Shown here piece after piece: positions 1 through 64,000 of a stretch of 64,000 nt of DNA. The notes under the pieces were generated by a model that saw only the letters and a program-made list of their open reading frames with translations, was not told the DNA's origin and made no database searches. The DNA lies in assembly GCA_022606425.2 (NCBI GenBank), contig JAHDVF020000240.1:682001-746000 (forward strand), written 5' to 3'. Positions within the stretch are counted from its first letter, which is position 1. Every line of letters begins with the position of its first letter. The position numbers were made by a program, and so were the translations under genes. The stretch is from Lepidostoma basale. Its lineage: Eukaryota; Arthropoda; Insecta; Trichoptera; Lepidostomatidae.

Positions 1-74
1 TATATGTAAGTAAGATCTAAAATATAACCATATAACCCAATTGGGTTTTAAAAATTAAAAAAAAAAAAAAAGTC

Positions 75-345
75 GTTTCCCCGCAGGTGTAGGCATAGAG
101 GATGGACCGACATACTGCTCTGTCCTGACATACCTCTCTAGTTTCCTCTACAATCATACATCGTAACATTCGCTCTCGTCGATTTTTCCTACTTCGAATG
201 TGGCCGCCTTTTAATATTTGATTAATTTGGTCATGCCATGCTTGCCTTGGTCTTCCACGGCCTCTCTTTCCACTCACACTGCTTGTATACAACATTTTAA
301 CCATTCTTCTCTCGTCCATTCGTTCCATATGTCAAAACGATCTCA
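75..345 (-). mobile_element. Family A LINE, 3' fragment (RT C-terminus)
   Basis: The minus frame reads RWFGH-type sequence degraded to MERMDERRMVK, then GRGRPRQAWHDQINQILK, HIRSRKNRR and a terminal CGET. These blocks recur in every family A copy in this window. The frame matches the C-terminal tail of an RTE-like reverse transcriptase and lacks the catalytic palm. The copy is 5' truncated and substituted. Confidence 0.75.
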
Positions 346-479
346 GGGATCCTTTTTTTATTTTACTTATAATGCAATTATCTGCCTAATATGCCTAAAT
401 AAAATTATGAAGAAAAATCAATTTCTCATACATTTTGTATGGAAAGGCTTTTTTAATGATTTGAAATAAACGCTTGCCT

Positions 480-991
480 CAAACCATCGACTCTGTGATG
501 CTATGTGTTATTCGCCATGATGATCAACAAATCACAAGGCCAATCCTTGGGTGTTTGTGGCCTAAATCTAGAAAATGAATGTTTCTCTCACGGTCCATTG
601 TGCGTAGTATCACGTGTCCGCAAACCATCCGCTTTGTTCGTTCTCTCACCTGACAACAAAACAAAAAATGTCGTATATCACAAGGTGCTTCAATGAAGGT
701 AATCGACCCGAGTGCAACCCATCTATTAAATATAATAATTTAACAGAAAGTAGTCCAACAATGCTACGCGAATCATTTCGATTCGCTTCAATAAAGTAAA
801 TCCGTAGCTGCCGCCACGTGAATTATGTTACATTCATTTCAATGTAATTTTCATTATGATTTTTGCACATTTATTGAAGCTAATTCATTTTAAGTTTTCG
901 TTTTAAATTAATAAATAACTGAATTTAATTCAGCTAATAAGTTAACACAACATTGATTCTGAGGCGGTACGGAGTTCGCCGGGTTAGCTAG
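480..991 (+). mobile_element. Helitron 3' part with helicase C-terminus
   Basis: The frame at 505-693 reads LFAMMINKSQGQSLGVCGL, then SRVRKPSALFV and NKTKNVVYHKVLQ before a stop. This is the C-terminal end of the Pif1-like helicase of Rep/Hel proteins; AMTINKSQGQ and SRV are the conserved helicase blocks. About 290 bases downstream a GC-rich stretch ends in GGTTAGCTAGT at 981-992, which fits the CTAG end of a Helitron followed by a host T. The Rep domain and the rest of the helicase are missing, so it is a dead 3' remnant. Confidence 0.75.
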
Positions 992-1680
992 TTTTTAATA
1001 TTATGCAGTCCAGGAGAAATAATTACTAATTAAATTTCATGGAAAATTGTTTACGACTCTATTATATTATTGTACATTCATTTTTATTCCACTTGTTTTA
1101 ATTCTGACCGGTTTCAGCAGTTCGCCGCCATCTGCTTTGATCAGTATGTGATGAAATTAAATATGTTTTTATATAAAATTTTATCATATAACATTAGCAT
1201 TACTTTCGCAAAGTATTTAATGGAACAATCAATCGATAACCTGGTATCTCGATTAGTAATCATTCGATAGTATTCTCGTCTGATTCGCAGTCCGCCTGAC
1301 GTCACGCGGTTGGTACCTGCCCGGCCGCTTTTCCGGACAATTGAAGAAGGTCACTACAATCCCAAATAGACCGTAATGTTTGCAATCGTCACTATGCCGC
1401 AGGCGATTGAATTACCTACTAATGGCTCATTTGGGACTTGAACGTCTGCAATTTTTCAGTCAGAACATGTTTTATTTATACCGAATGACTGTCTTTTTGG
1501 ACTACTTGCGAACCCGCCATTATACTTAATTTTCTGTCCCATTTGCCTCAAATGCCAGAATATATGTCAGAAGATGTTGTTTACAATGTTTAAAAACAAT
1601 TTTTCAATATGTATCCGCAACACGTTGTGGCGAATGTAGAAGTAAAAGAAAGAAAAGTTTTTACAAAATATCAATAAATA
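992..1680. other. AT-rich stretch without recognised gene
   Basis: No coding frame or repeat boundary was recognised here except one degenerate hammerhead-like motif at 1106-1144. A short GC-rich patch lies near 1290-1340 without interpretable structure. Confidence 0.4.
1106..1144 (-). ncRNA. Degenerate hammerhead-like motif
   Basis: On the minus strand CTGATCA is followed by one extra base, a 5-bp stem AGCAG/CTGCT, then GAAA and the self-complementary ACCGGT ending in C. The order and spacing fit a minimal hammerhead ribozyme, but the invariant G of the CUGANGA core (position 8) is C. It is probably inactive. The sequence before it resembles the copies at 25516 and 30413. Confidence 0.4.
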
Positions 1681-1927
1681 TTGTTCACAGTTTCAACCCT
1701 AGGATTTGGTTTGCAGCAAAGTCTTCAGTCTCGTCTTTCACTGCGCTCAATCTTCTGACGCAGCTAATACAATTCGATACATGTAATAGGCACTGAGACG
1801 AGATATGCTGAAGAGGGTTCAGAAAAAAAATCTGAGGTATCTCTAAATGAGAGAGTTTGGAAGCTGTCCGTGGTTCTATCCCACGGCATTTCTTTTGGAA
1901 ATTTCGAGAACTCGGCCGTGCCGGAGA

Positions 1928-2176
1928 CAGTGGCGGTACTCCCATAGAAACCCGAAAGCCCGGCTTGCGTAAGAAATTTTGAATCAATACCTCTTCTGGC
2001 TTACAGAGGTTCAACAATTGTGGCTATTCTTCTTTACGTCTGATGGGAACATTGTTGGAAGGTGATTTGGTGGGTTGTTGGTTTATAGGGGGCATGATTA
2101 CTTAGATTTGGGGGGTTTGATTAAAAATTTCTTGCGCAAGCCGGGTTTTCGGGCTTCTATGGGAGTACCCTCACTG
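1928..2176. mobile_element. hAT-type MITE, 249 bp
   Basis: The element starts CAGTGGCGGTACTCCCATAG and ends with the near-complement, closing in CACTG. The flanks GCCGGAGA and GCTGGAGG look like a mutated 8-bp target duplication. The same element occurs at 17432-17901 and 48843-49037. It has no coding capacity. Confidence 0.7.
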
Positions 2177-2335
2177 GCTGGAGGATGTTAGTCTTTTTGT
2201 CCCTGATAGATATTTTCGACAGCACAAATTGTTTAACCTACCGGCCGCCAGAACCAACTTGACTCTGTTGACACCGATTGAAAAAAGAACAACTAGTCTG
2301 CTCGGAGATCGACGTATTTTACATTATTTTACGCA

Positions 2336-2705
2336 TATGGCGTCGAAGCAAGGGCAGACACAGTAAGGACCAAACAAGTTTTGAGGACCAAAATGAAGAC
2401 ACTGAGGACGATAGCAGGCAAGACACTGAGAGATCGCGTGAGGTACACCAGAATAAGAGAGATATGTGAGGTTGAGGATATTATAAGATAGAGCAGACAG
2501 CAAAAAAAGGACTGGTACGGTCATGTTCAAAGAATGGACACCACCAGACTCCCCTATATGGCATTGCATAATCGGCCTCATGGGATTGTCCTCGTGGAAG
2601 ACCTCCTAAAAGATGGAAGGACGGCTGAAAATCTACCTCACAGGAGGAGCCACACTTTCGAGAACAGACCACATAGGTCTACAACAAGGAAGAAAGAGAA
2701 GACTT
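2336..2705 (+). mobile_element. Family D LINE, RT C-terminal fragment
   Basis: The frame, broken by stops, matches GVEARADTVRTKQVLRT, then TLRDRVR.TRIREICEVED, RDWYGHVQRMD and GRPPKRWKD in the other D copies. It ends at a purine-rich tail and sits inside family F. The 5' end is truncated. Confidence 0.65.
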
Positions 2706-2904
2706 TCAGAAGACAAATTCTCTTAACTTTAGATAGTATCTTGTCTTCCTAATCTCGAACCATCCATCTCGCATGTGTGCCTGGTAGTATATAGTATATT
2801 ATTTTACCTGTTATTAATATAAACCTTAAACATTAATTTTGTTTGTAATGTCTGTTGAGAAAATCAACTTATTTAATTTGAGTATCATCGTTCACTTGTT
2901 TCGG

Positions 2905-3060
2905 AGATTTCCGCCGGGCGGAATCTCATGGCGCACAATATGGCAAATCCATTTGTCTTGCCTCTTTGAGATGGTTCTACCTCCCTCCTCTGATTCTACT
3001 TAGTACCTCGTCGTTCGTGATGTGGTCTCCAAGAAATTACAATTGGGCTCGCCTCTCTGA
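2905..3060 (-). mobile_element. Decayed RTE-like LINE fragment (family B type)
   Basis: The stretch GTTCGTGATGTGGTCTCC, followed by AAGAAATT, corresponds on the minus strand to WRDHITNEEV of family B. Only short blocks survive. Confidence 0.4.
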
Positions 3061-3439
3061 AATGGATTTGACAAGTCAATTAATATTCAGGATTATCCAG
3101 GTATTATCGTGTTTCGCGATACTGTAAACGTAAAATACAAGACACGACCACGTTGCTGAAAGTAGGTAACAGTATTAATTACACTTTTCGCAAGAAGTCT
3201 AGAGATTGGATTTTCTTCGAACAAGAGAAAATTAGTACCTGCGCTACCTTTTATGGTTGCGCAAGGTTGGTAGTGATTTTTAAGTAGGCATTTTGCATTG
3301 TACAACACTCAGAGCAAGATGTCATTGTATGTAAATGAAGAACTCTCTCGTTTATGAAACGCTTTTTACCGTGACATTGTTACATTGCAAATAGTATCAA
3401 ATTGAAATTTATTTATTTAGCCAGATAGAAATTACATGT

Positions 3440-3884
3440 CAACTTAAAACTAAGGCAGAGGATGTTAAGGTGTTATGTGTGGTTTATTCTGTTATATGGG
3501 TGTGAGACATGGACATTAAAAGTAAATACAATGAACCGGTTAGAGGCATTTGAAATGTGGCTTCACCGAAGAATGTTCAGGATCCCATGGACAGACAGAG
3601 TGACGAACACAGAAGTCCTGAATCGTTCAGGAGTAAATAGAGAGCTGCTGACATTGATAAAAGTCCGCAAGATTTCGTATCTGGGTCACGTTCTACGAGG
3701 AGAAAAATATCGCCTGCTGCATCTAATTTTAAAGGGAAAAATAGAGGGCCGCAGGGAGAAGGCAGATCTCTTGGCTGCGCAATGCGAGGGAATGGACGGG
3801 AATCGGAACTGTGGAGGAGCTATTCCGAACAGCGCAGGATAGGGAAGAGTTTATCAGAGTGATCGCCAACGTCGGGGGGACCTG
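3440..3884 (+). mobile_element. Family C LINE, RT C-terminal fragment
   Basis: The frame reads FILLYGCETWTLKVNTMNRL, then EAFEMWLHRRMFRIPWTDRV, NTEVLNR, SYLGHVLRG and GKIEGRR. This is the C-terminal tail typical of RTE-type endonuclease-reverse transcriptases. After about 3755 the family frame shifts by one and continues as TAQDREEFIRVIANVGGT to a stop at 3884. The palm and endonuclease are missing. Confidence 0.7.
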
Positions 3885-3953
3885 ACAGGGCACTTGAAAT
3901 TACGTATTAATATATATGAAAAACGATAGTTTTCAAGGAGTTTTATTATAATA

Positions 3954-5239
3954 TTAGGTCCTTACATATGAAATTGGCGTTTTGCCGTACTGGCAACTTT
4001 GATCTCAAATATCTTCTCTTTGGTTAGGAATTCCAAATTCAAATTTATACAGCTATTTACTCAAGTATTTGTGTTTCGAAAATTATAATTCATTTGTTTT
4101 TTCCTCAATTGTTTTTTTCTTTGCGTCACTCAGTTTACAAAATGGAAAACTTGAAATATCGCGTTATTTACGAGTACGAGTTCCACCGTGGCACCAGTGC
4201 TGCAGAAACGGCTCGAAGGATTAATGATGTGTATGGCGACGGTGCCGCAAAAGAAAACACAGTGCGTTTTTGGTTCCAACGTTTTCGTTCTGGAAATTTC
4301 GACCTGCAGAACAAGCCCCGTGGACGGCCGGAGACCAAAGTTGATAATGAAGAATTGAAGGCTATTGTGGAAGCGGATCCATCGCAAACCACGTCCGAGT
4401 TAGCTGCAGGCTGCGGTGTTAGTGATAAAACTGTTTTAATCCACTTGAAGCAAATTGGGAAGGTGAAAAAGCTTGAAAGGTGGGTACCTCACGAATTGAG
4501 TGAAGCAAATCAACAAACGCGCGTTGACTGCTGCGTTGCATTACTCAACCGGCACAATAATGAAGGGATTTTGAATCGAATCATTACCTGTGATGAAAAG
4601 TGGATCCTGTATGATAATCGGAAGCGCTCATCGCAATGGCTGAACCCTGCCGAACCAGCCAAACCATGCCCCAAGCGAAAATTGACTCCAAAAAAGTTAC
4701 TTGTGAGCGTTTGGTGGACTAGTGCTGGTGTCGTTCACTACAGCTTTCTTAAATCTGGCCAGACGATTACGGCAGATGTCTATTGTCAGCAACTGCAAAC
4801 CATGATGGAAAAGCTAGCTGCTAAACAACCGAGGCTGGTTAATCGCTCTAGGCCACTGCTGCTTCATGATAACGCTAGACCACACACTGCACAACAGACG
4901 GCTACCAAATTAGAAGAGCTTCAATTGGAATGTCTAAGACATCCACCGTACTCTCCGGACCTTGCCCCAACAGATTGCTATTTTTTTCGAAATTTGGATA
5001 ACTTCTTGCAAGGGAAAAAATTCAACTCCGATGGGGCAGTCCAAACCGACTTTAAAGATTTTAATGATTCCTGTCCGAATGGTTTTTTTAGTAAAGGGAT
5101 CGATGAACTACCTATGAGATGGCAAAAATGCATAGATATCAATGGTACATACTTTGATTAAATAAATATATTATATTTAAAAAAAATCAACTTTATGTTC
5201 CTCCCATACAAAACGCCAATTTCATATGTAAGGACCTAA
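3954..5239 (+). mobile_element. Complete mariner transposon, 1286 bp
   Basis: The terminal inverted repeats at 3954-3984 and 5209-5239 are 31 bp and identical, beginning TTAGGTCCTTACATATG. The element is flanked by TA at 3952-3953 and 5240-5241. The pre-insertion sequence can be read from the opposite arm of the host palindrome (5341-5356), which has a single TA at that place. Length and TIRs fit the mariner family; the subfamily is probably cecropia-like. It carries one open transposase frame. Confidence 0.92.
4142..5161 (+). CDS. Mariner transposase (DD34D), apparently intact
   Basis: The product cuts and pastes its own element at TA dinucleotides in the nucleus. The frame is 339 codons from ATG at 4142, the usual length for mariner; an in-frame ATG at 4094 would add 16 residues and is less likely because family members start MEN near this point. 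Residues 1-110 hold the paired helix-turn-helix region, with an RGRPETKVDNEEL linker. The WVPHEL signature is present, as are the catalytic aspartates in TCDEKW, LHDNARPHT and YSPDLAPTDC. The last motif has C where Y is usual. No frameshift or internal stop is seen. No host gene is fused to it. Confidence 0.92.
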   Translation: MENLKYRVIYEYEFHRGTSAAETARRINDVYGDGAAKENTVRFWFQRFRSGNFDLQNKPRGRPETKVDNEELKAIVEADPSQTTSELAAGCGVSDKTVLIHLKQIGKVKKLERWVPHELSEANQQTRVDCCVALLNRHNNEGILNRIITCDEKWILYDNRKRSSQWLNPAEPAKPCPKRKLTPKKLLVSVWWTSAGVVHYSFLKSGQTITADVYCQQLQTMMEKLAAKQPRLVNRSRPLLLHDNARPHTAQQTATKLEELQLECLRHPPYSPDLAPTDCYFFRNLDNFLQGKKFNSDGAVQTDFKDFNDSCPNGFFSKGIDELPMRWQKCIDINGTYFD

Positions 5240-5489
5240 TATTTATGTGTGACATGTTTCGCCCTTCTAAGACATTATCAAATGTGATGGGCATTATCAA
5301 ATGATAATCCCTTAGAACGGCGAAACATGTCATACATAAATATTATAGTAAAACTCCTTGAAAACTATCGTTTTTTCATACATATTAATAATTAAATATG
5401 GAGTTTTACATCATTGTTCAAGAAACAATAAATAAGAAATTACATACATAAATATTTAAGTCCTCCATTTGGAATAATTCATCGACATT

Positions 5490-5640
5490 ACAACGCACAA
5501 GTACAATGAGACTGAAACTACTTCCCAATATTTGGAGTATATTTATTTTGAACATTTTTTCATCAATATGAAATATGTCGATCTCTGAAGCGATCACATT
5601 CAGCTTTTGCACAAACACAAGATTAATAGTATAACTTTCA
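5490..5640 (-). mobile_element. Family F LINE remnant
   Basis: The minus frame reads KLNVIASEIDIFHIDEKMFK, then NILQILG, matching the SEIDVFHISEGTFRGQILSTL block of family F. A decayed GAAACATGTC block lies just downstream at 5670-5685. Confidence 0.5.
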
Positions 5641-6183
5641 AATTTTTACACAGAAGAAAGATGAGTACCACCCGAAACATGTCTGTGAAGGGTGTAATAA
5701 ATTGTTCAGAAAATTCGATAATTTTATGAATTCGCAACGCAATATGTTATACTAAAATAGACATTTAAATTTCACTCTGTCGACCACCACAACAATATAT
5801 CCGAATATTCATAAATTAAATGTCAACTCGGTTAAAAAAATATTCACATTACATAAAAACACTATAATTTTGCTTTAAAAAACACAAGTCAAAAGAACTT
5901 TTTGCTCTTTCATAATCGATATCTGGGTGGCCAGAGGATGTTTACCAAATGTGGAATTGAATGCCATCGTTTGATGATAATTTTTACGAATTGTCATTAT
6001 CTGAATTATACACAAATGACTATTATTTTGTGTCATTGAATACAAGTATGTACATAATGTAATCAATACTCGAGTAATGTTTTTTAAACAGCTGCAAGGA
6101 TTCAAAAGTATTACTTAATGTGTGATCTCTAAGAAATGAATAAGTAAAAGTACTAATGTGTAAGTAAATCTGTATATGATAAG
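5640..6183. other. AT-rich stretch without recognised gene
   Basis: Nothing coding was recognised. TACTCGAGTA occurs at 6067-6076, a symmetrical relative of the octamer TACTCGTA discussed under findings. Confidence 0.35.
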
Positions 6184-6612
6184 ATGAAGCTAGAGAGTTA
6201 TGTCAGGATAGAGTAGTGTGGCGGTCAATTCTCTCTTTCCCCTTTCGGGGAAACGGCGTGAAGGTTTGTTGTTGTTGTGCAAATGCAAATATAAGTGAAT
6301 GCGGTACGAATGAAAGTGTTTTGAACAAAATAATGAAAACACCATTAAGATGGTTTGAAAACATAGAAATAATGAATGAAGAAATGTAAACGAAACAAAA
6401 AATAGGGGAAGACCGAAAAAAACATAGCATGATCTAATCATTCAAATATTAAATGTCGATCACGTGAGAAATCGACGTGCGTGCATGACACAATGTATGA
6501 ATGTTGAGGATCCAGAGAAGTACGAGTATATCAGGGAGGAACAGAGTAGCGGTCCATTTTTTCTCCCTACCCCTTCGGAGAGACGGCGTCATGGTAGGCT
6601 GGTTAGTTTAGT
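6184..6612 (+). mobile_element. Two adjacent family A LINE 3' ends
   Basis: A first 3' end spans 6184-6285 and closes in (GTT)n. A second copy at 6290-6612 starts at the NECGTNESVLNKIMK block and runs to CGGCGTCATGGTAGGCTGG. Both frames contain stops. The second copy carries an inserted CGAGTA at 6523-6528 compared with the family sequence. Confidence 0.7.
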
Positions 6613-6867
6613 TTTCTTAATTTGATGCTAAACGGTAAAGTCATAATAGAAAAAATATTCGGGTATAAAAATGTACTTGTAATCTCTTCAAGGTTATATT
6701 AATGTTGGTCCGATGTTTATATCGAAAGGTTGCAGACCGAAACACGTAGAATGTGCAAAAGAAATATAGTCCTAAAACAACCCTAGAAGTCTTTCTATCC
6801 AAAAAAATCGTTAGAATGAGTTAAAGAAAATTCGATGTCTAATTGCACTGTAAATTTATTATCTTTA

Positions 6868-7178
6868 TATATATAATTCTTCTGTACGGGCGTATGTAGT
6901 TGAACTCCTTCTAAACGGCTGGACCAATTTTGATGAAATTTTTAGTGTGTGTTTGAATAGGTCCCTTGATGGTTTAGACTCACAATTGGACCCGGTAGGT
7001 GACCGTTAAACCTTTTAGGAAGTTCGTATATAATTGACCTGAGAATATTTCATAGTTATGTTTGTTTACCATAGATGGCGCTAATGTCGAATTCTGTGGT
7101 ATTTTGATTATGTATCTAGCCAGCTCATAGCAGGCAAGTCAACGTTCGGGCAGAACAACGTCTTTTGGGTCCGCTAGT
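6868..7178 (+). mobile_element. Non-autonomous Helitron-like element
   Basis: The stretch contains the words CTTCTAAACGGCTGGACCAA and TTTTGATGAAATTTTTAGTG, and ends GGGTCCGCTAGTAT. A CTAG 3' end followed by T after a GC-rich patch fits a Helitron. The 5' boundary is uncertain and no protein is encoded. Confidence 0.5.
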
Positions 7179-7189
7179 ATTCGAAAATA

Positions 7190-7680
7190 ATAGCATCAAA
7201 TAATATAGACCTAAAACTGAGAATACTCCTCATCAAGACCTATGTATGGAGTATCTTGATGTACGGCTGCGAGACATGGTGCCTATCCGAAAGAGATAAA
7301 CGGAGACTAGAGGCTTTTGAGATGTGGTCCTATAGAAGACTATTAGAAATTTCCTGGAGAGACCACATTACAAATGAGGAGGTTCTCCAAAGAATCGAAG
7401 GAGGAAGGCACCTGCTCAGGACCTTGTCCGAAAGGCGTGCAAGATGGATCGGCCATGTAATACGTCAAAAAGGTCTCTTGCATGCCATAATGGAGGGTAT
7501 AACCGAGGGGACAAACTCTAGGGGACGCCCACGCCGAGAGTACTTGGATGACCGTGCGCTGTTCATCATATGCAGATTTCAAAAGAGCCGCACAAGACAG
7601 GGAAGAATGGAAGAGAATAATAGAAGAAATTGCTGCAAACCAATCCCAGGATTGAAACTTTCTAACTAGTATTAGAATAT
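7190..7680 (+). mobile_element. Family B LINE, RT C-terminal fragment
   Basis: The frame reads MMYGCETWCLSERDKRRLEA, then FEMWSYRRLLEISWRDHITN, EEVLQRIEGGRHLL, RARWIGHVIRQ and NSRGRPRREYL. The end is shifted by one base and would read QDREEWKRIIEEIAANQSQD. It is an RTE-like C-terminal tail, 5' truncated. Minus-strand copies lie at 14862 and 24632. Confidence 0.75.
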
Positions 7681-8060
7681 AGAAGGTATTCTTCTCTTTT
7701 TCAAACATTTTATATTATAATATTATAAGATGTATTCTTTTTAATCATTTATACATTTCTTGCATTTCATGTCCCAAGGATTGTAGCATTTTTTTTCTAT
7801 CATTTTGTATCTCCGGTTAATCTTGCTAAACCGAGAGTGAAGATACAGAGTCAACTAATCTAAGAAATCATAACTCATTCTTCTCGAACGGCGCGGCGAT
7901 CGAATCCACCAATTGCCTTCAGAAGCCGCCTAGTGACGACACACTTCCTTTGATGGTTGTTTTGACACAATAGTCGAATCTTTGCAGTTGCATCATCTTA
8001 ACAGCTTCAAGAGAAAAGTCATTAAGCCATAAAACGATTAATATTTTAGCTATCCAAAAA
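7680..8060. other. Unassigned stretch
   Basis: No frame, tandem repeat or element end was recognised between the family B and family A copies. Confidence 0.3.
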
Positions 8061-8061
8061 A

Positions 8062-8588
8062 TATAGAATGACAGTGCACAATGGTGTTCTTCTACCGACC
8101 CTTATGTATGTAAGCGAAGCATGGAACTGGCAAAAGAAGGATGAAAGTAGAATAAATGCAGTGGAAATGAGATATCTTAGACGAATGTGTGGATACTATG
8201 TGTATTAGAGAGTGTCGAATGAAAATATAATAAATGAATGCGGGGCGAATGATGGTGTTATGAACAAAATAATGAAAGGGTCGGTAAGATGGTTTGGAGA
8301 CATGGAAAAATGAATGAAGACAGAATAGTGAAGAAAGTATATCTAACTATCTCTCTCGACGTGAACGGAGCTAGAAATAGAGAAAGGTCAAGGAAAACGT
8401 GACACGATCAAATCAATCAAATTAAATGTCGGTCACATAAAGAGTTGGAGAAACCGACGTGCGTGCGGGCCACGATGTATGAATGTAGAAAAATCGAGAG
8501 AAGTGTGGTATAGCGAGAAAGAACGGTGTGGTGGACAGTTTCTTTCGGCCTACGACTCTTGGGAGACGGCGTGATGATTAGTTAGTTA
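8062..8588 (+). mobile_element. Family A LINE, longer 3' copy
   Basis: It starts further 5' than most copies: MTVHNGVLLPTLMYVSEAWN, then WQKKDESRINAVEMR, and after a stop ANDGVMNKIMKGSVRWFG. It ends GGCGTGATGATTAGTTAG. Several stops and frameshifts make it a pseudogene. Confidence 0.75.
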
Positions 8589-8599
8589 GAAGAGAAGAG

Positions 8600-8790
8600 G
8601 GAAAAATTGAAACAATAATCGTATTTTGGTCCCCAGTCCCTCTGACGTTAACAATCGCATTGGAGAAAGCCTCTTCAGCCGAGCGAAACAGCTCCTTAAT
8701 TCCAAGGCCAATCCCTTCTCTTATGTTTTGGACTAACGACTGCTCGTCTTTTGTCGATTCCATGATGCCCCGTGTCGATAATAACTTAAA
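8600..8790 (-). mobile_element. Family C LINE 3' remnant
   Basis: The minus frame KELFRSAEEAFSNAIVNVRG matches the FRTAQDREEFIRVIANVGG end of family C at 3800-3884. The short open frame here is therefore a retroelement tail, not a host gene. Confidence 0.5.
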
Positions 8791-8799
8791 TTCCGTAGA

Positions 8800-9220
8800 T
8801 AATTCAAATTAAATTAATAATATTGTTATTATTTTTCCATGAAAAACGATTGTATTTACTCAAAGCGTATATAACTAACTGTTTTAAATCTAAATTATCA
8901 ATTGGTTATTTTACAGAATGTATTGAACTCCTATCGAATAACCACAAAAATAACTAGGACTATTCCAAGTATTCCTTTGGATATAGTCGCCAATTCTGAG
9001 TTCTTCTTTACCTCATTCTTCCGTTCTTGTACATTAGCTGCTAGTTCTTATTACGAAGCTTCGTCAGAGTAAAAGCATTTCATTAGCTTTCATTAATTTG
9101 AATAAATATAATTATACTTTGTATTACAACACTTTTTATTTTCACTGAACTTGGGCATGTTTCGGTTACAAGTAAGCTTTATCAATGTATACAATTTTAA
9201 CAATCAAATAAAACAAAGCG
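8800..9220. other. AT-rich stretch
   Basis: No gene was recognised. A GGGCATGTTTCGG block near 9150 resembles the 3' half of the hammerhead-like motifs but has no core. Confidence 0.3.
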
Positions 9221-9388
9221 CTCGATATGTTCCCGTTACATCTCTCCTCTCCTCAATCCTAATTATAACCCATCCACTCGATATGTCCCCGTTACATCTC
9301 TCCTCTCCTCAATCCTAATTATACCCCTTCCACTCGATATGTTCCCGTTACATCTCCCCTCTCCTCAATCCTAATTATACCCCTTCCA
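9221..9388. repeat. Three tandem copies of a 56-bp unit
   Basis: CTCGATATGTTCCCGTTACA starts units at 9221, 9277 and 9333. The units differ at a few bases only, such as TTCCC or TCCCC. The strand is pyrimidine-rich (TCTCTCCTCTCCTC) and no frame crosses the array. Confidence 0.9.
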
Positions 9389-9835
9389 CTTTTATATTAT
9401 ACATAACTCAATCACTGAAGGCGATTATGGAAGAAGAAAAAAAGGTTTCATTAATATTGTAAGAGTTCTACGATTCTTTGCTAACATTGCATATCTGGGG
9501 ATGAACTGATTTGCGCTCACGTGTGTACTATGCGCGTTTAAATTCTGTCGGATGCTTTAATAAATGTATACATTGTTGCACTCCTGCACAGACAGACTTC
9601 GTACAGAAAATTCTGTTAAAGGCTTTACGTTCTTACTTAATTATTCCAATTATTCGGGGTCATAACTTTACACATAAAACAAATCCATTGGCGAAATACG
9701 AGTATGTGCACTATTTGGACGTTGCGAAATAACTATCAAATTACGAGGTACTTTTAAATTTTAAAACCAAACTGTTATATAACTTGATACAATATTTAGG
9801 GATAATGCTTTTTTAAATTTTTTAAATCAATATTA

Positions 9836-10452
9836 TGCGAAGAAAAGAGGATGCAGTCATCGCGATCCCCAAAAAGTATGCTGGAGAAGAAGACCGATTG
9901 GACGACCAAGGCTACGATGAGAGGATGAAGTTATGAAAGATGCAGCGAAATTGCTATGAGTGTCCAGTTAGAGATTCGAAGCAGAGGACACGAGGAGTTG
10001 GAGGCGAGGACTAATGGCAGTCAAAGCCGCAAGGGCTGTAAGGTCATCGAGGAAGAAAAAGAATATTCATTTTTTTTAAATCACTCCAATACGTCTGAAG
10101 AATCTGGTCTGGAAGAACAAGCACATGCGTATCGACAGCAAGATCAGAATTTATAAAACATGCGTGCAACCTGTCATGACGTATGCTGTAGAGACGCGGG
10201 CCGACACTGTGCGAACCAAGTGACTACTAAGAACATCGGAGATAAAGGTCCTAAGATCAATTACTGGAAAAACTCTCCGAGATCGTTTCCGCAACGTAGA
10301 CATAAGAAAATATTGCGAAATAGAGGATATACAGAAGAAGATACTGGAGGGACCTTCTCTTTTCGCCACATCGATTAAAGTGTGGCAGTACATTATTTCT
10401 GCCTACCCTCTCGGGAGACGGCGTGATGGTTAGTTAGTTAGTTAGTTAGTTA
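9836..10452 (+). mobile_element. Composite of LINE 3' fragments (families G, D-like, A)
   Basis: Positions 9836-9990 read, with shifts, like the GRPRLRWEDEV end of family G. Positions 10125-10378 read MRIDSKIRIYKTCVQPVMTY, then AVETRADTVRTK and, after a stop, TSEIKVLRSITGKTLRDRFR, a D-like reverse transcriptase tail. From 10378 the sequence is a family A 3' end with a (GTTA)n tail. Three families are therefore joined within 600 bases. Confidence 0.6.
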
Positions 10453-10619
10453 TAAATTATTTTTTTAACTATTTTATTTACTTTCGTATAGTGATAATTA
10501 TTTTCAACTTTACTCCTAAAACATAGTGATGCGTTGCGAGGCCTTAGTTAAGTACTTTCGAAAAATCTATATTTAAAAAAATAGTACGATCATCGGAAAC
10601 TAAACCTATCTAAAATCGC

Positions 10620-11134
10620 TATAATGGCAGTGCACAAAGGTGTTCTTCTACCGACCCTTATGTATGGAAGCGAAGCATGGAGCTGATGAAAGTATAATAA
10701 ATGCAGTAGAAATGAGATCTCTTAGACGAATGTGTAGATACTCTGTGTATGATAATTATATTGTCGAATGAAAATATAAGAAGTGAATGCGGTGCGAATG
10801 ATGGTGTTATGAACAAAATAATGAAAGAATCATTAAGATGGTTTGGACATATGGAAAGAATGAATGAAGAAAGAATTGTAAAAAATTATATGTTAACGAT
10901 GTAAATGGAACCAGATAAAGAGGAAGACTGAGGAAAACCTGGCACGATCAAATAAATCAAATATTGAATGTCGGCCATGTGAGGAGTCGGAGAAATCGAC
11001 GCGCGTGCATGACATGATGTATGAATTTTGAGAAAGCGAGAGAAATATGTCAGGAAAGAAAAGTGTGGCAGTCCATTCTTTCTGCCTACCCTTCGGGAGA
11101 CGGCGTGATGGTTAGTTAGTTAGTTAGTTTTTTC
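10620..11134 (+). mobile_element. Family A LINE, longer 3' copy
   Basis: It starts at the AVHKGVLLPTLMYGSEAW block and runs through NKIMKESLRWFGHMERMNEE, GRLRKTWHDQINQILN and the usual 3' end with a (GTTA)n tail. A frameshift near 10685 and stops break it. Confidence 0.75.
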
Positions 11135-11593
11135 AGTACGATTTTCGTCGGAAGGCAGCGGGCTGAAAAATGTTTGGGAATCTCTGTTTTAGAATAACAC
11201 ACAGCCAAATCCGTTTTATTAGTTAATATTTATTTGTGTATCTTACGTAACTGCAGCCAGTCAACGGTGCGGCGCGATATTTAATATTTTTAAACTGTCC
11301 GAATAAACTAACGCTATTTCGAGGAGGAAGTATTATTTATCATTTCTTGCAGATATGTCTAAGTTCCACATCAAAGATTTCGCATCGCAATACTTCGGTA
11401 TCGTTTTTGTACCGATTTGTTTTCATAATAGTTGTGTTCATTTTAATATTTATTGACTTCTGTAACTTTCCTTTCTACACGTACCATATTTAAATCGCCT
11501 ATAACCGTGATTTACGTCATCACATCTCTCAGATTATCCAATAATCATACGATATACAAGTACGAATATTTTTACCCATCTTCATTTCACATA
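11135..11593. other. Unassigned stretch
   Basis: Nothing recognisable lies between the two family A copies; base composition is like the surroundings. Confidence 0.3.
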
Positions 11594-12025
11594 ACTAACT
11601 AATTCATCACGCCGTCTCCCCGAAAGGGTAGGCAGAAAGAATGGACTGCCACACTTTTCTTTCCTGACATATTTCTCTCGCTTCCTCAACATTCATACAT
11701 CGTGTCATGCACGCGCGTCGATTTCTCTGACTCCTCACATGGCCGACATTCAATATTTGATTTATTTGATCGTGCCACGTTTTCCTCGGTCTTCCTCTAT
11801 TTCTGGTTTCATTTAAATCATTAACATATAATTTTTTTACCATTCTTTCTTCATTCATTCTTTCCATATGTTCAAACCATTTTAATGATCCTTTCATTAT
11901 TTTGTTCACCATCATTTGTACCGCATTCACTTCTTATATTTTCATTCGACACTCTATCATACACAGAGAATCCACACAGTCGTCTAAGAGATCTCATTTC
12001 TACTGCATTTATTCTACTTTCATCC
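11594..12025 (-). mobile_element. Family A LINE 3' copy
   Basis: An open minus frame of 107 codons reads NAVQMMVNKIMKGSLKWFEH, then GRPRKTWHDQINQILNVGHV, ACMTRCMNVEEAREICQERK and AYPFGETA. It is one of the best kept A tails and ends in the (TTAG)n-type tail at 11594-11605. Confidence 0.78.
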
Positions 12026-12360
12026 TTCATTTCACATACGTGAGATTATATAGTACATATCTCGAAGAGTTGAGTTTTAAATTCACCTTTTCATATAACT
12101 GAATTTTCCGTCAGCGAAGGTAAAAACTATTTTTCTCCCGATGAAAACCACCGTTGAAATATGTCGACACCAAACAGAATTAATTTTAATGTTTTATTAT
12201 CAAATTTTATAAGTGTGACACGTTTAGCCATGCTAGGGCATTGTGAAATGCCGCGTTATCCTCGTTTACTTTATTTGATTAAAATTTCTGTAAAACGGGC
12301 TGCTGAATCATCGTGCAAATCTTGTTTTTCTCCTATGCCTATGAAGATTTTTTATATGTT

Positions 12361-12990
12361 GAATTTGGTTATTTAGGAAGTATGTTTACAAAAGGTGGGA
12401 GGGTGGAGAAGGATATTGAAAGAAGTGTTGGGGCTGGCAACAGAGTAAATAGTTCACTTAAAGTTGTCATCGCAAACAAAAGCCTATCCAAAAAAGCTAA
12501 GATGGCTGTGCATAATGGTGTTCATGTGCCGACCCTTATGTATGGAAGTGAAACATGGAACTGGCAAAAGAAGAATGAAAGTAGAAGAAATGAGATCTCT
12601 AAGACGAATGATAATATGATTGAGTGTCAAATGCAAGTATAAGAAGTGAATGTGGTGCGAATGAAAGTGTTATGAACAAAATAATGAAAGGGTCATTAAG
12701 ATGGTTTGGACACATAGAAATAATGAGTGAAGACAGAATGGTAAAAAAGGTATATGTAAACGGCGGGAACGGAGCTAGAAATAGAGGAAAGCCGAGGAAA
12801 ACGTGGCACGATCAAATCAATCAAATATTAAATGTCGGTCACGTGAGGAGTCGGAGAAATCGACGTGCGTGCATGACAAGATGTATTAATTTAGAGGAAG
12901 CGAGAGAAGTATGTCAGGACAGAACAGTATGGCGTTCCATTCTTTCGATGAGACGGCGTGATGGTTAGTTAGTTAGTTAGTTTTTTATTA
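12361..12990 (+). mobile_element. Family A LINE, longest C-terminal copy
   Basis: It extends furthest 5' of the ordinary A copies: LGSMFTKGGRVEKDIERSVG, AGNRVNSSLKVVIANKS, then AVHNGVHVPTLMYGSETWNW. After a frameshift near 12600 the frame continues NKIMKGSLRWFGHIEIMSED to GRPRKTWHDQ-type sequence. The last residues are deleted and it closes in (GTTA)n. Confidence 0.78.
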
Positions 12991-13500
12991 GCTTGCGTTA
13001 CTTGCACGTTTCGGCTTGTTAGAAGTTTTACACGTTAATAGGCACGCGCGGAAGTAATCTTGGTAGAGGACGCTTCGCCTAAAATTTAATATTTAAATCA
13101 CCTGTTTTTTGCAATGTTACGTACCGATTCGTTACGGATACTTTGTATTTAAAACGATGTGTCTATGATATGTGAATAATTATTACTATCTTTCAGTTAC
13201 AATACGCTGAACAAATAGCCATAACAACACGTAATGCTGCTTGACTCTAATTGCGGAAGGTGCCAAAATTTTAGAAAGTTTTGCTCGGCCAATTTGTTTT
13301 TGGAACGAATGGATGAAAACTGAATTGTTATGGAAATTGATGAAATGATTACATCTAAAAGAAATAATTTAATAAAATTGTTATAAATCTGTGTTTTTAG
13401 ATTTTTTTAAATTAACAACTAAAATATATTTTTTTTTAAATACTATGACAATATATTGGTATTTCTAAAGTGACACTTATGAAAATTTGATTTTGACCTT
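12991..13500. other. Unassigned stretch
   Basis: No coding or repeat structure was recognised; the last 150 bases are very AT-rich. Confidence 0.3.
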
Positions 13501-13504
13501 AAAA

Positions 13505-13990
13505 ATCATATTCAGCCTTTAGTTGTCCAGTGCTGAACATAGGCCTCCCTTCCCGACTTCCACAACTCTCTATCTCTCGCCGCTCTATGCCATTGACCTC
13601 CTGCCACTCTCTTGATGTCATCAGACAATCTGGCTTGTGGTCTGCCAGGATTTCTAAGGCCGGTTCTCGGTCGCCACTCCATGGTGCGTCTTGTCCACCG
13701 ATCATCCGTTGTCCTCGCTATATGGCCGGCCCAAATCTACTTCAACGAGGCTATTTTGCACGCTACTTCCGCAACTTTGGTCCTCTCTCTGATTATGATG
13801 TTTAACATCCTCCTCTCCACTGTCCGCTGGGTCACTTGGAGTTTCTGTATTGTTCTTCTTGTGAACGTAACTGTTCCCAGCCCGTATGTCAGTACTGGGA
13901 GGATGCACATGTCAAATATCCTTTACTTCAGGTGGTTCGCGAATCTTTTGGACTTAAGGATATAGGACAGTTTACCAAAAGCAGCCCATG
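13505..13990 (-). mobile_element. Family E LINE, RT C-terminal fragment
   Basis: With frame changes, the minus strand reads blocks such as LTYGLGTVTFTRRTIQKL, MLNIIIRERT, VDLGRPYSEDNG and RPRTGLRNPGRPQARLSDDI, closing GREAYVQHWTTKG. This is the GHIAR...GRPQ.RW..D pattern of RTE-like tails. It is 5' truncated and broken. Confidence 0.6.
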
Positions 13991-14498
13991 CAAGACCTCG
14001 CCCGAATTAAAAATACTAGTGTGTTATTCCTCTGACCAATTATCGTAATCTCATTTAGGAAACGTCTATTAATATTTACAATATTTTTTCGTTTTATTTT
14101 CTCATTTGAGAAAAAAATAATACCTTCAATAATGTTAGAAATCGCTCACTGACGTTCATTTGAACATTTATCAAACTTCCCAACATAAAATCTATACCTG
14201 AGAGCCACAATGTCTTATGTGATAATTTGTCCGAAATTATACATTTTGTGTTACCCAATTTATTGTAGTATATCCAGCACACAGTATATAATATAGTAAG
14301 AAGTGACCGTGTATACATAAAATAGCCCTGGTCGCACTCAAACATTGTGAAAAACTGACACTAACATCGTAACTCATTTCGACCAAAAATTCACTTGAGA
14401 CTTTATGGCTCTCAGGTACAGAAATATTGTTTAACTCTCTCATTTTCTGTGATTTGTACTGTGACAAAATTTAATTTTGTTATGATTATTTGCTTCCC
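13991..14498. other. AT-rich stretch
   Basis: No gene was recognised. The word CTGAGAGCCA near 14200 recurs inverted as TGGCTCTCAG near 14406, a weak inverted pair about 200 bases apart. Confidence 0.3.
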
Positions 14499-14533
14499 CA
14501 GACGACGAAGGTTTAATACCTTCGAAATATGTC
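14499..14533 (+). ncRNA. Hammerhead-like motif, single core change
   Basis: CAGACGA, one extra base, the 5-bp stem GAAGG/CCTTC closed by a 7-base loop, GAAA, then ATATGT and C. It matches the minimal hammerhead layout apart from A for U at core position 4. Stem III uses a wobble pair. Stem I is poor. Activity is doubtful. Confidence 0.45.
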
Positions 14534-14861
14534 GAGAGAAAAATGCTGAACAATGAAAAAAAAACAGTGTTTTAATTCATATGTAAATCACGTTTTGATA
14601 TTGCATATTGAGTTTTTTTTTGTATCATTAATAATTCATATTCAATGGTATGTACGAGGAGCGGAAAAACGTTGAATAAAATCAATATTATATATTATTC
14701 TCATTATATTCGTTAAAGATTCGTTATTTGCATACGCAACAAATAGATTACGCACTACAATGTACATAAATCGTAGAATTCAGCTGTTTTCACATGTAAT
14801 GTAATTTGAAAAATGGAATACATCGTTAATTATAAGATATGTTGTCTCTCTCTCTCTCTGG

Positions 14862-15330
14862 ATTCAATTCTGAGATTGGTTTGCAGCAATTTCCTCTATT
14901 CTTCTCTTCCATTATTCCCTGTCTGGTGCGGCTCTTTTGAAATCTGCATATGATGAGCAGCGCACGTCCACCAACAGGTCCTACAGGTACTCTCGGCGTG
15001 GGCGTCCCCTAGAGTTTGTCCCCTCGGTCATACCCTCCATTATGGCATGCAAGAGGCCTTCTTGTCGTATTACATGGCCGATCCATCTTGCACGCCTTTC
15101 GGACAAGGTCCTGAGCAGGTGCCTTCCTCCTTCGATTCTTTGGAAAACCTCTTCATTTGTGATGTGGTCTCTCCGGGAAATTCCTAATAGTCTTCTAAAG
15201 GACCACATCTCAAAAGCCTCTTGTCTCCGTTTATCTCTTTCGGATAGGCACCATGTCTCGCAGCCGTACATCAAGATACTCCATACATAGGTCTTGATGA
15301 GGAGTATTCTCAGTTTTAGGTATATATTAT
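14862..15330 (-). mobile_element. Family B LINE, RT C-terminal fragment
   Basis: The minus frame reads MMYGCETWCLSERDKRRQEA, RRLLGISRRDHITNEEVFQR, then RARWIGHVIRQEGLLHAIME and SRGRPRREYL, then a stop and the usual EEIAANQSQ end. A (TC)n run at about 14845-14860 borders the 3' end. It shares extended identity with the plus copy at 7190. Confidence 0.78.
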
Positions 15331-15544
15331 TCGATTCTATTATTTTCGACCTTTTATTAAATGCAAGCCTAGCCTGATGTATACGGCAATACTGATAATT
15401 CTGATATGTTGTATCAGAATATTAATTACACTTCTTGGTAGTATTAATATATACTCGTATTTTATTTACTTCATGCGCGTTTCGAATAATGGACCATGTT
15501 TTGTAAAATCCACGAACTCACATAAGCCTCAAACGAATGGTATT

Positions 15545-15740
15545 TGTACAACAAAATTTTGAATGTATACAAATTCTTGTAGACAAATACTGGATTTCAC
15601 CCATTGCGGATAAATTATTTTTATTTTATAAGGATTAATTGTAGTTTTTTCCTTGTTCAAATTGTTTTCTGGGAACAGAAGTTCCCAGAAAACAATTTAC
15701 ATCTTCGTCTCTATTGAGATACAATTAATCCTTATAGCAT
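15545..15740. repeat. Palindromic repeat, partial
   Basis: A perfect 18-base inverted pair, AAATTGTTTTCTGGGAAC and its complement, spans about 15657-15697. The left flank (15556-15647) is the inverse of the 40404 and 40855 direct repeats, and the right flank starts with the same CATCTTCGTCTCTATTGAGA sequence. It is an arm-to-arm copy of that repeat family. Confidence 0.6.
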
Positions 15741-15924
15741 GGTATTTGACTCCTACGTTTTGCCGGTGTAAACATATGTGTCTAAAACAATATTTATACT
15801 TTTATTTCATCTACTATGAGATTCCAACAAAATATATTTATTTTTAAACCTTGCGTCCTGTTAAATATAATTTACCATTATGTGAAAACATGTGGAAATT
15901 AAGGACTTAAAACTGAAGTATTTG
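15741..15924. other. Unassigned stretch
   Basis: Nothing was recognised here. Confidence 0.25.
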
Positions 15925-17330
15925 AAATGCAGTAGAACCCACCTCGTCCGTTCTCAGCTGGTCTGCCTCTCCGATTGATCAAACCCTGCTCGAGCTGAAC
16001 GTGTGCCGATTCGTCTATGTATTGTATTGCTCTTTTTCAATAATAATAACAATTGTGTACGGTTCATTGCTATGTTTTTAATGTAGGGATCAAAAATTAT
16101 AATAATTGAGATTTAATTGCTAAAAACATTAAAAAAAAACATCTGGCAACGCTCACGGAGCGGGCATAGACCCGCTCTGGTTGCAAGCCCGAAAGCGACT
16201 GCCGCCACTGACGGCGCGGCGGGACGGCGAGATTGAGAACATTGAGCTAGAACATATGCAAGAGTGAGATACGAATATAGTTAGGCGCACTGAAAGCGCT
16301 GTTTATACGCGACTTTGTTTTCGATTTTCACAAAATACCTCCGATGTACCCGATAAATTCTGATTATTATTAATATTATTTTTTAAATCGTAAATATATT
16401 ATGGAGGAATACCTAAAATCTATCCTTGTATTTATTATATTTAAAGAGATATTGATGTTTTTTAGAAGCAACGTGTAGAAGATACCCATCATAGGAAAGG
16501 GAGGGTTAAGATAAACGCATAGTACAAACTAGGGTTTGACGCTTTTCGCGAAAAACGCGTTTAAACTTTTTATTTTGCTTGTATCTCAGGAACTAGACAA
16601 GATACCAACATGAAAGTTGTACCAAAACAAAGAGAAAAGGGTTAAGAATACTAAAAAATACAAACATATGTAAATAGTATACATATAATTAAAACAAAAA
16701 ATACTTATCGCTAGCAGCCTCTAATACTTTTAGGCCATAATAACTAGTCATAAACGCATCAACTACCCTACTCGATGCATTTATACTTAGTAAATCAATT
16801 TAATGCATTTTATATAGTAAGCGTAAATAGATATGATAAGTGCAACTACATCACATAATGCATTTATTTTAAGGAAAATAGCTATTTGAATACAAATATT
16901 GTAAAATTAGTGCGATTCCTCAAACATTTATAGTGCATTTATGACTTAGAAGCTATTGTATGCTGGAAAACGAGTCTGTACTAACTACAGCTAGTGCGTT
17001 CTTGATAAGTAAAACTGCACTCTTAGTTAATGCGTTTATGAAAACTGAAAAAGCGATAAAATTCAGAAATCGTGAAATGTCACTTTGAGAAAGTTGTAGA
17101 TCTCGTTTTCTTGATACCAGATAATGTAATAACTCAATTTCGACAAAAACCTTAGTTGATGCGTTTATCGTAAGCGCGGCAGAATACATAAGTCATTTTT
17201 CAGTTAAGAGATTGTTTATTTTACTGTAACTCTGGATTTTTATGTATTTTCTGATAATCCGGACCTTTTTTACGTTCCGACCATACCCCGAGTCCCAAAT
17301 GTGACGGATTAGAGGGCTTTTTCTGTACTA
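15925..17330. mobile_element. Possible decayed pogo-like element
   Basis: The left end GCAGTAGAACCCACC and the right end CGGATTAGAGGGCTTTTTCT, with AATCCGGACC just inside, recall the subterminal words of pogo/Tigger elements. No transposase frame was found and the two ends are not convincing inverted repeats. A GC-rich island (16140-16260) lies inside. Confidence 0.25.
16511..17169. repeat. Recurrent TGCRTTTAT motif cluster
   Basis: The word ATGCGTTTAT or TGCATTTAT, or its complement, occurs at about 16511, 16751, 16775, 16803, 16858, 16933, 16993, 17030 and 17158. Spacing is irregular (27-240 bases) and the sequence between is not repeated. Confidence 0.55.
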
Positions 17331-17431
17331 AAAAATAAATATTTTACACATTATAAATTCACAAGAAGATTTATCTTAATAAAAAGCCTGAATAGATATT
17401 TAATCTATAGATAAGAAAATAACATATATAA

Positions 17432-17901
17432 CAGTGGCGGTACTCCCATAGAAGCCCAGAAGCCCGGCTTGCGTAAGAAATTTTGAATTCAAACCTCTTC
17501 TGGCTTACAGAATTTCAGCTCTTGAAGGTGATTTTTAATTTTTTTTTTTATTATGTATACAACAGGTCGTTTGAACCCAATTACTGTATACAATTTATTT
17601 TTTAACTATTATATTGATTCTCGTGACATGTGATAGGTAGCCAATCCATCGCCATTTTATTGTCACGTGAATTCTACACCAGACCAAAGACAGTGTGACA
17701 ATCACACTGCCATCGCCGGGAATAGAACCCGGGACCTTCTGTATGGATGTCAGAGCTCTTACCACTCTGCCACGAAGGTCGTCAACCGATTTGGTGGGTT
17801 GTTGGTTTATGCGGGGGCACGATTACTTAGATTTGGGGATTTTCATTCAAAATTTCTTACGCAAGCCGCGCTTCTGGGCTTCTGTGGGAGTACCGCCACT
17901 G
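17432..17901. mobile_element. hAT MITE with 8-bp target duplication
   Basis: The ends are CAGTGGCGGTACTCCCATAG and its near-complement ending CACTG, with roughly 40-bp inverted repeats. The flanks are ATATATAA on both sides (17424-17431 and 17902-17909), the 8-bp duplication typical of hAT. A SINE occupies its middle. Confidence 0.85.
17557..17800 (-). mobile_element. tRNA-derived SINE
   Basis: On the minus strand the head reads GTGGCAGAGTGGTAAGAGC (pol III A box) and, 30-odd bases on, GGTTCTATTCC (B box). The body GTCACACTGTCTTTGGTCTG follows, and the 3' part ends at an A-rich stretch. Three more copies lie at 28497, 43950 and 54590. It is inside the hAT MITE. Confidence 0.8.
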
Positions 17902-17909
17902 ATATATAA

Positions 17910-18429
17910 TTAATTTTACTTATTTTGGTAGAGATTACATCTTATAATAAATGTTCTATTAGAACTGATTTAAGTTATAATGCTTTTCCAGCAATTCACA
18001 ATAAAGCAAGTTTTATATGGCGGATCAACAAAAATGAACGTGGTAATAAATTGTTGAAAGTTTTTATGTCCACTTGTGATTTGATTTACGTATATTTTTA
18101 CATTCGATACATACACCTATGTGTATGTATTATTTCAACGCGTATACTATTATGTATAGTTGCAGGTATTTATACAGTAACTCCACCGCAAGGCCAACCT
18201 GTTACGAAGTAGTCTGCTCGGTCCTGTATATCGCGCACTATGCTATAGAAGAAATGTATGATATGTCTTACGTATTGGGTATTAGCGAAGCGATAGACTT
18301 AAAGAAGAATATTTTGGCACGAAAAAGTTTCTAGAAATATTCCAATTCTTCAAGTGCATGCGGATACACAAACGTACATTCTTATATTTTACTTCTTAAG
18401 TCATCGTTCAATTACTACTTTTTAAAAAT
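17910..18429. other. Unassigned stretch
   Basis: The reading frames here show no family resemblance and no splice-flanked coding signal. Nothing is called. Confidence 0.3.
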
Positions 18430-18845
18430 AGGTATATGGTATTGAAAGCGTACTGCTGTACGGATGTGAGACTTGGAAAACTACCGCGGACGTTATTGGA
18501 TAACACTGGTGCCTTCGTTCAATATTCAAGATCTATTGGCCCCAAACAGAGTCAAATGCCGTTCTCTGGACCATGGCAGGTAAAAAGCCAATCAGAGAAC
18601 ACGGTGCCAGACGCAAATGGTTGTGGATCGGTCACACTCTGAGACGGAACTAAACTGGCCCCTATGGGGGGAAACAGGAAGCAAGGCAGACCTAGAGCCA
18701 CCTGGAGAAGAGCACTACAGGACGAGGTCAAAGCAGTAGGCCTCTCTTGGGATGATGCTAGGCATCAGGCATGCGATAGAGTTGGGTGAAGAAGGTTCCT
18801 TGAGGCCCTGTGCACCACGGAGGTGTGACAGGACATGAAGAAGAA
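18430..18845 (+). mobile_element. Family H LINE, RT C-terminal fragment
   Basis: The frame starts YGIESVLLYGCETWKT and, in a shifted frame, continues NILGIYWPQ, KWLWIGHTLRR, then RQTRATWRRAL-type sequence and a closing RRFLEALCTTEV. Copies at 47630 and 60245 share this end. It is broken by frameshifts. Confidence 0.65.
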
Positions 18846-19851
18846 ATGGTATTAAAATAGTGTTAATATATCGTCTTTTCTTCTTCTTGTTAAAGATTTT
18901 ACGTTCTGTTTATTTTTATTTACTTGTTATATGACGGAATAAATTCCAATTAATTTTTTTTATACAGACAGTTAACTTAAATCTTAGACGGTAAAAATTA
19001 AGCCGACGAGTTAAGACTGTGATCACTATTAAAAATACAGATATGTATGTAGATTATTAAAGAAAGAAGGACATTATTAAAATTAAGAATAGAGGTATAA
19101 AGATTATTAACGAGAAAAGGACAATGATACTATAAAGAATACAGGTAAATGGATTATTAAAGAAAGAAAGAAGTAGAGAAGGTAGGAAGAGAAGTTTATA
19201 TACAATATCACATTTTTATGTGATGAAGACGTCCAGCTTTCTCTCAATCACATTGGTGGCCGTTCTGGTGATCGACGACCCTTAGTCTCGCGCATAACAA
19301 TCTTGGGAATCCTCGCTGGATCCATCCTCAATGGTAAGAAAAGAGGAGAAATCTGGTCCTATTTAGATAGGTCCTCGTTATAAAAGATGCCATTGACACG
19401 ACGATGATTATGATGACCAAACGATGGCAGTATTTAAAATTAAATCCTTTTTGCTCCAACGTAATAATTTCAACTTGTTTTGTTTGATTGCTAAATGCGT
19501 ATCGTTGTTAATCTGTCGAAACGATTTAGAACACGATATATTAATGATCTATTTCAAAAATTAATTAAAATATCAATCGACCCGATTACAAAATCACTAT
19601 ATAAAAAACGTTTTTATTATTACTGTAATTTGTGTTAATAGTATATTTTATATTAATATAATGTATTTTGACTTCTGGTATTTAAGACGATGACCTTTCT
19701 AAATTGCTCACACTAGTTTGCAAAGTCTGGAAAGTGTAATGCAAAACGTAAACTTTATAATCATTTTGATGAATCTGACTTGTTTAGTTTTTTAAAAAAT
19801 GCAAAGTTTTATAATACGTTGAACATTTGTGCTCATCATTAATCAAATCAA
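18846..19851. other. AT-rich stretch with a short purine-rich array
   Basis: No gene was recognised. It contains the repeat at 19028-19175, and a TGATGA-rich GATGACGAC word near 19400. The rest is unassigned. Confidence 0.3.
19028..19175. repeat. Degenerate tandem repeat, about 50 bp x 3
   Basis: The word GATTATTAAAGAAAGAAGGA recurs, slightly changed, three times at roughly 50-base spacing (near 19052, 19102 and 19153), each preceded by AATACAGGTA-like sequence. Confidence 0.6.
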
Positions 19852-20372
19852 ATCAGTTTATTTTCTCAAAAGATATTACAAACAACAATTATAGTTTAAA
19901 GCATCTATTGAGAACAGGTAAAACATAAAAATGTATACCAGGGAACGCATGAGAGATGGTTCGACTTTCGGAATACAAGATACTCTCTAAGTCAAGAGTA
20001 TTTGTTTTCTGAACGTGCTTTCGCTAATATGAAAGCGATTTCCGAAGCGATCATGTTCAACAGTTTGATTGCTCTCTCCACTGGCATCACCAGAGGCAGT
20101 TTGGTTCTGCATGTTGGGACATAAAACAGTGTGTGCTGACGCTGTCGAAGATAACCATCCGGAACATAAAGATGGATACCCTCCAAGATGGCAGAATTCT
20201 CAAAGAATCCCCTGATAAGTCTGAATAAATGGGTAAATGTGAACCCATCCCTCCGTATCTGTAGACTATTGGTCCCCAGCATGCCCAAGAGGAATGCAGT
20301 GGCATAAAGCCACGGATAGCTACCAAACTCCTCATGAAGAGATATCTCAGAATTTTTTTCTGAACCCTCATC
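19852..20372 (-). mobile_element. Family F LINE 3' end
   Basis: The minus strand reads VQKKILRYLFMRSLVAIRGF, GGMGSHLPIYSDLSGDS in one frame and EGIHLYVPDGYLRQRQHTLF, MPVERAIKLLNMIASEI in another. A tail of repeated TTTGA units ends it at 19852. It supplies the unbroken reference for the family F copy at 1795. Confidence 0.7.
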
Positions 20373-20382
20373 ATCATCATCA

Positions 20383-20490
20383 TCAGCCTATATCCGTCCA
20401 CTCCTGGGTGTAGGCCTCCTCCATCTGCTTCCATATCAGTCTATCCTGGGCAACACGCGTCCATGTCGTACTGACGTTATCTTTAATGTC
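20383..20490 (-). mobile_element. Family E-like LINE 3' fragment
   Basis: The minus strand carries QDRLIWKQMEEAYTQEWTD-like sequence and a (GAT)n tail at 20374-20385. It matches the end of the copy at 53240-53555. Confidence 0.6.
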
Positions 20491-21089
20491 TTCCCTTTTT
20501 TTTCAAAATTCTACTGGCTGGAAGTCGAAGTTAAAAAATTGAGGTCGCCATCAACATCAGCGGTGATCGATTTTTCACGAATGACCTAAAATAAACAACA
20601 ACAAAAAAGTCACCAATGTCTCTTGAACTGATTTACGAATGATTCGACTTCACGAAATTCACGAGTTCCGACTATAACTAAATATTTTTTTCATTGTGCA
20701 TTTGGTCTCGGCACACCTGCATCTGGCTCACGGCACACCAGTGTGCCGGTTGCGGAGCACTGCCATAAAGTATTTTACGAATTCTAGAAAACATACGATT
20801 TCATTCATATTAATTACAGTAGAGAGCACAGAAATCTTTTCACACTGAAAATATCAGTTTTTTGTAATTATGATCTGTACAAGGTAGATAATTACGAAGG
20901 TATGATCTGCAAGAAAAGTGCCTTTTTAGGCATCAAAAAAAAATGTTTTTCTTAATTTTAGAGTTAATTTGTAGATTTTCGATTTTTTGCCACAAAAATC
21001 AAAAATGCTCACATAATTTAAATAAACACATATTTATTTCAATTAAAATTACATAGGTATACGAGTATAACACTAACAATTATCAAAAA
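20491..21089. other. Unassigned stretch
   Basis: A small inverted pair, CGGCACACC/CAGTGTGCCG, lies near 20712-20750. TACGAGTA is at 21060. No gene is seen. Confidence 0.3.
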
Positions 21090-21385
21090 CCAACAAAATC
21101 AGTACTTTGTTCCTCCTCCTTTTTTTAATAACTGCTTCAATACGTTTAGGCATGGATTTCACCAAATTATGTACGTATGTAGTCTTGGGAAAAAAAATTA
21201 TTCACACTTTTTCGATGATATTTTAAGGTTTTCCTTTGATAGAGGCTTCAGTTTATTTATTTCAATTGCCATTTTATGCCACAAGTTCTCGATTATGTCA
21301 CAAGTCAGGACTATTTCCGGGCCAATCCAGTGTTGGAATCCCATGAATTTTCATATATTCTTTGACCTAAAAAATATTTTAACAG
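21090..21385 (-). mobile_element. Tc1-like transposase C-terminal remnant
   Basis: The minus strand reads MKIHGIPTLDWPGNSPDL, a stop, then ENLWHKMAIEINKLKPLSKE, and after a frameshift NLVKSMPKRIEAVIKKR. WPGNSPDLNPIENLW and LV.SMP.RI..VI are hallmarks of Tc1 transposases. Stops show it is dead. The N-terminus was not found. Confidence 0.65.
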
Positions 21386-21944
21386 TGTTATATTTTTTTA
21401 AGAAAAGATTTCTGTGCTCGCTACTGTACATATTATTATTTTTTTTTCACAAGTTTTATTTTTATTTTTTGGGATCACAAATTAATGAACAAACCAAATA
21501 AATTTTAAATATTAAATCGGGTTCAAGGTTTTATAGTTTAAAATGTTTGTGCCTAGCAGTTTTTAAAGTTCTACGTGATAAATGTGTCGTTTCCAACATA
21601 AACACTTCGATTCTGTAAAACAGTGTTTACTCAAGCGTTTTGTATTATAAATTATTTGAATACTTAATTAATTCAATTATAATTACAGTTTCTGGTACTT
21701 AATACATAAATTATCATTTCAGGCTTCTTCATTCACTCTATCGGAGAATATTGTTTGAGAGGTACGCAGTTTAATATGTACACCTGCCATATGTGTAATT
21801 AAACGAGAGAATAGATACCGCATGGAGTTTTGTTTTTGGGATTTGAAAATGGCGACAATCTGTATTATTTTACGCTTTATAATGTTATCTATGCACTATA
21901 GTAAAAACTTTGTATACAACTTAAGAAAAATATATAATACATCA
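21386..21944. repeat. AT-rich stretch sharing a repeat with 22610-22680
   Basis: The words TTTTTTGGGATCACAAATTA and ACCAAATAAATTT at 21465-21510 recur at 22640-22680 in direct orientation, so the two places probably hold ends of one decayed element. Nothing else is recognised. Confidence 0.4.
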
Positions 21945-22470
21945 ATGAAAGCGAAAACGGCCGTTCACAATGGAGTTCTGGTCCCATCCCTAATGTATGG
22001 AAGCGAAGCATGGAACTGGCAGAAGAAGGATGAAAGCTGAATAAATGCGGTAAAGATGAGGTCCCTAAGACGTGTGGTAGAACGATATACGACAGAATCT
22101 CAAATGCTGATATAAGAAAGAAATGTAGAGGGGAAGAAGGTATTATGGACAAAATTATGAAAGGATCGCTGTGATGGTTCGGGCATATGGAACGCATGGA
22201 TGGAGAAAGAATGGTTAAGAAAGTATACGTTAATGATGTAAATGGAGTACGGAGTCGAGGCGGACCGAGGAAAACATGGCATGACCAAATTAATCAAATT
22301 TTAAAGGTTGGTCATGTTAGAAGTCGGCGGAATCGACGTGCGTGTATGACTCGTTGTATGAATGTGGAGGAATCTAGAGAGGTGTGCCAGGATAGAGTAG
22401 TGTGGCGGTCCATTCTCTCAGCCTACCCCTGCGGGGAAACGGCGTGATGTTTTGTTTGTTTGTTTGTATA
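21945..22470 (+). mobile_element. Family A variant LINE (A2), 3' copy
   Basis: The frame starts MKAKTAVHNGVLVPSLMYGS, then EAWNWQKKDES before a stop. The tail frame MERMDGERMVKKVYVNDVNG, RGGPRKTWHDQINQILKVGH, ACMTRCMNVEESREVCQDRV, YPCGETA is open. A2 differs from A in a (GTTT)n or (GTT)n tail and the word TTAAAGGTTGG. Confidence 0.78.
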
Positions 22471-22854
22471 ATACATCAATGATATACCAAACATTGCTCA
22501 TAAATTCTCAAAATCACGTTTTTTATGGAAAATTTTGCTACTGATGTTTTTACTGAAATATCTTAGCAGAAGACCATCTTAAAGTTTATATTACATATAA
22601 ATTTAAAATTGTATTATTTTTCCACAAGTTTATTTTGATTTTTTGGGATCACAAATTAATAAACAAGCCAAATAAATTTGAATGATTGGCACTCACACTT
22701 TTTACGTCTCACTCTCCCTAGTTCTATTTTTGCGAGCGCAAGGAAGACACGTTTGTCGTATTTAGACCTTTGAGCAGAATTCGAGTATGTAGCCAGTCTC
22801 TTTTTAGGATTTATATTTAGATAAACTTAAGTTGTTAAGATTGCGGAATTCCAT
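22471..22854. other. Unassigned AT-rich stretch
   Basis: Apart from the short direct repeat with 21465 nothing is recognised. Confidence 0.3.
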
Positions 22855-23135
22855 AATGATTCCATGCACGCACGTCTATTTCTCCGACTCCTTACGTGGC
22901 CGACATTAAATATTTTATTTATTTCATTGTGCCACGTTTTCCTCGGTCTTCCTCTAATTCTAGTTCCGTTTACATCGTAAACATATACTTTCTTTACCAT
23001 TATTTCTTCATTCATTATTTCTATGTGTCCAAACCATCTAAATGTTCTTTTCATTATTTTCTACACATTCGTTTGATAGATCTCATTTTTTCTGCATTTA
23101 TTCTACTCTTATTCTCCTTTTGCCAATTCGTTAGT
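22855..23135 (-). mobile_element. Family A LINE with internal deletion
   Basis: The minus frame reads MKRTFRWFGHIEIMNEEIMV, then GRPRKTWHNEINKIFNVGHV and RRACMES. At about 23068 it jumps to sequence that is normally some 90 bases upstream (RRM... and QKENKSRINAEKMR), so part of the body is deleted. Confidence 0.65.
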
Positions 23136-23224
23136 CGCTCGGTACAAGAACATCATTTTATTATATTATTATGTAAAAAGTAATTGTACGAGTATATGAA
23201 AGTTTGATATTTAGAGTATAATAA

Positions 23225-23410
23225 TAGTCCATTGTTTTGGCCGAAACACTATGATACCTTAACATTATAAACTGTTAATTTAAATAAATTTGTTTAATGT
23301 ATCACAATTGCATTTTATTTTACGCGACAGCTGTTTCGCCAACCTGTGTTGACATCATCACGTGTTACAATAATATATCAAATGTCAAATTTTCGTAATT
23401 TTTCGATCTT
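23225..23410. mobile_element. One arm of hammerhead-bearing palindrome (D type)
   Basis: The end TAGTCCATTGTTTTGGCCGA and the words AAACACTATGATACCTTAAC match the inverted outer end at 27040-27090. A minus-strand hammerhead-like motif lies at 23320-23366. The second arm is absent. Confidence 0.6.
23320..23366 (-). ncRNA. Hammerhead-like motif, D type
   Basis: The minus strand reads GTGATGA, one extra T, a stem GTCAAC/GGTTGGC-type around a short loop, then GAAA and the self-complementary ACAGCTGT ending in C. The first core base is G instead of C. Confidence 0.5.
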
Positions 23411-23762
23411 TATGTGTATTTGTTCCTATGTCGATTTGAATAATTTCTTTGATATAATTTTTAAGTTTTTGCTGGAGTTGAATTAGGTACCTAAATATTT
23501 TAATTAAAAGAACGGTTAGTTACTACTTATTGGAGAAAATATTAAAGGTGGAAAATGTAAAAATAACGATAAAAACAGTAATTAGAAGGAACAAGTACAC
23601 ATAATATACTCGTATATAGTCAAAAACGATGAAACATAATAAATTAAAGACGTTAAACAATAAAAGGAAGTAGATTACATTAATTAGAAAGGTGACAAAA
23701 GTTTAAGGTAGTATTATTATTTTTTAGGTAGATTGTATAGGGGAAAAGTTTTTAATGTACTA
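23411..23762. other. Unassigned AT-rich stretch
   Basis: No gene is seen. TACTCGTA is at 23607-23614. Confidence 0.3.
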
Positions 23763-24613
23763 TATGGGTGTTTTTCAAATAAAATGTTTACTCGAAAATT
23801 ACATGTCCTATGACTTTCGAGGTAATTCTGCAGGCTATTGATTTTAAAACTGTTTTTTTATATCTCAAAACAACAGAATAACTCACAAATTGATTATTCA
23901 CATATCCAAAAGTACTTATATCTGTTTATTTTGCTTAATTATTGGGAATATACGATAGAAAAGTGGTGATTTTTCTAGTGTCCCACGCTCCTTTTGCACT
24001 TTATAAACGAAAAATATTCATTGATAAGCTACTTCTTGTCCAAGAGTTTTATGTTATTTGGAAGGATTATATGATCCAGATTCAATAATATTCCTAGATA
24101 ACAGCGTATTAGAGTTCAAAATAATATAAAATATTGTTTTTATTTAGTCACTCAAAACGACGTTGGTGGAAAATTCCGTATACGCTACGTCGATATACTG
24201 ATTTAAACGAAAAATTTACTATAAACTAAGTATATATTTGATTTATGGCAACATTTTATAGCTCGTCAACGGTCGCCATGTTCGTAAATTGACACCAGTC
24301 GCATTATGTTATGTGAAATAGTGGTCGGGCGTCACGACGTGCTGTTTTTATTTTCCACTACGAACGTGATTCTATAATGTAAGTATTGATTGTTTGACTT
24401 ACAGCTTTTCATGGGTAAAAATGACCGACATCTAGAATCTGAATTCAATGTAATATTTAGTAAAATCATATTCATAAACCTGCATTTTGGAGTTTGTTTC
24501 AATACTGGCATCATACGTCACATCCACTACGCGACGTGATGTATTAGTGGAACGCCAAATGTGACGTAGTGGAATTATTACGCAACGAGCAAACTTTTTG
24601 AAAAACACCCATA
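23763..24613. mobile_element. TIR element of unknown family, 851 bp
   Basis: The ends TATGGGTGTTTTTCAAA and TTTTTGAAAAACACCCATA are inverted repeats of about 17 bp, flanked by TA on each side (23761-23762 and 24614-24615). The TA flanks suggest Tc1/mariner. No transposase motif was recognised inside. Confidence 0.65.
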
Positions 24614-24631
24614 TACTAATGTCTTCTTCTC

Positions 24632-24875
24632 TGGTTTCAATCCTGTGATTGGTTTGCAGCAATTTCCTCTATTCTTCTCTTCCATTCTTCCCTGTCTTGT
24701 GCGTCTCTTTTGAAATCTGCATATGAAGAGCAGCGCACGTCCACCAACAGGTCCTCCAGGTACTCTCGGCGTGGGCGTCCCCTAGAGTTTGTCCCCTCGG
24801 TCATACCCTCCATTATGGCATGCAAGAGACCTTCTTGACGTATTACATGGCCGATCCATCTTGCACGCCTAATAC
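24632..24875 (-). mobile_element. Family B LINE, short 3' copy
   Basis: The minus frame is open: RRARWIGHVIRQEGLLHAIM, then EGTNSRGRPRREYLEDLLVD, FKRDAQDREEWKRRIEEIAA and NQSQD. It gives the unbroken C-terminus of family B. It lies 17 bases from the TIR element. Confidence 0.78.
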
Positions 24876-25379
24876 TAATATAATGTAAAATAAAATACAA
24901 TTGTGATATTATACATAAAGCAAAATTATCTAAATTAACAGTTTATAAAGTAGTCTTTAGCTTGTCTGACTAAGGGCATTGAACATTTTTAGGGCTGCTA
25001 AATAAAAAGTCCAATAAACGAATTATTATTTACGCAATATCCACGGAACTAAACGGCAATGTAAAATATTGCATGTTTTGAAATTTCTCTCGTGTAAACC
25101 TTATTGAAGAGGAGATTAGAGGAGTTATTACCGCGGCCGTTCAGTACTTTCAATGACTTTGCTTATTACTCGTAATATTTTAACGACTCGTTATTTCTCT
25201 GTAATGAGGCCTTGTGCCATTCCTCGCTGACTACCGCAACAAGAAATACTCCATCCATTATTTCTTCATTCTTGCATGAACAGGATTAATTCAATATTTT
25301 ATTAAACATCATTATACAAAACACGTGTTTTATTTTATAACTAACATACAAAAAGGAATTGAAATTCTAGCTCTAAACC
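24876..25379. other. Unassigned stretch
   Basis: No frame, repeat or element end was recognised. Confidence 0.3.
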
Positions 25380-25560
25380 ATTACTTTTTATCAAATTTTC
25401 TGTTTTTCTGATAATCAAATGTTTTTACTGAAATCTCTTGATGGAAGTTTATTTTAAATAATTAAATAAAACGATGTTTTTTAACTACTTCCACTTCTGT
25501 CTTTATTTAGACAGCGACCGGTTTCGCCAGGCTCGCTGGCATCGACAGACCAGTCTGTTA
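25380..25560. mobile_element. Arm of hammerhead-bearing repeat (B type)
   Basis: The sequence from TCTGATAATCAAATGTTTTT through AATTAAATAAAACGATG to the motif at 25516 is nearly the same as 30300-30450. At 30300 an inverted second arm follows; here it is lost. Confidence 0.6.
25516..25548 (-). ncRNA. Hammerhead-like motif, B type
   Basis: The minus strand reads CTGTCGA, one extra T, the 5-bp stem GCCAG/CTGGC, GAAA, then ACCGGT and C. Position 6 of the core is U instead of A, a change shared with the copy at 30413, so it predates their spread. Confidence 0.5.
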
Positions 25561-25576
25561 TAATCACATAATTTAT

Positions 25577-26125
25577 AACAACAGCAACAACAAAACCATC
25601 ACGCCGTTTCCCCGTAGGGGTAGGCAGAGACAATGGACCGCCACACTATCCTGGCAAACCTCTCTAGCTTCCTCCACATTCATACAACGAGTCATACACG
25701 CACGTCGATTCTTACGACTTCTAACATGACCAACCTTTAAATTTTGATTAATTTGGTCATGCCATGTTTTCCTCGGTCTGCCTCGACTCCGTACTCCATT
25801 TACATCATTAACGTATACTTTCTCAACCATTCTTTCTCCGTCCATGCGCTCCATCCTTTCATATTTTTGTTCATAATACCTATCTTAGTGACCCTTTCTT
25901 AATTTTATTTCATCCGCCTTACATTATTTTCTAACTTCTTCATTGGATATTCTATCATATATTGTTTTTCATCTTATTTTAGTGATCTCATTTCTACTGC
26001 ATTTATCTTCTTCTGTCAACTCCAAGCTTCACTTCCATACATAAGGGTCGGCACCATAATCCCATCTTTGCTTCAGTCAATATATTTCTATTTGCAGTGA
26101 TGATTTTGAGTGCACCATTAAATTA
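25577..26125 (-). mobile_element. Family A2 LINE, 3' copy
   Basis: The minus frame reads MERMDGERMVEKVYVNDVNG, RGRPRKTWHDQINQNLKVGH, ACMTRCMNVEEAREVCQDS, then shifts. Upstream to 26125 the ancestral frame is decayed. The tail is (GTT)n at 25577-25598. Confidence 0.75.
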
Positions 26126-26445
26126 TATCCAAATTCATAATTGTTTACGCTCTTTATATGCATATTTTGGTGTTGTTCGCAAAATATTTGGCCGGATCGA
26201 CTTTTGTTCGTCAAATGGACCTCTCAGTATCCGGAATGAATACGAATAACGGTTTTCTCGAGTTGTCTAAACTTAGAACGCGTCCGTGACAAATAACCCG
26301 ACTAATAACTTGACTATCGGGATTATGTATCTGCATAGGAAGCTGGGACGAGTTTACGCGGGACGAGACACGTACAGGGTGTGTCACGTTAGATTATAAA
26401 TATTTCAAATAAAATTTATATTAGGTATGACCACGCAATGCCTAA
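26126..26445. other. Unassigned stretch
   Basis: No gene was recognised here. Confidence 0.3.
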
Positions 26446-26449
26446 ACTA

Positions 26450-26700
26450 AAACCTAAGATACACAAAAGCATATACGTATACAGACCGTATACAGAACTC
26501 CTGAGTGATGTAGGTCTATTTGTCCCTGATAATTACCTTCGTCAAAGACAGCACAGATTGTTTTATTTGCCACGCTGCAGAAACAACCTGCCAATGGTTA
26601 TGCCTGTGGGTAGGGCAATCTTATCGCTTAATCGGATCGCCTCGGAGGTCGACACATTTCGTGATAGTGTGAGTTACCCCAGGGAGCAATATCAATGTTA
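26450..26700 (+). mobile_element. Family F LINE fragment
   Basis: The frame reads ELLSDVGLFVPDNYLRQRQH, RLFYLPRCRNNLPMVMPVGR and SLNRIASEVDTFRDSVSY. It matches the family F copies at 2177 and 20000. The 3' untranslated part is missing. Confidence 0.65.
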
Positions 26701-26834
26701 TGATTTTTTCTTATTCTTAAGCTTAATTTTTTTTAATGCTTCTCTTTTTATAATGTAAATGCAAACGATTTGGAATTGTATGTCAAAGATCAATTTCTTA
26801 TAAACTATACAAATAAAATCATATAATTGAAAGC

Positions 26835-26872
26835 GACAGCTCTTTCATTAACCTATGTTGACATCATCAGGT
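26835..26872 (-). ncRNA. Hammerhead-like motif, D type, left arm
   Basis: The minus strand has the full CTGATGA core, one extra T, the stem GTCAAC/GGTTAAT-type, GAAA, then AGAGCTGT and C. One base of the self-complementary stem III is changed (G for C). Confidence 0.55.
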
Positions 26873-26945
26873 GTTACAATAATATATCAAATGTCAAATT
26901 TGAAAAATCACGAAAATTTGACATTTGATATACTCGTATTCTTGA

Positions 26946-26990
26946 CACACCTGATGATGTCAACATAGGTTGATGAAACAGCTGTCGCGT
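26946..26990 (+). ncRNA. Hammerhead-like motif, D type, right arm
   Basis: CTGATGA at 26951, one extra T, stem GTCAAC/GTTGAT (6 pairs with one wobble) closed by ATAG, GAAA at 26975, then ACAGCTGT and the cleavage-site C at 26986. All invariant core bases are present. Stem I is only partly paired. Confidence 0.62.
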
Positions 26991-27092
26991 AAAATAAAAT
27001 ACAATTGGAATACAAAAAAACAAAGTTATTTAATTTAACATTTTAAAATGTTAAGGTATCATAGTGTTTCGGCCAAAACAATGGACTATTTA

Positions 27093-27320
27093 AAAATAAA
27101 ATTTAACATTTTTTATTCTATTTTGTATTTGTGCAATATTTTGTATATTAGCGCAACACCCTGTAGCTATATATGTTAATCTAGCTACTTTCAAATCCAC
27201 CGGTATACTTACTATTTCTAGATATTTATTACCGGGGTTACAGGCGCAACTCTCGATCGGCTTATGGTCCATTCAACCGCCTCACGTTGAGCGCCCGCCA
27301 GCGGATTTAGCTTTAATTTT
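27093..27320. other. Unassigned stretch
   Basis: No gene or element end is recognised. Confidence 0.3.
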
Positions 27321-27383
27321 AATCTACTTTGGGAATTAATTAAACATTGTTTAGACCGCTTTTTTAATAAAAAAATATTAAAA

Positions 27384-27424
27384 TACACGACATGTTTCAG
27401 AGTATACCTCCATCTTCAGGTGTA
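27384..27424 (-). ncRNA. Minimal hammerhead ribozyme motif, left arm
   Basis: The minus strand reads stem I TACAC, CTGAAGA (CUGANGA core), one extra T, a 4-pair stem II, GAAA, the self-complementary ACATGT, C, then GTGTA closing stem I with five pairs. All invariant core bases are present. Stem II is weaker than in the right arm. Confidence 0.68.
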
Positions 27425-27546
27425 AAAAATGTAACAAAAACTAAACAAAGAAAGACTAATAAAAAACGCATTTAAAATTGGATATAAAAATTCAAAATTA
27501 AAAATTAATTTCCCATTCCCAACCAAATGCAAATTAATCATTTATT

Positions 27547-27690
27547 TATAACTAACTAACTAACCATCACGCCGTCTCCCCGAAGGGGTAGGCAGAAAGA
27601 ATGGACTGCCACACTTTTCTTTCCTGACATATTTCTCTCACTTCCTCAACATTCATACATCGTGTCATGCACGCGCGTCGATTTATCGGA
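27547..27690 (-). mobile_element. Family A LINE 3' end nested in palindrome
   Basis: The (TAAC)n tail and ACGCCGTCTCCCCGAAGGGG start it at 27547; the minus frame gives MTRCMNVEEVREICQERK and AYPFGET before truncation near 27690. It is a 140-base 5'-truncated insertion. Confidence 0.7.
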
Positions 27691-27925
27691 CTTGTTTATT
27701 AATTTCTATATAAATTATATCTCTTCAAGTGTATGATTTTTCTAAATTATATTATCATCGTGTATTATTATTATTTAATGTTATTTATTATTTTACTGTT
27801 AAAAAATAATTGTTAGTACCTACTTATAACAAATAGCCGAACTTAATTTTTAATTTTGAATTTTTTATCGAATTTTAAATGAGTTTTTTATTAGCCTTTC
27901 TTTGTTTAGTTTTTGTTATATTTTT

Positions 27926-27966
27926 TACACCTGAAGATGGAGGTATCCTCTGAAACATGTCGTGTA
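27926..27966 (+). ncRNA. Minimal hammerhead ribozyme motif, right arm
   Basis: TACAC (27926-27930) pairs with GTGTA (27962-27966) as stem I. CTGAAGA follows at 27931, then one extra T, stem II GGAGG/CCTCT closed by TAT, GAAA at 27952 and the self-complementary ACATGT. The predicted cleavage site is after C27961. Every invariant base is present. The very short stem III suggests that it acts as a dimer, as proposed for minimal hammerheads of Penelope-like elements. Confidence 0.72.
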
Positions 27967-28029
27967 TTTTTATATTTTTTTATTTAAAAAGTGGTCTAAA
28001 CAATGTTTAATTAATTCCCAAAGTAGATT

Positions 28030-28496
28030 ACTATGGAATTCCACAGTGTTAATGCCTTAACTTTCAATAATTTAATTTTAATGCTGATGTTTTTAGCAGC
28101 AAAACGTTTGTCAGCCAGCTCTAGGCAAAGGCGGATTAACAGAACGGCCACCTTTTCTCACAGAGAACTCGTTTTATAACTTAAAAAATCCCACAACGTA
28201 AGGCACCAAGAGCCCTCGGATTTTATGCAAACGAAATTAACCCGTTTGCGCTTTTGAATTAGGATTAAATTGCTTTAAACTTATGCATAGCTTCATAAAT
28301 CAGATGTATGGTACTTTGGTGTTTTTTTACTGTGGTTTTAAAGGTCTTCGATAACATATTTTATCTATAAAATTTCGTTCTTATTCTATATTCAGACAAG
28401 ATTTTCCACATCTTCACTCTATAACTCGATCATATATGCTTTTTGAAAATCAAAAAGTATACGATTTTAGTCCGGGAACTACTCTGTCAATGCTTT
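28030..28496. other. Unassigned stretch
   Basis: No gene, repeat or element end was recognised. Confidence 0.3.
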
Positions 28497-28738
28497 TTTT
28501 TTATACAACAGGTCGCTTGAACCCAATTACTGTTTACATTTTGTTTTTGGCTGATATTTTGATTCTCGTGACATGCGATAGGTAGCTAATCTCTCGCCAT
28601 TTTATTGTCACGAGAATTCTACACCAGACCAAAGACAGTGTGACAATCACACTGGCATTGCCGGAAATCGAACTCGGAACCTTCGGTATGGCAGTCATAG
28701 CTCTTACCACTCTGCCACGAAGGTCGGTCGAATTTTGC
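28497..28738 (-). mobile_element. tRNA-derived SINE
   Basis: The same family as 17557: the minus strand reads GTGGCAGAGTGGTAAGAGC (A box), GAGTTCGATTTCC (B box) and GTCACACTGTCTTTGGTCTG. It abuts a family A copy at 28740. Confidence 0.8.
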
Positions 28739-28739
28739 A

Positions 28740-29240
28740 TAATCTCTCATGCTGTTCTTGTACCGACATTTACGTACGGAAGTGAAGCATGTAGCTGGCA
28801 ATAGAAGGATCAATATATAATAAGTGCAGTAGAAATGAGATCTCTTAGACGAACGTCTGGTAAATCTTAATAAAGTGATTGCAGTATGAATAAAAACGTT
28901 GTGAACAAATTAATGAAAGAGTCACTAAGATACTTTTAACACATGGAAAGAATTAATGAAGTAATAATGGCAAAGAAAATATTTATTTACGATGTAGGTA
29001 TACGGAACAAGAAATAGAGGAAAACCGAGAAAAACATTGCTCGATCAAATTAATCAAATATAAAATTTCGACCACGTATGGAGTTGGAGAAATCGACGTG
29101 CGTGCATAACACGATGTATAAAAGTTGAGGATTCGAGAGAAGTACGAGTATGTCAGAAAAAAACAGTGTGGCGGTCCATTCTTTCTACCTACCCCTTAGG
29201 GGAACGGAGTGATGGTTTGGGGTTTGGTTAGTTTAGATAT
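28740..29240 (+). mobile_element. Family A LINE, decayed 3' copy
   Basis: Blocks SHAVLVPTFTYGSEACSWQ, NKLMKESLRYF and TRNRGKPRKTLLDQINQI survive between stops. It carries a CGAGTA insertion at 29145-29150 at the same place as the copy at 6290. Confidence 0.7.
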
Positions 29241-29409
29241 CAAAGATTTTTAAATCAATGTACATACAATGGTATTATAATCTCTGGTACAATCTCGAAA
29301 CATTTGATAGTACCCTAGTCAGGGGAAACATGTCGCTTCCTTAAAATATAATAAAACATCTAGAAAACGAACGTTACCGTCAATGTTAAATACAGTTTTT
29401 TAACACAGT

Positions 29410-29860
29410 ACACTCCCGATTTTCCGGGGTCGGGTTAACCGGGAAGCGGATTATCCGGGACACTTGAGTCATTGAAAAAATATTTTATAAAAACAAAAAT
29501 GTTTCACAACAGTACTTATAATGCATCTGTCACAATGACATTGGGTTTAGTTCACATTAGCGCCACGGCCAACGTACTTTTGTGGCTCTTAAGTCGAAAT
29601 TTTATTTTACTGTGAAAAAGTGTCTTTGGTATAATGGATAAACGCAAACAAGTCGTACTTTGAATTGAACAAAAAACTCGAAATATTTCAAAAGTTTGAA
29701 AATGGTGCAACGGTTAAATATTTATAGAATCTATATAATGTTGGTGACCAAACTATACAGGACATCATTAATAAAAAGATTTTTTTTTTTTGTTTTCGGA
29801 TTAACCGGGAAATCGATTATACGTTTTTTTTTCACCATCCATCCCGGAAAATCGGGAATG
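29410..29860 (+). mobile_element. Internally deleted pogo/Tigger-like element, 451 bp
   Basis: The ends CACTCCCGATTTTCCGGGG and CCCGGAAAATCGGGAATG are inverted repeats flanked by TA (29408-29409, 29861-29862). The interior at 29635-29770 reads MDKRKQVVL, stop, IEQKLEIFQKFENGATVKYL, stop, NLYNVGDQTIQDIIN, the CENP-B-like helix-turn-helix start of pogo transposases. The rest is deleted. Confidence 0.75.
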
Positions 29861-29862
29861 TA

Positions 29863-30299
29863 CTATATACATTTTGTAATGAATTCATCCGCTATTTTGT
29901 AAGCGTGTATTTTACATCGTTTCGCAGAATAGTCAGTACTATCAGAGCCCATTGGCAAAAATGATATTCCCAGAATCCATTTTGATAATGTTTTTTTTCC
30001 ATACATATTTTCAAATGTTAATTTAAGAGCCAAATGAACCAACACACGCATGAAATTGTATATACAGATACCTAAGGGACGCGTTTCTTTCTCTTTCGTG
30101 TCTCTTCGTATCCCTATTTCCACTTGAGATTTGAAAGGGCTTTAACTTGTGACGGGGTGATGAGAGAGTCTGCAGACAGATACCTCACCCTTTTCATAGC
30201 GGCGGGAACTGTACCTGTATTCACATCAGACAAAAGTAAGCTGCAAGTATAATATATCCAGTGATAAGAGAAAGTGAGATAAGTCAAAGATTCAATTTT
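29863..30299. other. Unassigned stretch
   Basis: A minus frame (DVNTGTVPAAMKRVRYLSAD) near 30114-30250 is open but matches nothing I recognise. Confidence 0.3.
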
Positions 30300-30540
30300 T
30301 AAGATAATCAAATGATTTAACTGAAATCTCTTGATGGAAGTTCATTTTAAATAATAATTAAATAAAACGATGTATTTATGACTTCTTCCACATTTGTCTT
30401 TATTTCGTCAGCGACCGGTTTCGCCAGGCTCGCTGGCATCGACAGACCGTTCGCTGTCGAAATATAGTCAAATGTGGAAGTAGTTATAAAAAACATCGTT
30501 TTATTTAATTATTGATAATCTCAAATCTTAACACTGGCTT
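30300..30540. mobile_element. Palindromic element with hammerhead-like motif (B type)
   Basis: AATTAAATAAAACGATGTAT (30356-30375) and CTTCCACATTTGTCTTTATT are mirrored at 30450-30530 in inverse order. The motif at 30413-30445 lies at the centre rather than once in each arm. Confidence 0.65.
30413..30445 (-). ncRNA. Hammerhead-like motif, B type
   Basis: CTGTCGA on the minus strand, one extra T, stem GCCAG/CTGGC, GAAA, ACCGGT and C. Identical in the motif to 25516, including U at core position 6. CAGC upstream and GCTG downstream could close stem I. Confidence 0.5.
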
Positions 30541-30639
30541 CCAAAATATTTTTTTTTCATGAATTAAAACACGTTTTTCCACTTAATGTTTTCTGGACAT
30601 ATTTCACCAGGAGAACGATATAAATTGAATTTTGAAGTA

Positions 30640-30900
30640 TAAACAAGCAACTGGATAAATTGCAATCCATAATGAATACTGCAGCACGATTAATTTTTGG
30701 TGCATCCAAATTCACACATGTAACCTCAATACTCCATCGACTTCACTGGTTAAGGTTACCTGAGCGAATCGAATATAAACTATGTCTACTTGTTCACAAA
30801 GCCTTACATGGACAAGCACCCCACTATTCCAGACCTTTGCAAGCTAATCGACCTGAACCCTCGGCAGTCAACGCCACGATCAGCAAAAGAAAAAGCAACA
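30640..30900 (+). mobile_element. CR1/L2-like LINE, RT C-terminal fragment
   Basis: The frame reads LDKLQSIMNTAARLIFGASK, HVTSILHRLHWLRLPERIEY and KLCLLVHKALHGQAP. This is the NAAARLI...I...L..LHWLP...RI.YK pattern of CR1/L2-type elements and matches 59039-59520. It is truncated at both ends. Confidence 0.7.
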
Positions 30901-30907
30901 AACATTA

Positions 30908-31130
30908 AAATCAAATCAAATCAGTTTTTTTTCTCAAGAGATATTACAAACAACAATTATAGTTTAAGGCATCTATTGAGAACAGGTAAAATCTAAAAAA
31001 TATATTATACAATACCAGAAACGCATGAGAGATGGTTCGACATTAGGAATACAACGAAGGAGTTCAGAAGCTCTCTTAAAACTTCCGTTTTTAAGAGAAG
31101 CTTTCTAGACGAAGAGCACATTTGAAGTAA
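30908..31130 (-). mobile_element. Family F LINE 3' untranslated end
   Basis: The (TTTGA)n tail at 30908-30924 and the following sequence match 19852-19980 closely (ATTACAAACAACAATTATAG). It inserts directly after the CR1/L2-like piece. Confidence 0.6.
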
Positions 31131-31637
31131 ACCTCTCCCGAAAATGGCGCTAAAAAATGGTTTATTTCATGAACGTATTAGGTATAAACGATTTATATTT
31201 CTGTTACATGAATGCGACATTGTCGTCGATATAAGGATTATTTTCACAATTGTGTATCATTTTTATTTGTCAGTTTATTTATCAACAGGTGATTTATAAA
31301 GGATTGTGTAGTTTTAATTAAACAAAAATACGTATTAAGGAATTTAAGTATAAAAATAAGTATGCTTTATTCATTTTATATATTATTATAAATTATTTTA
31401 AATTCATTATTTTTTTATATTTATATAAAGTTCTGTATATTCAAAAAAAATCTTTCTCAACATTTGATTGAATAAACCCATGTTTCAAATGAAATATTGA
31501 GCAATAATGGAAATCTTGTTTTTAATAATATTTAAATCAACTCTTTAATCAAACGTTATGTCTATTATTTTACCGAAGTAACTTTTGGGAATCGTCATGA
31601 TTGTGATACAGAAACTATTTTAATATATTTGAAGATA
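31131..31637. other. Unassigned AT-rich stretch
   Basis: No gene or element was recognised. Confidence 0.3.
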
Positions 31638-31863
31638 CAGGGGAAAAACAAGGAATGTCAGTTAAATTTCAAAATAAATGTAACAATGCCATCTAGCGGC
31701 ATTTGTACGTATCTACCCACAGTAAAAATTTCATATTCAAAAATCATCTGTGTCATCGACTATGGCCAGATAATCGATTGCTTATTGCTAAGAAATATAT
31801 AGACTTTGATTAGCTCAATTTATTCACATTAACCTTCTACTGACATTCCTTGTTTTTCCCCTG
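31638..31863. mobile_element. TA-flanked MITE, 226 bp
   Basis: A perfect 26-bp inverted repeat starts CAGGGGAAAAACAAGGAATG. Both ends are bordered by TA (31636-31637, 31864-31865), pointing to the Tc1/mariner superfamily. It has no coding sequence. Confidence 0.85.
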
Positions 31864-32344
31864 TAGTCTTCATTTGCAGTAGATGTGATTAATGCTTGAA
31901 TTGTGCCTACCAAAACGGATATTTAATAAATCAACTACACGTAGTTATTCTAGTTTTGGTCTGAGTGTCTTAAATTATGAAGGCTGTGTTCAAAATGGCG
32001 GCGTGCAATCTCCCGCCAAAATCAACAGACGTGTAGAAAAAAATAATTACACCCACTCAGACGTGCCTTGCGTCCCCACCCCGACATACTCGTACTCACG
32101 CCTGCTCGTGACTTTCGAAGGGTGTTAGTGGCTTTGTTAATTCGAACAAATGCATCATAGAGTAGCGAAAAGTGATATCTGTCTGAGGTACGAATATATA
32201 TGTAATGATTAGGGCTCGGGTTGATATTCGTTAAAAAAGTCAAAAATATTCTTTTTGTACGTCCCAAGTATATTTTTATATTCTATAACCTCATATTTAC
32301 TGTTTACAAGAAGAAAAAAAAGCAAGGTCTTATGTGCGACAAAC
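31864..32344. other. Unassigned stretch
   Basis: No gene was recognised; TACTCGTA lies at 32087. Confidence 0.3.
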
Positions 32345-32730
32345 TATTTATTCATCATCAGCCGTCTGCCATCCACTGCTGAATGTAGGCTTCTCCCAAA
32401 GCACGCCACCGCCCCCTGTCCATTGCCGCTCCCATCCATCTATGTCCAGCAATCCTCTTCAGATCGTCGTTCCATCGGGCAGGGGGACTCCAACTCTGCG
32501 GAATCCTGTACGCAGTCTCCACTTCAGAACCCGTCTCCCCCATCGGCCGTCGGTTCTCCGACAGATACGGCCAGCCCATCGCCACTTCAGCCCACCCATC
32601 CTCAGAGCCACCTCAGTCACCTTGATTTGTTGACGAATGAATTCGTTTCTTAATCTGTCCCTCACGGTTATTCCAAGCCTGGCTCTTTCCATGGCGCGCT
32701 GGGCGACCTTGAATCTTTGAAGATTCAAGA
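32345..32730 (-). mobile_element. Family E LINE, RT C-terminal fragment
   Basis: The minus strand reads FKVAQRAMERARLGITVRDR, LRNEFIRQQIKVTEVALRMG, LKWRWAGRICRRTDGRWGRR, RRVGVPLP and, after one shift, RAMDRGRWRALGEAYIQQWM. It closes at a (GAT)n tail at 32345-32355. Confidence 0.72.
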
Positions 32731-32979
32731 TTCAAACTATTTACTGTATTATATAATTTCATTTTTTTCCTATACTTTCGGGAGTTAGACTCAGTCGATC
32801 TTTTCAAGAACTTTTTAGATGGTAGGAAGACCTCTCGACGTCAGTCGGAACAATTAGTAAGGACATGTAGGTTTTGTAATCAATGATGGCATTTCCACAT
32901 GTTCTCCCTGGATGGATCCATTTTTTTTATTTCTTCTTAGTCGGGATTTCGGCGCAACACAACTTCTTCATTGAGTTCT
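32731..32979. other. Unassigned stretch
   Basis: Short and AT-rich; nothing recognised. Confidence 0.25.
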
Positions 32980-33450
32980 GGTCCCAACCCTTATATATGG
33001 AAGCGAAGCATGGAACTGGCAGAAGAAGGATGAGAGCAGAATAAATGCTCCCACATTTCTTGTGTGATAGAACGATGTACTTCAGAATCTAAAATGCTGA
33101 TATAAGAAAGGAATGTAGAGCAGAAAAAGGTATTGTGAATAAAATTATGAAAGGATCGCTGCTATGGTTCGGACATATGGAGCGCATGGATGTGGAAATA
33201 ATGGTTAAGAAAGTTTACGTTAATGATGAAAATGGAGTACGTAGTCGAGGCAAACCGAGGAAAACATGGCCTGACCAAATTAATCAAATTTTAAAGGTTG
33301 GGCATGTTAGAAGTCGAAAGAATCGACGTGCGTGTATGACTCGTTGTTTGAAGGTGGAGGAAGCTAGAGAGGTGTCAGGATAGAGTAGTGTGGCGGTCCA
33401 TTTTTTTGCCTACCCCTGCAGTGAAACGGCGTGATGGTTTGTTGTTGTTA
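32980..33450 (+). mobile_element. Family A2 LINE, 3' copy
   Basis: VLVPTLIYGSEAWNWQKKDE precedes a deletion; then MNKIMKGSLLWFGHMERMDV, RGKPRKTWPDQINQILKVGH and ACMTRCLKVEEAREV. It ends CGGCGTGATGGTTTG with a (GTT)n tail. Confidence 0.75.
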
Positions 33451-33984
33451 TTATTTAAAAAAATAAACAATTGAAACCTGTAAATTTAACGTTTCATCGA
33501 CCGCTGCATACAAAGAAACGTAACATATGATACCTAACATTCAATTCGATTTATGAAATTAGTTTTATAAGAAACTTCAGTTATCTTAAGAATACTATAA
33601 TACATAACTGTATTTAGAATCAAGCAGCTGTATGTAAGTATCTTCGGACATATCTATCCTAACTCATGTTCTTATTTTTATTTGTTATATTGTATAACTG
33701 TTCCATAGATTGCAGAGTATTAAATAATATATAACTATCGGTATTAGAAAGTTTAATTTGTTTGAAATACTCGTACATTATGTTTCCAAGTAAATGGACC
33801 TATTGCAAAAACAGTTATCATACAAACCAAATTAAATTATTGAGATGTTGGTTACTCTACTCATATCCTGTTATCATTAGTTGTATTTTAAACTTAACGA
33901 TGAATCAACGTTAAAATTGTAATCTATTGATTGCAATTAACCGTTAAAACTATAGAAACTGAACTGAATTTTCTATAATGAGAA
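33451..33984. other. Unassigned AT-rich stretch
   Basis: Nothing was recognised; TACTCGTA is at 33768. Confidence 0.3.
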
Positions 33985-34400
33985 ACGTTGGAGTAAGATG
34001 AGAATCTATAAAGCATGCATAAGACCAATAATAACGTATGGCGTTGAAGCAAGGGCAGACACAGCAAGGACCAAACAAGTTTGAGGACTTCCGAGATGAA
34101 GACACTGAGTACAATAGCAGGCAAGACACAGAGAACGCGTGAGGAACAACAGAAGAGATTTGTGAGATTGAGGATATTATAAGATGGAGCAGACAGCGAA
34201 AAAGGGACTGGTACGGACATGTTCAAAGAATAGACACCACCATATTGCACTACATAATCAGCCTCATTGGACTCGTCCTCGTGGAAGACCTCCAATAAGA
34301 TGGAAGGAGAGCTGGGAGTCTTCCTCACAGGAGGAACAACACTCTGGAGAATAGACCACTTAGGTCTACAACAAGAAATTAGAAGAAGAAACGTAGGAAC
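33985..34400 (+). mobile_element. Family D LINE, RT C-terminal fragment
   Basis: KMRIYKACIRPIITYGVEAR, then ADTARTKQV, IREICEIEDIIRWSRQRKRD and WYGHVQRIDTT, with frameshifts. The end GRPPIRWKESWESSSQEEQ-like sequence leads into a family B 3' scrap at 34418-34447. Confidence 0.65.
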
Positions 34401-34519
34401 TATTTTATATTTATGTTTCAATCCTATAGATTGGTTTGCAGTAAAGTGTTACATTTTTACTGGTTCTTGGGATGCTGATTAGGCCTTTTAATGCGGTTGT
34501 TTTTAAATTATTGTTTGAA

Positions 34520-34600
34520 CTAACACTAACTAACCAACTAACTAACCATCCCGCCGTCTCCCCGAAAGGGTAGGCAGAAAGAATGGACTGCCACTTTAAC
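34520..34600 (-). mobile_element. Family A LINE, terminal scrap
   Basis: A (TAAC)n tail followed by CGCCGTCTCCCCGAAAGGGT; only the last 20 codons remain. Confidence 0.65.
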
Positions 34601-35296
34601 CAATGCAGCACTCCATCCTTCTCTTTTCGCCCCCGCGAGAGACGCGGTGTGATGGGTTGCGAACCTCATCGCCACCAATAGGCATCTCCCGCGCACACTT
34701 TGATCGTCCAACGACCACAAAATAAATCTAATGCAAATTATATAAAATACAATGATATAAAATAAAATAACAAAATAATAAAATAAAATATAACTAACAC
34801 AGTTAATTTAAATAATAGTCGTCAATATACAATTCAACTATTTGTATTTCAAGTTTCAATTATTCAATTTCGTGAGATTATAAGCTTTCTATTGTGAAAA
34901 CGTGTAATTAATAAAATATTTGAAAATCATGGACGATAAATTAAATTTGATTATTTTTAGTTTCTAATACTAAATTTTAAAATTTCTCGTAATATGAAAT
35001 GCCAGTCATGAAAATGGCATGTAAAATACGTGTGTAGTTTCGACAGGTGATGAGTTGCAGCTTATCGGATATATAAATATTTCCGCGTTTTTATAAAAAA
35101 AAGACTTTGAATGATTTTTATTATCAAGGGCGTTGTTCTACAAGGGAGGTTACTACGTTTGATAATTTCGCTATGACTCGCGTATTTATAATGAAGTTAT
35201 TATGTTTCATGTTTTTTTTTATATATAGATGGTTTCAACACGTATGCCCAAATATAATGTTAAACCATTTATGAATAGACTTATTAATATTGTGCA
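34601..35296. other. Unassigned stretch
   Basis: A GC-richer 130 bases (34600-34730) precede AT-rich sequence. No gene is called. Confidence 0.3.
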
Positions 35297-35995
35297 GATA
35301 TTCTTGCATCCAATAAAATTGGACTAGAAATAAATATTGACAAAACAAATATACTAAGTCCAACAAATAAAAACATTATTATAGAGGGAAATAAGATAGA
35401 AAGTGTGAAAGAGTATGTGTATCTCGGTCATAAAATCAGACTCGGAAAATATAATCAAACTGCAGAGCTACATCGAAGAGTCGGACTGGGTTGGGCCGCC
35501 TTTGGTAAACTGAGACATGTCTTTGAAAATGATGAAATACCGGTTTGTCTCAAAAGAAAAGTCTACGAAATGTGTATACTGCCCATGATGACATACGGAC
35601 TAGAGACGACAACTCTTACAGCAAAAAGTGTCCACAGGCTCAAGTGTACACAGAGGTCCATGGAAAGACAGATACTTGGTGTGAGCTTGCGTGACCGCAT
35701 AAGGAATGAAGAAATCAGACGCCGCACCAGGGTTGCTGACGTCATGGACCGAGTGGCAAAATTGAAATGACAATGGGCTGGACACTTGGCAGACAGGGTG
35801 GCAACAGATGGGCACCCAGGATACTCAGTTGGAAACCATGGGCAAATAGGCGAAGTGTCGGAGGGCCACCGATGAGATGGACCGATGATATTGTCAAAAG
35901 GGTTGGAAAATCTTGGATATAAAGGGGGCAGGATAGAGACGAGTGGAGGAAATTGGAAGAGGCCTATATCAGTGGAGGGAAGAAGGCTAGCAAAG
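35297..35995 (+). mobile_element. Family E LINE, longest RT C-terminal copy
   Basis: An open frame of more than 150 codons reads LASNKIGLEINIDKTNILSP, VKEYVYLGHKIRLGKYNQ, LRHVFENDEIPVCLKRKVYE, CILPMMTYGLETTTLTAKS and GVSLRDRIRNEEIRRRTRVA, with a stop at 35768. After the stop it continues WAGHLADRVATDGHPG in a broken frame. K.Y.YLGH is the block after the RT palm of RTE-like elements. The YADD catalytic region is not included. It ends at a (GAA)n tail. Confidence 0.78.
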
Positions 35996-36057
35996 AAGAA
36001 GAAGAAGAATATATTTTTAATGAATAACATGATCGAATTTTCGATGGTCAAATATCT

Positions 36058-36300
36058 TTTACTTATCAGCATCTGTCGTCCGCTGCTGAACGTAGGCCTC
36101 TCCCAAAGCACGCCACTGCCTTCTATCCATTGCCACTATCGTCCATTCACGTCCAGCAATCCTTATAATATCGTCGGTTCAGCGGGCAAGGGGATGTCCA
36201 ACTCTATGGAATCTTGTGCGCTGTCTCCACTCCAGGATCCGTCTTCCCCATCAGCTGTCAGTCCTCCGACAAAGTATCGGTCAGTTCGACGGTCAAACTA
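36058..36300 (-). mobile_element. Family E LINE 3' fragment
   Basis: The minus strand carries RWIEGSGVLWERPTFSSG-like sequence; the ancestral form is DRRQWRALGEAYVQQRTTDA. It matches 32345-32560 and lies tail-to-tail with the plus copy at 35297. Confidence 0.6.
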
Positions 36301-36365
36301 ACCCATGTCTAATAATTACTCTAAAAGAATCATGTATACAAACTTTTTATTATAATTTTATTATT

Positions 36366-36516
36366 TACTAGTTAATGCCCGGCATGCGTGCAATGCTCAT
36401 TTCATTCATACTTTATCGACTGCAAAGGATGTCAGTTGAAACGCCAATATTGCCAACGACAACTGTACAGAGTTTTCAATCCAATCGGATAACGACATTT
36501 ATTTTTATATATAAGA
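36366..36516 (-). mobile_element. Helitron-like 3' end
   Basis: On the minus strand CGATTGGATTGAAAACTCTG leads to CATGCCGGGCATTAACTAGT and then A/T-rich flank. The CTAGT end fits a Helitron. No hairpin could be confirmed by eye. Confidence 0.4.
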
Positions 36517-36555
36517 TTTATTTGACACATTAATCAGTGAGTTTTCCGTGTCATA

Positions 36556-36642
36556 CACTTTTATTAATTTGTTTTTGTAACCCTGATGAAGCTCCGCCGG
36601 GAGCGAAACCGGTTGATTTGATAAATCAAAATAAAAAGGTGT
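36556..36642 (+). ncRNA. Minimal hammerhead motif with GC-rich stem II (C type)
   Basis: CTGATGA at 36583, one extra A, stem II GCTCC/GGAGC closed by GCCG, GAAA at 36605, then the self-complementary ACCGGT, with T at the cleavage position. All core bases are present. ACACTTTTATT upstream and AATAAAAAGGTGT downstream can enclose the motif in a longer stem. Confidence 0.6.
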
Positions 36643-36770
36643 AAAATTTAAGTACCTGAGTATTTTAAATTATTTTTATTAAAACTTATTTATTATGTAT
36701 TCAGTTTTCCAAAGCCATTGTTTTAATTTGTGATTTTAGATACAAATAAAAACGTCTGTAGATTTATTAC

Positions 36771-37090
36771 AATTTATGTGAATGACATGTTGTCGCCTGT
36801 CTAAGGCATTATCAAATGTAGGGAAAATGAAACGCTTTGTTGTTTTTATACACGGATTAAAAAACCATAATATGGTTATTAAGGTAATTTACTTATTCTG
36901 CTCCTTTAACTCTTGTATAAAAACAATAACGCGTTTGATTTTAGCTACATTTAATATTGCCATAGACAGGCGAAACTTGTCATTCACATAAATTATAATT
37001 AAACTTTTAGAAAACAGCCGTTTTCATTCGTATTAATTATTGAATATGGAGTTTTACATCATTTTTCAAGTAACGATAAATACGTTTTTT
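36771..37090. mobile_element. Palindromic element, family P
   Basis: AATTTATGTGAATGACATGT (36772-36791) and the following CGCCTGTCTA are mirrored at 36962-37005. Each arm has a decayed hammerhead 3' half (GGCGAAACTTGTC). The right flank TATGGAGTTTTACATCATTT is shared with 5399 and 57995. Confidence 0.65.
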
Positions 37091-37869
37091 CTGCTTTACA
37101 AGTCGAAAGGACGTGCATTTATCACAAGACACGTCACGTCATATTGCTCAACAATTTTTCATTATGCCCATACTGTGCGGAAGTCCGTTGAAGAATTCAG
37201 AAGGCAATTCATAATACGCCGATCTCACTACGCATTTTATAACAATTTTGCATTTTTTATGACCGCTTTAGAAAGTGTACCTACATTGCAGAACCCAGTA
37301 TTTGATGAAATCGGGCGGAGCTGTCGATTTCAATAGTTTTTGCTCAACTTGAAAAAATTACATCAACGCCGATAGACGATATTATATCTTGACTCATGAA
37401 ATGGCGGGTTTTGTAACTGCAACTAAATAGATTTTAATATTAAAAGATACAGGAGATATCTTGTATTATTCAAAGTACTACATTTGGTCTTCAAATTATT
37501 AAAAAAAATTTTATTGAAATGCCTCTACTTTAATTAGTATACTCGTATTTAAATAAAAGGCAATGTTCGTATATCGCACGCTTAATAGAACACTGGCTTA
37601 ACTCAAAAAATCTAGTTTTGCTCAATCTGACATGAGTCGGTGTTTTAACAAAAACAGTCGAAAAACACGTACGAATGAATTGCGTTAAATTGTGAACGAT
37701 TATCGTACGTACGAATGGATAGCGTTAACATTGTGAAAAATATATTGTTAGCGTTAACACAAGCCTCTGTCTAATGTTAACTCAATTATGACCTAAACCA
37801 TAATCGGTCAGTTTACTATTAAGCTTGCGATATGTTTGTATTTTAAAAAATTGGTAAAAAGATTGGTTT
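37091..37869. other. Unassigned AT-rich stretch
   Basis: No gene was recognised. TACTCGTA is at 37539; AGCGTTAACA words recur near 37720 and 37750. Confidence 0.3.
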
Positions 37870-38761
37870 CTTATTTGGAATCAGAAATATATTGGATATA
37901 AATGGTAGAAAGCTGGTCTATAATGCTTTAATATTGCCTCACTTTAGTTATTGTTCTTCTGTATTGTTTTTAGCATATAAAGGATATATTGATAAACTAC
38001 AGGTTTTACAAAATAAAGCAATGAGGGCTATACTTGGTTGGGGTAGATATAGTAGGATTTCAACGATGTTAAACAAATAAAATAAAAATTCAAGAAAACT
38101 AGTTCTTTACAACACTTTGATTTTTGTTTATAAAATTAAGAATAATATGGTGCCTGCATATCTTACTAAAAATGTAGCATACAGTTTTGAAATACTTGAC
38201 TATTTGATGAGAGGTCGTGATAGATTCCGACTCCGGAGACCCAGACTTGAAAGTACAGAGAAAGGTGTTTTTTATAGAGGATTTAAATTAAAAGGTATAT
38301 AAAGGTATATGTAAACGGAGCTAGAAATAGAGGAAGGCCGAGGAAAACGTGGCACGATCAAATCAATCAAATATTGAATGTCGGACACGTGAGGAGTCGG
38401 AGAAATCGACGTGCATGCATGACAAGATGTATGAATGTAGAGGAATCGAGAGAAGTATGTCAAGACAGAACAGTGTGGCGTTCCATTCTTTCTGCCTACC
38501 CCTCCGGGGAGACGGCGTGATGGTTAGTTAGTTAGTTAGTTATTTAAATTAAATAACGAATTGCCAAATGGGGTAAGAGATGCCGGTTCTCTTGCGATCT
38601 TTCGTCGAAAATGCTTTCATTCTAAGTACCGATATTGAATGTTTTTGTTGTTTTTTTCATTTGTGATTATTATATTATTAATTGTTTATAAAATGTTGTT
38701 TTATAAGTTGTGAAATGTTCCTGAAATTTTTTATAACTTTACTAAATAAATAAATAAATAT
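37870..38761 (+). mobile_element. Family J LINE with a nested family A insert
   Basis: The frame reads MDINGRKLVYNALILPHFSY, CSSVLFLAYKGYIDKLQVLQ, NKAMRAILGWGRYS, shifts, then VLYNTLIFVYKIKNNMVPAY and GRDRFRLRRPRLESTEKGVF. After removal of the insert at 38298-38544 and one target copy it continues YRGFKLNNELPNGVRDAGSL, AIFRRKCFHSKYRY, stop. A (TAAA)n tail ends it at 38761. It is a non-LTR reverse transcriptase C-terminus. Confidence 0.75.
38298..38544 (+). mobile_element. Family A LINE 3' insert with 12-bp target duplication
   Basis: The insert contains NRGRPRKTWHDQINQILNVG, ACMTRCMNVEESREVCQDRT and the (GTTA)n tail. ATTTAAATTAAA stands on both sides (38280-38291 and about 38543-38554). It is a clear target-primed insertion. 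Confidence 0.85.
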
Positions 38762-39147
38762 GTGTGCCCTACAAACTCAAAAACTGTTCCACCGATTTCG
38801 CTGAAAATTTCACAGTTCGTGATTTAAATGGAATCCGATGTATTAAAAAAAGGATTACGATTTTGAAACATTGCGGTCAAATTATAAACTCCACAGTTAC
38901 ACAAACAAAAGTACTGTGATTCAAATTATTTTGCTCTTAAATATATTTTTTTTAAATATCTAGCTGTTCAATTTAATATCTCGGGCGCAGCCGCAGAGTA
39001 TCGGTTTATTCTAAATACGGCAGCAGTATTTTTGCCAAAACCGGTCAATATAATTTATTTTTATTTTATTTTAGCACAATATTAATAATCTTCCGTTTTA
39101 TTCGGGCATCGGGCTTTAGAAAAGAGACTTTTAGCCGTAATCGCGCC
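38762..39147. other. Unassigned stretch
   Basis: The sequence CTACAAACTCAAAAACTGTT, then CCACCGATTTCGCTGAAAAT, recalls subterminal sequence of non-autonomous elements, but no ends were found. Confidence 0.3.
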
Positions 39148-39522
39148 ACCTGAGAGTAAGAAGGTTCCAACTGTCAAAAGTAAAAAGCTGAGAAAAATTA
39201 AGTCAAAGTTTTGTTGGTTTTGGGTGTGTATCTTGGAATAAAAGGGTTCCATCTGAAGCAGATGAAACTCTTTTACCGAGAAGCGTGTAAATTTTCTGGC
39301 GACAGTTGGAATAATAAAGTTTTAAGTGTAAATTAATCCTTCTTCAGTGAATCGTGTGTTTTGAATGATCAGATGGAACTTGATTCTTTTCGTAACATCA
39401 AAATGACGATACTATTACATGTTTTTTTTATTGTACGTATAGATAAGGTCAGTTAGAACCCTTTTCACGAAAAAAAGCCAAATGTGAAATTTTGTTAGTT
39501 GGAACCCTCTTACTCTCAAGTG
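39148..39522. mobile_element. MITE with 26-bp inverted repeats
   Basis: CACCTGAGAGTAAGAAGGTT and the inverted AACCCTCTTACTCTCAAGTG form the ends. The interior repeats TTCCA/GGAAC words. No target duplication was certain and no coding sequence is present. Confidence 0.65.
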
Positions 39523-40224
39523 ACGATCGGCTAACTTCGGCTATGTAGAGCGTCGTCTTAAGCCTGGTGTGTGTGTTGTTTACCACTGGGTAGGTAGGTA
39601 CTCTATGCATATATTTTGTTCAAAATTATTAACGAATGCTAGTATTTCTCGCTAGTATTTCGAAAAGCCGCTAAAAGGTTCACAATAAAATTTTCTCCGG
39701 CACCTTGGGAGGCCATTAGCGCGCAGAGTGCGTGGATAGCCGTATCGTTTTCAGTAAGGCTGTTCCATTGTCACGGTTCTTAGTTTTATTAGAAATCACC
39801 TCGCGGATGGTGCACGCTCGGAGGAAACCATCAATATCGGTTTGTAGCTCTCCTAATACAAATTGTTCGCATTTAACACTTTTTATTGCTTGCAACACCG
39901 GCGGGAAATGTAACGCCATCGGATGCGTGCCAGAATTTGACCGACAACGAAAATATTTCACAAATTGATCACGTGTTCCACTAACAATAGTCTAATTTGT
40001 TTTATAATCTATATTGACTAGTCTCAAAATATGATTAGTTCCACTTTTTCACACACTCATGCGTAAATTTCAACACGAAATATTTATTTTGTTTTAACCT
40101 TGGAGATCATAAATCACGTTATAATTTTTAATCAACGCTTAAAAGATTTTGATGAAATTTTATTGAATCTTGCAGAAATAGAATCACGAAAAAATTTTGA
40201 TAGAAGTTTAAGGTTATGATAAAA
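39523..40224. other. Unassigned stretch with one unexplained open frame
   Basis: The minus frame at 39716-39961 reads MALHFPPVLQAIKSVKCEQF, VLGELQTDIDGFLRACTIRE and continues to the next stop. I do not recognise it. It may be a fragment of an LTR element or chance. Confidence 0.25.
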
Positions 40225-40400
40225 ATGTTTTCCTCGTTCTACCTCGCCTACGTACTTCATTCACATCGTTAACGTATACTTTCTCAACTATTCTTTCTCC
40301 ATCCATGCGCTCCATATGTCGGAACCAACGAAGCGATCCTTTCATAATACCTTCTTCCGCTCTACACTCCTTTCTTATATCAGCATTTAATATTAATTCC
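40225..40400 (-). mobile_element. Family A2 LINE, internal scrap
   Basis: The minus frame NADIRKECRAEEGIMKGSLR, WFRHMERMDGERIVEKVYVN, RRGRTRKTF matches A2. Neither the tail nor the 5' part is present. Confidence 0.65.
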
Positions 40401-40403
40401 AAT

Positions 40404-40970
40404 TTGCATCTTCGTCTCTATTGAGATACAATTAATCCTTAAAAATGATAACCCGCAATGGCTAAATTCCAGTATTCGCCCACAAGTATTTGTATACATT
40501 CAAAATGTTGTAAAAAAAACTGGTCCAAGTTAAAAATAGGATAAAAATTAGAGAGACATCACCAGGCGTTATCCAGCAATACTTTAATGGCGGTAGCCTT
40601 TCACATTGTATTAATAAAGTTCTTCTGCTTAATGCTTAATCCAATCTTAATAGATGGCGCTAGTGTAGATTGAACTAAAAAATGTGAAGTGTGGTGTTAC
40701 ATTGTAGCATATATACAACTTCCAAAAATTTTGAACAGACATGGCGGTCGTAAGAAGGGCGGAATGGGAAATGTTGTATAACATAAAGCGTGCGCTTAAC
40801 CCAACCAATGACAGGTCATAAGTCATGTAAACGCCTCGATCACCATATTCTGTTTCCAATTTACATCTTCGTCTCTATTGAGATACAATTAATCCTTAAA
40901 AATGATAACCCGCAATGGGTAAAATCCAGTATTCGCCTACAAGTATTTGTATACATTCAAAATATTGGAA
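40404..40970. repeat. 110-bp direct repeats flanking 345 bp, next to Ptp10D exon
   Basis: CATCTTCGTCTCTATTGAGA starts the units at about 40410 and 40864; each runs through CAATTAATCCTTAAAAATGA to CAAGTATTTGTATACATTCA with few differences. The 345 bases between contain ACTTCCAAAAATTTTGAACA and no gene. The second repeat ends about 30 bases before the exon acceptor at 40998-40999. Confidence 0.75.
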
Positions 40971-40999
40971 TATTAATTTTTTTATTTTTTCATTTTTAG

Positions 41000-41246
41000 A
41001 TATGTTCCTGCGCAGACCTCGTAATCGAAATCCCTACGAACCTCGGCCAGGAGGGGTCTTACTATCGGCTGGACTACCACCCTCCGCACGGCCAGCCGCC
41101 TCCTAACACCACCATCGCCTCCAAGGACATCAGTGACGTCATTCAGTTCTCGCAGGGCCTTCCGGGGACCAAGTACGAGTTCTGGCTGTATTATTCCAAT
41201 GCAACCGTCAGCGAGCACCCCACCTGGTCAGCCTCGATCACAACTG
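41000..41246 (+). CDS. Ptp10D: Ptp10D-like receptor tyrosine phosphatase, FN3 exon 1 of window
   Basis: This exon encodes the start of the extracellular part of a receptor protein tyrosine phosphatase that in flies acts in axon guidance and tube formation. The acceptor TTTTCATTTTTAG precedes 41000; the donor GTAATT follows 41246. Read from phase 0 it gives [20 protein letters not shown], then [20 protein letters not shown] and [11 protein letters not shown]. The product from ADLV on matches the first FN3 of Ptp10D, with LPGTKYEFW as the tyrosine-corner region. ICSCA probably ends the signal peptide, whose first exon is upstream. Two N-glycosylation sites (NTT, NAT) fit an outside location. 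It ends in phase 1. A paralogue in the Ptp10D/Ptp4E group is the main alternative. Confidence 0.88.
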
Positions 41247-41416
41247 GTAATTAACAAATTCAATCTTCACGTAAAAACTTCTTCGATGGCCCTACACCCT
41301 ACACCCCACATTGATATTTTAAAAATACTCTCGAACGCTTTATTTTTTCATTAAATTCCATTATTTTTATATCTGTAAATCATTAGTAAAATGCTAGCAG
41401 TATTTTATAATGAACT

Positions 41417-41940
41417 ATAGGGTGTTGTTTTAGAGGTTTGGTTTTTAAACTGGCAACAATCTTTTTACAGACTGTCAATTTCACAGTTGACAGTTGATTT
41501 GTAGTCGGTAAGTTTTGCCATTTTACTATGAATAGACTGACGTCAGAACAGCGCTTGCAAATTTTGTAAATTTATTTTGAAAATCATGGTTCGGTTCGCC
41601 AAACTTATCGTGCACTACGTCCATTTTACGGTCGACATAATCATCCACCCGAGCAAGTTATTCGGAAGATCATGGATCGTTTTCGCACCACGTACTCTCT
41701 AGTGGATAATACGCACCCACAAAGACGACAATTGTCGAAAATTTGAGATCACGATAGCGCTTCATTCGAGCTAGCCGTGGCGCTCACATGCCCGAAATCA
41801 TATTTATACAATAATGGCATAAAATTACCGATTAAATAAAGCCAATATCATAGACATTAACATTATTTTAATGTGTTTTTTTTTTCATTTTGAATATGTA
41901 TTGTATACCTCTAAAAAAAAAACTTTACAATATATAAAGG
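41417..41940 (+). mobile_element. Decayed mariner-like element (HTH remnant)
   Basis: The left end TATAGGGTGTTGTTTTAGAG is repeated, inverted, at 49085-49110. The frame from 41530 reads MNRLTSEQRLQIL, stop, IYFENHGSVRQTYRALRPFY, GRHNHPPEQVIRKIMDRFRT, the helix-turn-helix region found in many insect mariner-type transposases. The catalytic part is deleted. Confidence 0.6.
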
Positions 41941-41954
41941 CTTAGAAAAATTTT

Positions 41955-42350
41955 AAGCACTTCTTCTTTCGGTGCCGTGTCAGTTCCCCCTAACGTTGGC
42001 AATCACTGAAGTAAAAGCATCTCTGTCCTGCGCCACTAGGAACAGGAACTCTTATAATTCCTGTCCACTCTTTTATGTTCCGCAGCCAGGACAACTGCCT
42101 TTTACCAACTCCTCGACGTCCCTCCACTTTACCCTTTTCCTTTTACCCAGTCGAAGGAGCTGGTATTTTTCTCCCCTTAGCACATGACCCAAATATGAGA
42201 CCCTTCTTATTTTCACACTCGACAACAGCTCTTTATTGGCTCAGGTTCTCTGTAGTACGTCTGCATTGCTGACCCTATCGGTCCACGGTATACGGAGCAT
42301 TCTGAGGTATATCCACATCTCAAACGCCTCCAACCGGTTCATTACATGAC
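41955..42350 (-). mobile_element. Family C LINE, RT C-terminal fragment
   Basis: The minus strand carries VMNRLEAFEMWIYLRMLRIP, then WTDRVSNADVLQR and, after shifts, the AQDRDAFTSVIANV end of family C. It is broken by stops. Confidence 0.6.
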
Positions 42351-42352
42351 TA

Positions 42353-42640
42353 AAGGACTAGAAGATATATGTAAATGCTCAGGGACTTTGAAAGAACTAC
42401 AAGATATAAACGCTATGGGAATTCGAAGGAACTAGAATATATGAACGCTCCGGAATTTTTAAAGAACTGTAAGATATGAACCCTCAGGAATTTTGAAATA
42501 AACTAGAAGAAATGAACGCTCGGGAACATAGAAAGAATTAGTAGGTATATACGCTCAGGAACCATGAAAGAACAACAATGTATAATCTTGCAGGATTATG
42601 AAAAAATTATAATAGTAGGTATAACTAGAACTAAAAGTCC
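42353..42640. repeat. Degenerate minisatellite, about 37-bp unit
   Basis: The words GAACGCTC, GGAATTTTGAA and AGAACTAGAAGATAT recur about seven times at 35-40-base spacing, each copy mutated. No frame spans it. It lies between two minus-strand LINE fragments. Confidence 0.65.
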
Positions 42641-42657
42641 AGACATACATGACCAGC

Positions 42658-42960
42658 TCACTGCCACTTCATCCTCGCAATGCGTGCTACATCGGTGACC
42701 CGGGTGCGTCTTCTAATCTTCACGTAGGGTATACGAGTATGGTCTCTAAGCGAGATACCCAACACGGATCTTTCCATGGCCCGTTGTGCAACTTTGATTT
42801 TGTGCATTGCTTTTTTAGTTAACGTCCATGTCTTGCATCCATAGGTCATTACAGGTAACACACACTGGTCCAGCACTTTTGTTTTTAAATTTTGTGGCAT
42901 GTCCGACTTGAAGATGTTGCCCAGCCTTCCGAAAACAGACCAACCGAGCTGTTTTCTTAA
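42658..42960 (-). mobile_element. Family E LINE, RT C-terminal fragment
   Basis: The minus frame reads MPQNLKTKVLDQCVLPVMTY, GCKTWTLTKKAMHKIKVAQR, AMERSVLGISLRDHTR and IRRRTRVTDVARIARMKWQ. Two extra codons in the DHIRNEEI block come from an inserted CGAGTA at 42732-42739. Confidence 0.72.
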
Positions 42961-43344
42961 TCATTAATTAACATAAGATAATGAGCAGAATTTCCTCTTA
43001 TAATATGTCTTCACATAACGTTTATTTTGGGATGTTATTCGCTTACATTATTTTTTTGTTTATAACCTAAATTCATGGCTATACATATGACGACTATTTT
43101 TTATTACCAGCCTCATCAGACGCAGAAAATGATGGCCCATTCAATACAAATAAGTCATAATTAATGCGTTTTTAATTGCACAACCGTTGCACAAAGCTAA
43201 AATTAAACCTTCAATAAAAGTCATCACAATTACATTAATTTGAGAGCGCTGTTCAACCATCGTACATGAATGCCTTTTTATACACATAATACTATTTCTA
43301 GGTCAGTTTCAAGTATTTACATTCATTTTGTACATATGCAACAT
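42961..43344. other. Unassigned stretch
   Basis: No gene was recognised. ACCAGCCTCATCAGACGCAG near 43107 is not a hammerhead layout. Confidence 0.3.
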
Positions 43345-43925
43345 TGACTAACTAACTAACCATCACGCTGTCTCCCCAGAGGGGAAGGCAGAAAGAATGG
43401 ACCGCCACACTGTTCTCTCACTTCTCTCGATTCCTCTACATTCATACATCTTGTCATGCACGCACGTCGATTTCTCCGACTCCTCACGTGACCGACATTA
43501 AATATTTGATTGATTTGATCGTGCCACGTTTTCCGCGGCCTTCCTCTATTTCTAGCTCCGTTCACGTCGTTTACATATAGGTACCTTCTTCACCGTTTTG
43601 TCTTCACTCATTCTTTCCACGTGTCCAAACCATCTTAACGACCCTTTCATTATTTTGTTCATAACATTTTCATTCGCATCACATTCACTTCTTATACTTG
43701 CATTTGAAACTTTATCTTATACTTATTTTACAGTCTTAGAGATCTCATTTCTACTGCATTTATTCTACTCTACCCCACTTTTGTCAGTTCCACGTTTTTC
43801 TTCTATAGATAAGGGTCGGTACAAGAACACCAATGTGTAATGCCATGTAAGCATTTTTGGTTAAGCTTTTGTTTGCGATGACAGCTCTAAGCGCACCCTT
43901 CATTTTGTTGCCTGCCCCAACGCTT
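43345..43925 (-). mobile_element. Family A LINE, 3' copy
   Basis: The (TAAC)n tail starts it; the minus frame MNGARNRGRPRKTWHDQINQ, IFNVGHVRSRRNRRACMTRC continues upstream, broken, to LPKNAYMALHIGVLVPTLI-type sequence near 43870. Confidence 0.75.
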
Positions 43926-43949
43926 CTAACATAGCTGCCATTCTATGTG

Positions 43950-44220
43950 GCCATGACCTTCGTGGCCGATTGACAAGTGTTATGACTGCCACACCGATGG
44001 TCTCGGGTTCGATTTCCGGCGATGGCAGTGTTGTCACATTGTCTTTGGTCTTTTGTAGAATTCACGTGACAATAAAAATGGCGATAAATTAGTTACCTAT
44101 CATGTGTCATAAGAATCAATCTTCTTCTTCCTAGGCTTGTCCCATTTACTTGGGGTCCTGGGTAGCATTTGGTGGGATCCGATCTCTTTTGAGAGTCCTT
44201 TGCATGACATAAGAATCAAT
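43950..44220 (+). mobile_element. tRNA-derived SINE with nested 87-bp insert
   Basis: The head GACCTTCGTGGCCGATTGAC and B box GGTTCGATTTCC are followed by GGCGATGGCAGTGTTGTCAC and AATTCACGTGACAATAAAAA. At 44121 a fragment is inserted between two copies of CATAAGAATCAAT. Confidence 0.75.
44121..44207 (-). mobile_element. Very short LINE insertion with 13-bp target duplication
   Basis: CATAAGAATCAAT stands at 44108-44120 and 44208-44220. The minus strand of the 87 bases ends in GAAGAAGAAG, a LINE-like tail. It is an extreme 5' truncation. Confidence 0.7.
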
Positions 44221-44317
44221 ATGAAAGCTATACCCTATACATCGTTTTGGCTCACGTTGTAAAGAGCGATTAAACAAAATAATAATAATAATATTAATGG
44301 CGTAAATAATAGTAATA

Positions 44318-44915
44318 TCGAAAAAACAAAATGTATGACCTTTTCCAAAACACCCAAAACATGAAACCTGGTTATAGAAAATCAACCCATAGAACAGGTC
44401 AGGCTTCAAGTATCTAGGCATAGACCTGGTGGGAGGAAATATAAGCCCAAGTAAACAAGGAAGCTGCAATCTCTGGCGCTCTAAAATCCACAATACGGAA
44501 AAATAAAGACATGCCCATTAAGAGTAAGATGAGAATCTATAAAGCATGCATAAGATCAATATAACATATGGCGTCGAAGCAAAGGCAGACACAGTAAGGA
44601 CCAAACAAGTTTTGAGGACTTCCAAGATGAATACACTGAGGACGATAGCAGACAAGACGCTGAGAGATCGCGTGAGGAACACCAGAATAAGAGAGATATG
44701 TGAGGTTGAGGATATTATAAGATTGAGCAGACAGCGAAAAAGGGACTGGTACGGGCATGTTTAAAGAATAGACACCACCAGACTCCCCCATATTGCATTA
44801 CATAATCAACCTCATGGGACTCGTCCTCGTGGAAGACCTTCTAAAAGATGGAAGGACAGCTGGGAGTCTACCTCACTAAAGGAGCAACACTCTGGAGAAC
44901 AGACCACATAAGAAA
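44318..44915 (+). mobile_element. Family D LINE, RT fragment
   Basis: TFSKTPKT, then KSTIRKNKDMPIKSKMRIYK, ACIRSI, VRTKQVLRTSKMNTLRTIAD, KTLRDRVRNTRIREICEVED and RDWYGHV in a frame broken several times. It shows the uninterrupted CATTAAGAGTAAGATGAGAA site into which a MITE went in the copy at 49395. Confidence 0.7.
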
Positions 44916-45319
44916 ATAATAACATAAACGTATTATGTGATTATAAAAAAGCGAAACGCGGAGTAATTTCTGTACATCTGCTCATCAATGAATGCAAAAA
45001 GAAAACAATAATGAATGATTCAGTTAAAGTTCTGAACACGAGCACCAGTCTTTGGCACATTACGTTCTCACATTCTCCACACCTGATATCACATTAGCAA
45101 TTATCTTCCAGTGTTCAATGAAACTCGTTAAAATTCTCAAATTGATCAGCGATATTCGCACTTAGCAATCGCGCGGCAATTAACGTTATTATTATTGGCC
45201 TCAAGTTTTCAAGTTCTTGAACAATCGGAGGTTTTGCAACAGTGTTAACTGTTATTGAACGCATTTAAAATATATCTTCAATCGATCGTTATGCATTCAT
45301 TATTTGATTTAATTTATCC
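44916..45319. other. Unassigned stretch
   Basis: No gene or element end was recognised. Confidence 0.3.
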
Positions 45320-45560
45320 CAGTCCACACAGGTCAGACTGAATAGACTGAGATGGGCCGGTCACGTGCAGAGGATGCCGTCATCGCGAACCCCAAAAAGA
45401 TTGCTGGAGTGGCACCCGGGTAGTAGAAGACCAATTGGACGACCAAGGCTGCGATGGGAGGATGAAGTTGGGAGAGATGGGGCGAAATTGTTACAAGTGT
45501 CAGATTGGAGCGGAGAAAGAAAGAAAGAAGAATTTATCACGCGCTTTTTGCACCAATCGA
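45320..45560 (+). mobile_element. Family G LINE, RT C-terminal fragment
   Basis: The frame RLRWAGHVQRMPSSRTPKRL, LEWHPGSRRPIGRPRLRWED, EVGRDGAKLLQVSDWS gives the GHV...GRP.RW...V.D pattern of RTE-like ends. The related scrap is at 9836. Confidence 0.65.
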
Positions 45561-45604
45561 GTAATATGTGGGATGTATTGAACTCTGAAAAGTGCAAATA
45601 GATT

Positions 45605-45875
45605 AAGAGTTCCTCAAAGAGCTATGGAAATACCAATGTTGTTAATCAATATAGCGGACAGGGTGAGAAACACCACTATTTGAGCCAGAACAGGAGTGTC
45701 AGAAGAGTAGCAGTCTAAAATGGCGCTGGGCAGGCCATGTCGCTCGCAGCTCTGACGATAGATGAACAAAACACCTCTTTGATGGTGTCCTAGAACTGCG
45801 ACCCGAAACCATGGACGTCTCCAACTTCGATGGATGACATAAAGAGTTGCGTGCTGCCCAGGATCGACAGAAATG
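45605..45875 (+). mobile_element. Family E-like LINE fragment
   Basis: VPQRAMEIPMLLINIADRVR, then ARTGVS, and after stops KMALGRPCRSQL and CPRTATRNHGRLQLRWMT. It is heavily decayed. Confidence 0.5.
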
Positions 45876-46140
45876 ATCCATCTTAATGATCCTTTCATTA
45901 TTTTGTTCATAACATTTCACTTCACGCATTTACTTCTTATATTTTCATTCGACACTATCATACACAGAGTATCCACACATTCGTCTAAGAGATCTCATTT
46001 CTACTGCATTTATTCTACTTTCATCCTTCTTTTGCCAGTTCAATGCTTCGCTTACATACATAAGGGTCGGTAGAAGAACACCATTGTGCACTGCCATTCT
46101 AGCTTTTTTGGATAGGGTTTTGTTTGCAATGACAACTTAG
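45876..46140 (-). mobile_element. Family A LINE, internal piece
   Basis: The minus strand reads AKMAVHNGVLLPTLMYVSEA, LNWQKKDESRINAVEMRSL-type sequence to NKIMKGSLRW, then is cut at the border with the family E-like piece. Confidence 0.7.
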
Positions 46141-46206
46141 AGTGCACCATAACTAAATAAGTTAAATTAAAATACTAAAGTATAAAGAAGTCCTTTCGAG
46201 GCTTAA

Positions 46207-46810
46207 CCCTTAACACTCCTTTGTCGAATGCCAGTCGACATCGCTATATGTACGCTACAACTCAGTTGTCGGCTGGCAGCCGACCAGATAAGAAGTATTT
46301 TCGGGCGCAAAACTTGACATGTGTCGTTGTCTCTTGTGATTATTCGTTAAAAAAACATTTAATTTCACGTTTTAATTTTATTTTGTAATTTTTTACAGTT
46401 TTTACTTTACTATAAAATAATCCTTGCACATTCACATAACCTAAAATGGCGGGAACTTCGCGTGATACGTCATGCAGAGGAGCGATTTGGGTACAAGCCC
46501 CACTTCATTGCGAAACTAAGGTTCTAAAGACTGTACTGTGTGCAGTAACAGAAAGATTCCAGGGGGAAGACGGGAAACAGTGTGGTTTTATGAGACCTGT
46601 TCCAGAAAACCTGGTATCCATCCTGGAGATTGTTTTAAAAAGTACCATACTATGCAAAACTATAAGTTGTCCATAATGTTTTTTGTAAATTGTTTTTTAT
46701 TTGAGTGAAAATCATTACAAATGAATTTTCCTATCAATAAAAATATTTTGACATTATTTAAATTAGAGTTGGCTGACAAACAATATAAAAAAATAATGGA
46801 GTGGTAAGGG
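46207..46810 (+). mobile_element. piggyBac-like element, internally deleted, 604 bp
   Basis: The ends CCCTTAACACTCC and GGAGTGGTAAGGG are inverted repeats differing at one base, bordered by TTAA (46203-46206 and 46811-46814), the piggyBac target. The frame near 46525-46670 reads CVCSNRKIPGGRRETVWFYE, TCSRKPGIHPGDCFKKYHTM, the cysteine-rich C-terminal zinc-binding end of piggyBac transposases, with the last cysteines partly lost. The catalytic core is gone. Confidence 0.8.
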
Positions 46811-46814
46811 TTAA

Positions 46815-47629
46815 AAGTTGTAAAGAAGAAGTATTTCCTGAAAAAAAAATAGATAATTTTGTCTTCGTAATGAACTCGCGTGTATCGTAATATTGTAAAT
46901 AGGTTCGCCAAATAAGTGTTATAACAATGCTCACATTACATGGCTCTGTACAAACAGTACAGGCCAATTATATTATTTAACATGACGTCAACAACAGTGG
47001 GTTACGGTTCTGTGCCATTGTTGCTCTACGCCCGCTAAGATAAAACTAAATGCATTCATCATTCCATGTGCAATATGACTCATAATTATTTTTACAACAA
47101 TAGCTATCTTTTGTTGTATCTTTTTGAAAATACTGTGGTGAACGAATTCCTATTTTTCCGAAACGTCCGTTTCTGTTTTGTTCGAATCGTTATTTGTTTT
47201 ATTTTTATTTATAGGTTATTGCCATATAGTTGTATACATAAATTCCCATATGACGTATCTTATCTGCATAATAATATTATGTTTATCCATTGTTTCAAGT
47301 ATGGAGCCCTTCAGCTGTTCATTTATCTCTGAGCTTATCCCATTATATACGCAAGCCCCCTGATTCCACTTAACATTGCGTCTGCAATTCTGTCAACATA
47401 TTAGTGTCTTGTTTTATTTGAAATTCGAACGTTCTTTCGTTACTTCATGTAATATCTCAGAGATGGACGTCACAGTAAAAACATAAAACTTTGCCGACTG
47501 AATAAAAACATTCTGAGATTGTAAAATAGACTTGGACTTGGATCTTCTGGCTTACAGTTGTTCAGCTCTTGTGGCTGAATTATATCGTATTCAAATATAA
47601 TTGAAGAATGAAAACTTTGAATTAATACA
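46815..47629. other. AT-rich stretch with hAT scrap
   Basis: CTTCTGGCTTACAGTTGTTC at 47547 and CAGCTCTTGTGGCT match the hAT MITE interior. The open frames at 47066-47363 are AT-rich and hydrophobic by composition only. Confidence 0.3.
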
Positions 47630-47890
47630 TGGCAGTGGATCGGTCACACTCTGAGACGGAACCCAGCCTGCATCGCTCAGGGCGCACTAGACTGGTCCCC
47701 TATGGGGGGAAAGAGAAATCGAGGCAGACCTAGAGCCACCTGGAGAAGAACCCTGCAGGACGAGGTTAAGGCAGCAGGTCTCACTTGGGACGATGTTAAG
47801 CATCAGGCATGCGATAGAGTCGGGTGGAGAAGATTCCTTGAGACCCTATGCACCACGGAGGTGTGACAGGACAAAAAGAAGAAAGAAGAA
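47630..47890 (+). mobile_element. Family H LINE, 3' copy
   Basis: The frame QWIGHTLRRNPACIAQGALD, WSPMGGKRNRGRPRATWRRT, LQDEVKAAGLTWDDVKHQAC, DRVGWRRFLETLCTTEV is open to its stop, giving the family H C-terminus. A (GAA)n tail follows. Confidence 0.75.
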
Positions 47891-48514
47891 GAAGAAGAAT
47901 ACAACAATTGTTTCTTTAACCCCCATAAAAAAAATAGCGTCAAACTTCGGTTGACTACATTTACAGTTTATCTTTATATAATATTACGCACAATTTAGCA
48001 AAGAGGTTTATAAAATACATTCAAATATGCGCTGCAAATGTAGTGTCACAGTTAAAAACCGTTTTTTTACTGCAAATGTAGTTAGCCGCAAATGTAGTTA
48101 GCGATGTTGAACAAATATGTTTCGGATGAACCACATACTTCTTCTTTGTGAGCGTTTTTGACTTTGTTATTTCCTTAACGTGTTTATTTAAATAAATTTT
48201 GGAATAAAGTATTGTTTTGACTTGATCTTTTGGCTCTTTTGTGTTATTGTAGTGTTAGAATTTGAAGGTAGTCCTTTGTAAAATCGATAGGACAGTTTCC
48301 GAATGCGTTCATCAATGATCGGGATTCACGATTCTAGGTGCATTTGTGTGATCCTGCTCCATAAAAGCGCACCCATCGTTAGTCGGATCGCCTTATTTTT
48401 CCGGAGCTAGATTTTTCGTATGTAACTTGAAGCTGCCTAATCCAATATACTCGTATAGGGGTTGCCTAAGCGGAGATCGGTCTAGTGACAGCTTTGTATA
48501 ACAGGAGTTTATTA
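47891..48514. other. Unassigned stretch
   Basis: GCAAATGTAGTTAG is repeated twice near 48066-48100. TACTCGTA is at 48448. No gene is seen. Confidence 0.3.
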
Positions 48515-48755
48515 TTCTTCTTCAGCCTATTTCCATCCACTCCTGGACAAATGCCTTCTCCATTTGCTTCCACTCCACTCTGTCTCTTGCAGACTGCATC
48601 CAGGTTATGTCGAAGTGTCGATTAAGTTCATCATTTCACTGTAGTTGGGGTCGCCCTGCACTTCTCTTTGCGGTCCATGGTCTCCAAGTCGGCAGTATTT
48701 TTGTTAAATTTTCTTCCGAACTTCTGGCTACGTGTCCAGCCCATTGCCATTTTAA
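48515..48755 (-). mobile_element. Family E-like LINE, 3' copy
   Basis: The minus frame KWQWAGHVARSSEENLTKIL, PTWRPWTAKRSAGRPQLQ, stop, QSARDRVEWKQMEKAFVQEW closes the family E-like type in the same way as 20383 and 53240. Confidence 0.68.
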
Positions 48756-48842
48756 TCAATAATTTATTTATTTATTTACAATCGCTACACGATGGATGAT
48801 GTCAGTTACGAGTGCCTCTACTCTTTAAGGCTTATTCCTTAC

Positions 48843-49037
48843 CAGTGGCGGTACTCCCATAGTAACCCAGAAGCCCGGCTTGCGTATGAATTTTTGAATC
48901 AAAACCCCCAAATCTATGTAATCATCCCCCCACATAAACCAACAACCCACCAAATCACCTTCCAACAATATTCCCATCAGACGTAAGAGGAATAGCCACA
49001 AGAGCTGAACCTCTGTAAGCCAGAAGAGGTTTTGATT
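48843..49037. mobile_element. hAT MITE, one end lost
   Basis: CAGTGGCGGTACTCCCATAG begins it. The interior AACAACCCACCAAATCACCT and CTGTAAGCCAGAAGAGGTTT match 17432 and 1928 in inverse order. The second end is replaced by the next element. Confidence 0.7.
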
Positions 49038-49039
49038 GT

Positions 49040-49112
49040 CAACTGTCAAATTGACAGTCTGTTGAAACAATGTTGCCAGTTTAAAAACCAAACCTCTAAA
49101 AAAACACCCTAT
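49040..49112 (-). mobile_element. Solo end of the 41417-type mariner-like element
   Basis: The minus strand reads TAGGGTGTTTTTTTAGAGGT and continues GTTTTTAAACTGGCAACATT and GACAGTCTGTC-like words as in 41419-41490. Only the terminal 70 bases are present. Confidence 0.65.
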
Positions 49113-49394
49113 ATATTCACTATGTATTAAACAATTGAGTACTTTTGGGTAAATACTAAATAAATCGCAATGTTATGTGGAATTTCGTCTGTATTTCCAT
49201 ATCTGTGATATGTATATCCAGATACTCTGCGGTTGGAAAAGGTCTGGGCGGGCTATTATTGCGAGGGAGATAACACCATGCAACTGTCACGGTATCCTCA
49301 CCGCAAATAATCCTCGAAATGCGATAAACATTATAAATACACTGCACTATAGTTCAACCGCTATAAATTGGCGGGAACAATAAGTGACAGTAAA
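49113..49394. other. Unassigned stretch
   Basis: No gene or element was recognised. Confidence 0.3.
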
Positions 49395-50520
49395 TCAAAC
49401 TGACAGGTATACGAAAAGGAGACAGCCTAAGCCCTTTTCTGTTCAATCTGATAATGAACAAACTTATAGAGGAGACCCAATCTCTACAACTGGGATATAG
49501 GATGGGAGAGCAAATTTTCAATGTAGTCTGTTATGCAGACGATCCTATAATAATAGCTGAATACAAGAATGACCTACAACAAATGCTAGACAGACTACAT
49601 CACGCCTGTAAGAAATACAACATAACGATCTCTATCGAAAGATAAAAGAATGACCTTTTCCAAAACACCTAAAACACGTAACCTGGTTATAGAAAATCAA
49701 CTCATAGAAGCCTTCCATTGAAACCTCCATAGAAAGCTTCAAGTATCTAGGCAAAGACCTGGTGGGATATATATACAAGCCTAAGTAAACAAGGCAGCTG
49801 CAATATCTGGGGCTCTAAAATCCACAATTTGGAAAAACAAAGACATGGCCATTAAGAGTAATAGGCGGGCCACACTGTGATAAACAAGCTGGTTTGAAAC
49901 CAAAATTTGTATACTGAATGTTATTACTCAAACTTAAACCATGTTCTAGACGTAGTAAAAACGTCGATTTTAGTAAACCATGAGTTAAACCGCGAATGTT
50001 TCTGCATACGGTTATCCTTTCAACAAACATGGTACGTTTATCTCTCTTCCTCGCATTATTTTACCCGGCGTAGAATGAGATAGAAGCCCTATACAAACCG
50101 ATGTTTATCACAGTGTGGCCCGCCTTTAAGATGAGAATCTATAAAGCATGCGTAAGACCAATAATAACATATGGCGTCGAAGCAAGGGCAGACACAGTAA
50201 GGACCAAACAAGTTTTGAGGACTTCCGAAATGAAGACGACACTGAATACGATAGCAGGCAATTCATGAGGAACACCAGAATAATAGAGATATGTGAAGTT
50301 GAAGATATTATAAGATGGAGCAGACAGCGAAAAAGGGACTGGTACGGTCATGTTCAAAGAATGAACACCACCAGACTCCCCTATATTGCATTGCATAATC
50401 AGCCTCACGGGACTCGTCCTCGTGGAAGACCTCCTAAAAGATGGAAGGACAGTTGGGAATCTACCTCACAGGAGGAGCAACACTCTGGAGAACAGACCAC
50501 ATAGGTCTACATTAAGGAAG
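49395..50520 (+). mobile_element. Family D LINE with RT catalytic region, split by a MITE
   Basis: The frame reads TGIRKGDSLSPFLFNLIMNK, LIEETQSLQLGYRMGEQIFN, VVCYADDPIIIAEYKNDLQQ, MLDRLHHACKKYNI. G.SLSP.LFN and YADD are reverse transcriptase blocks B and C. After breaks it resumes at 50131 with MRIYKACVRPIITYGVEARA and ends GRPPKRWKDSWESTSQEEQH near 50504. The 5' part is absent. This is the most complete family D copy. Confidence 0.8.
49862..50126. mobile_element. PIF/Harbinger-type MITE, 265 bp
   Basis: GGCGGGCCACACTGTGATAA and its inverse form 22-bp terminal repeats. TAA borders both ends (49859-49861 and 50127-50129), the 3-bp target duplication of PIF/Harbinger. The empty site survives in the family D copy at 44516-44530. 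Confidence 0.82.
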
Positions 50521-50829
50521 AAGAAGAATAAGACGAAAATACCATGTCATTAATTGATGGGGTATAAAAAACGTATTAAGGTTATATCGAATGTCATCAC
50601 CGTCAGGTGGAGTGAAATTAGGAACATGTCATTTTAATTTAGAAAAAAAAATGACGGGATCAAAATATTAAAATATTAAATGCCGTCCACGTGAGAGGTC
50701 GGAGAAATCGACGTGCGTGCATGACACGAAGCAAAAAGCTTTGTTACTAATATTTTTGCGCAGCAAAGTTTAGGACACCTGGTTTAAAGTAAAATTACGT
50801 TATTACATTAAAATAATCATTAATTGTAC
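50521..50829. other. Unassigned stretch with family A scrap
   Basis: Positions 50655-50730 carry the DQ.. NAVHVRGRRNRRACMT block of family A on the plus strand. The rest is not recognised. Confidence 0.4.
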
Positions 50830-51060
50830 TTAAAACAAATAGCCCAGATTACTTATTAAATTAGAATTATTGTATTGAGTTTTAAATGCGTTTTTATATT
50901 TGTCTTTTTTGTTTAGTTTTTATTATATTTTTACACCTGAAGATGGAGGTATCCTCCGAAACATGTCGTATTTTTTCATATTTTTTTAATAATTAGTGGT
51001 TTAAACAGAGTTATTTTCAATTTCCTAAGTATAAAATTACATTCACATTAAATTGAAATA
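50830..51060. mobile_element. Arm of hammerhead-bearing element (A type)
   Basis: The sequence from TTTTAAATGCGTTTTTATAT through GTTTAGTTTTTATTATATTT to GTGGTTTAAACAGAG matches the right arm at 27870-28010. The left arm is absent. Confidence 0.6.
50932..50972 (+). ncRNA. Minimal hammerhead ribozyme motif (A type)
   Basis: CTGAAGA at 50937, one extra T, perfect stem II GGAGG/CCTCC closed by TAT, GAAA at 50958, self-complementary ACATGT, and C at 50967. The stem II pair that is G-U at 27939 is G-C here. Stem I is shorter because the 3' side reads GTATT. Confidence 0.68.
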
Positions 51061-51121
51061 TTATGAAGATTTTCTTTTATGAAACTCCGTCACACTATAG
51101 CTTTCAGGTGTTATATTTAAT

Positions 51122-51690
51122 ACTAACTAACCATCACGCCGTTTCCCCGGAGGGGTTGGCAGAGAGGATGGATCGCCTCACTGTTCTATCTCTCATCATC
51201 ATCATCCTAAGCTCGACAGCCCTGGGTGGGCCTTGGCTGAATCTAGGAGCTTCCTCCATTCTTGTCTGTTTGATGCCCCCATTCTCCAATTTCTCACTTG
51301 CAACACCGATGCATCCGTGTTGACACTGTCCATCCATCGCATTTTGGGCCTTCCTGGTCTTCTACGTCCCTGTGGTACTGAGAGCGTGAGGCGTTTTGTA
51401 GGGTTGTCGTCGTCCATTCTGATTATGTGACCAGCCCATCTCAGGCGCCCTACTTTGACGGATCTGATCACATCGGGCTCTTTATAGATATCATATAGCT
51501 CTCGGTTATATCGACGACGCCAACCATTGTGGTCTCTCACTGGGCCATATATTGTCCTAAGAACCCTTCTTTCAAATGCTGCGATGGACCTTTCAGTGAA
51601 CTGTTCTATCTCTACATACACATAATTCTCGCGTCCTTTCTACATTCAAACATCGTGACATTCATGCTCGTCATGGCCTCATGGCCTCTT
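51122..51690 (-). mobile_element. Family A2 LINE split by family K
   Basis: The A2 3' end occupies 51122-51179 and its continuation 51614-51690 (CGCGTCCTTTCTACATTCAA, on to CTCGTCATGGCC). Family K lies between. Confidence 0.7.
51194..51599 (-). mobile_element. Family K LINE insert with 14-bp target duplication
   Basis: ACTGTTCTATCTCT stands at 51180-51193 and 51600-51613. The minus frame is open over 130 codons: RSIAAFERRVLRTIYGPVRD, RYNRELYDIYKEPDVIRSVK, LRWAGHIIRMDDDNPTKRLT, RRRPGRPKMRWMDSVNTDAS. A (GAT)n tail lies at 51194-51205. It is an RTE-like C-terminus, perhaps a young insertion. Confidence 0.82.
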
Positions 51691-52299
51691 CTTAATGTAG
51701 TAATATAATTAATACTCTATTATGGATCAAAATTACAACTCTAGCTTTAATATAATACCTTTCATTGTATGGAATTATGTTATTGTATGCTGATACCACA
51801 AAACCACAATATTATTTTGTTTTTAAAATAATATTCGCTCGTGATAATATTGTTTTTTATTTTTTAAACATATGTAAAAAATAAAATTATTTTAAATTCT
51901 GACCACATGTATTACATAATCTGCAGTGAGTACCCTTAGTTAGTAATTGGATAATCTATTATGCAATATTTTGAAATAAGTCTTTGTTTACGGAAAAAGT
52001 ATTAGAAAAATTTGTACACCAATTTACGCCAATAATGACGTGAACTCATTCCAAATTCCATAATCTTTGAGATTCCTTACTGCAAAATATATATATTTTT
52101 TTAATATTGGGCTATAAAAAAAAATATTTATGTATTTTTTCTAATATAGAAAACACCAAAAACTTTTTCTAATTTTATTTAAAAATCGTGTATAGGTTCT
52201 GCTTATTGTCATTGGTGCTTCCCAACCTGGGTAATATTGCGCTCCAGTTGAGGTTATGAGGCGAAAAATACAATATCCAGAGGTTTTGTAGCCTCTGAA
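51691..52299. other. Unassigned AT-rich stretch
   Basis: No gene was recognised here. Confidence 0.3.
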
Positions 52300-52598
52300 T
52301 CGAGGGGTGAATGCAGGTGCAAAAATGAACGGTGTGTCAGTTAGCTGTTTGTTGTATGCGGATGACGTTGTGCTACTTCCAGACATGGAACATGAACTAC
52401 AAGCCCTGGTGTCTAGTATGTGGATGCAACAAGTGGATGAATTTGTTTATTTAAGAAGTTTGTTTACAAAGAATGGAAGAGTGGAGAAGGATATTGAAAG
52501 AAGGGTTGGGGCAGGCAACATAGTAAATGGTGCACTTAAAGTTGTTATCGTAAACAAGAGCCGTTTGGAAAGGAGATGGTTAGTTAGTTAGTTTTTTT
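52300..52598 (+). mobile_element. Family A LINE with RT palm fused to tail by deletion
   Basis: The frame NAGAKMNGVSVSCLLYADDV, VLLPDMEHELQALVSSM contains YADD, the reverse transcriptase catalytic motif. It then runs on QQVDEFVYLRSLFTKNGRVE, KDIERRVGAGNIVNGALKVV and jumps to the (GTTA)n tail. Several hundred bases of body are deleted. Confidence 0.75.
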
Positions 52599-52769
52599 GA
52601 TTGATTTATTTTCGTCTTTGTATTCCACAGTTTTTTAAACTTATTTTTCCCCTTTTATATATTGAATATACGGTAGATATGACCGGGGGAAACCTCTACT
52701 CGGCATGAGGAGATCACCACCGTCAGTAATGAGGAAAGGAAGAATAATAGATATTTAACAATGCCGATT
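52599..52769. other. Unassigned stretch
   Basis: Nothing was recognised. Confidence 0.25.
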
Positions 52770-53170
52770 ACCACTTATGGCATCGAAACTGTAATATTGG
52801 CCAAACAAATTGTCCAGAAACTACGAATGACCCAAAGAGTCATGTTAGGCATAAGGCTTAGAGATAGAGTCAGTAACCACTCGGTGAAAGAAAATATAAA
52901 GGCCACTGACAATATCCACAGTGTAGCTCTAAAATGGTAATAGGGCGGTCACATAGCTAGAAGCTCGGACGAAAAATGGACAAGAAGACTACTGACTTGA
53001 AACCATGGACCGCAATGAGAAGTCCAAAGCGACCGCAACTACGGTGAAAATATGACCTGAACCGACACGTTGGCATAGATTGGTTACAGTCTTTGAAAGA
53101 GACATGAAAGCGAACAGAGGAGGCATTGTCCAGGAGTAGACTGGAATAGGCTGAGTAAGAATAAAAAGAA
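52770..53170 (+). mobile_element. Family E-like LINE fragment
   Basis: ITTYGIETVILAKQIVQKLR, MTQRVMLGIRLRDRVSNHSV, then stops, GGHIARSSDEKWTRRLL. It ends GVDWNRLSK with a (GAA)-type tail. Confidence 0.65.
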
Positions 53171-53239
53171 GATTAATCATTTCCTTCATTTTAGTATTTT
53201 GCACAATGCGCAATTCAATTGCAAATCATTTAATTTTAC

Positions 53240-53555
53240 TACAGTCACCGTTATCATCTTGTATCTGTCCACAGCTGGACGTAGGCCTCCTCCATCTGCT
53301 TCCATGTATGTAGATCTTGGACAACACGCATCCATGTCGTACCGGCAGTCTCTTTTCATGTCGTCTCTCCATCGAAGTTGGGGACGTCCTGGATTTCGGG
53401 TAACAGTTCTAGAACACCAGCATAGGAGGCGTTTTGTCCTTGTGCGGAGCAACGTGGCCTGCCTAGCACCATTTTAGCGCTGCCACTCTTCCTATGGTGT
53501 CGGACACTCCTGTTCTGTCTTTAATAGTGGTATTTCTCAGTAGCAGTAATCGGAT
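53240..53555 (-). mobile_element. Family E-like LINE fragment beside Ptp10D exon
   Basis: The minus strand contains AGHVAPHKDKTPPMLVF-like, RDDMKRDCRYDM and IYMEADGGGL-type sequence, matching 20383 and 48515. Its 5' edge lies about 30 bases before the exon acceptor at 53586-53587. Confidence 0.6.
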
Positions 53556-53587
53556 ATATTTTCAATATGCTTGTTATTTATTTCCAG

Positions 53588-53866
53588 CTCCGGATCCGCC
53601 ATCGAACTTGTCCGTGAGCGCGCGCAGCGGCAAACAGGCGCTGGTCACCTGGTCCCCGCCTCTTCAGGGCCGCCACTCGGGCTACCGGCTGCGAGTGGCA
53701 GCCCTGGCAGAGCCTGGCACGCCAGCGCGCGCCATCACGGTAGAAGATGGCGCTCTGCAGTACTCGCTGAGAGATCTGCAGCCGGGCGCCACCTACCAGC
53801 TGCAGGCCTATACTGTGTTCGACGGCAAGGAGAGTGTGGCGTACACCAGTACCAACTTTACCACAA
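53588..53866 (+). CDS. Ptp10D: Ptp10D-like, complete FN3 repeat exon
   Basis: The acceptor TTATTTATTTCCAG precedes 53588 and the donor GTAAGT follows 53866. Joined in phase 1 to the previous exon it reads APDPPSNLSVSARSGKQALV, TWSPPLQGRHSGYRLRV, DLQPGATYQLQAYTVFDGKE, SVAYTSTNFTT. One whole FN3 fold is present, with the B-strand tryptophan (VTWSPP) and the LQPGATY turn. NLS and NFT are glycosylation sites. The GKESVAYTS block is nearly the same in fly Ptp10D. The exon is markedly GC-rich (many GCG and CAG codons) against AT-rich introns. It ends in phase 1. Two other frames across it are also open; they are shadows caused by base composition. Confidence 0.92.
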
Positions 53867-54589
53867 GTAAGTTGCAGATTGACGTCGCTAGATGTCGCTA
53901 ATTAAATCTTATATTTAAACAGTTCTTACTTCTTTTATTCGAAATAACAATATTTATATCATTTTTAATAGCCAAACGGAAGAGACATTCTAAATTAGGT
54001 AAGAAATTGTATGTTTCTTTCCCACCGTCGAAATTAATATTGATAAAAGATATCAAATAAAATTGACTTTTTTTTTATATAAAATTTATCAAATTGAATT
54101 CTACTTTTAAACTATTTTAGACCTTAGTGAATATTACTACATTAAAAATACTTGCGCGTTAACATCATATTTCATAATAAAGATTTTTTAATGAATAATT
54201 ACGATTTTAATTTATTTTTCTCAACAAGGTTCATGGATATTCGTCATTAGTAAAATACGATATAAATTTTCAAAAAATATTTCATTATTAACAGTTAATT
54301 TGTAACACTCTTATAATATCGCAATATATTTATTTAAATTCTATGAAACCGTTGCGACGGCTGTTTCGGCGATTTCATAAAGTTTATAAATAAATTGTGA
54401 TATCGTAGTGTTTCCGATAAAACAATGGATTATCAAAAATTATTTCAAACAGAATAATTTTGAATGTTATTTCAAACAGAGTAATTTTGAAAAAAGTAAA
54501 AATAAGATTTTTTCATGTTTTTAATTAAGTTAGATTCTCAAAGGTAGGCATCAAAGTGATTGCAAAAAATATCTCATGGATTGAAGTAT
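53867..54589. other. Intron 2, first part
   Basis: Mostly AT-rich. Near 54345-54440 a decayed D-type hammerhead half (GAAACAGCCGTCGC on the minus strand) and the end word AAAACAATGGATTAT are found. Nothing else. Confidence 0.4.
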
Positions 54590-54830
54590 ACATAGACGAC
54601 CTTCGTGAAGGAGTGGCAAGAACTATGACTGTCAAATCGAATGTCCCGGGTTCGATTCCCGGCGATGGCAATGTGATTGTCACATTGTCTATGATCTGGG
54701 GTGGAATTCACGTGACAGTAAAATGGCAATAGATTAGCCTATCACATGTCATATGAGTCAATATAATATCTAAAACAAATTATATACAGTGTTTGAGTTC
54801 AAATTACCTGTTGTATGCAAAAAAAATTAA
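54590..54830 (+). mobile_element. tRNA-derived SINE
   Basis: GACCTTCGTGAAGGAGTGGC (A-box region) and GGTTCGATTCC (B box, perfect) lead to GTCACATTGTCTATGATCTG and the 3' end AAATTACCTGTTGTATGC with an A-run. It has the best B box of the four copies. Confidence 0.82.
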
Positions 54831-54832
54831 AA

Positions 54833-55759
54833 TGGAACCTGGATAATTGGCATTCCATGGGACCAGACCTACGATGGTCAATTAACCAGGTTTTCCAATT
54901 ATCCAGTTTTTCATATATCCAGGTCCAGATTGTGCTTTGGTTTTTTAACCATGTTTAGTAACCACATAAACAGAAAAGTAATAAAAACAATTCATGGATT
55001 GATGCATAAAACAATCAATTAAAATTTAATAAAAGTTTAATAAGCAAATTGTAATTGTACATACGTGCATACACATACAAACAATAAAATTAATTTTCAG
55101 TTATATGGACCTGTTTCACACGCTAAAAATGTTGCAAAACTCTTCGCGAGATTTACCAGCGTCAAATTCTTGGATTAGTTTTAGTTTCGAGCTCAAATGG
55201 CCGTTATATTTTCGTTTGTAAAACATTTCGATCTAAAATTGACCATCTTCGATGAGTACAGAACAAATACCAAGGAGTTGTCAGTTTACAGAGATCGAGA
55301 AGGCATTGCTCTCCAATTACAGAGGTAGAGAAGGTAGTGCTCTCCAATTACAGAGGTACTCTCCGGCCAATTACAGAGGTCGGGAAGGCAGTGCCCTCCA
55401 ATTTCAGAGGTCGAGAAGGTAGTGCTCTCCAATTACAGAGGTACTCTCCGGCCAATTACAGAGGTCGAGAAGGCAGTGCCCTCCAATTTCAGAGCTTTAG
55501 GGTCAGAATGTCGAGTTCAATTAAACAGGTTTAATTTTTCCAATTGAAGAGGTTTTAGTGCTCCAAGGAGGTGGGACCGGATTTCTGCCAATTATAGAGT
55601 TTTGCCATTTGTAGAGTTTTGTCAATTATAGAGTTTTGCCATTTGTGTTTTGCCAATTATAAAGTTTTACCGATTATAGAGTTTTGCCAATTATAGAGTT
55701 TTACCGATTATAGAGTTTTTGCCAATTATACAGTTTTGCCAATTAACCAGGTTCAACTG
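54833..55759. mobile_element. pogo-like element with internal tandem arrays
   Basis: TGGAACCTGGATAATTGGCA and the inverted TGCCAATTAACCAGGTTCAA form the ends. Inside, 55300-55495 repeats a unit of TCCAATTACAGAGGT and GAGAAGGCAGTGCTC, and 55590-55745 repeats TATAGAGTTTTGCCAAT about seven times. No transposase frame was recognised. Confidence 0.65.
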
Positions 55760-56264
55760 TATGTGTAATGTTAGTGGTAAGATGTCACACATGGTTGATT
55801 GCAAACTCACTTATAAACATCACAAAATCTTCTTAGTGTATACTCGTACTTATAATTTTTAGTTGTATATTAGATTAGAATTTGTAAGATTTGTATGCAT
55901 TAAAGTGAATATCATTGTATTGTTTAGTTGTGAAACATAGATTAATAAAGTAATGAGTGTACCAAAAGATGTGTCATAGTGCCCTACTTAGGTGACCAAT
56001 ATTTTTGTTGCTGTTATAAATCCATTAGTTATCATAATCCAATGCATTATTTACTTAATTCTTTTATCATATATAAGCTGCATATTTGCACGGGAAAGTT
56101 TTATATCAGAACAATGAATTTTTACTTATTTATCTTGAGGAATGAATGTACACACAAAACTTTACATATAAAGTTTTGTTTTGTGGTAATGGTAAAATTT
56201 TAATGAAAAGCATGAAAATAAATACACTATTTTTTTAAATGTTAGATTTAATTCATCTACTTAT
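55760..56264. other. Intron 2, AT-rich stretch
   Basis: No repeat was recognised; TACTCGTA is at 55841. Confidence 0.3.
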
Positions 56265-56540
56265 AATAAACATCATGTCATCTCCCGAAAGGGTAAGCAG
56301 AAAGAATGGACCGCCACACTGTTCTTTCTTGACACCTCTTGTTTCCTCAACATTCATATATCATAGCATGCACGCACATCAATTTTTCCGACTTCTCGGT
56401 TGTCTGAAATTTAAGATTTGATTGTGACACATTTTCCCCGGTCTTCCTCTATTTCTTGTTCAGTTTACATCGTAAACGTATGCTTTCTTTACCATTCTTT
56501 CTTTCCATGCACCCAAACCATCTTAAAAACTCTCTTGAGT
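56265..56540 (-). mobile_element. Family A LINE 3' fragment
   Basis: GTCATCTCCCGAAAGGGTAA, GCAGAAAGAATGGACCGCCA mark the 3' end; upstream the minus strand gives ACYDI-, RPGKMCHNQI- and KVYVYDVN-like blocks, strongly decayed. Confidence 0.65.
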
Positions 56541-56620
56541 CAAGATATTAATGAAATTTACGAAACATCATTTTTTTGGTTTTTAAAACATGTAACTAGC
56601 CGATATATTATTTAATTTTG

Positions 56621-56806
56621 TGTACACCAATAGATGTCACTGAGAAATTATAATACACTGTACACCAATAGATGTCACTGAGAAATTATAATACACTGTA
56701 CACCAATAGATGTCACTGAGAAATTATAATACACTGTACACCAATAGATGTCAGTGAGAAATTATAATACACTGTACACCAATAGATGTCACTGAGAAAT
56801 TATAAA
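56621..56806. repeat. 38-bp tandem repeat, about 4.9 copies
   Basis: TGTACACCAATAGATGTCAC starts units at 56621, 56659, 56697, 56735 and 56773. Copies differ at one or two bases (one has GTCAG), so the array is young. It ends 150 bases before exon 3 of this window. Confidence 0.92.
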
Positions 56807-56953
56807 TGAGCCCCAAGTATGGGGCCATAAGATATTTGACCATGTATTCAATGAACCAACGGTTGGGGCAGTACTCACGGAGAGATTAAATATGTGTTTA
56901 ATTATTTGTATATGAATTATAAAAATATAATAGTTTTTTTCTATGTTTTTCAG

Positions 56954-57160
56954 AACCCAACACGCCTGGAAAATTCATTGTTTGGTTCCGAAATGAAACT
57001 ACCCTCCTGGTGCTGTGGCAGCCGCCGTATCCGGCTGGGACCTACTCTCACTACAAAGTCTCCATAGAGCCCCCTGACGCCTCTGACAGCGTTTTGTATG
57101 TGGAGAAAGAAGGAGAACCTCCGGGACCAGCCCAGGCAGCTTTCAAAGGACTTATTCCAG
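56954..57160 (+). CDS. Ptp10D: Ptp10D-like, FN3 exon
   Basis: The acceptor TTTTTCAG precedes 56954 and the donor GTTAAT follows 57160. In frame it reads [70 protein letters not shown]. It holds the front of one FN3 (strands A to E) with the LWQPP tryptophan; the rest of the fold is in the next exon. NET is a glycosylation site. The [15 protein letters not shown] block is almost invariant in insect Ptp10D. It ends in phase 1. Confidence 0.93.
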
Positions 57161-57340
57161 GTTAATACTGTTCATAATTATAACAAAATAACATGAAATT
57201 ACAGTGGATGTTCTCTAAGACCTCCCAATGTTACCGTGGATAACTTTGACTTGAATGTATAATAACAAATATATGTTTAATGTTTAAATTTGAAACACTG
57301 TTGTTATATGTATCACAATTTATTTTTATGAGTTTGTCGC

Positions 57341-57377
57341 TACAGCTGTTTCGCCAACCTATGTTGACAACATCAGG
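57341..57377 (-). ncRNA. Hammerhead-like motif, D type, decayed core
   Basis: On the minus strand CTGATGT, one extra T, GTCAAC/GGTTGGC-type stem, GAAA, ACAGCTGT, then A. The last core base (A9) is T and the cleavage base is A, so activity is unlikely. Confidence 0.4.
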
Positions 57378-57387
57378 TGTTACTGGT

Positions 57388-57424
57388 CTGATAATGCCAA
57401 TATGGTTTGGCGAAACATCTGTCG
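57388..57424 (+). ncRNA. Hammerhead-like motif, D type, one core change
   Basis: CTGATAA, one extra T, stem GCCAA/TTGGC, GAAA, ACATCTGT and C. Core G8 is A. Confidence 0.42.
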
Positions 57425-57643
57425 CAACAAACTCGAATAAATAAATTGTGTCCTATATAATAACAGTGTTTCAAATATAAACATTTAATAATGTTGAAGT
57501 ATCACAGTGTTTCTGCCAACACAACAGATTATCTAATAAATATGTGTAATCCAAAATGAAATAAACTGATATTTGTTTTATAATTAATACAAATGATAAT
57601 GTCTGTTTTCTAGAAGTTTTATTATATTTTATGGAAATGACAT

Positions 57644-58030
57644 CGCACCGTGAGTGTAAAACCGAAACAAGTGCAAATATACAGTTTGGAGATATGGGAG
57701 TTTAAATACTTCATATTGCTTGGAAAAACTGTTTTTTTTTTTAAATAAATCAATGATTTTCGGTTTATAGGTATATTACTTTAAACTGAAAATCATTGGT
57801 TTATTAAAAAAAAACAGTTTTTCCAAGCAATATGAAGTCTTTAAACTCCCATATCTCCAAACTGTATATTTGCACTTGTTTCGGTTTTACACTCACGGTG
57901 CGACATGTTTCACCTCTCTAAATCATTATCAATATTTCATAATGCGTAATGAAACTTTTAGAGAATTTTGTTTTAATTCATATTAATTATTAAATATGGA
58001 GTTTTACAGCATTGTTCAAGAAACAATAAA
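57644..58030. mobile_element. Near-perfect 260-base hairpin, family P flank
   Basis: 57649-57770 and 57780-57902 are inverted copies over more than 110 bases, including CCGTGAGTGTAAAACCGAAA, AAATATACAGTTTGGAGATA and CTTGGAAAAACTGTTTTT. The right flank to 58030 carries GTGAAACATGTCGCACC (minus) and the shared TATGGAGTTTTACAGCATTG end. Confidence 0.78.
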
Positions 58031-58896
58031 CATTATTTTTTTAGGTTAATCCTTTACCTGCTACGGTTATACCTTTGTTTTTAAAAATAACAGTGAGACA
58101 CACATTAATAATATATAATTATGAAATTAAAATATTCATTAATAAATTACGTATTTAATTGTTCGAGTGAAAGTGATAGCGCCCAGACTGTAACTGAATG
58201 TACTTGTTAAGTGAGATGGATTATTTATCATACAGAAATTATTACAGTTTGAGCATTTATGATTATCTTTAATGCAACGACAATCATTTACATTTCTCTG
58301 TGGTTTTGGGAACAACAGATATATATTTTTTTTAGCATTCTAAGTGCTAAAAACAAATTTAAGAATATATTATTCTGTTTTTTTTTAATATTGTTTCTCT
58401 TTCTGTGAAATAAACGTATGTTTTTATCAATGCATTTTCCCTGCATATAGCATTAAAATATGTGTATGGTATTTTCATAAAATGCAGAATCGTTGTGGTT
58501 TTTTTATAGAACAATTTTGGTTTATAGTGTATGCTTTTAACCCATTGGTTTACTCAATGCCTGGATCAGGTGACTTGCTTTAGAACATAGTAAGAACTTA
58601 TGAAGAATGATGATCATAGATTTAAAAATTTGTATATTATATATTTGAACTACAGCTAAAAACAATACATATTTTTTAATATTAAATTTGCCTAATTAAA
58701 AGGGTCGTATTTTTTTTATTTAATCACCTAAAGGGTATTATAAAATGTAGAATTGAAAATATTTTTAACATTCTGTTAAAAGATGTAAAAAAAATATTGT
58801 CTTTTAAATTTAAATCAATTGTTTTGTTTTTAACGTATTTGGGTACAATGATTCGCATGAAGTGTCAGCATGAGATGAAGTTATTTGGTGCAGCTG
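58031..58896. other. Intron 3, AT-rich stretch
   Basis: No gene or element end was recognised over about 860 bases; poly-T and poly-A runs are common. Confidence 0.3.
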
Positions 58897-59745
58897 CTTC
58901 AATAATAATAATAATAATAGTTTTTGTGATGTAATCACCTCAAGGGCGCATTAAGACGTGTTTTAAATCTTAAAAATCTAAATGTGACCGCTTAAAAACC
59001 GATCGGTTTAAAAGTATAGTAGAACAAAGTATAAATGTTTAAATTGGGTATGAAATATGAAAAAGATGGGTTTTCAATTTAGATCTGAAATCTGTCGGAT
59101 CATTTATGCATCTAAGGTGTGAAGGGAGATTGTTCCAAGCTGATGGACCGGCTACCGCGAACGCTCGATCCCCGAAATTTGTACTGGGGCAACGCTTCGG
59201 CTCAACTAATCTTCCTATTGCTGAGGAGTTTGCCGAGCGAAGTGTGGATTTCCGTGAATTTAGGCTGTCCGTTATACAGAGTTCAGATATATAACTTGGT
59301 GCCATTCCATGTAGCGCTTTGAAGACTGTCCAGCAGAGTTTATACTGGATTCTTTCTGGACTTTTAAGCCAGTGAAGTTCTTTGAGATGTTGTGTTATAT
59401 GGGACTTTTTTGGAATGCCTTTAATGAGCCTTGCTGCTGCATTGAACGCAGATTGAAGTTTGTTTATTTGTTGTTTTGGAATGTTTGCATAAATTCCATT
59501 ACAATAATCAAGTCGTGACACAACGAAAGAATTTACAAGAGTTTTGAAAGTGTCATGGGGAACACTCCTTTTGACGGATTTTAATTGTCTTAGGTGGAAG
59601 AAACTAGCGCTGACCGTGTTATTAATTTGGGATTTTAGAGACAGATTTGCGTCAAGATAAACACCAAGAAGCTTTGTGGAGTTTTTGGGAACGATATCAT
59701 TGTCTGCTGATTCAAAATATCGATAATCACCATGAATATGTAAAA
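58897..59745 (-). mobile_element. CR1/L2-like LINE 3' end in intron 3
   Basis: The minus frame runs open for more than 220 codons: NSTKLLGVYLDANLSLKSQI, SVPHDTFKTLVNSFVVSRLD, YCNGIYANIPKQQINKLQSA, FNAAARLIKGIPKKSHITQH, LHWLKSPERIQYKLCWTVFK, then GDRAFAVAGPSAWNNLPSHL, RCINDPTDFRSKLKTHLF and a stop. This is the reverse transcriptase C-terminus of a CR1/L2-type LINE. The tail on the plus strand is (AAT)n at 58901-58919. The open frame suggests fairly recent insertion. Its 5' edge is about 50 bases before exon 4. Confidence 0.85.
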
Positions 59746-59795
59746 ATACACTTTAGTTAGAAAAGAGAAGTTCATTATTTTGTTTTTACTTCTAG

Positions 59796-59964
59796 GTCGA
59801 GCATACAATATATCCGTCCAGACAATGTCTGAAGTGGAGATTTCTACCCCCACCACGGCGCAATACCGAACTGTTCCTCTGCGACCCCTCAATGTTACGG
59901 TGGATAACTCTTCCATCACATCTAGTTCCTTTAAAGTCATGTGGGATCCACCTAAAGGAGAGAG
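59796..59964 (+). CDS. Ptp10D: Ptp10D-like, FN3 exon
   Basis: The acceptor TTTTTACTTCTAG precedes 59796; the donor GTAATA follows 59964. In frame from phase 1 it reads [56 protein letters not shown] and ends in phase 2. The first part finishes the FN3 begun in the previous exon (PGRAYNI is the tyrosine corner). The second part starts the next FN3 with VMWDPP. NIS, NVT and NSS are glycosylation sites. A CR1/L2-like LINE ends about 50 bases upstream, leaving a short natural polypyrimidine tract. Confidence 0.93.
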
Positions 59965-60069
59965 GTAATAACAGTTTATATTGAATAATTTTTACATTAT
60001 ATTCTGTGCTCAGAAATTTTGGTACAATACACTAATTTCAAATTTATTTAACAGCTAATTAATCAATTA

Positions 60070-60600
60070 CTAACTCATCATGCCGTTAACCCATAGGGGT
60101 AGGTAGAGAGGACGTACTGCCACACTCCCACCCATACTTCTGGAGACTCCTCTATATTTATAAATCATGACATGCATGCTCCTTGATTTTTCCAACATCG
60201 AACATGAATGCCTTTTAGTATCATAAATTTGAATGTCAACCAATTAGAGAACAAGTCGCTAGATGCAAATGGCAGTGGATCGGTCACACTCTGAGACGGA
60301 ACCCAGCCTGCAACGCTCAGGGCGCACTAGACTGGTTCCCTATGGGGGGAAAGAGAAAGCGAGGCAGACCTACCACCTGCCACCTAGAGAAGAACCCTGC
60401 AGGACGAGGTTAAGGCAGCAGGTCTCACTTGGGATGATGTTAGGCATCAGGCATGCGATAGAGTCGGGTGGAGAAGGTTCCTTGAGGCCCTATGCACCAC
60501 GGAGGTATGACCGGACAAAAAGAAGAATAAAAAATTTGATTGTGCTACGTTTTCCTTGACCTCCCTAGAATATTTTCATTTTGAAGCTGTTTAGTTTCAT
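60070..60600 (-). mobile_element. Family A LINE split by a family H insert
   Basis: Family A pieces lie at 60070-60240 and 60535-60600 on the minus strand. Between them a plus-strand family H copy reads CKWQWIGHTLRRNPACNAQG, and ends RRFLEALCTTEV. AAATTTGA occurs at both joints (about 60223 and 60532) and may be the target duplication. Confidence 0.65.
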
Positions 60601-60642
60601 TTCATCACGTTTAGTAAGTTTCCAGGTCTCCGAGGCATACTA

Positions 60643-61526
60643 TTGTGATCAAAAAGTAAGGTGAAATTGTTTATAACTTTTAAAATCTTTATTTATTCTT
60701 CTAAATATATTTCATCGCCTTCAAAGTACCCCCTTTCCGATACAATCCACTTATGTCAACGTTTTTTCCAATCCTCGGATTAATTATTTAAGTAGATTTT
60801 TGGAATGGCCTTTAAAGCATGCAGCGATTCGGTTTTTATCTCTTCAATCGTATCAAAACGGTGTCCCCGGAGCGGTAGGGAATAGCCAAAAGTCACACGG
60901 TGCTAAATCAGGCGAATACGATGGTTGTGGAACAATAAGAGTTGAATTTTTGGCATTTGAGCATTGTTTCACAGAATTCAACGTGATACTGTTTTTCCAA
61001 AAAAAATTGTCTTTTTGGCACCAAACGAGATTTCACTCTTTTCAGGCACAAAACATCTTTCAAAATGGTCTGGACTGATCCAAATGAAATGTTAACGGTA
61101 TCAGCCAGTTCTCTAATTGTCAATCAACGATTTTTGAGCACCAAATATTTGATTTCCTTGACGTGTTGTTCATCAGTTGATGCTGATGGTCGTCCAGGAC
61201 GATTTTTGTCTTCAGAGTCCTCTTTGCCTTCTTTGAAATGTTTATACCACTTGCAAACATTTTTTGTGCCATAACCTGGTCACCAGAAGCCTTCTGCAAC
61301 ATTCTCAACGTTTCTGCAGCACAAATTTCAATCCGCAAACATACTTTAATGCAACTTCTTTGCTCAGCAAAATCAGACATTGTTAAAATCGTAAAAGCAA
61401 CTTTTTGTTGTTCACAAAACACGTCCGTAACTATTGGACAAATGCAGATATTGACATGAAATTTGACACAGATGTCAGTGACAGTATTACCAACCTAAAA
61501 AAACTCACCATACTTTTTTATCACAG
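60643..61526 (-). mobile_element. Decayed mariner, 884 bp, intron 4
   Basis: TTGTGATCAAAAAGTAAGGT and the inverted ACCATACTTTTTTATCACAG are its ends, flanked by TA. The minus frame reads MSDFAEQRSCIKVCLRIEIC, AAETLRMLQKASGDQVMAQK, then in another frame DNTSRKSNI-type and MTIRELADTVNISFGSVQTI, LKDVLCLKRVKSRLVPKRQF. These are the two helix-turn-helix parts of a mariner transposase. The catalytic third is deleted and the frame is shifted. It is unrelated in sequence to the mariner at 3954. Confidence 0.8.
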
Positions 61527-61586
61527 TATTATGTTAAAACTCTATTTTATTAACATTTACAAATAACATTTTTATTTTTGTTGCAG

Positions 61587-61777
61587 TGAGTTTGACAAAT
61601 ATCAGGTTTCCATATCTACCCTCCGCCGCCTGCAGCCAGCCATGAGGAACCGGGAAGACGGGCAGGCTTGGTGGGAGTTTAAGGAACAACTTGAAGCCGG
61701 CAAGACCTATCCTGTCATCGTCAAAACTCTCTCCGGCAAAGTCACCTCCTGGCCTGCAACTGGAGAAGTCACCCTAA
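61587..61777 (+). CDS. Ptp10D: Ptp10D-like, FN3 exon
   Basis: The acceptor TTTTTGTTGCAG precedes 61587 and the donor GTATGT follows 61777. From phase 2 it reads [64 protein letters not shown], ending in phase 1. It completes the FN3 begun in the previous exon. [11 protein letters not shown] is the tyrosine-corner region and [15 protein letters not shown] is nearly the same in fly Ptp10D. Confidence 0.93.
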
Positions 61778-62317
61778 GTATGTTATTACATATCTTAATT
61801 CAAAACAAATATTTATTTTATTATGCTAGCTGGTGAATACATCATATTATTCCTAGATATATCTTTTTGTCTATCTGATTTTGTGCATTCTTATTTCTTT
61901 TGAATTATTTCTAATAATGGTATGGTTAGTTACGAAGCCGGTTTGCGTTTCGAAAAAAGCAATGTGAGTTAAATCACAATGCAGGAAACTTGTAATGTAT
62001 ATCCACCAAGGTTGTAGTTATTAATTTATTTTATTGGACCATTTTTGAAATCGTCCAATACAAACATATTGGTCAGTGTAAATTATAACCTTTTTTAAAT
62101 ATCGAATACTTAAACCTTTGGTTGCCAGCACTTTCGGGATTATTTTGGGAAAATAATTCAAAAGTTATGATAAATATGTTATTTAATTTATCAACAGTAT
62201 GTAATTTATCGAAATTAAAATGAATCTATTTGTATATTTTGTCCATTCTTTTGAAGTGCAGGTGGCATGAATTTCTGGGCCAAGAGCGACACAAAAACTT
62301 ACTACTGTAGTTTCGTA
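61778..62317. other. Intron 5, AT-rich stretch
   Basis: No repeat family was recognised. Confidence 0.3.
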
Positions 62318-62545
62318 TGCACGGTGTAAAAAAGTGCACAGCCAGCAGCCACCATTCTTACGACCACCGTCAAATTTGTAAGCCGTGCCATTAATTTAGC
62401 TTTTTCTCGGCGCGCAAAAAATATTCCCAGCTGAGTCCAGACACTACGAGTAATGTATAAAAAATGTATGTGATCTAAGCAAAACTGATAGACATGAGAC
62501 CCTGTGTTGCTGGCTGTCCACTGTTGTTTTTTACACTGTGCCCAT
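62318..62545. mobile_element. Short TIR element, intron 5
   Basis: GCACGGTGTAAAAAAGTGCA, CAGCCAGCAGCC at the left is mirrored by GTTGCTGGCTGTCCACTGTT and TTTTACACTGTGC at the right, with a small indel. The target duplication is unclear. Confidence 0.55.
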
Positions 62546-62689
62546 TAACTACAAAATAACAACACTTCTTTTACATTTAATGAAATATTTTAATTTTAAA
62601 TATACTCTTTTTATTTAAAATATATACAAATGTAGCACTGACTCATTCCCTCACACTCCGTCTAAAACGAATATGATTCTTTTATAAAA

Positions 62690-62978
62690 CATGGCTTCGA
62701 TCCGTCCTGGTGTAGTGAAAGCCGATATAGAGCAATTAGTCTGCTGAACACAGTCTCCTCGGAGATCGATGTCTTTCATATTAGTGAAGGTACGTTCAGG
62801 GGACAAATACTCTCGACTTTAGAAAGTATCTTGTCTTCCTAATATCGAACCATCTCTAATGCATTCCTGGTATTATGTTGTATGTGTATAATATTTTACA
62901 TGTACTCAATAGATGCCTTAAACATTTATGCTGTTTCTAATGTCTTTTGAGTAAATAAACTGATTTGATTTGATATAT
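62690..62978 (+). mobile_element. Family F LINE 3' end, intron 5
   Basis: LLNTVSSEIDVFHISEGTFR, GQILSTLESILSS, stop at about 62840, then the 3' untranslated end ATGCCTTAAACATTTATGCT and a (GATTT)n tail at 62958-62975. The end is intact. Confidence 0.72.
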
Positions 62979-63039
62979 CGGATTTCAGCAACCAAAGGGT
63001 TAAACAACCATTTAATAAAATCTGTTATTTTCTTTCTAG

Positions 63040-63140
63040 AACCTCTACCAGTTCACAGTCTGGAGTCATTTATAAATGAAGATACGAACTTGGTTGTTAT
63101 GTGGGTCCCTTCAAATGCCAGTAGTCAAGATAGCTATAAG
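63040..63140 (+). CDS. Ptp10D: Ptp10D-like, FN3 exon
   Basis: The acceptor TTTCTTTCTAG precedes 63040; the donor GTAAAA follows 63140. With the A from the previous exon it reads KPLPVHSLESFINEDTNLVV, MWVPSNASSQDSYK and ends in phase 0. It is the front half of an FN3 (VMWVPS tryptophan). NAS is a glycosylation site. Confidence 0.92.
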
Positions 63141-63233
63141 GTAAAACTAAGCGTCAAGTTTGTTTCAGATTTGTATACATACATCCATTGTTTTCATGTT
63201 CAAATTTCAAGTATTCTATTGCTGTTTTTTTAG

Positions 63234-63344
63234 GTGAATTACCATGACGTAGAAACATACACCGGTGATAGTAACACTGTCTGGACAGAGAAGACGGAGA
63301 TCATACTGGAGAGCTTATTACCTGGTCGGAATTATTCTATTACA
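63234..63344 (+). CDS. Ptp10D: Ptp10D-like, FN3 exon
   Basis: A 93-base intron separates it from the previous exon. The acceptor TGTTTTTTTAG precedes 63234; the donor GTAAGT follows 63344. In phase 0 it reads VNYHDVETYTGDSNTVWTEK, TEIILESLLPGRNYSIT, completing the FN3 with LLPGRNY as tyrosine corner. NYS is a glycosylation site. It ends in phase 0 and the next exon should start VQAVS-like sequence beyond 64000; none was found in 63345-64000. Confidence 0.92.
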
Positions 63345-63477
63345 GTAAGTTCACGTCTTTTTACTTGGTCGTAATGGGTTATGATTTATAATTTTATTTT
63401 GCTATCTTACTATAAAAAATCTATGATTGAATAAGTACACTAAACAAAATGAACTTCGTTCTCCCCATAGTTTTAAA

Positions 63478-63716
63478 CTACATTAAGTAGCTGTTTGTTA
63501 TATGCAGACGGCACTGTTTTAATCACTGACAGCATGGACGATCTACAAGTCCTAGTGTCAAGAATGTACCAAGTATGCAATAAGTATGACCTTGTGATGA
63601 ACTTGTCAAAGTCTAAAGTTATGGTATTTGAAAAGGAAGAATTTTTGACAGATTGTGACATAAGTGCGAACGGTGAGAAATTAGAGCAAGCCTCCTCAAA
63701 AAATCCTCCTCGATAG
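63478..63716 (+). mobile_element. Family A LINE, RT palm fragment
   Basis: SSCLLYADGTVLITDSMDDL, QVLVSRMYQVCNKYDLVMNL, SKSKVMVFEKEEFLTDCDIS. YADG stands where YADD would be catalytic, so the copy is inactive. The N.SKSK.MVF block follows the palm in RTE-like elements. Confidence 0.75.
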
Positions 63717-64000
63717 CCCACTACGTACTCCGCCAAACAAAATGGTCTCACGCAGGATGCTATCTCCTACCACAACTCCATCCAGGCACTGCTCCTCTTA
63801 TCTTCTCCTCGGGAACAGACTTTTTTTATAAATACAATCCCATCCCTAACTGGTCTTCCATTCCTTGACAATAATGTAAGACTTTATCATAAACCCTAAA
63901 TCCCCCCTCGCCCTCTTTCAGAGGGACACTCCGGGCCATACATTTAGCCCAATCATAAAACAGCTAACAAATCACATTCCAACAATGTTTCCTACAGACG
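63717..64000. other. Unassigned end of window
   Basis: No exon was recognised. The last 45 bases, CACATTCCAACAATGTTTCC and TACAGACG, resemble the interior of the hAT MITE at 48950-48985, so an element may be cut by the window edge. Confidence 0.35.

What the first reader, a model, noticed from the sequence alone, without database searches (positions are those of the whole stretch)
27321..28029. Palindromic element carrying a canonical-core hammerhead ribozyme in each arm
Both arms contain stem I (TACAC/GTGTA), CTGAAGA, stem II, GAAA, a self-complementary ACATGT and the cleavage C, in opposite orientation so that each cleaves outward. Stem II pairs differ between copies: the outer pair is G-U at 27939 and G-C at 50945, which keeps pairing. 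Minimal hammerheads with a palindromic stem III are known in the terminal repeats of Penelope-like retroelements and are thought to act as dimers. Here the carrier is a short palindrome without any protein frame.
Basis: partly seen in the sequence, partly recalled or inferred. Interest (0 to 1): 0.88.

Follow-up and report, generated by a model that had tools for sequence, protein, structure and literature searches.

The report
Head-to-head Penelope insertion with hammerhead ribozymes
This palindrome is a cut-short copy of a known kind of jumping gene (a Penelope-like retroelement) that most likely went in twice, back to back, in one event, so it carries the element's small self-cutting-RNA motif twice; its ends record how such elements join the genome.

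Summary
The hammerhead motifs are real, but the carrier is not a new short palindrome. The longest copies run upstream, on the same strand, into GIY-YIG and reverse-transcriptase coding sequence: the carrier is the 3' end of a Penelope-like element (PLE). Minimal hammerheads in PLEs, inverted pLTRs and an optional tail are published.

The window element is one head-to-head pair of 5'-truncated arms, 27324-28070, flanked by a 12-bp target duplication.

Pairs elsewhere in the genome follow a rule: one arm stops at a short end, the other runs 40-50 bases further through the tail. This holds in 36 of 39 classifiable pairs (46 found; no tail/tail pair) and in 5 of 5 pairs of a second family with an RT+GIY-YIG ORF, 4 of them with 12-13 bp target duplications.

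Most likely both cut target strands prime reverse transcription on the element RNA, at two different internal start sites. The published self-priming idea should, by my inference, give tails on both arms or neither. Filed as a new member of a known kind, with a testable insertion rule.

The parts
27312..27323 (.). left copy of the 12-bp target site duplication TTTAATTTTAAT (its last 4 bases also match the end of the arm)
   Evidence: two copies on the + strand of the window, at 27312 and 28071
27324..27510 (-). left arm: 5'-truncated PLE 3' end, ending at the short end without tail
   Evidence: (model 369-560, minus strand)
27384..27424 (-). hammerhead motif of the left arm; innermost stem II pair is a G/A mismatch
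27511..28070 (+). right arm: longer PLE 3' end with tail, interrupted by a nested repeat
   Evidence: start at 27511 read by eye against L008 as printed
27549..27692 (-). nested dispersed repeat inside the right arm (about 18 other places in the window match it); not part of the palindrome; strand by eye
   Evidence: matches to query 449-593
27926..27966 (+). hammerhead motif of the right arm: TACAC / CTGAAGA / T / GGAGG-TAT-CCTCT / GAAA / CATG / T-C / GTGTA, predicted cut 27961/27962
28031..28070 (+). PLE tail, present only in the right arm
28071..28082 (.). right copy of the target site duplication TTTAATTTTAAT
50810..51033 (+). single arm of the same family with hammerhead 50932-50972, short end, no partner arm found

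Best explanation
The palindrome is one insertion of a Penelope-like retroelement in which two truncated cDNA copies of the element's 3' end were joined 5'-to-5'. The hammerhead is the minimal ribozyme near the element's 3' end (pseudo-LTR), carried along because every copy starts at that end. Proposed mechanism: the GIY-YIG endonuclease makes a staggered cut (12-bp duplication). Each of the two target 3' ends then primes reverse transcription on the sense element RNA. One strand starts about 65 bases past the hammerhead (short end), the other 40-50 bases further (tail). Each cDNA stops at its own place, and the two cDNA 3' ends are joined, often at AT-rich sequence. Shown here: anatomy, family, target duplications, the one-short-one-tail rule, differing truncations. 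Inferred: priming by both target strands, and two start sites used one per strand. Not shown: ribozyme cleavage, or any role of the ribozyme in insertion.
For: PLE identity: same-strand GIY-YIG coding sequence upstream of this hammerhead in L008, L051, L067, L012 and L015, and RT plus GIY-YIG in L024 (33% over 372 aa to the L069 ORF, E 1.4e-46), flush with the family's arm. All 150 genome places scored with that GIY-YIG piece match, of 7,348 first-look candidates; nine of them are also over the Pfam GIY-YIG cut-off in the list.

One event: a shared flank of 10 bases or more in 11 of 46 pairs, against 20 of 2,070 mismatched flank pairs (the L038 case is a flanking repeat). Arms of one pair are closer to each other (median 6.0%, 26 pairs) than arms of different pairs (9.7%, 2,112 comparisons).

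Rule: 46 pairs in 70 stretches; 36 short/tail, 3 short/short, 0 tail/tail, 7 with an unclassifiable end (class limits set after seeing the ends). About half mixed would be expected; P about 1e-7 (36 of 40 pairings, one locus counted twice).

Second family: L069 and L080-L083 are 5 of 5 short/tail. L080-L083 have duplications of 13, 12, 12 and 12 bases; arms of the five are 97.5-99.5% identical.

Truncation points differ within pairs by up to 481 bases, and in L080-L083 by 316, 2, 231 and 31.

Biochemistry of the lizard PLE PAc (PMC11167929, passages and section 3 part 2): both target strands are cleaved and extended, RT starts internally at two sites, and the tail is the stretch between them.
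Against: In vitro, PAc showed no difference in start site between top and bottom strands, so the one-short-one-tail rule needs a further cause (site blocking, or a fixed order). Three pairs are short/short (L002, L030, L050). In the ten held-out loci five pairs were seen: two fit, L076 counts as short/short by the threshold (one side stops inside the tail), and L073 and L075 had a broken arm. 35 arm pieces had no recognised partner; one of them (L063) has a tail-only partner by eye, but single-arm insertions also exist. Many pairs share the same truncation point (17 of 46 within 10 bases), among the second family the 2.3-kb palindrome L081, as self-priming would also give.
Confidence: 0.72

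Rival explanations
1. Self-priming: one strand is reverse transcribed, its end folds back (or an antisense RNA self-primes) and copies itself, giving a head-to-head palindrome. Self-priming on an antisense template is the interpretation offered for rotifer Penelope elements (PMC3846280, passages and the Discussion section).
For: Head-to-head is the only orientation seen among close pairs: 6 of 6 motif pairs within 300 b in the capped list, and 5 of 5 close GIY-YIG pairs among the 62 matches. Truncation points coincide within 10 bases in 17 of 46 pairs against 5.9 expected. L081 and L083 are near-continuous palindromes of 2.28 and 2.05 kb.
Against: A foldback copy should (inference) copy the tail as well; tail/tail is 0 of 39 and short/tail 36 of 39, plus 5 of 5 in the second family. 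Truncation points often differ by hundreds of bases. Outside the pairs that both end near the hammerhead, coincidence is weak (4 of 33 against 1.5 expected, P 0.06).
Confidence: 0.12
2. A non-autonomous DNA transposon (MITE or foldback) that picked up hammerheads in its terminal inverted repeats.
For: Inverted repeat arms, no reading frame in the window copy, very high copy number.
Against: The family extends into PLE coding sequence, inner ends vary, outer ends take two positions, duplications vary in length, and single arms exist.
Confidence: 0.02
3. A metazoan retrozyme: a short tandem repeat element that moves through circular RNA made by hammerhead cleavage.
For: Type I hammerhead, non-coding short copies, and co-occurrence of retrozymes with PLEs in published genomes (PMC7761336 passages).
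Against: Metazoan retrozymes are repeats of about 150-300 bp bounded by hammerheads and are described in that review as processed to circles. Here the close pairs are inverted, and the family extends into a PLE ORF.
Confidence: 0.04
4. The hammerhead resemblance is a passive relic of a conserved PLE leader or start-codon region and does not cleave.
For: Rfam models do not match. Single copies fold no better than shuffles. In the second family the core reads CTGTCGA (A6 changed) in 10 of 10 arms, 9 of them with stem III intact. Several cores have no stem I. Ribozyme mutants of PAc still insert.
Against: Both stems covary across nine representatives: 88.9% of cells paired against 60.1% in shuffles, 23 double-changed cells against 7.8, slid versions at most 53.9% (I picked sequences whose stems pair, which inflates this). 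Stem II pairs with one extra base in nearly every family without that choice. Stem III is palindromic in 71 of 89 cores, through five different palindromes. The PAc hammerhead, of similar geometry, cleaves in the presence of protein.
Confidence: 0.1

Closest known systems
Penelope-like elements with minimal type I hammerheads (Cervera & de la Pena 2014; Lunse et al. 2017; both recalled, not held; summarised in PMC7761336 passages)
   Same: Hammerhead in or near the pseudo-LTR, no real stem III loop, self-complementary stem III, thousands of dispersed copies, GIY-YIG element
   Different: Here one unpaired base between A9 and stem II in nearly all cores examined. Whether published PLE hammerheads share it could not be checked; the PAc start codon placed at the start of stem II suggests they may
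Poseidon PAc of Anolis carolinensis (PMC11167929, passages and section 3 part 2)
   Same: Internal RT start sites, an optional tail lying between two start sites, both target strands cleaved and extended, cut site 26 bases after the start codon (25 here, counted)
   Different: PAc shows no strand difference in start site in vitro; here the two arms nearly always use different ends. No cleavage data here
Penelope elements of the rotifer Adineta vaga (PMC3846280, passages and Discussion section)
   Same: Head-to-head inverted pLTRs, 31-bp tail optionally on one of the inverted pLTRs, 8-10 bp target duplications
   Different: There a small number of copies, explained by self-priming on an antisense template; here 46 + 5 pairs, whose tail rule argues for priming by both target strands

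Membership tests
Hammerhead ribozyme (type I, minimal) | Conserved core CUGANGA ... GAAA ... UH | tested here: met
   for the window family; not met in the second family (CTGTCGA)
Hammerhead ribozyme (type I, minimal) | Stems I and II supported by compensatory change | tested here: met
   8 of 10 pairs with changes on both sides (5 of 500 shuffles reach that count, 0 of 500 reach the covariation score); 9 sequences chosen by me from families whose stems pair; families with little or no stem I were left out
Hammerhead ribozyme (type I, minimal) | Stem II directly after A9 | tested here: not met
   one extra base is best in 49 of 51 cores with stem I of 4 bp or more
Hammerhead ribozyme (type I, minimal) | Match to an Rfam hammerhead model | tested here: not met
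   no hammerhead family listed
Hammerhead ribozyme (type I, minimal) | Self-complementary stem III (dimer type) | tested here: met
   71 of 89 cores (65 of the 89 are this one family); ACATGT, ACCGGT, ACAGCTGT, ACTAGT, ACGCGT
Hammerhead ribozyme (type I, minimal) | Self-cleavage | not testable with these tools
   needs a bench assay
Penelope-like element | RT plus GIY-YIG ORF | tested here: met
   second family: 758 aa, PF00078 and PF01541 over cut-off. Window family: RT and GIY-YIG in L024 by similarity to that ORF, GIY-YIG over Pfam cut-off at nine places shared by the lists; no intact ORF of the window family was seen, and its 103-aa piece alone gave no Pfam hit
Penelope-like element | 5' truncation, inverted copies, optional tail, short variable target duplication | tested here: met
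Penelope-like element | Tandem pLTR-ORF-pLTR arrangement | not tested
Metazoan retrozyme | Hammerheads in direct tandem repeats | tested here: not met
   close pairs are inverted: 6 of 6 in the capped list; 46 head-to-head pairs (pairs were defined as head-to-head there)
MITE / foldback DNA transposon | Fixed TIR ends and fixed-length target duplication | tested here: not met
   two alternative outer ends, shared flanks of differing length

The most novel reading that the evidence does not exclude
PLE integration is by design two-sided: the two cut target strands each prime on element RNA at two obligatorily different start sites, and the self-complementary hammerhead stem III pairs two element RNAs so that each strand has its own template. 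The long-puzzling dimer-type hammerhead would then be a template-pairing device as well as a ribozyme, and single-arm insertions would be failures of the second side.
Probability: 0.12. Interest if true: 0.85.

Novelty: new member of a known kind. Interest (0 to 1): 0.5.

Why it matters
How PLEs insert, and why they keep a hammerhead, is unsettled in the papers seen here. A genome with thousands of copies, many head-to-head, is a fossil record of the reaction. The one-short-one-tail rule (36 of 39 classifiable pairs, and 5 of 5 in a second family) separates priming by both target strands from the published self-priming idea, and makes a prediction that an existing in vitro system can test. Motif reports that count hammerheads in such genomes should also expect inverted pairs as insertion products, not as separate ribozyme-bearing elements.

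Tried and rejected
Rfam covariance search did not detect any hammerhead. Single-sequence folding was uninformative. A distinct MITE-like carrier was rejected once upstream PLE coding sequence was found. L069, fetched as a possible source element for the window family, is a different PLE family and joined the second-family test. I asked whether the short-end arm or the tail arm is the longer; by eye there was no clear bias, so no order of strands is claimed. A genome-wide count of palindrome centres was asked seven times and never answered. The shared-flank test used noisy ends and was replaced. In one search one locus (L068) was paired twice; one search uses one partner per arm. The centre-finding script did not find the true centre of L081, so the palindromes are cited.

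Full report
WHAT IS THERE. Each arm of the inverted repeat 27320-27510 / 27840-28030 carries TACAC, CTGAAGA, a 4-5 bp stem II, GAAA, ACATGT and C, then GTGTA. A third copy lies at 50937. The core has one unpaired base between A9 and stem II; over cores with stem I of at least 4 bp, exactly one extra base gave the best stem II in 49 of 51. Rfam's hammerhead models do not match, and single copies fold no better than shuffles.

IS THE RIBOZYME STRUCTURE REAL. In 330 kb of this genome (mostly loci fetched for the motif) 76 cores have a palindromic stem III (the scan required it) and 46 of them also have stems I and II of 4 bp or more; reversed sequences gave 0. Nine sequences from several families, three of them the window copies, were aligned and the structure counted: 88.9% of cells pair (shuffled mean 60.1, 0 of 500 as high); 8 of 10 pairs have changes on both sides (5 of 500 shuffles reach that); 23 double-changed cells against 7.8; covariation score 0.739 against 0.222; slid partners give at most 53.9% paired. 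I chose representatives whose stems pair, which inflates these numbers: one search also lists families with little or no stem I (the CTGATGATG family, L007, L014 at 2364, L053, some single copies), and these were left out. Stem II holds in nearly all of them. Without requiring it, stem III is palindromic in 71 of 89 cores, with ACATGT, ACCGGT, ACAGCTGT, ACTAGT and ACGCGT all seen; 65 of the 89 belong to the window family. Selection for a hammerhead-like fold and for self-complementarity is supported. Activity is not shown.

WHAT CARRIES IT. I fetched 60 loci of 4 kb around such copies besides the eight. Copies extend upstream to different lengths. The longest (L008, L051, L067, L012, L015) encode on the same strand a GIY-YIG C-terminus similar to the end of a 758-aa ORF in L069, and L024 also an RT region (33% over 372 aa, E 1.4e-46), directly upstream of the family's arm. 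The L069 ORF has Pfam RVT_1 and GIY-YIG matches over cut-off. For the family's own GIY-YIG piece, 7,348 candidate places were found and the 150 scored all match; nine of these also appear over cut-off in the Pfam GIY-YIG list. No intact ORF of the window family was seen. The carrier is the 3' end of a Penelope-like element.

THE WINDOW ELEMENT. Left arm 27324-27510 (minus strand) and right arm 27511-28070 (plus strand) abut 5'-to-5'; the start of the right arm was read by eye. TTTAATTTTAAT flanks the whole at 27312 and 28071 and occurs nowhere else on the + strand of the window. Hence, most likely, one insertion event.

THE RULE. With a profile of the 3' end, 70 stretches (68 loci, L003 dropped because it overlaps L002, plus two window stretches) gave 46 head-to-head pairs. 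Outer ends: 36 short/tail, 3 short/short (L002, L030, L050), 0 tail/tail, and 7 with one end broken or unclassifiable. The class limits were set after looking at the ends. Under independence about half would be mixed; P about 1e-7 (computed on 40 pairings of which one locus was counted twice, so 36 of 40). 35 arm pieces had no recognised partner: 16 tail, 14 short, 5 broken; one of them, L063, has a tail-only partner by eye. Ten held-out 1-kb loci gave five pairs: L071 and L074 short/tail, L076 short/short by the threshold although one side stops inside the tail, L073 and L075 with a broken arm. Target duplications: shared flank of 10 bases or more in 11 of 46 true pairs against 20 of 2,070 mismatched; the L038 case is a flanking repeat. 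Within-pair divergence has median 6.0% (26 pairs) against 9.7% between pairs (2,112 comparisons).

A SECOND FAMILY. The five close pairs of GIY-YIG matches among the 62 are all in minus-then-plus order. I fetched four of the five (L080-L083), chosen only for that order. All four are head-to-head, have hammerhead-like motifs in both arms, one arm at a short end and the other with a further tail of about 47 bases, and duplications of 13, 12, 12 and 12 bases. L069, fetched for its long ORF, is also short/tail; its duplication cannot be read in a TA run. Arms of the five are 97.5-99.5% identical, so these look young. Truncation points in L080-L083 differ by 316, 2, 231 and 31 bases. In all 10 arms the core reads CTGTCGA, not CTGANGA.

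HOW IT MOST LIKELY WORKS. In the lizard element PAc, the protein cleaves and extends both target strands, reverse transcription starts inside the RNA at two sites, and the tail is the stretch between them (PMC11167929, passages and section 3 part 2). If both target strands prime on the sense RNA, the product is a head-to-head pair flanked by a short duplication. The observed rule adds that the two strands use different start sites; PAc in vitro showed no such strand difference. Rotifer Penelope copies were described as head-to-head with a tail optionally on one inverted pLTR and explained by self-priming on an antisense template (PMC3846280, passages and Discussion section). By my inference foldback copying should duplicate the tail; 0 of 39 pairs show that. 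Coinciding truncations (17 of 46 within 10 bases, 5.9 expected; 4 of 33 against 1.5 once pairs with both ends at the hammerhead-proximal spot are removed) are concentrated just upstream of the hammerhead; they may reflect an RNA 5' end or joining at self-complementary AT-rich sequence. This part is unresolved.

THE HAMMERHEAD'S ROLE. Unknown. In PAc the ribozyme cleaves only with protein present, and ribozyme mutants still insert. In a transcript of the window palindrome the arms are predicted to form a hairpin of about 190 bp (-290.6 kcal/mol, mean of 20 shuffles -111.8), so the two hammerheads of one palindrome cannot act as a dimer in one RNA.

NOVELTY. PLE hammerheads, inverted pLTRs, tails and dual-strand extension are in print (inverted pLTRs and short 3' extensions also in PMC8969392, passages). 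I found no statement of a strict one-short-one-tail rule, or of both-strand priming as the cause of head-to-head copies, in the listings and in the passages opened (PMC12910113 too); key papers are not held, so this is weak evidence of absence.

Noticed in passing
window 26821-27000: A second, smaller palindrome with hammerhead-like cores CTGATGATGTCAAC...GAAA in both arms, from another family; stem II covaries between copies and stem III is an 8-base palindrome in most, but stem I barely pairs. By eye its right arm carries a tail-like extension.
   Followed up: partly
L069, L080-L083: In the second family the core reads CTGTCGA (A6 replaced by T) in 10 of 10 arms seen, with stem II intact and a CCGG stem III in 9 of 10; either a dead ribozyme kept in a young family or a tolerated variant.
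   Followed up: partly
L007, L014, L031, L049, L053, L060: Further hammerhead-like families in the same genome with different stems and palindromes (ACCGGT, ACTAGT, ACGCGT), suggesting several coexisting PLE families.
   Followed up: partly
arm starts about 10 bases upstream of ACACCTGA (L025, L028, L033, L059, L061 and others): A hot spot where both arms of a pair begin, giving short symmetric palindromes; could be an RNA 5' end or an AT-rich joining site.
   Followed up: partly
window 27549-27692 and about 18 other places in the window: A dispersed repeat (TAACTAACTAACCATCACGCCGTCTCCCC...) nested in the right arm; looks like the 3' end of another retroelement (impression, not searched).
   Followed up: no
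window 4028-5161: An open frame of 377 aa resembling a mariner-type transposase (recalled resemblance, no search made).
   Followed up: no
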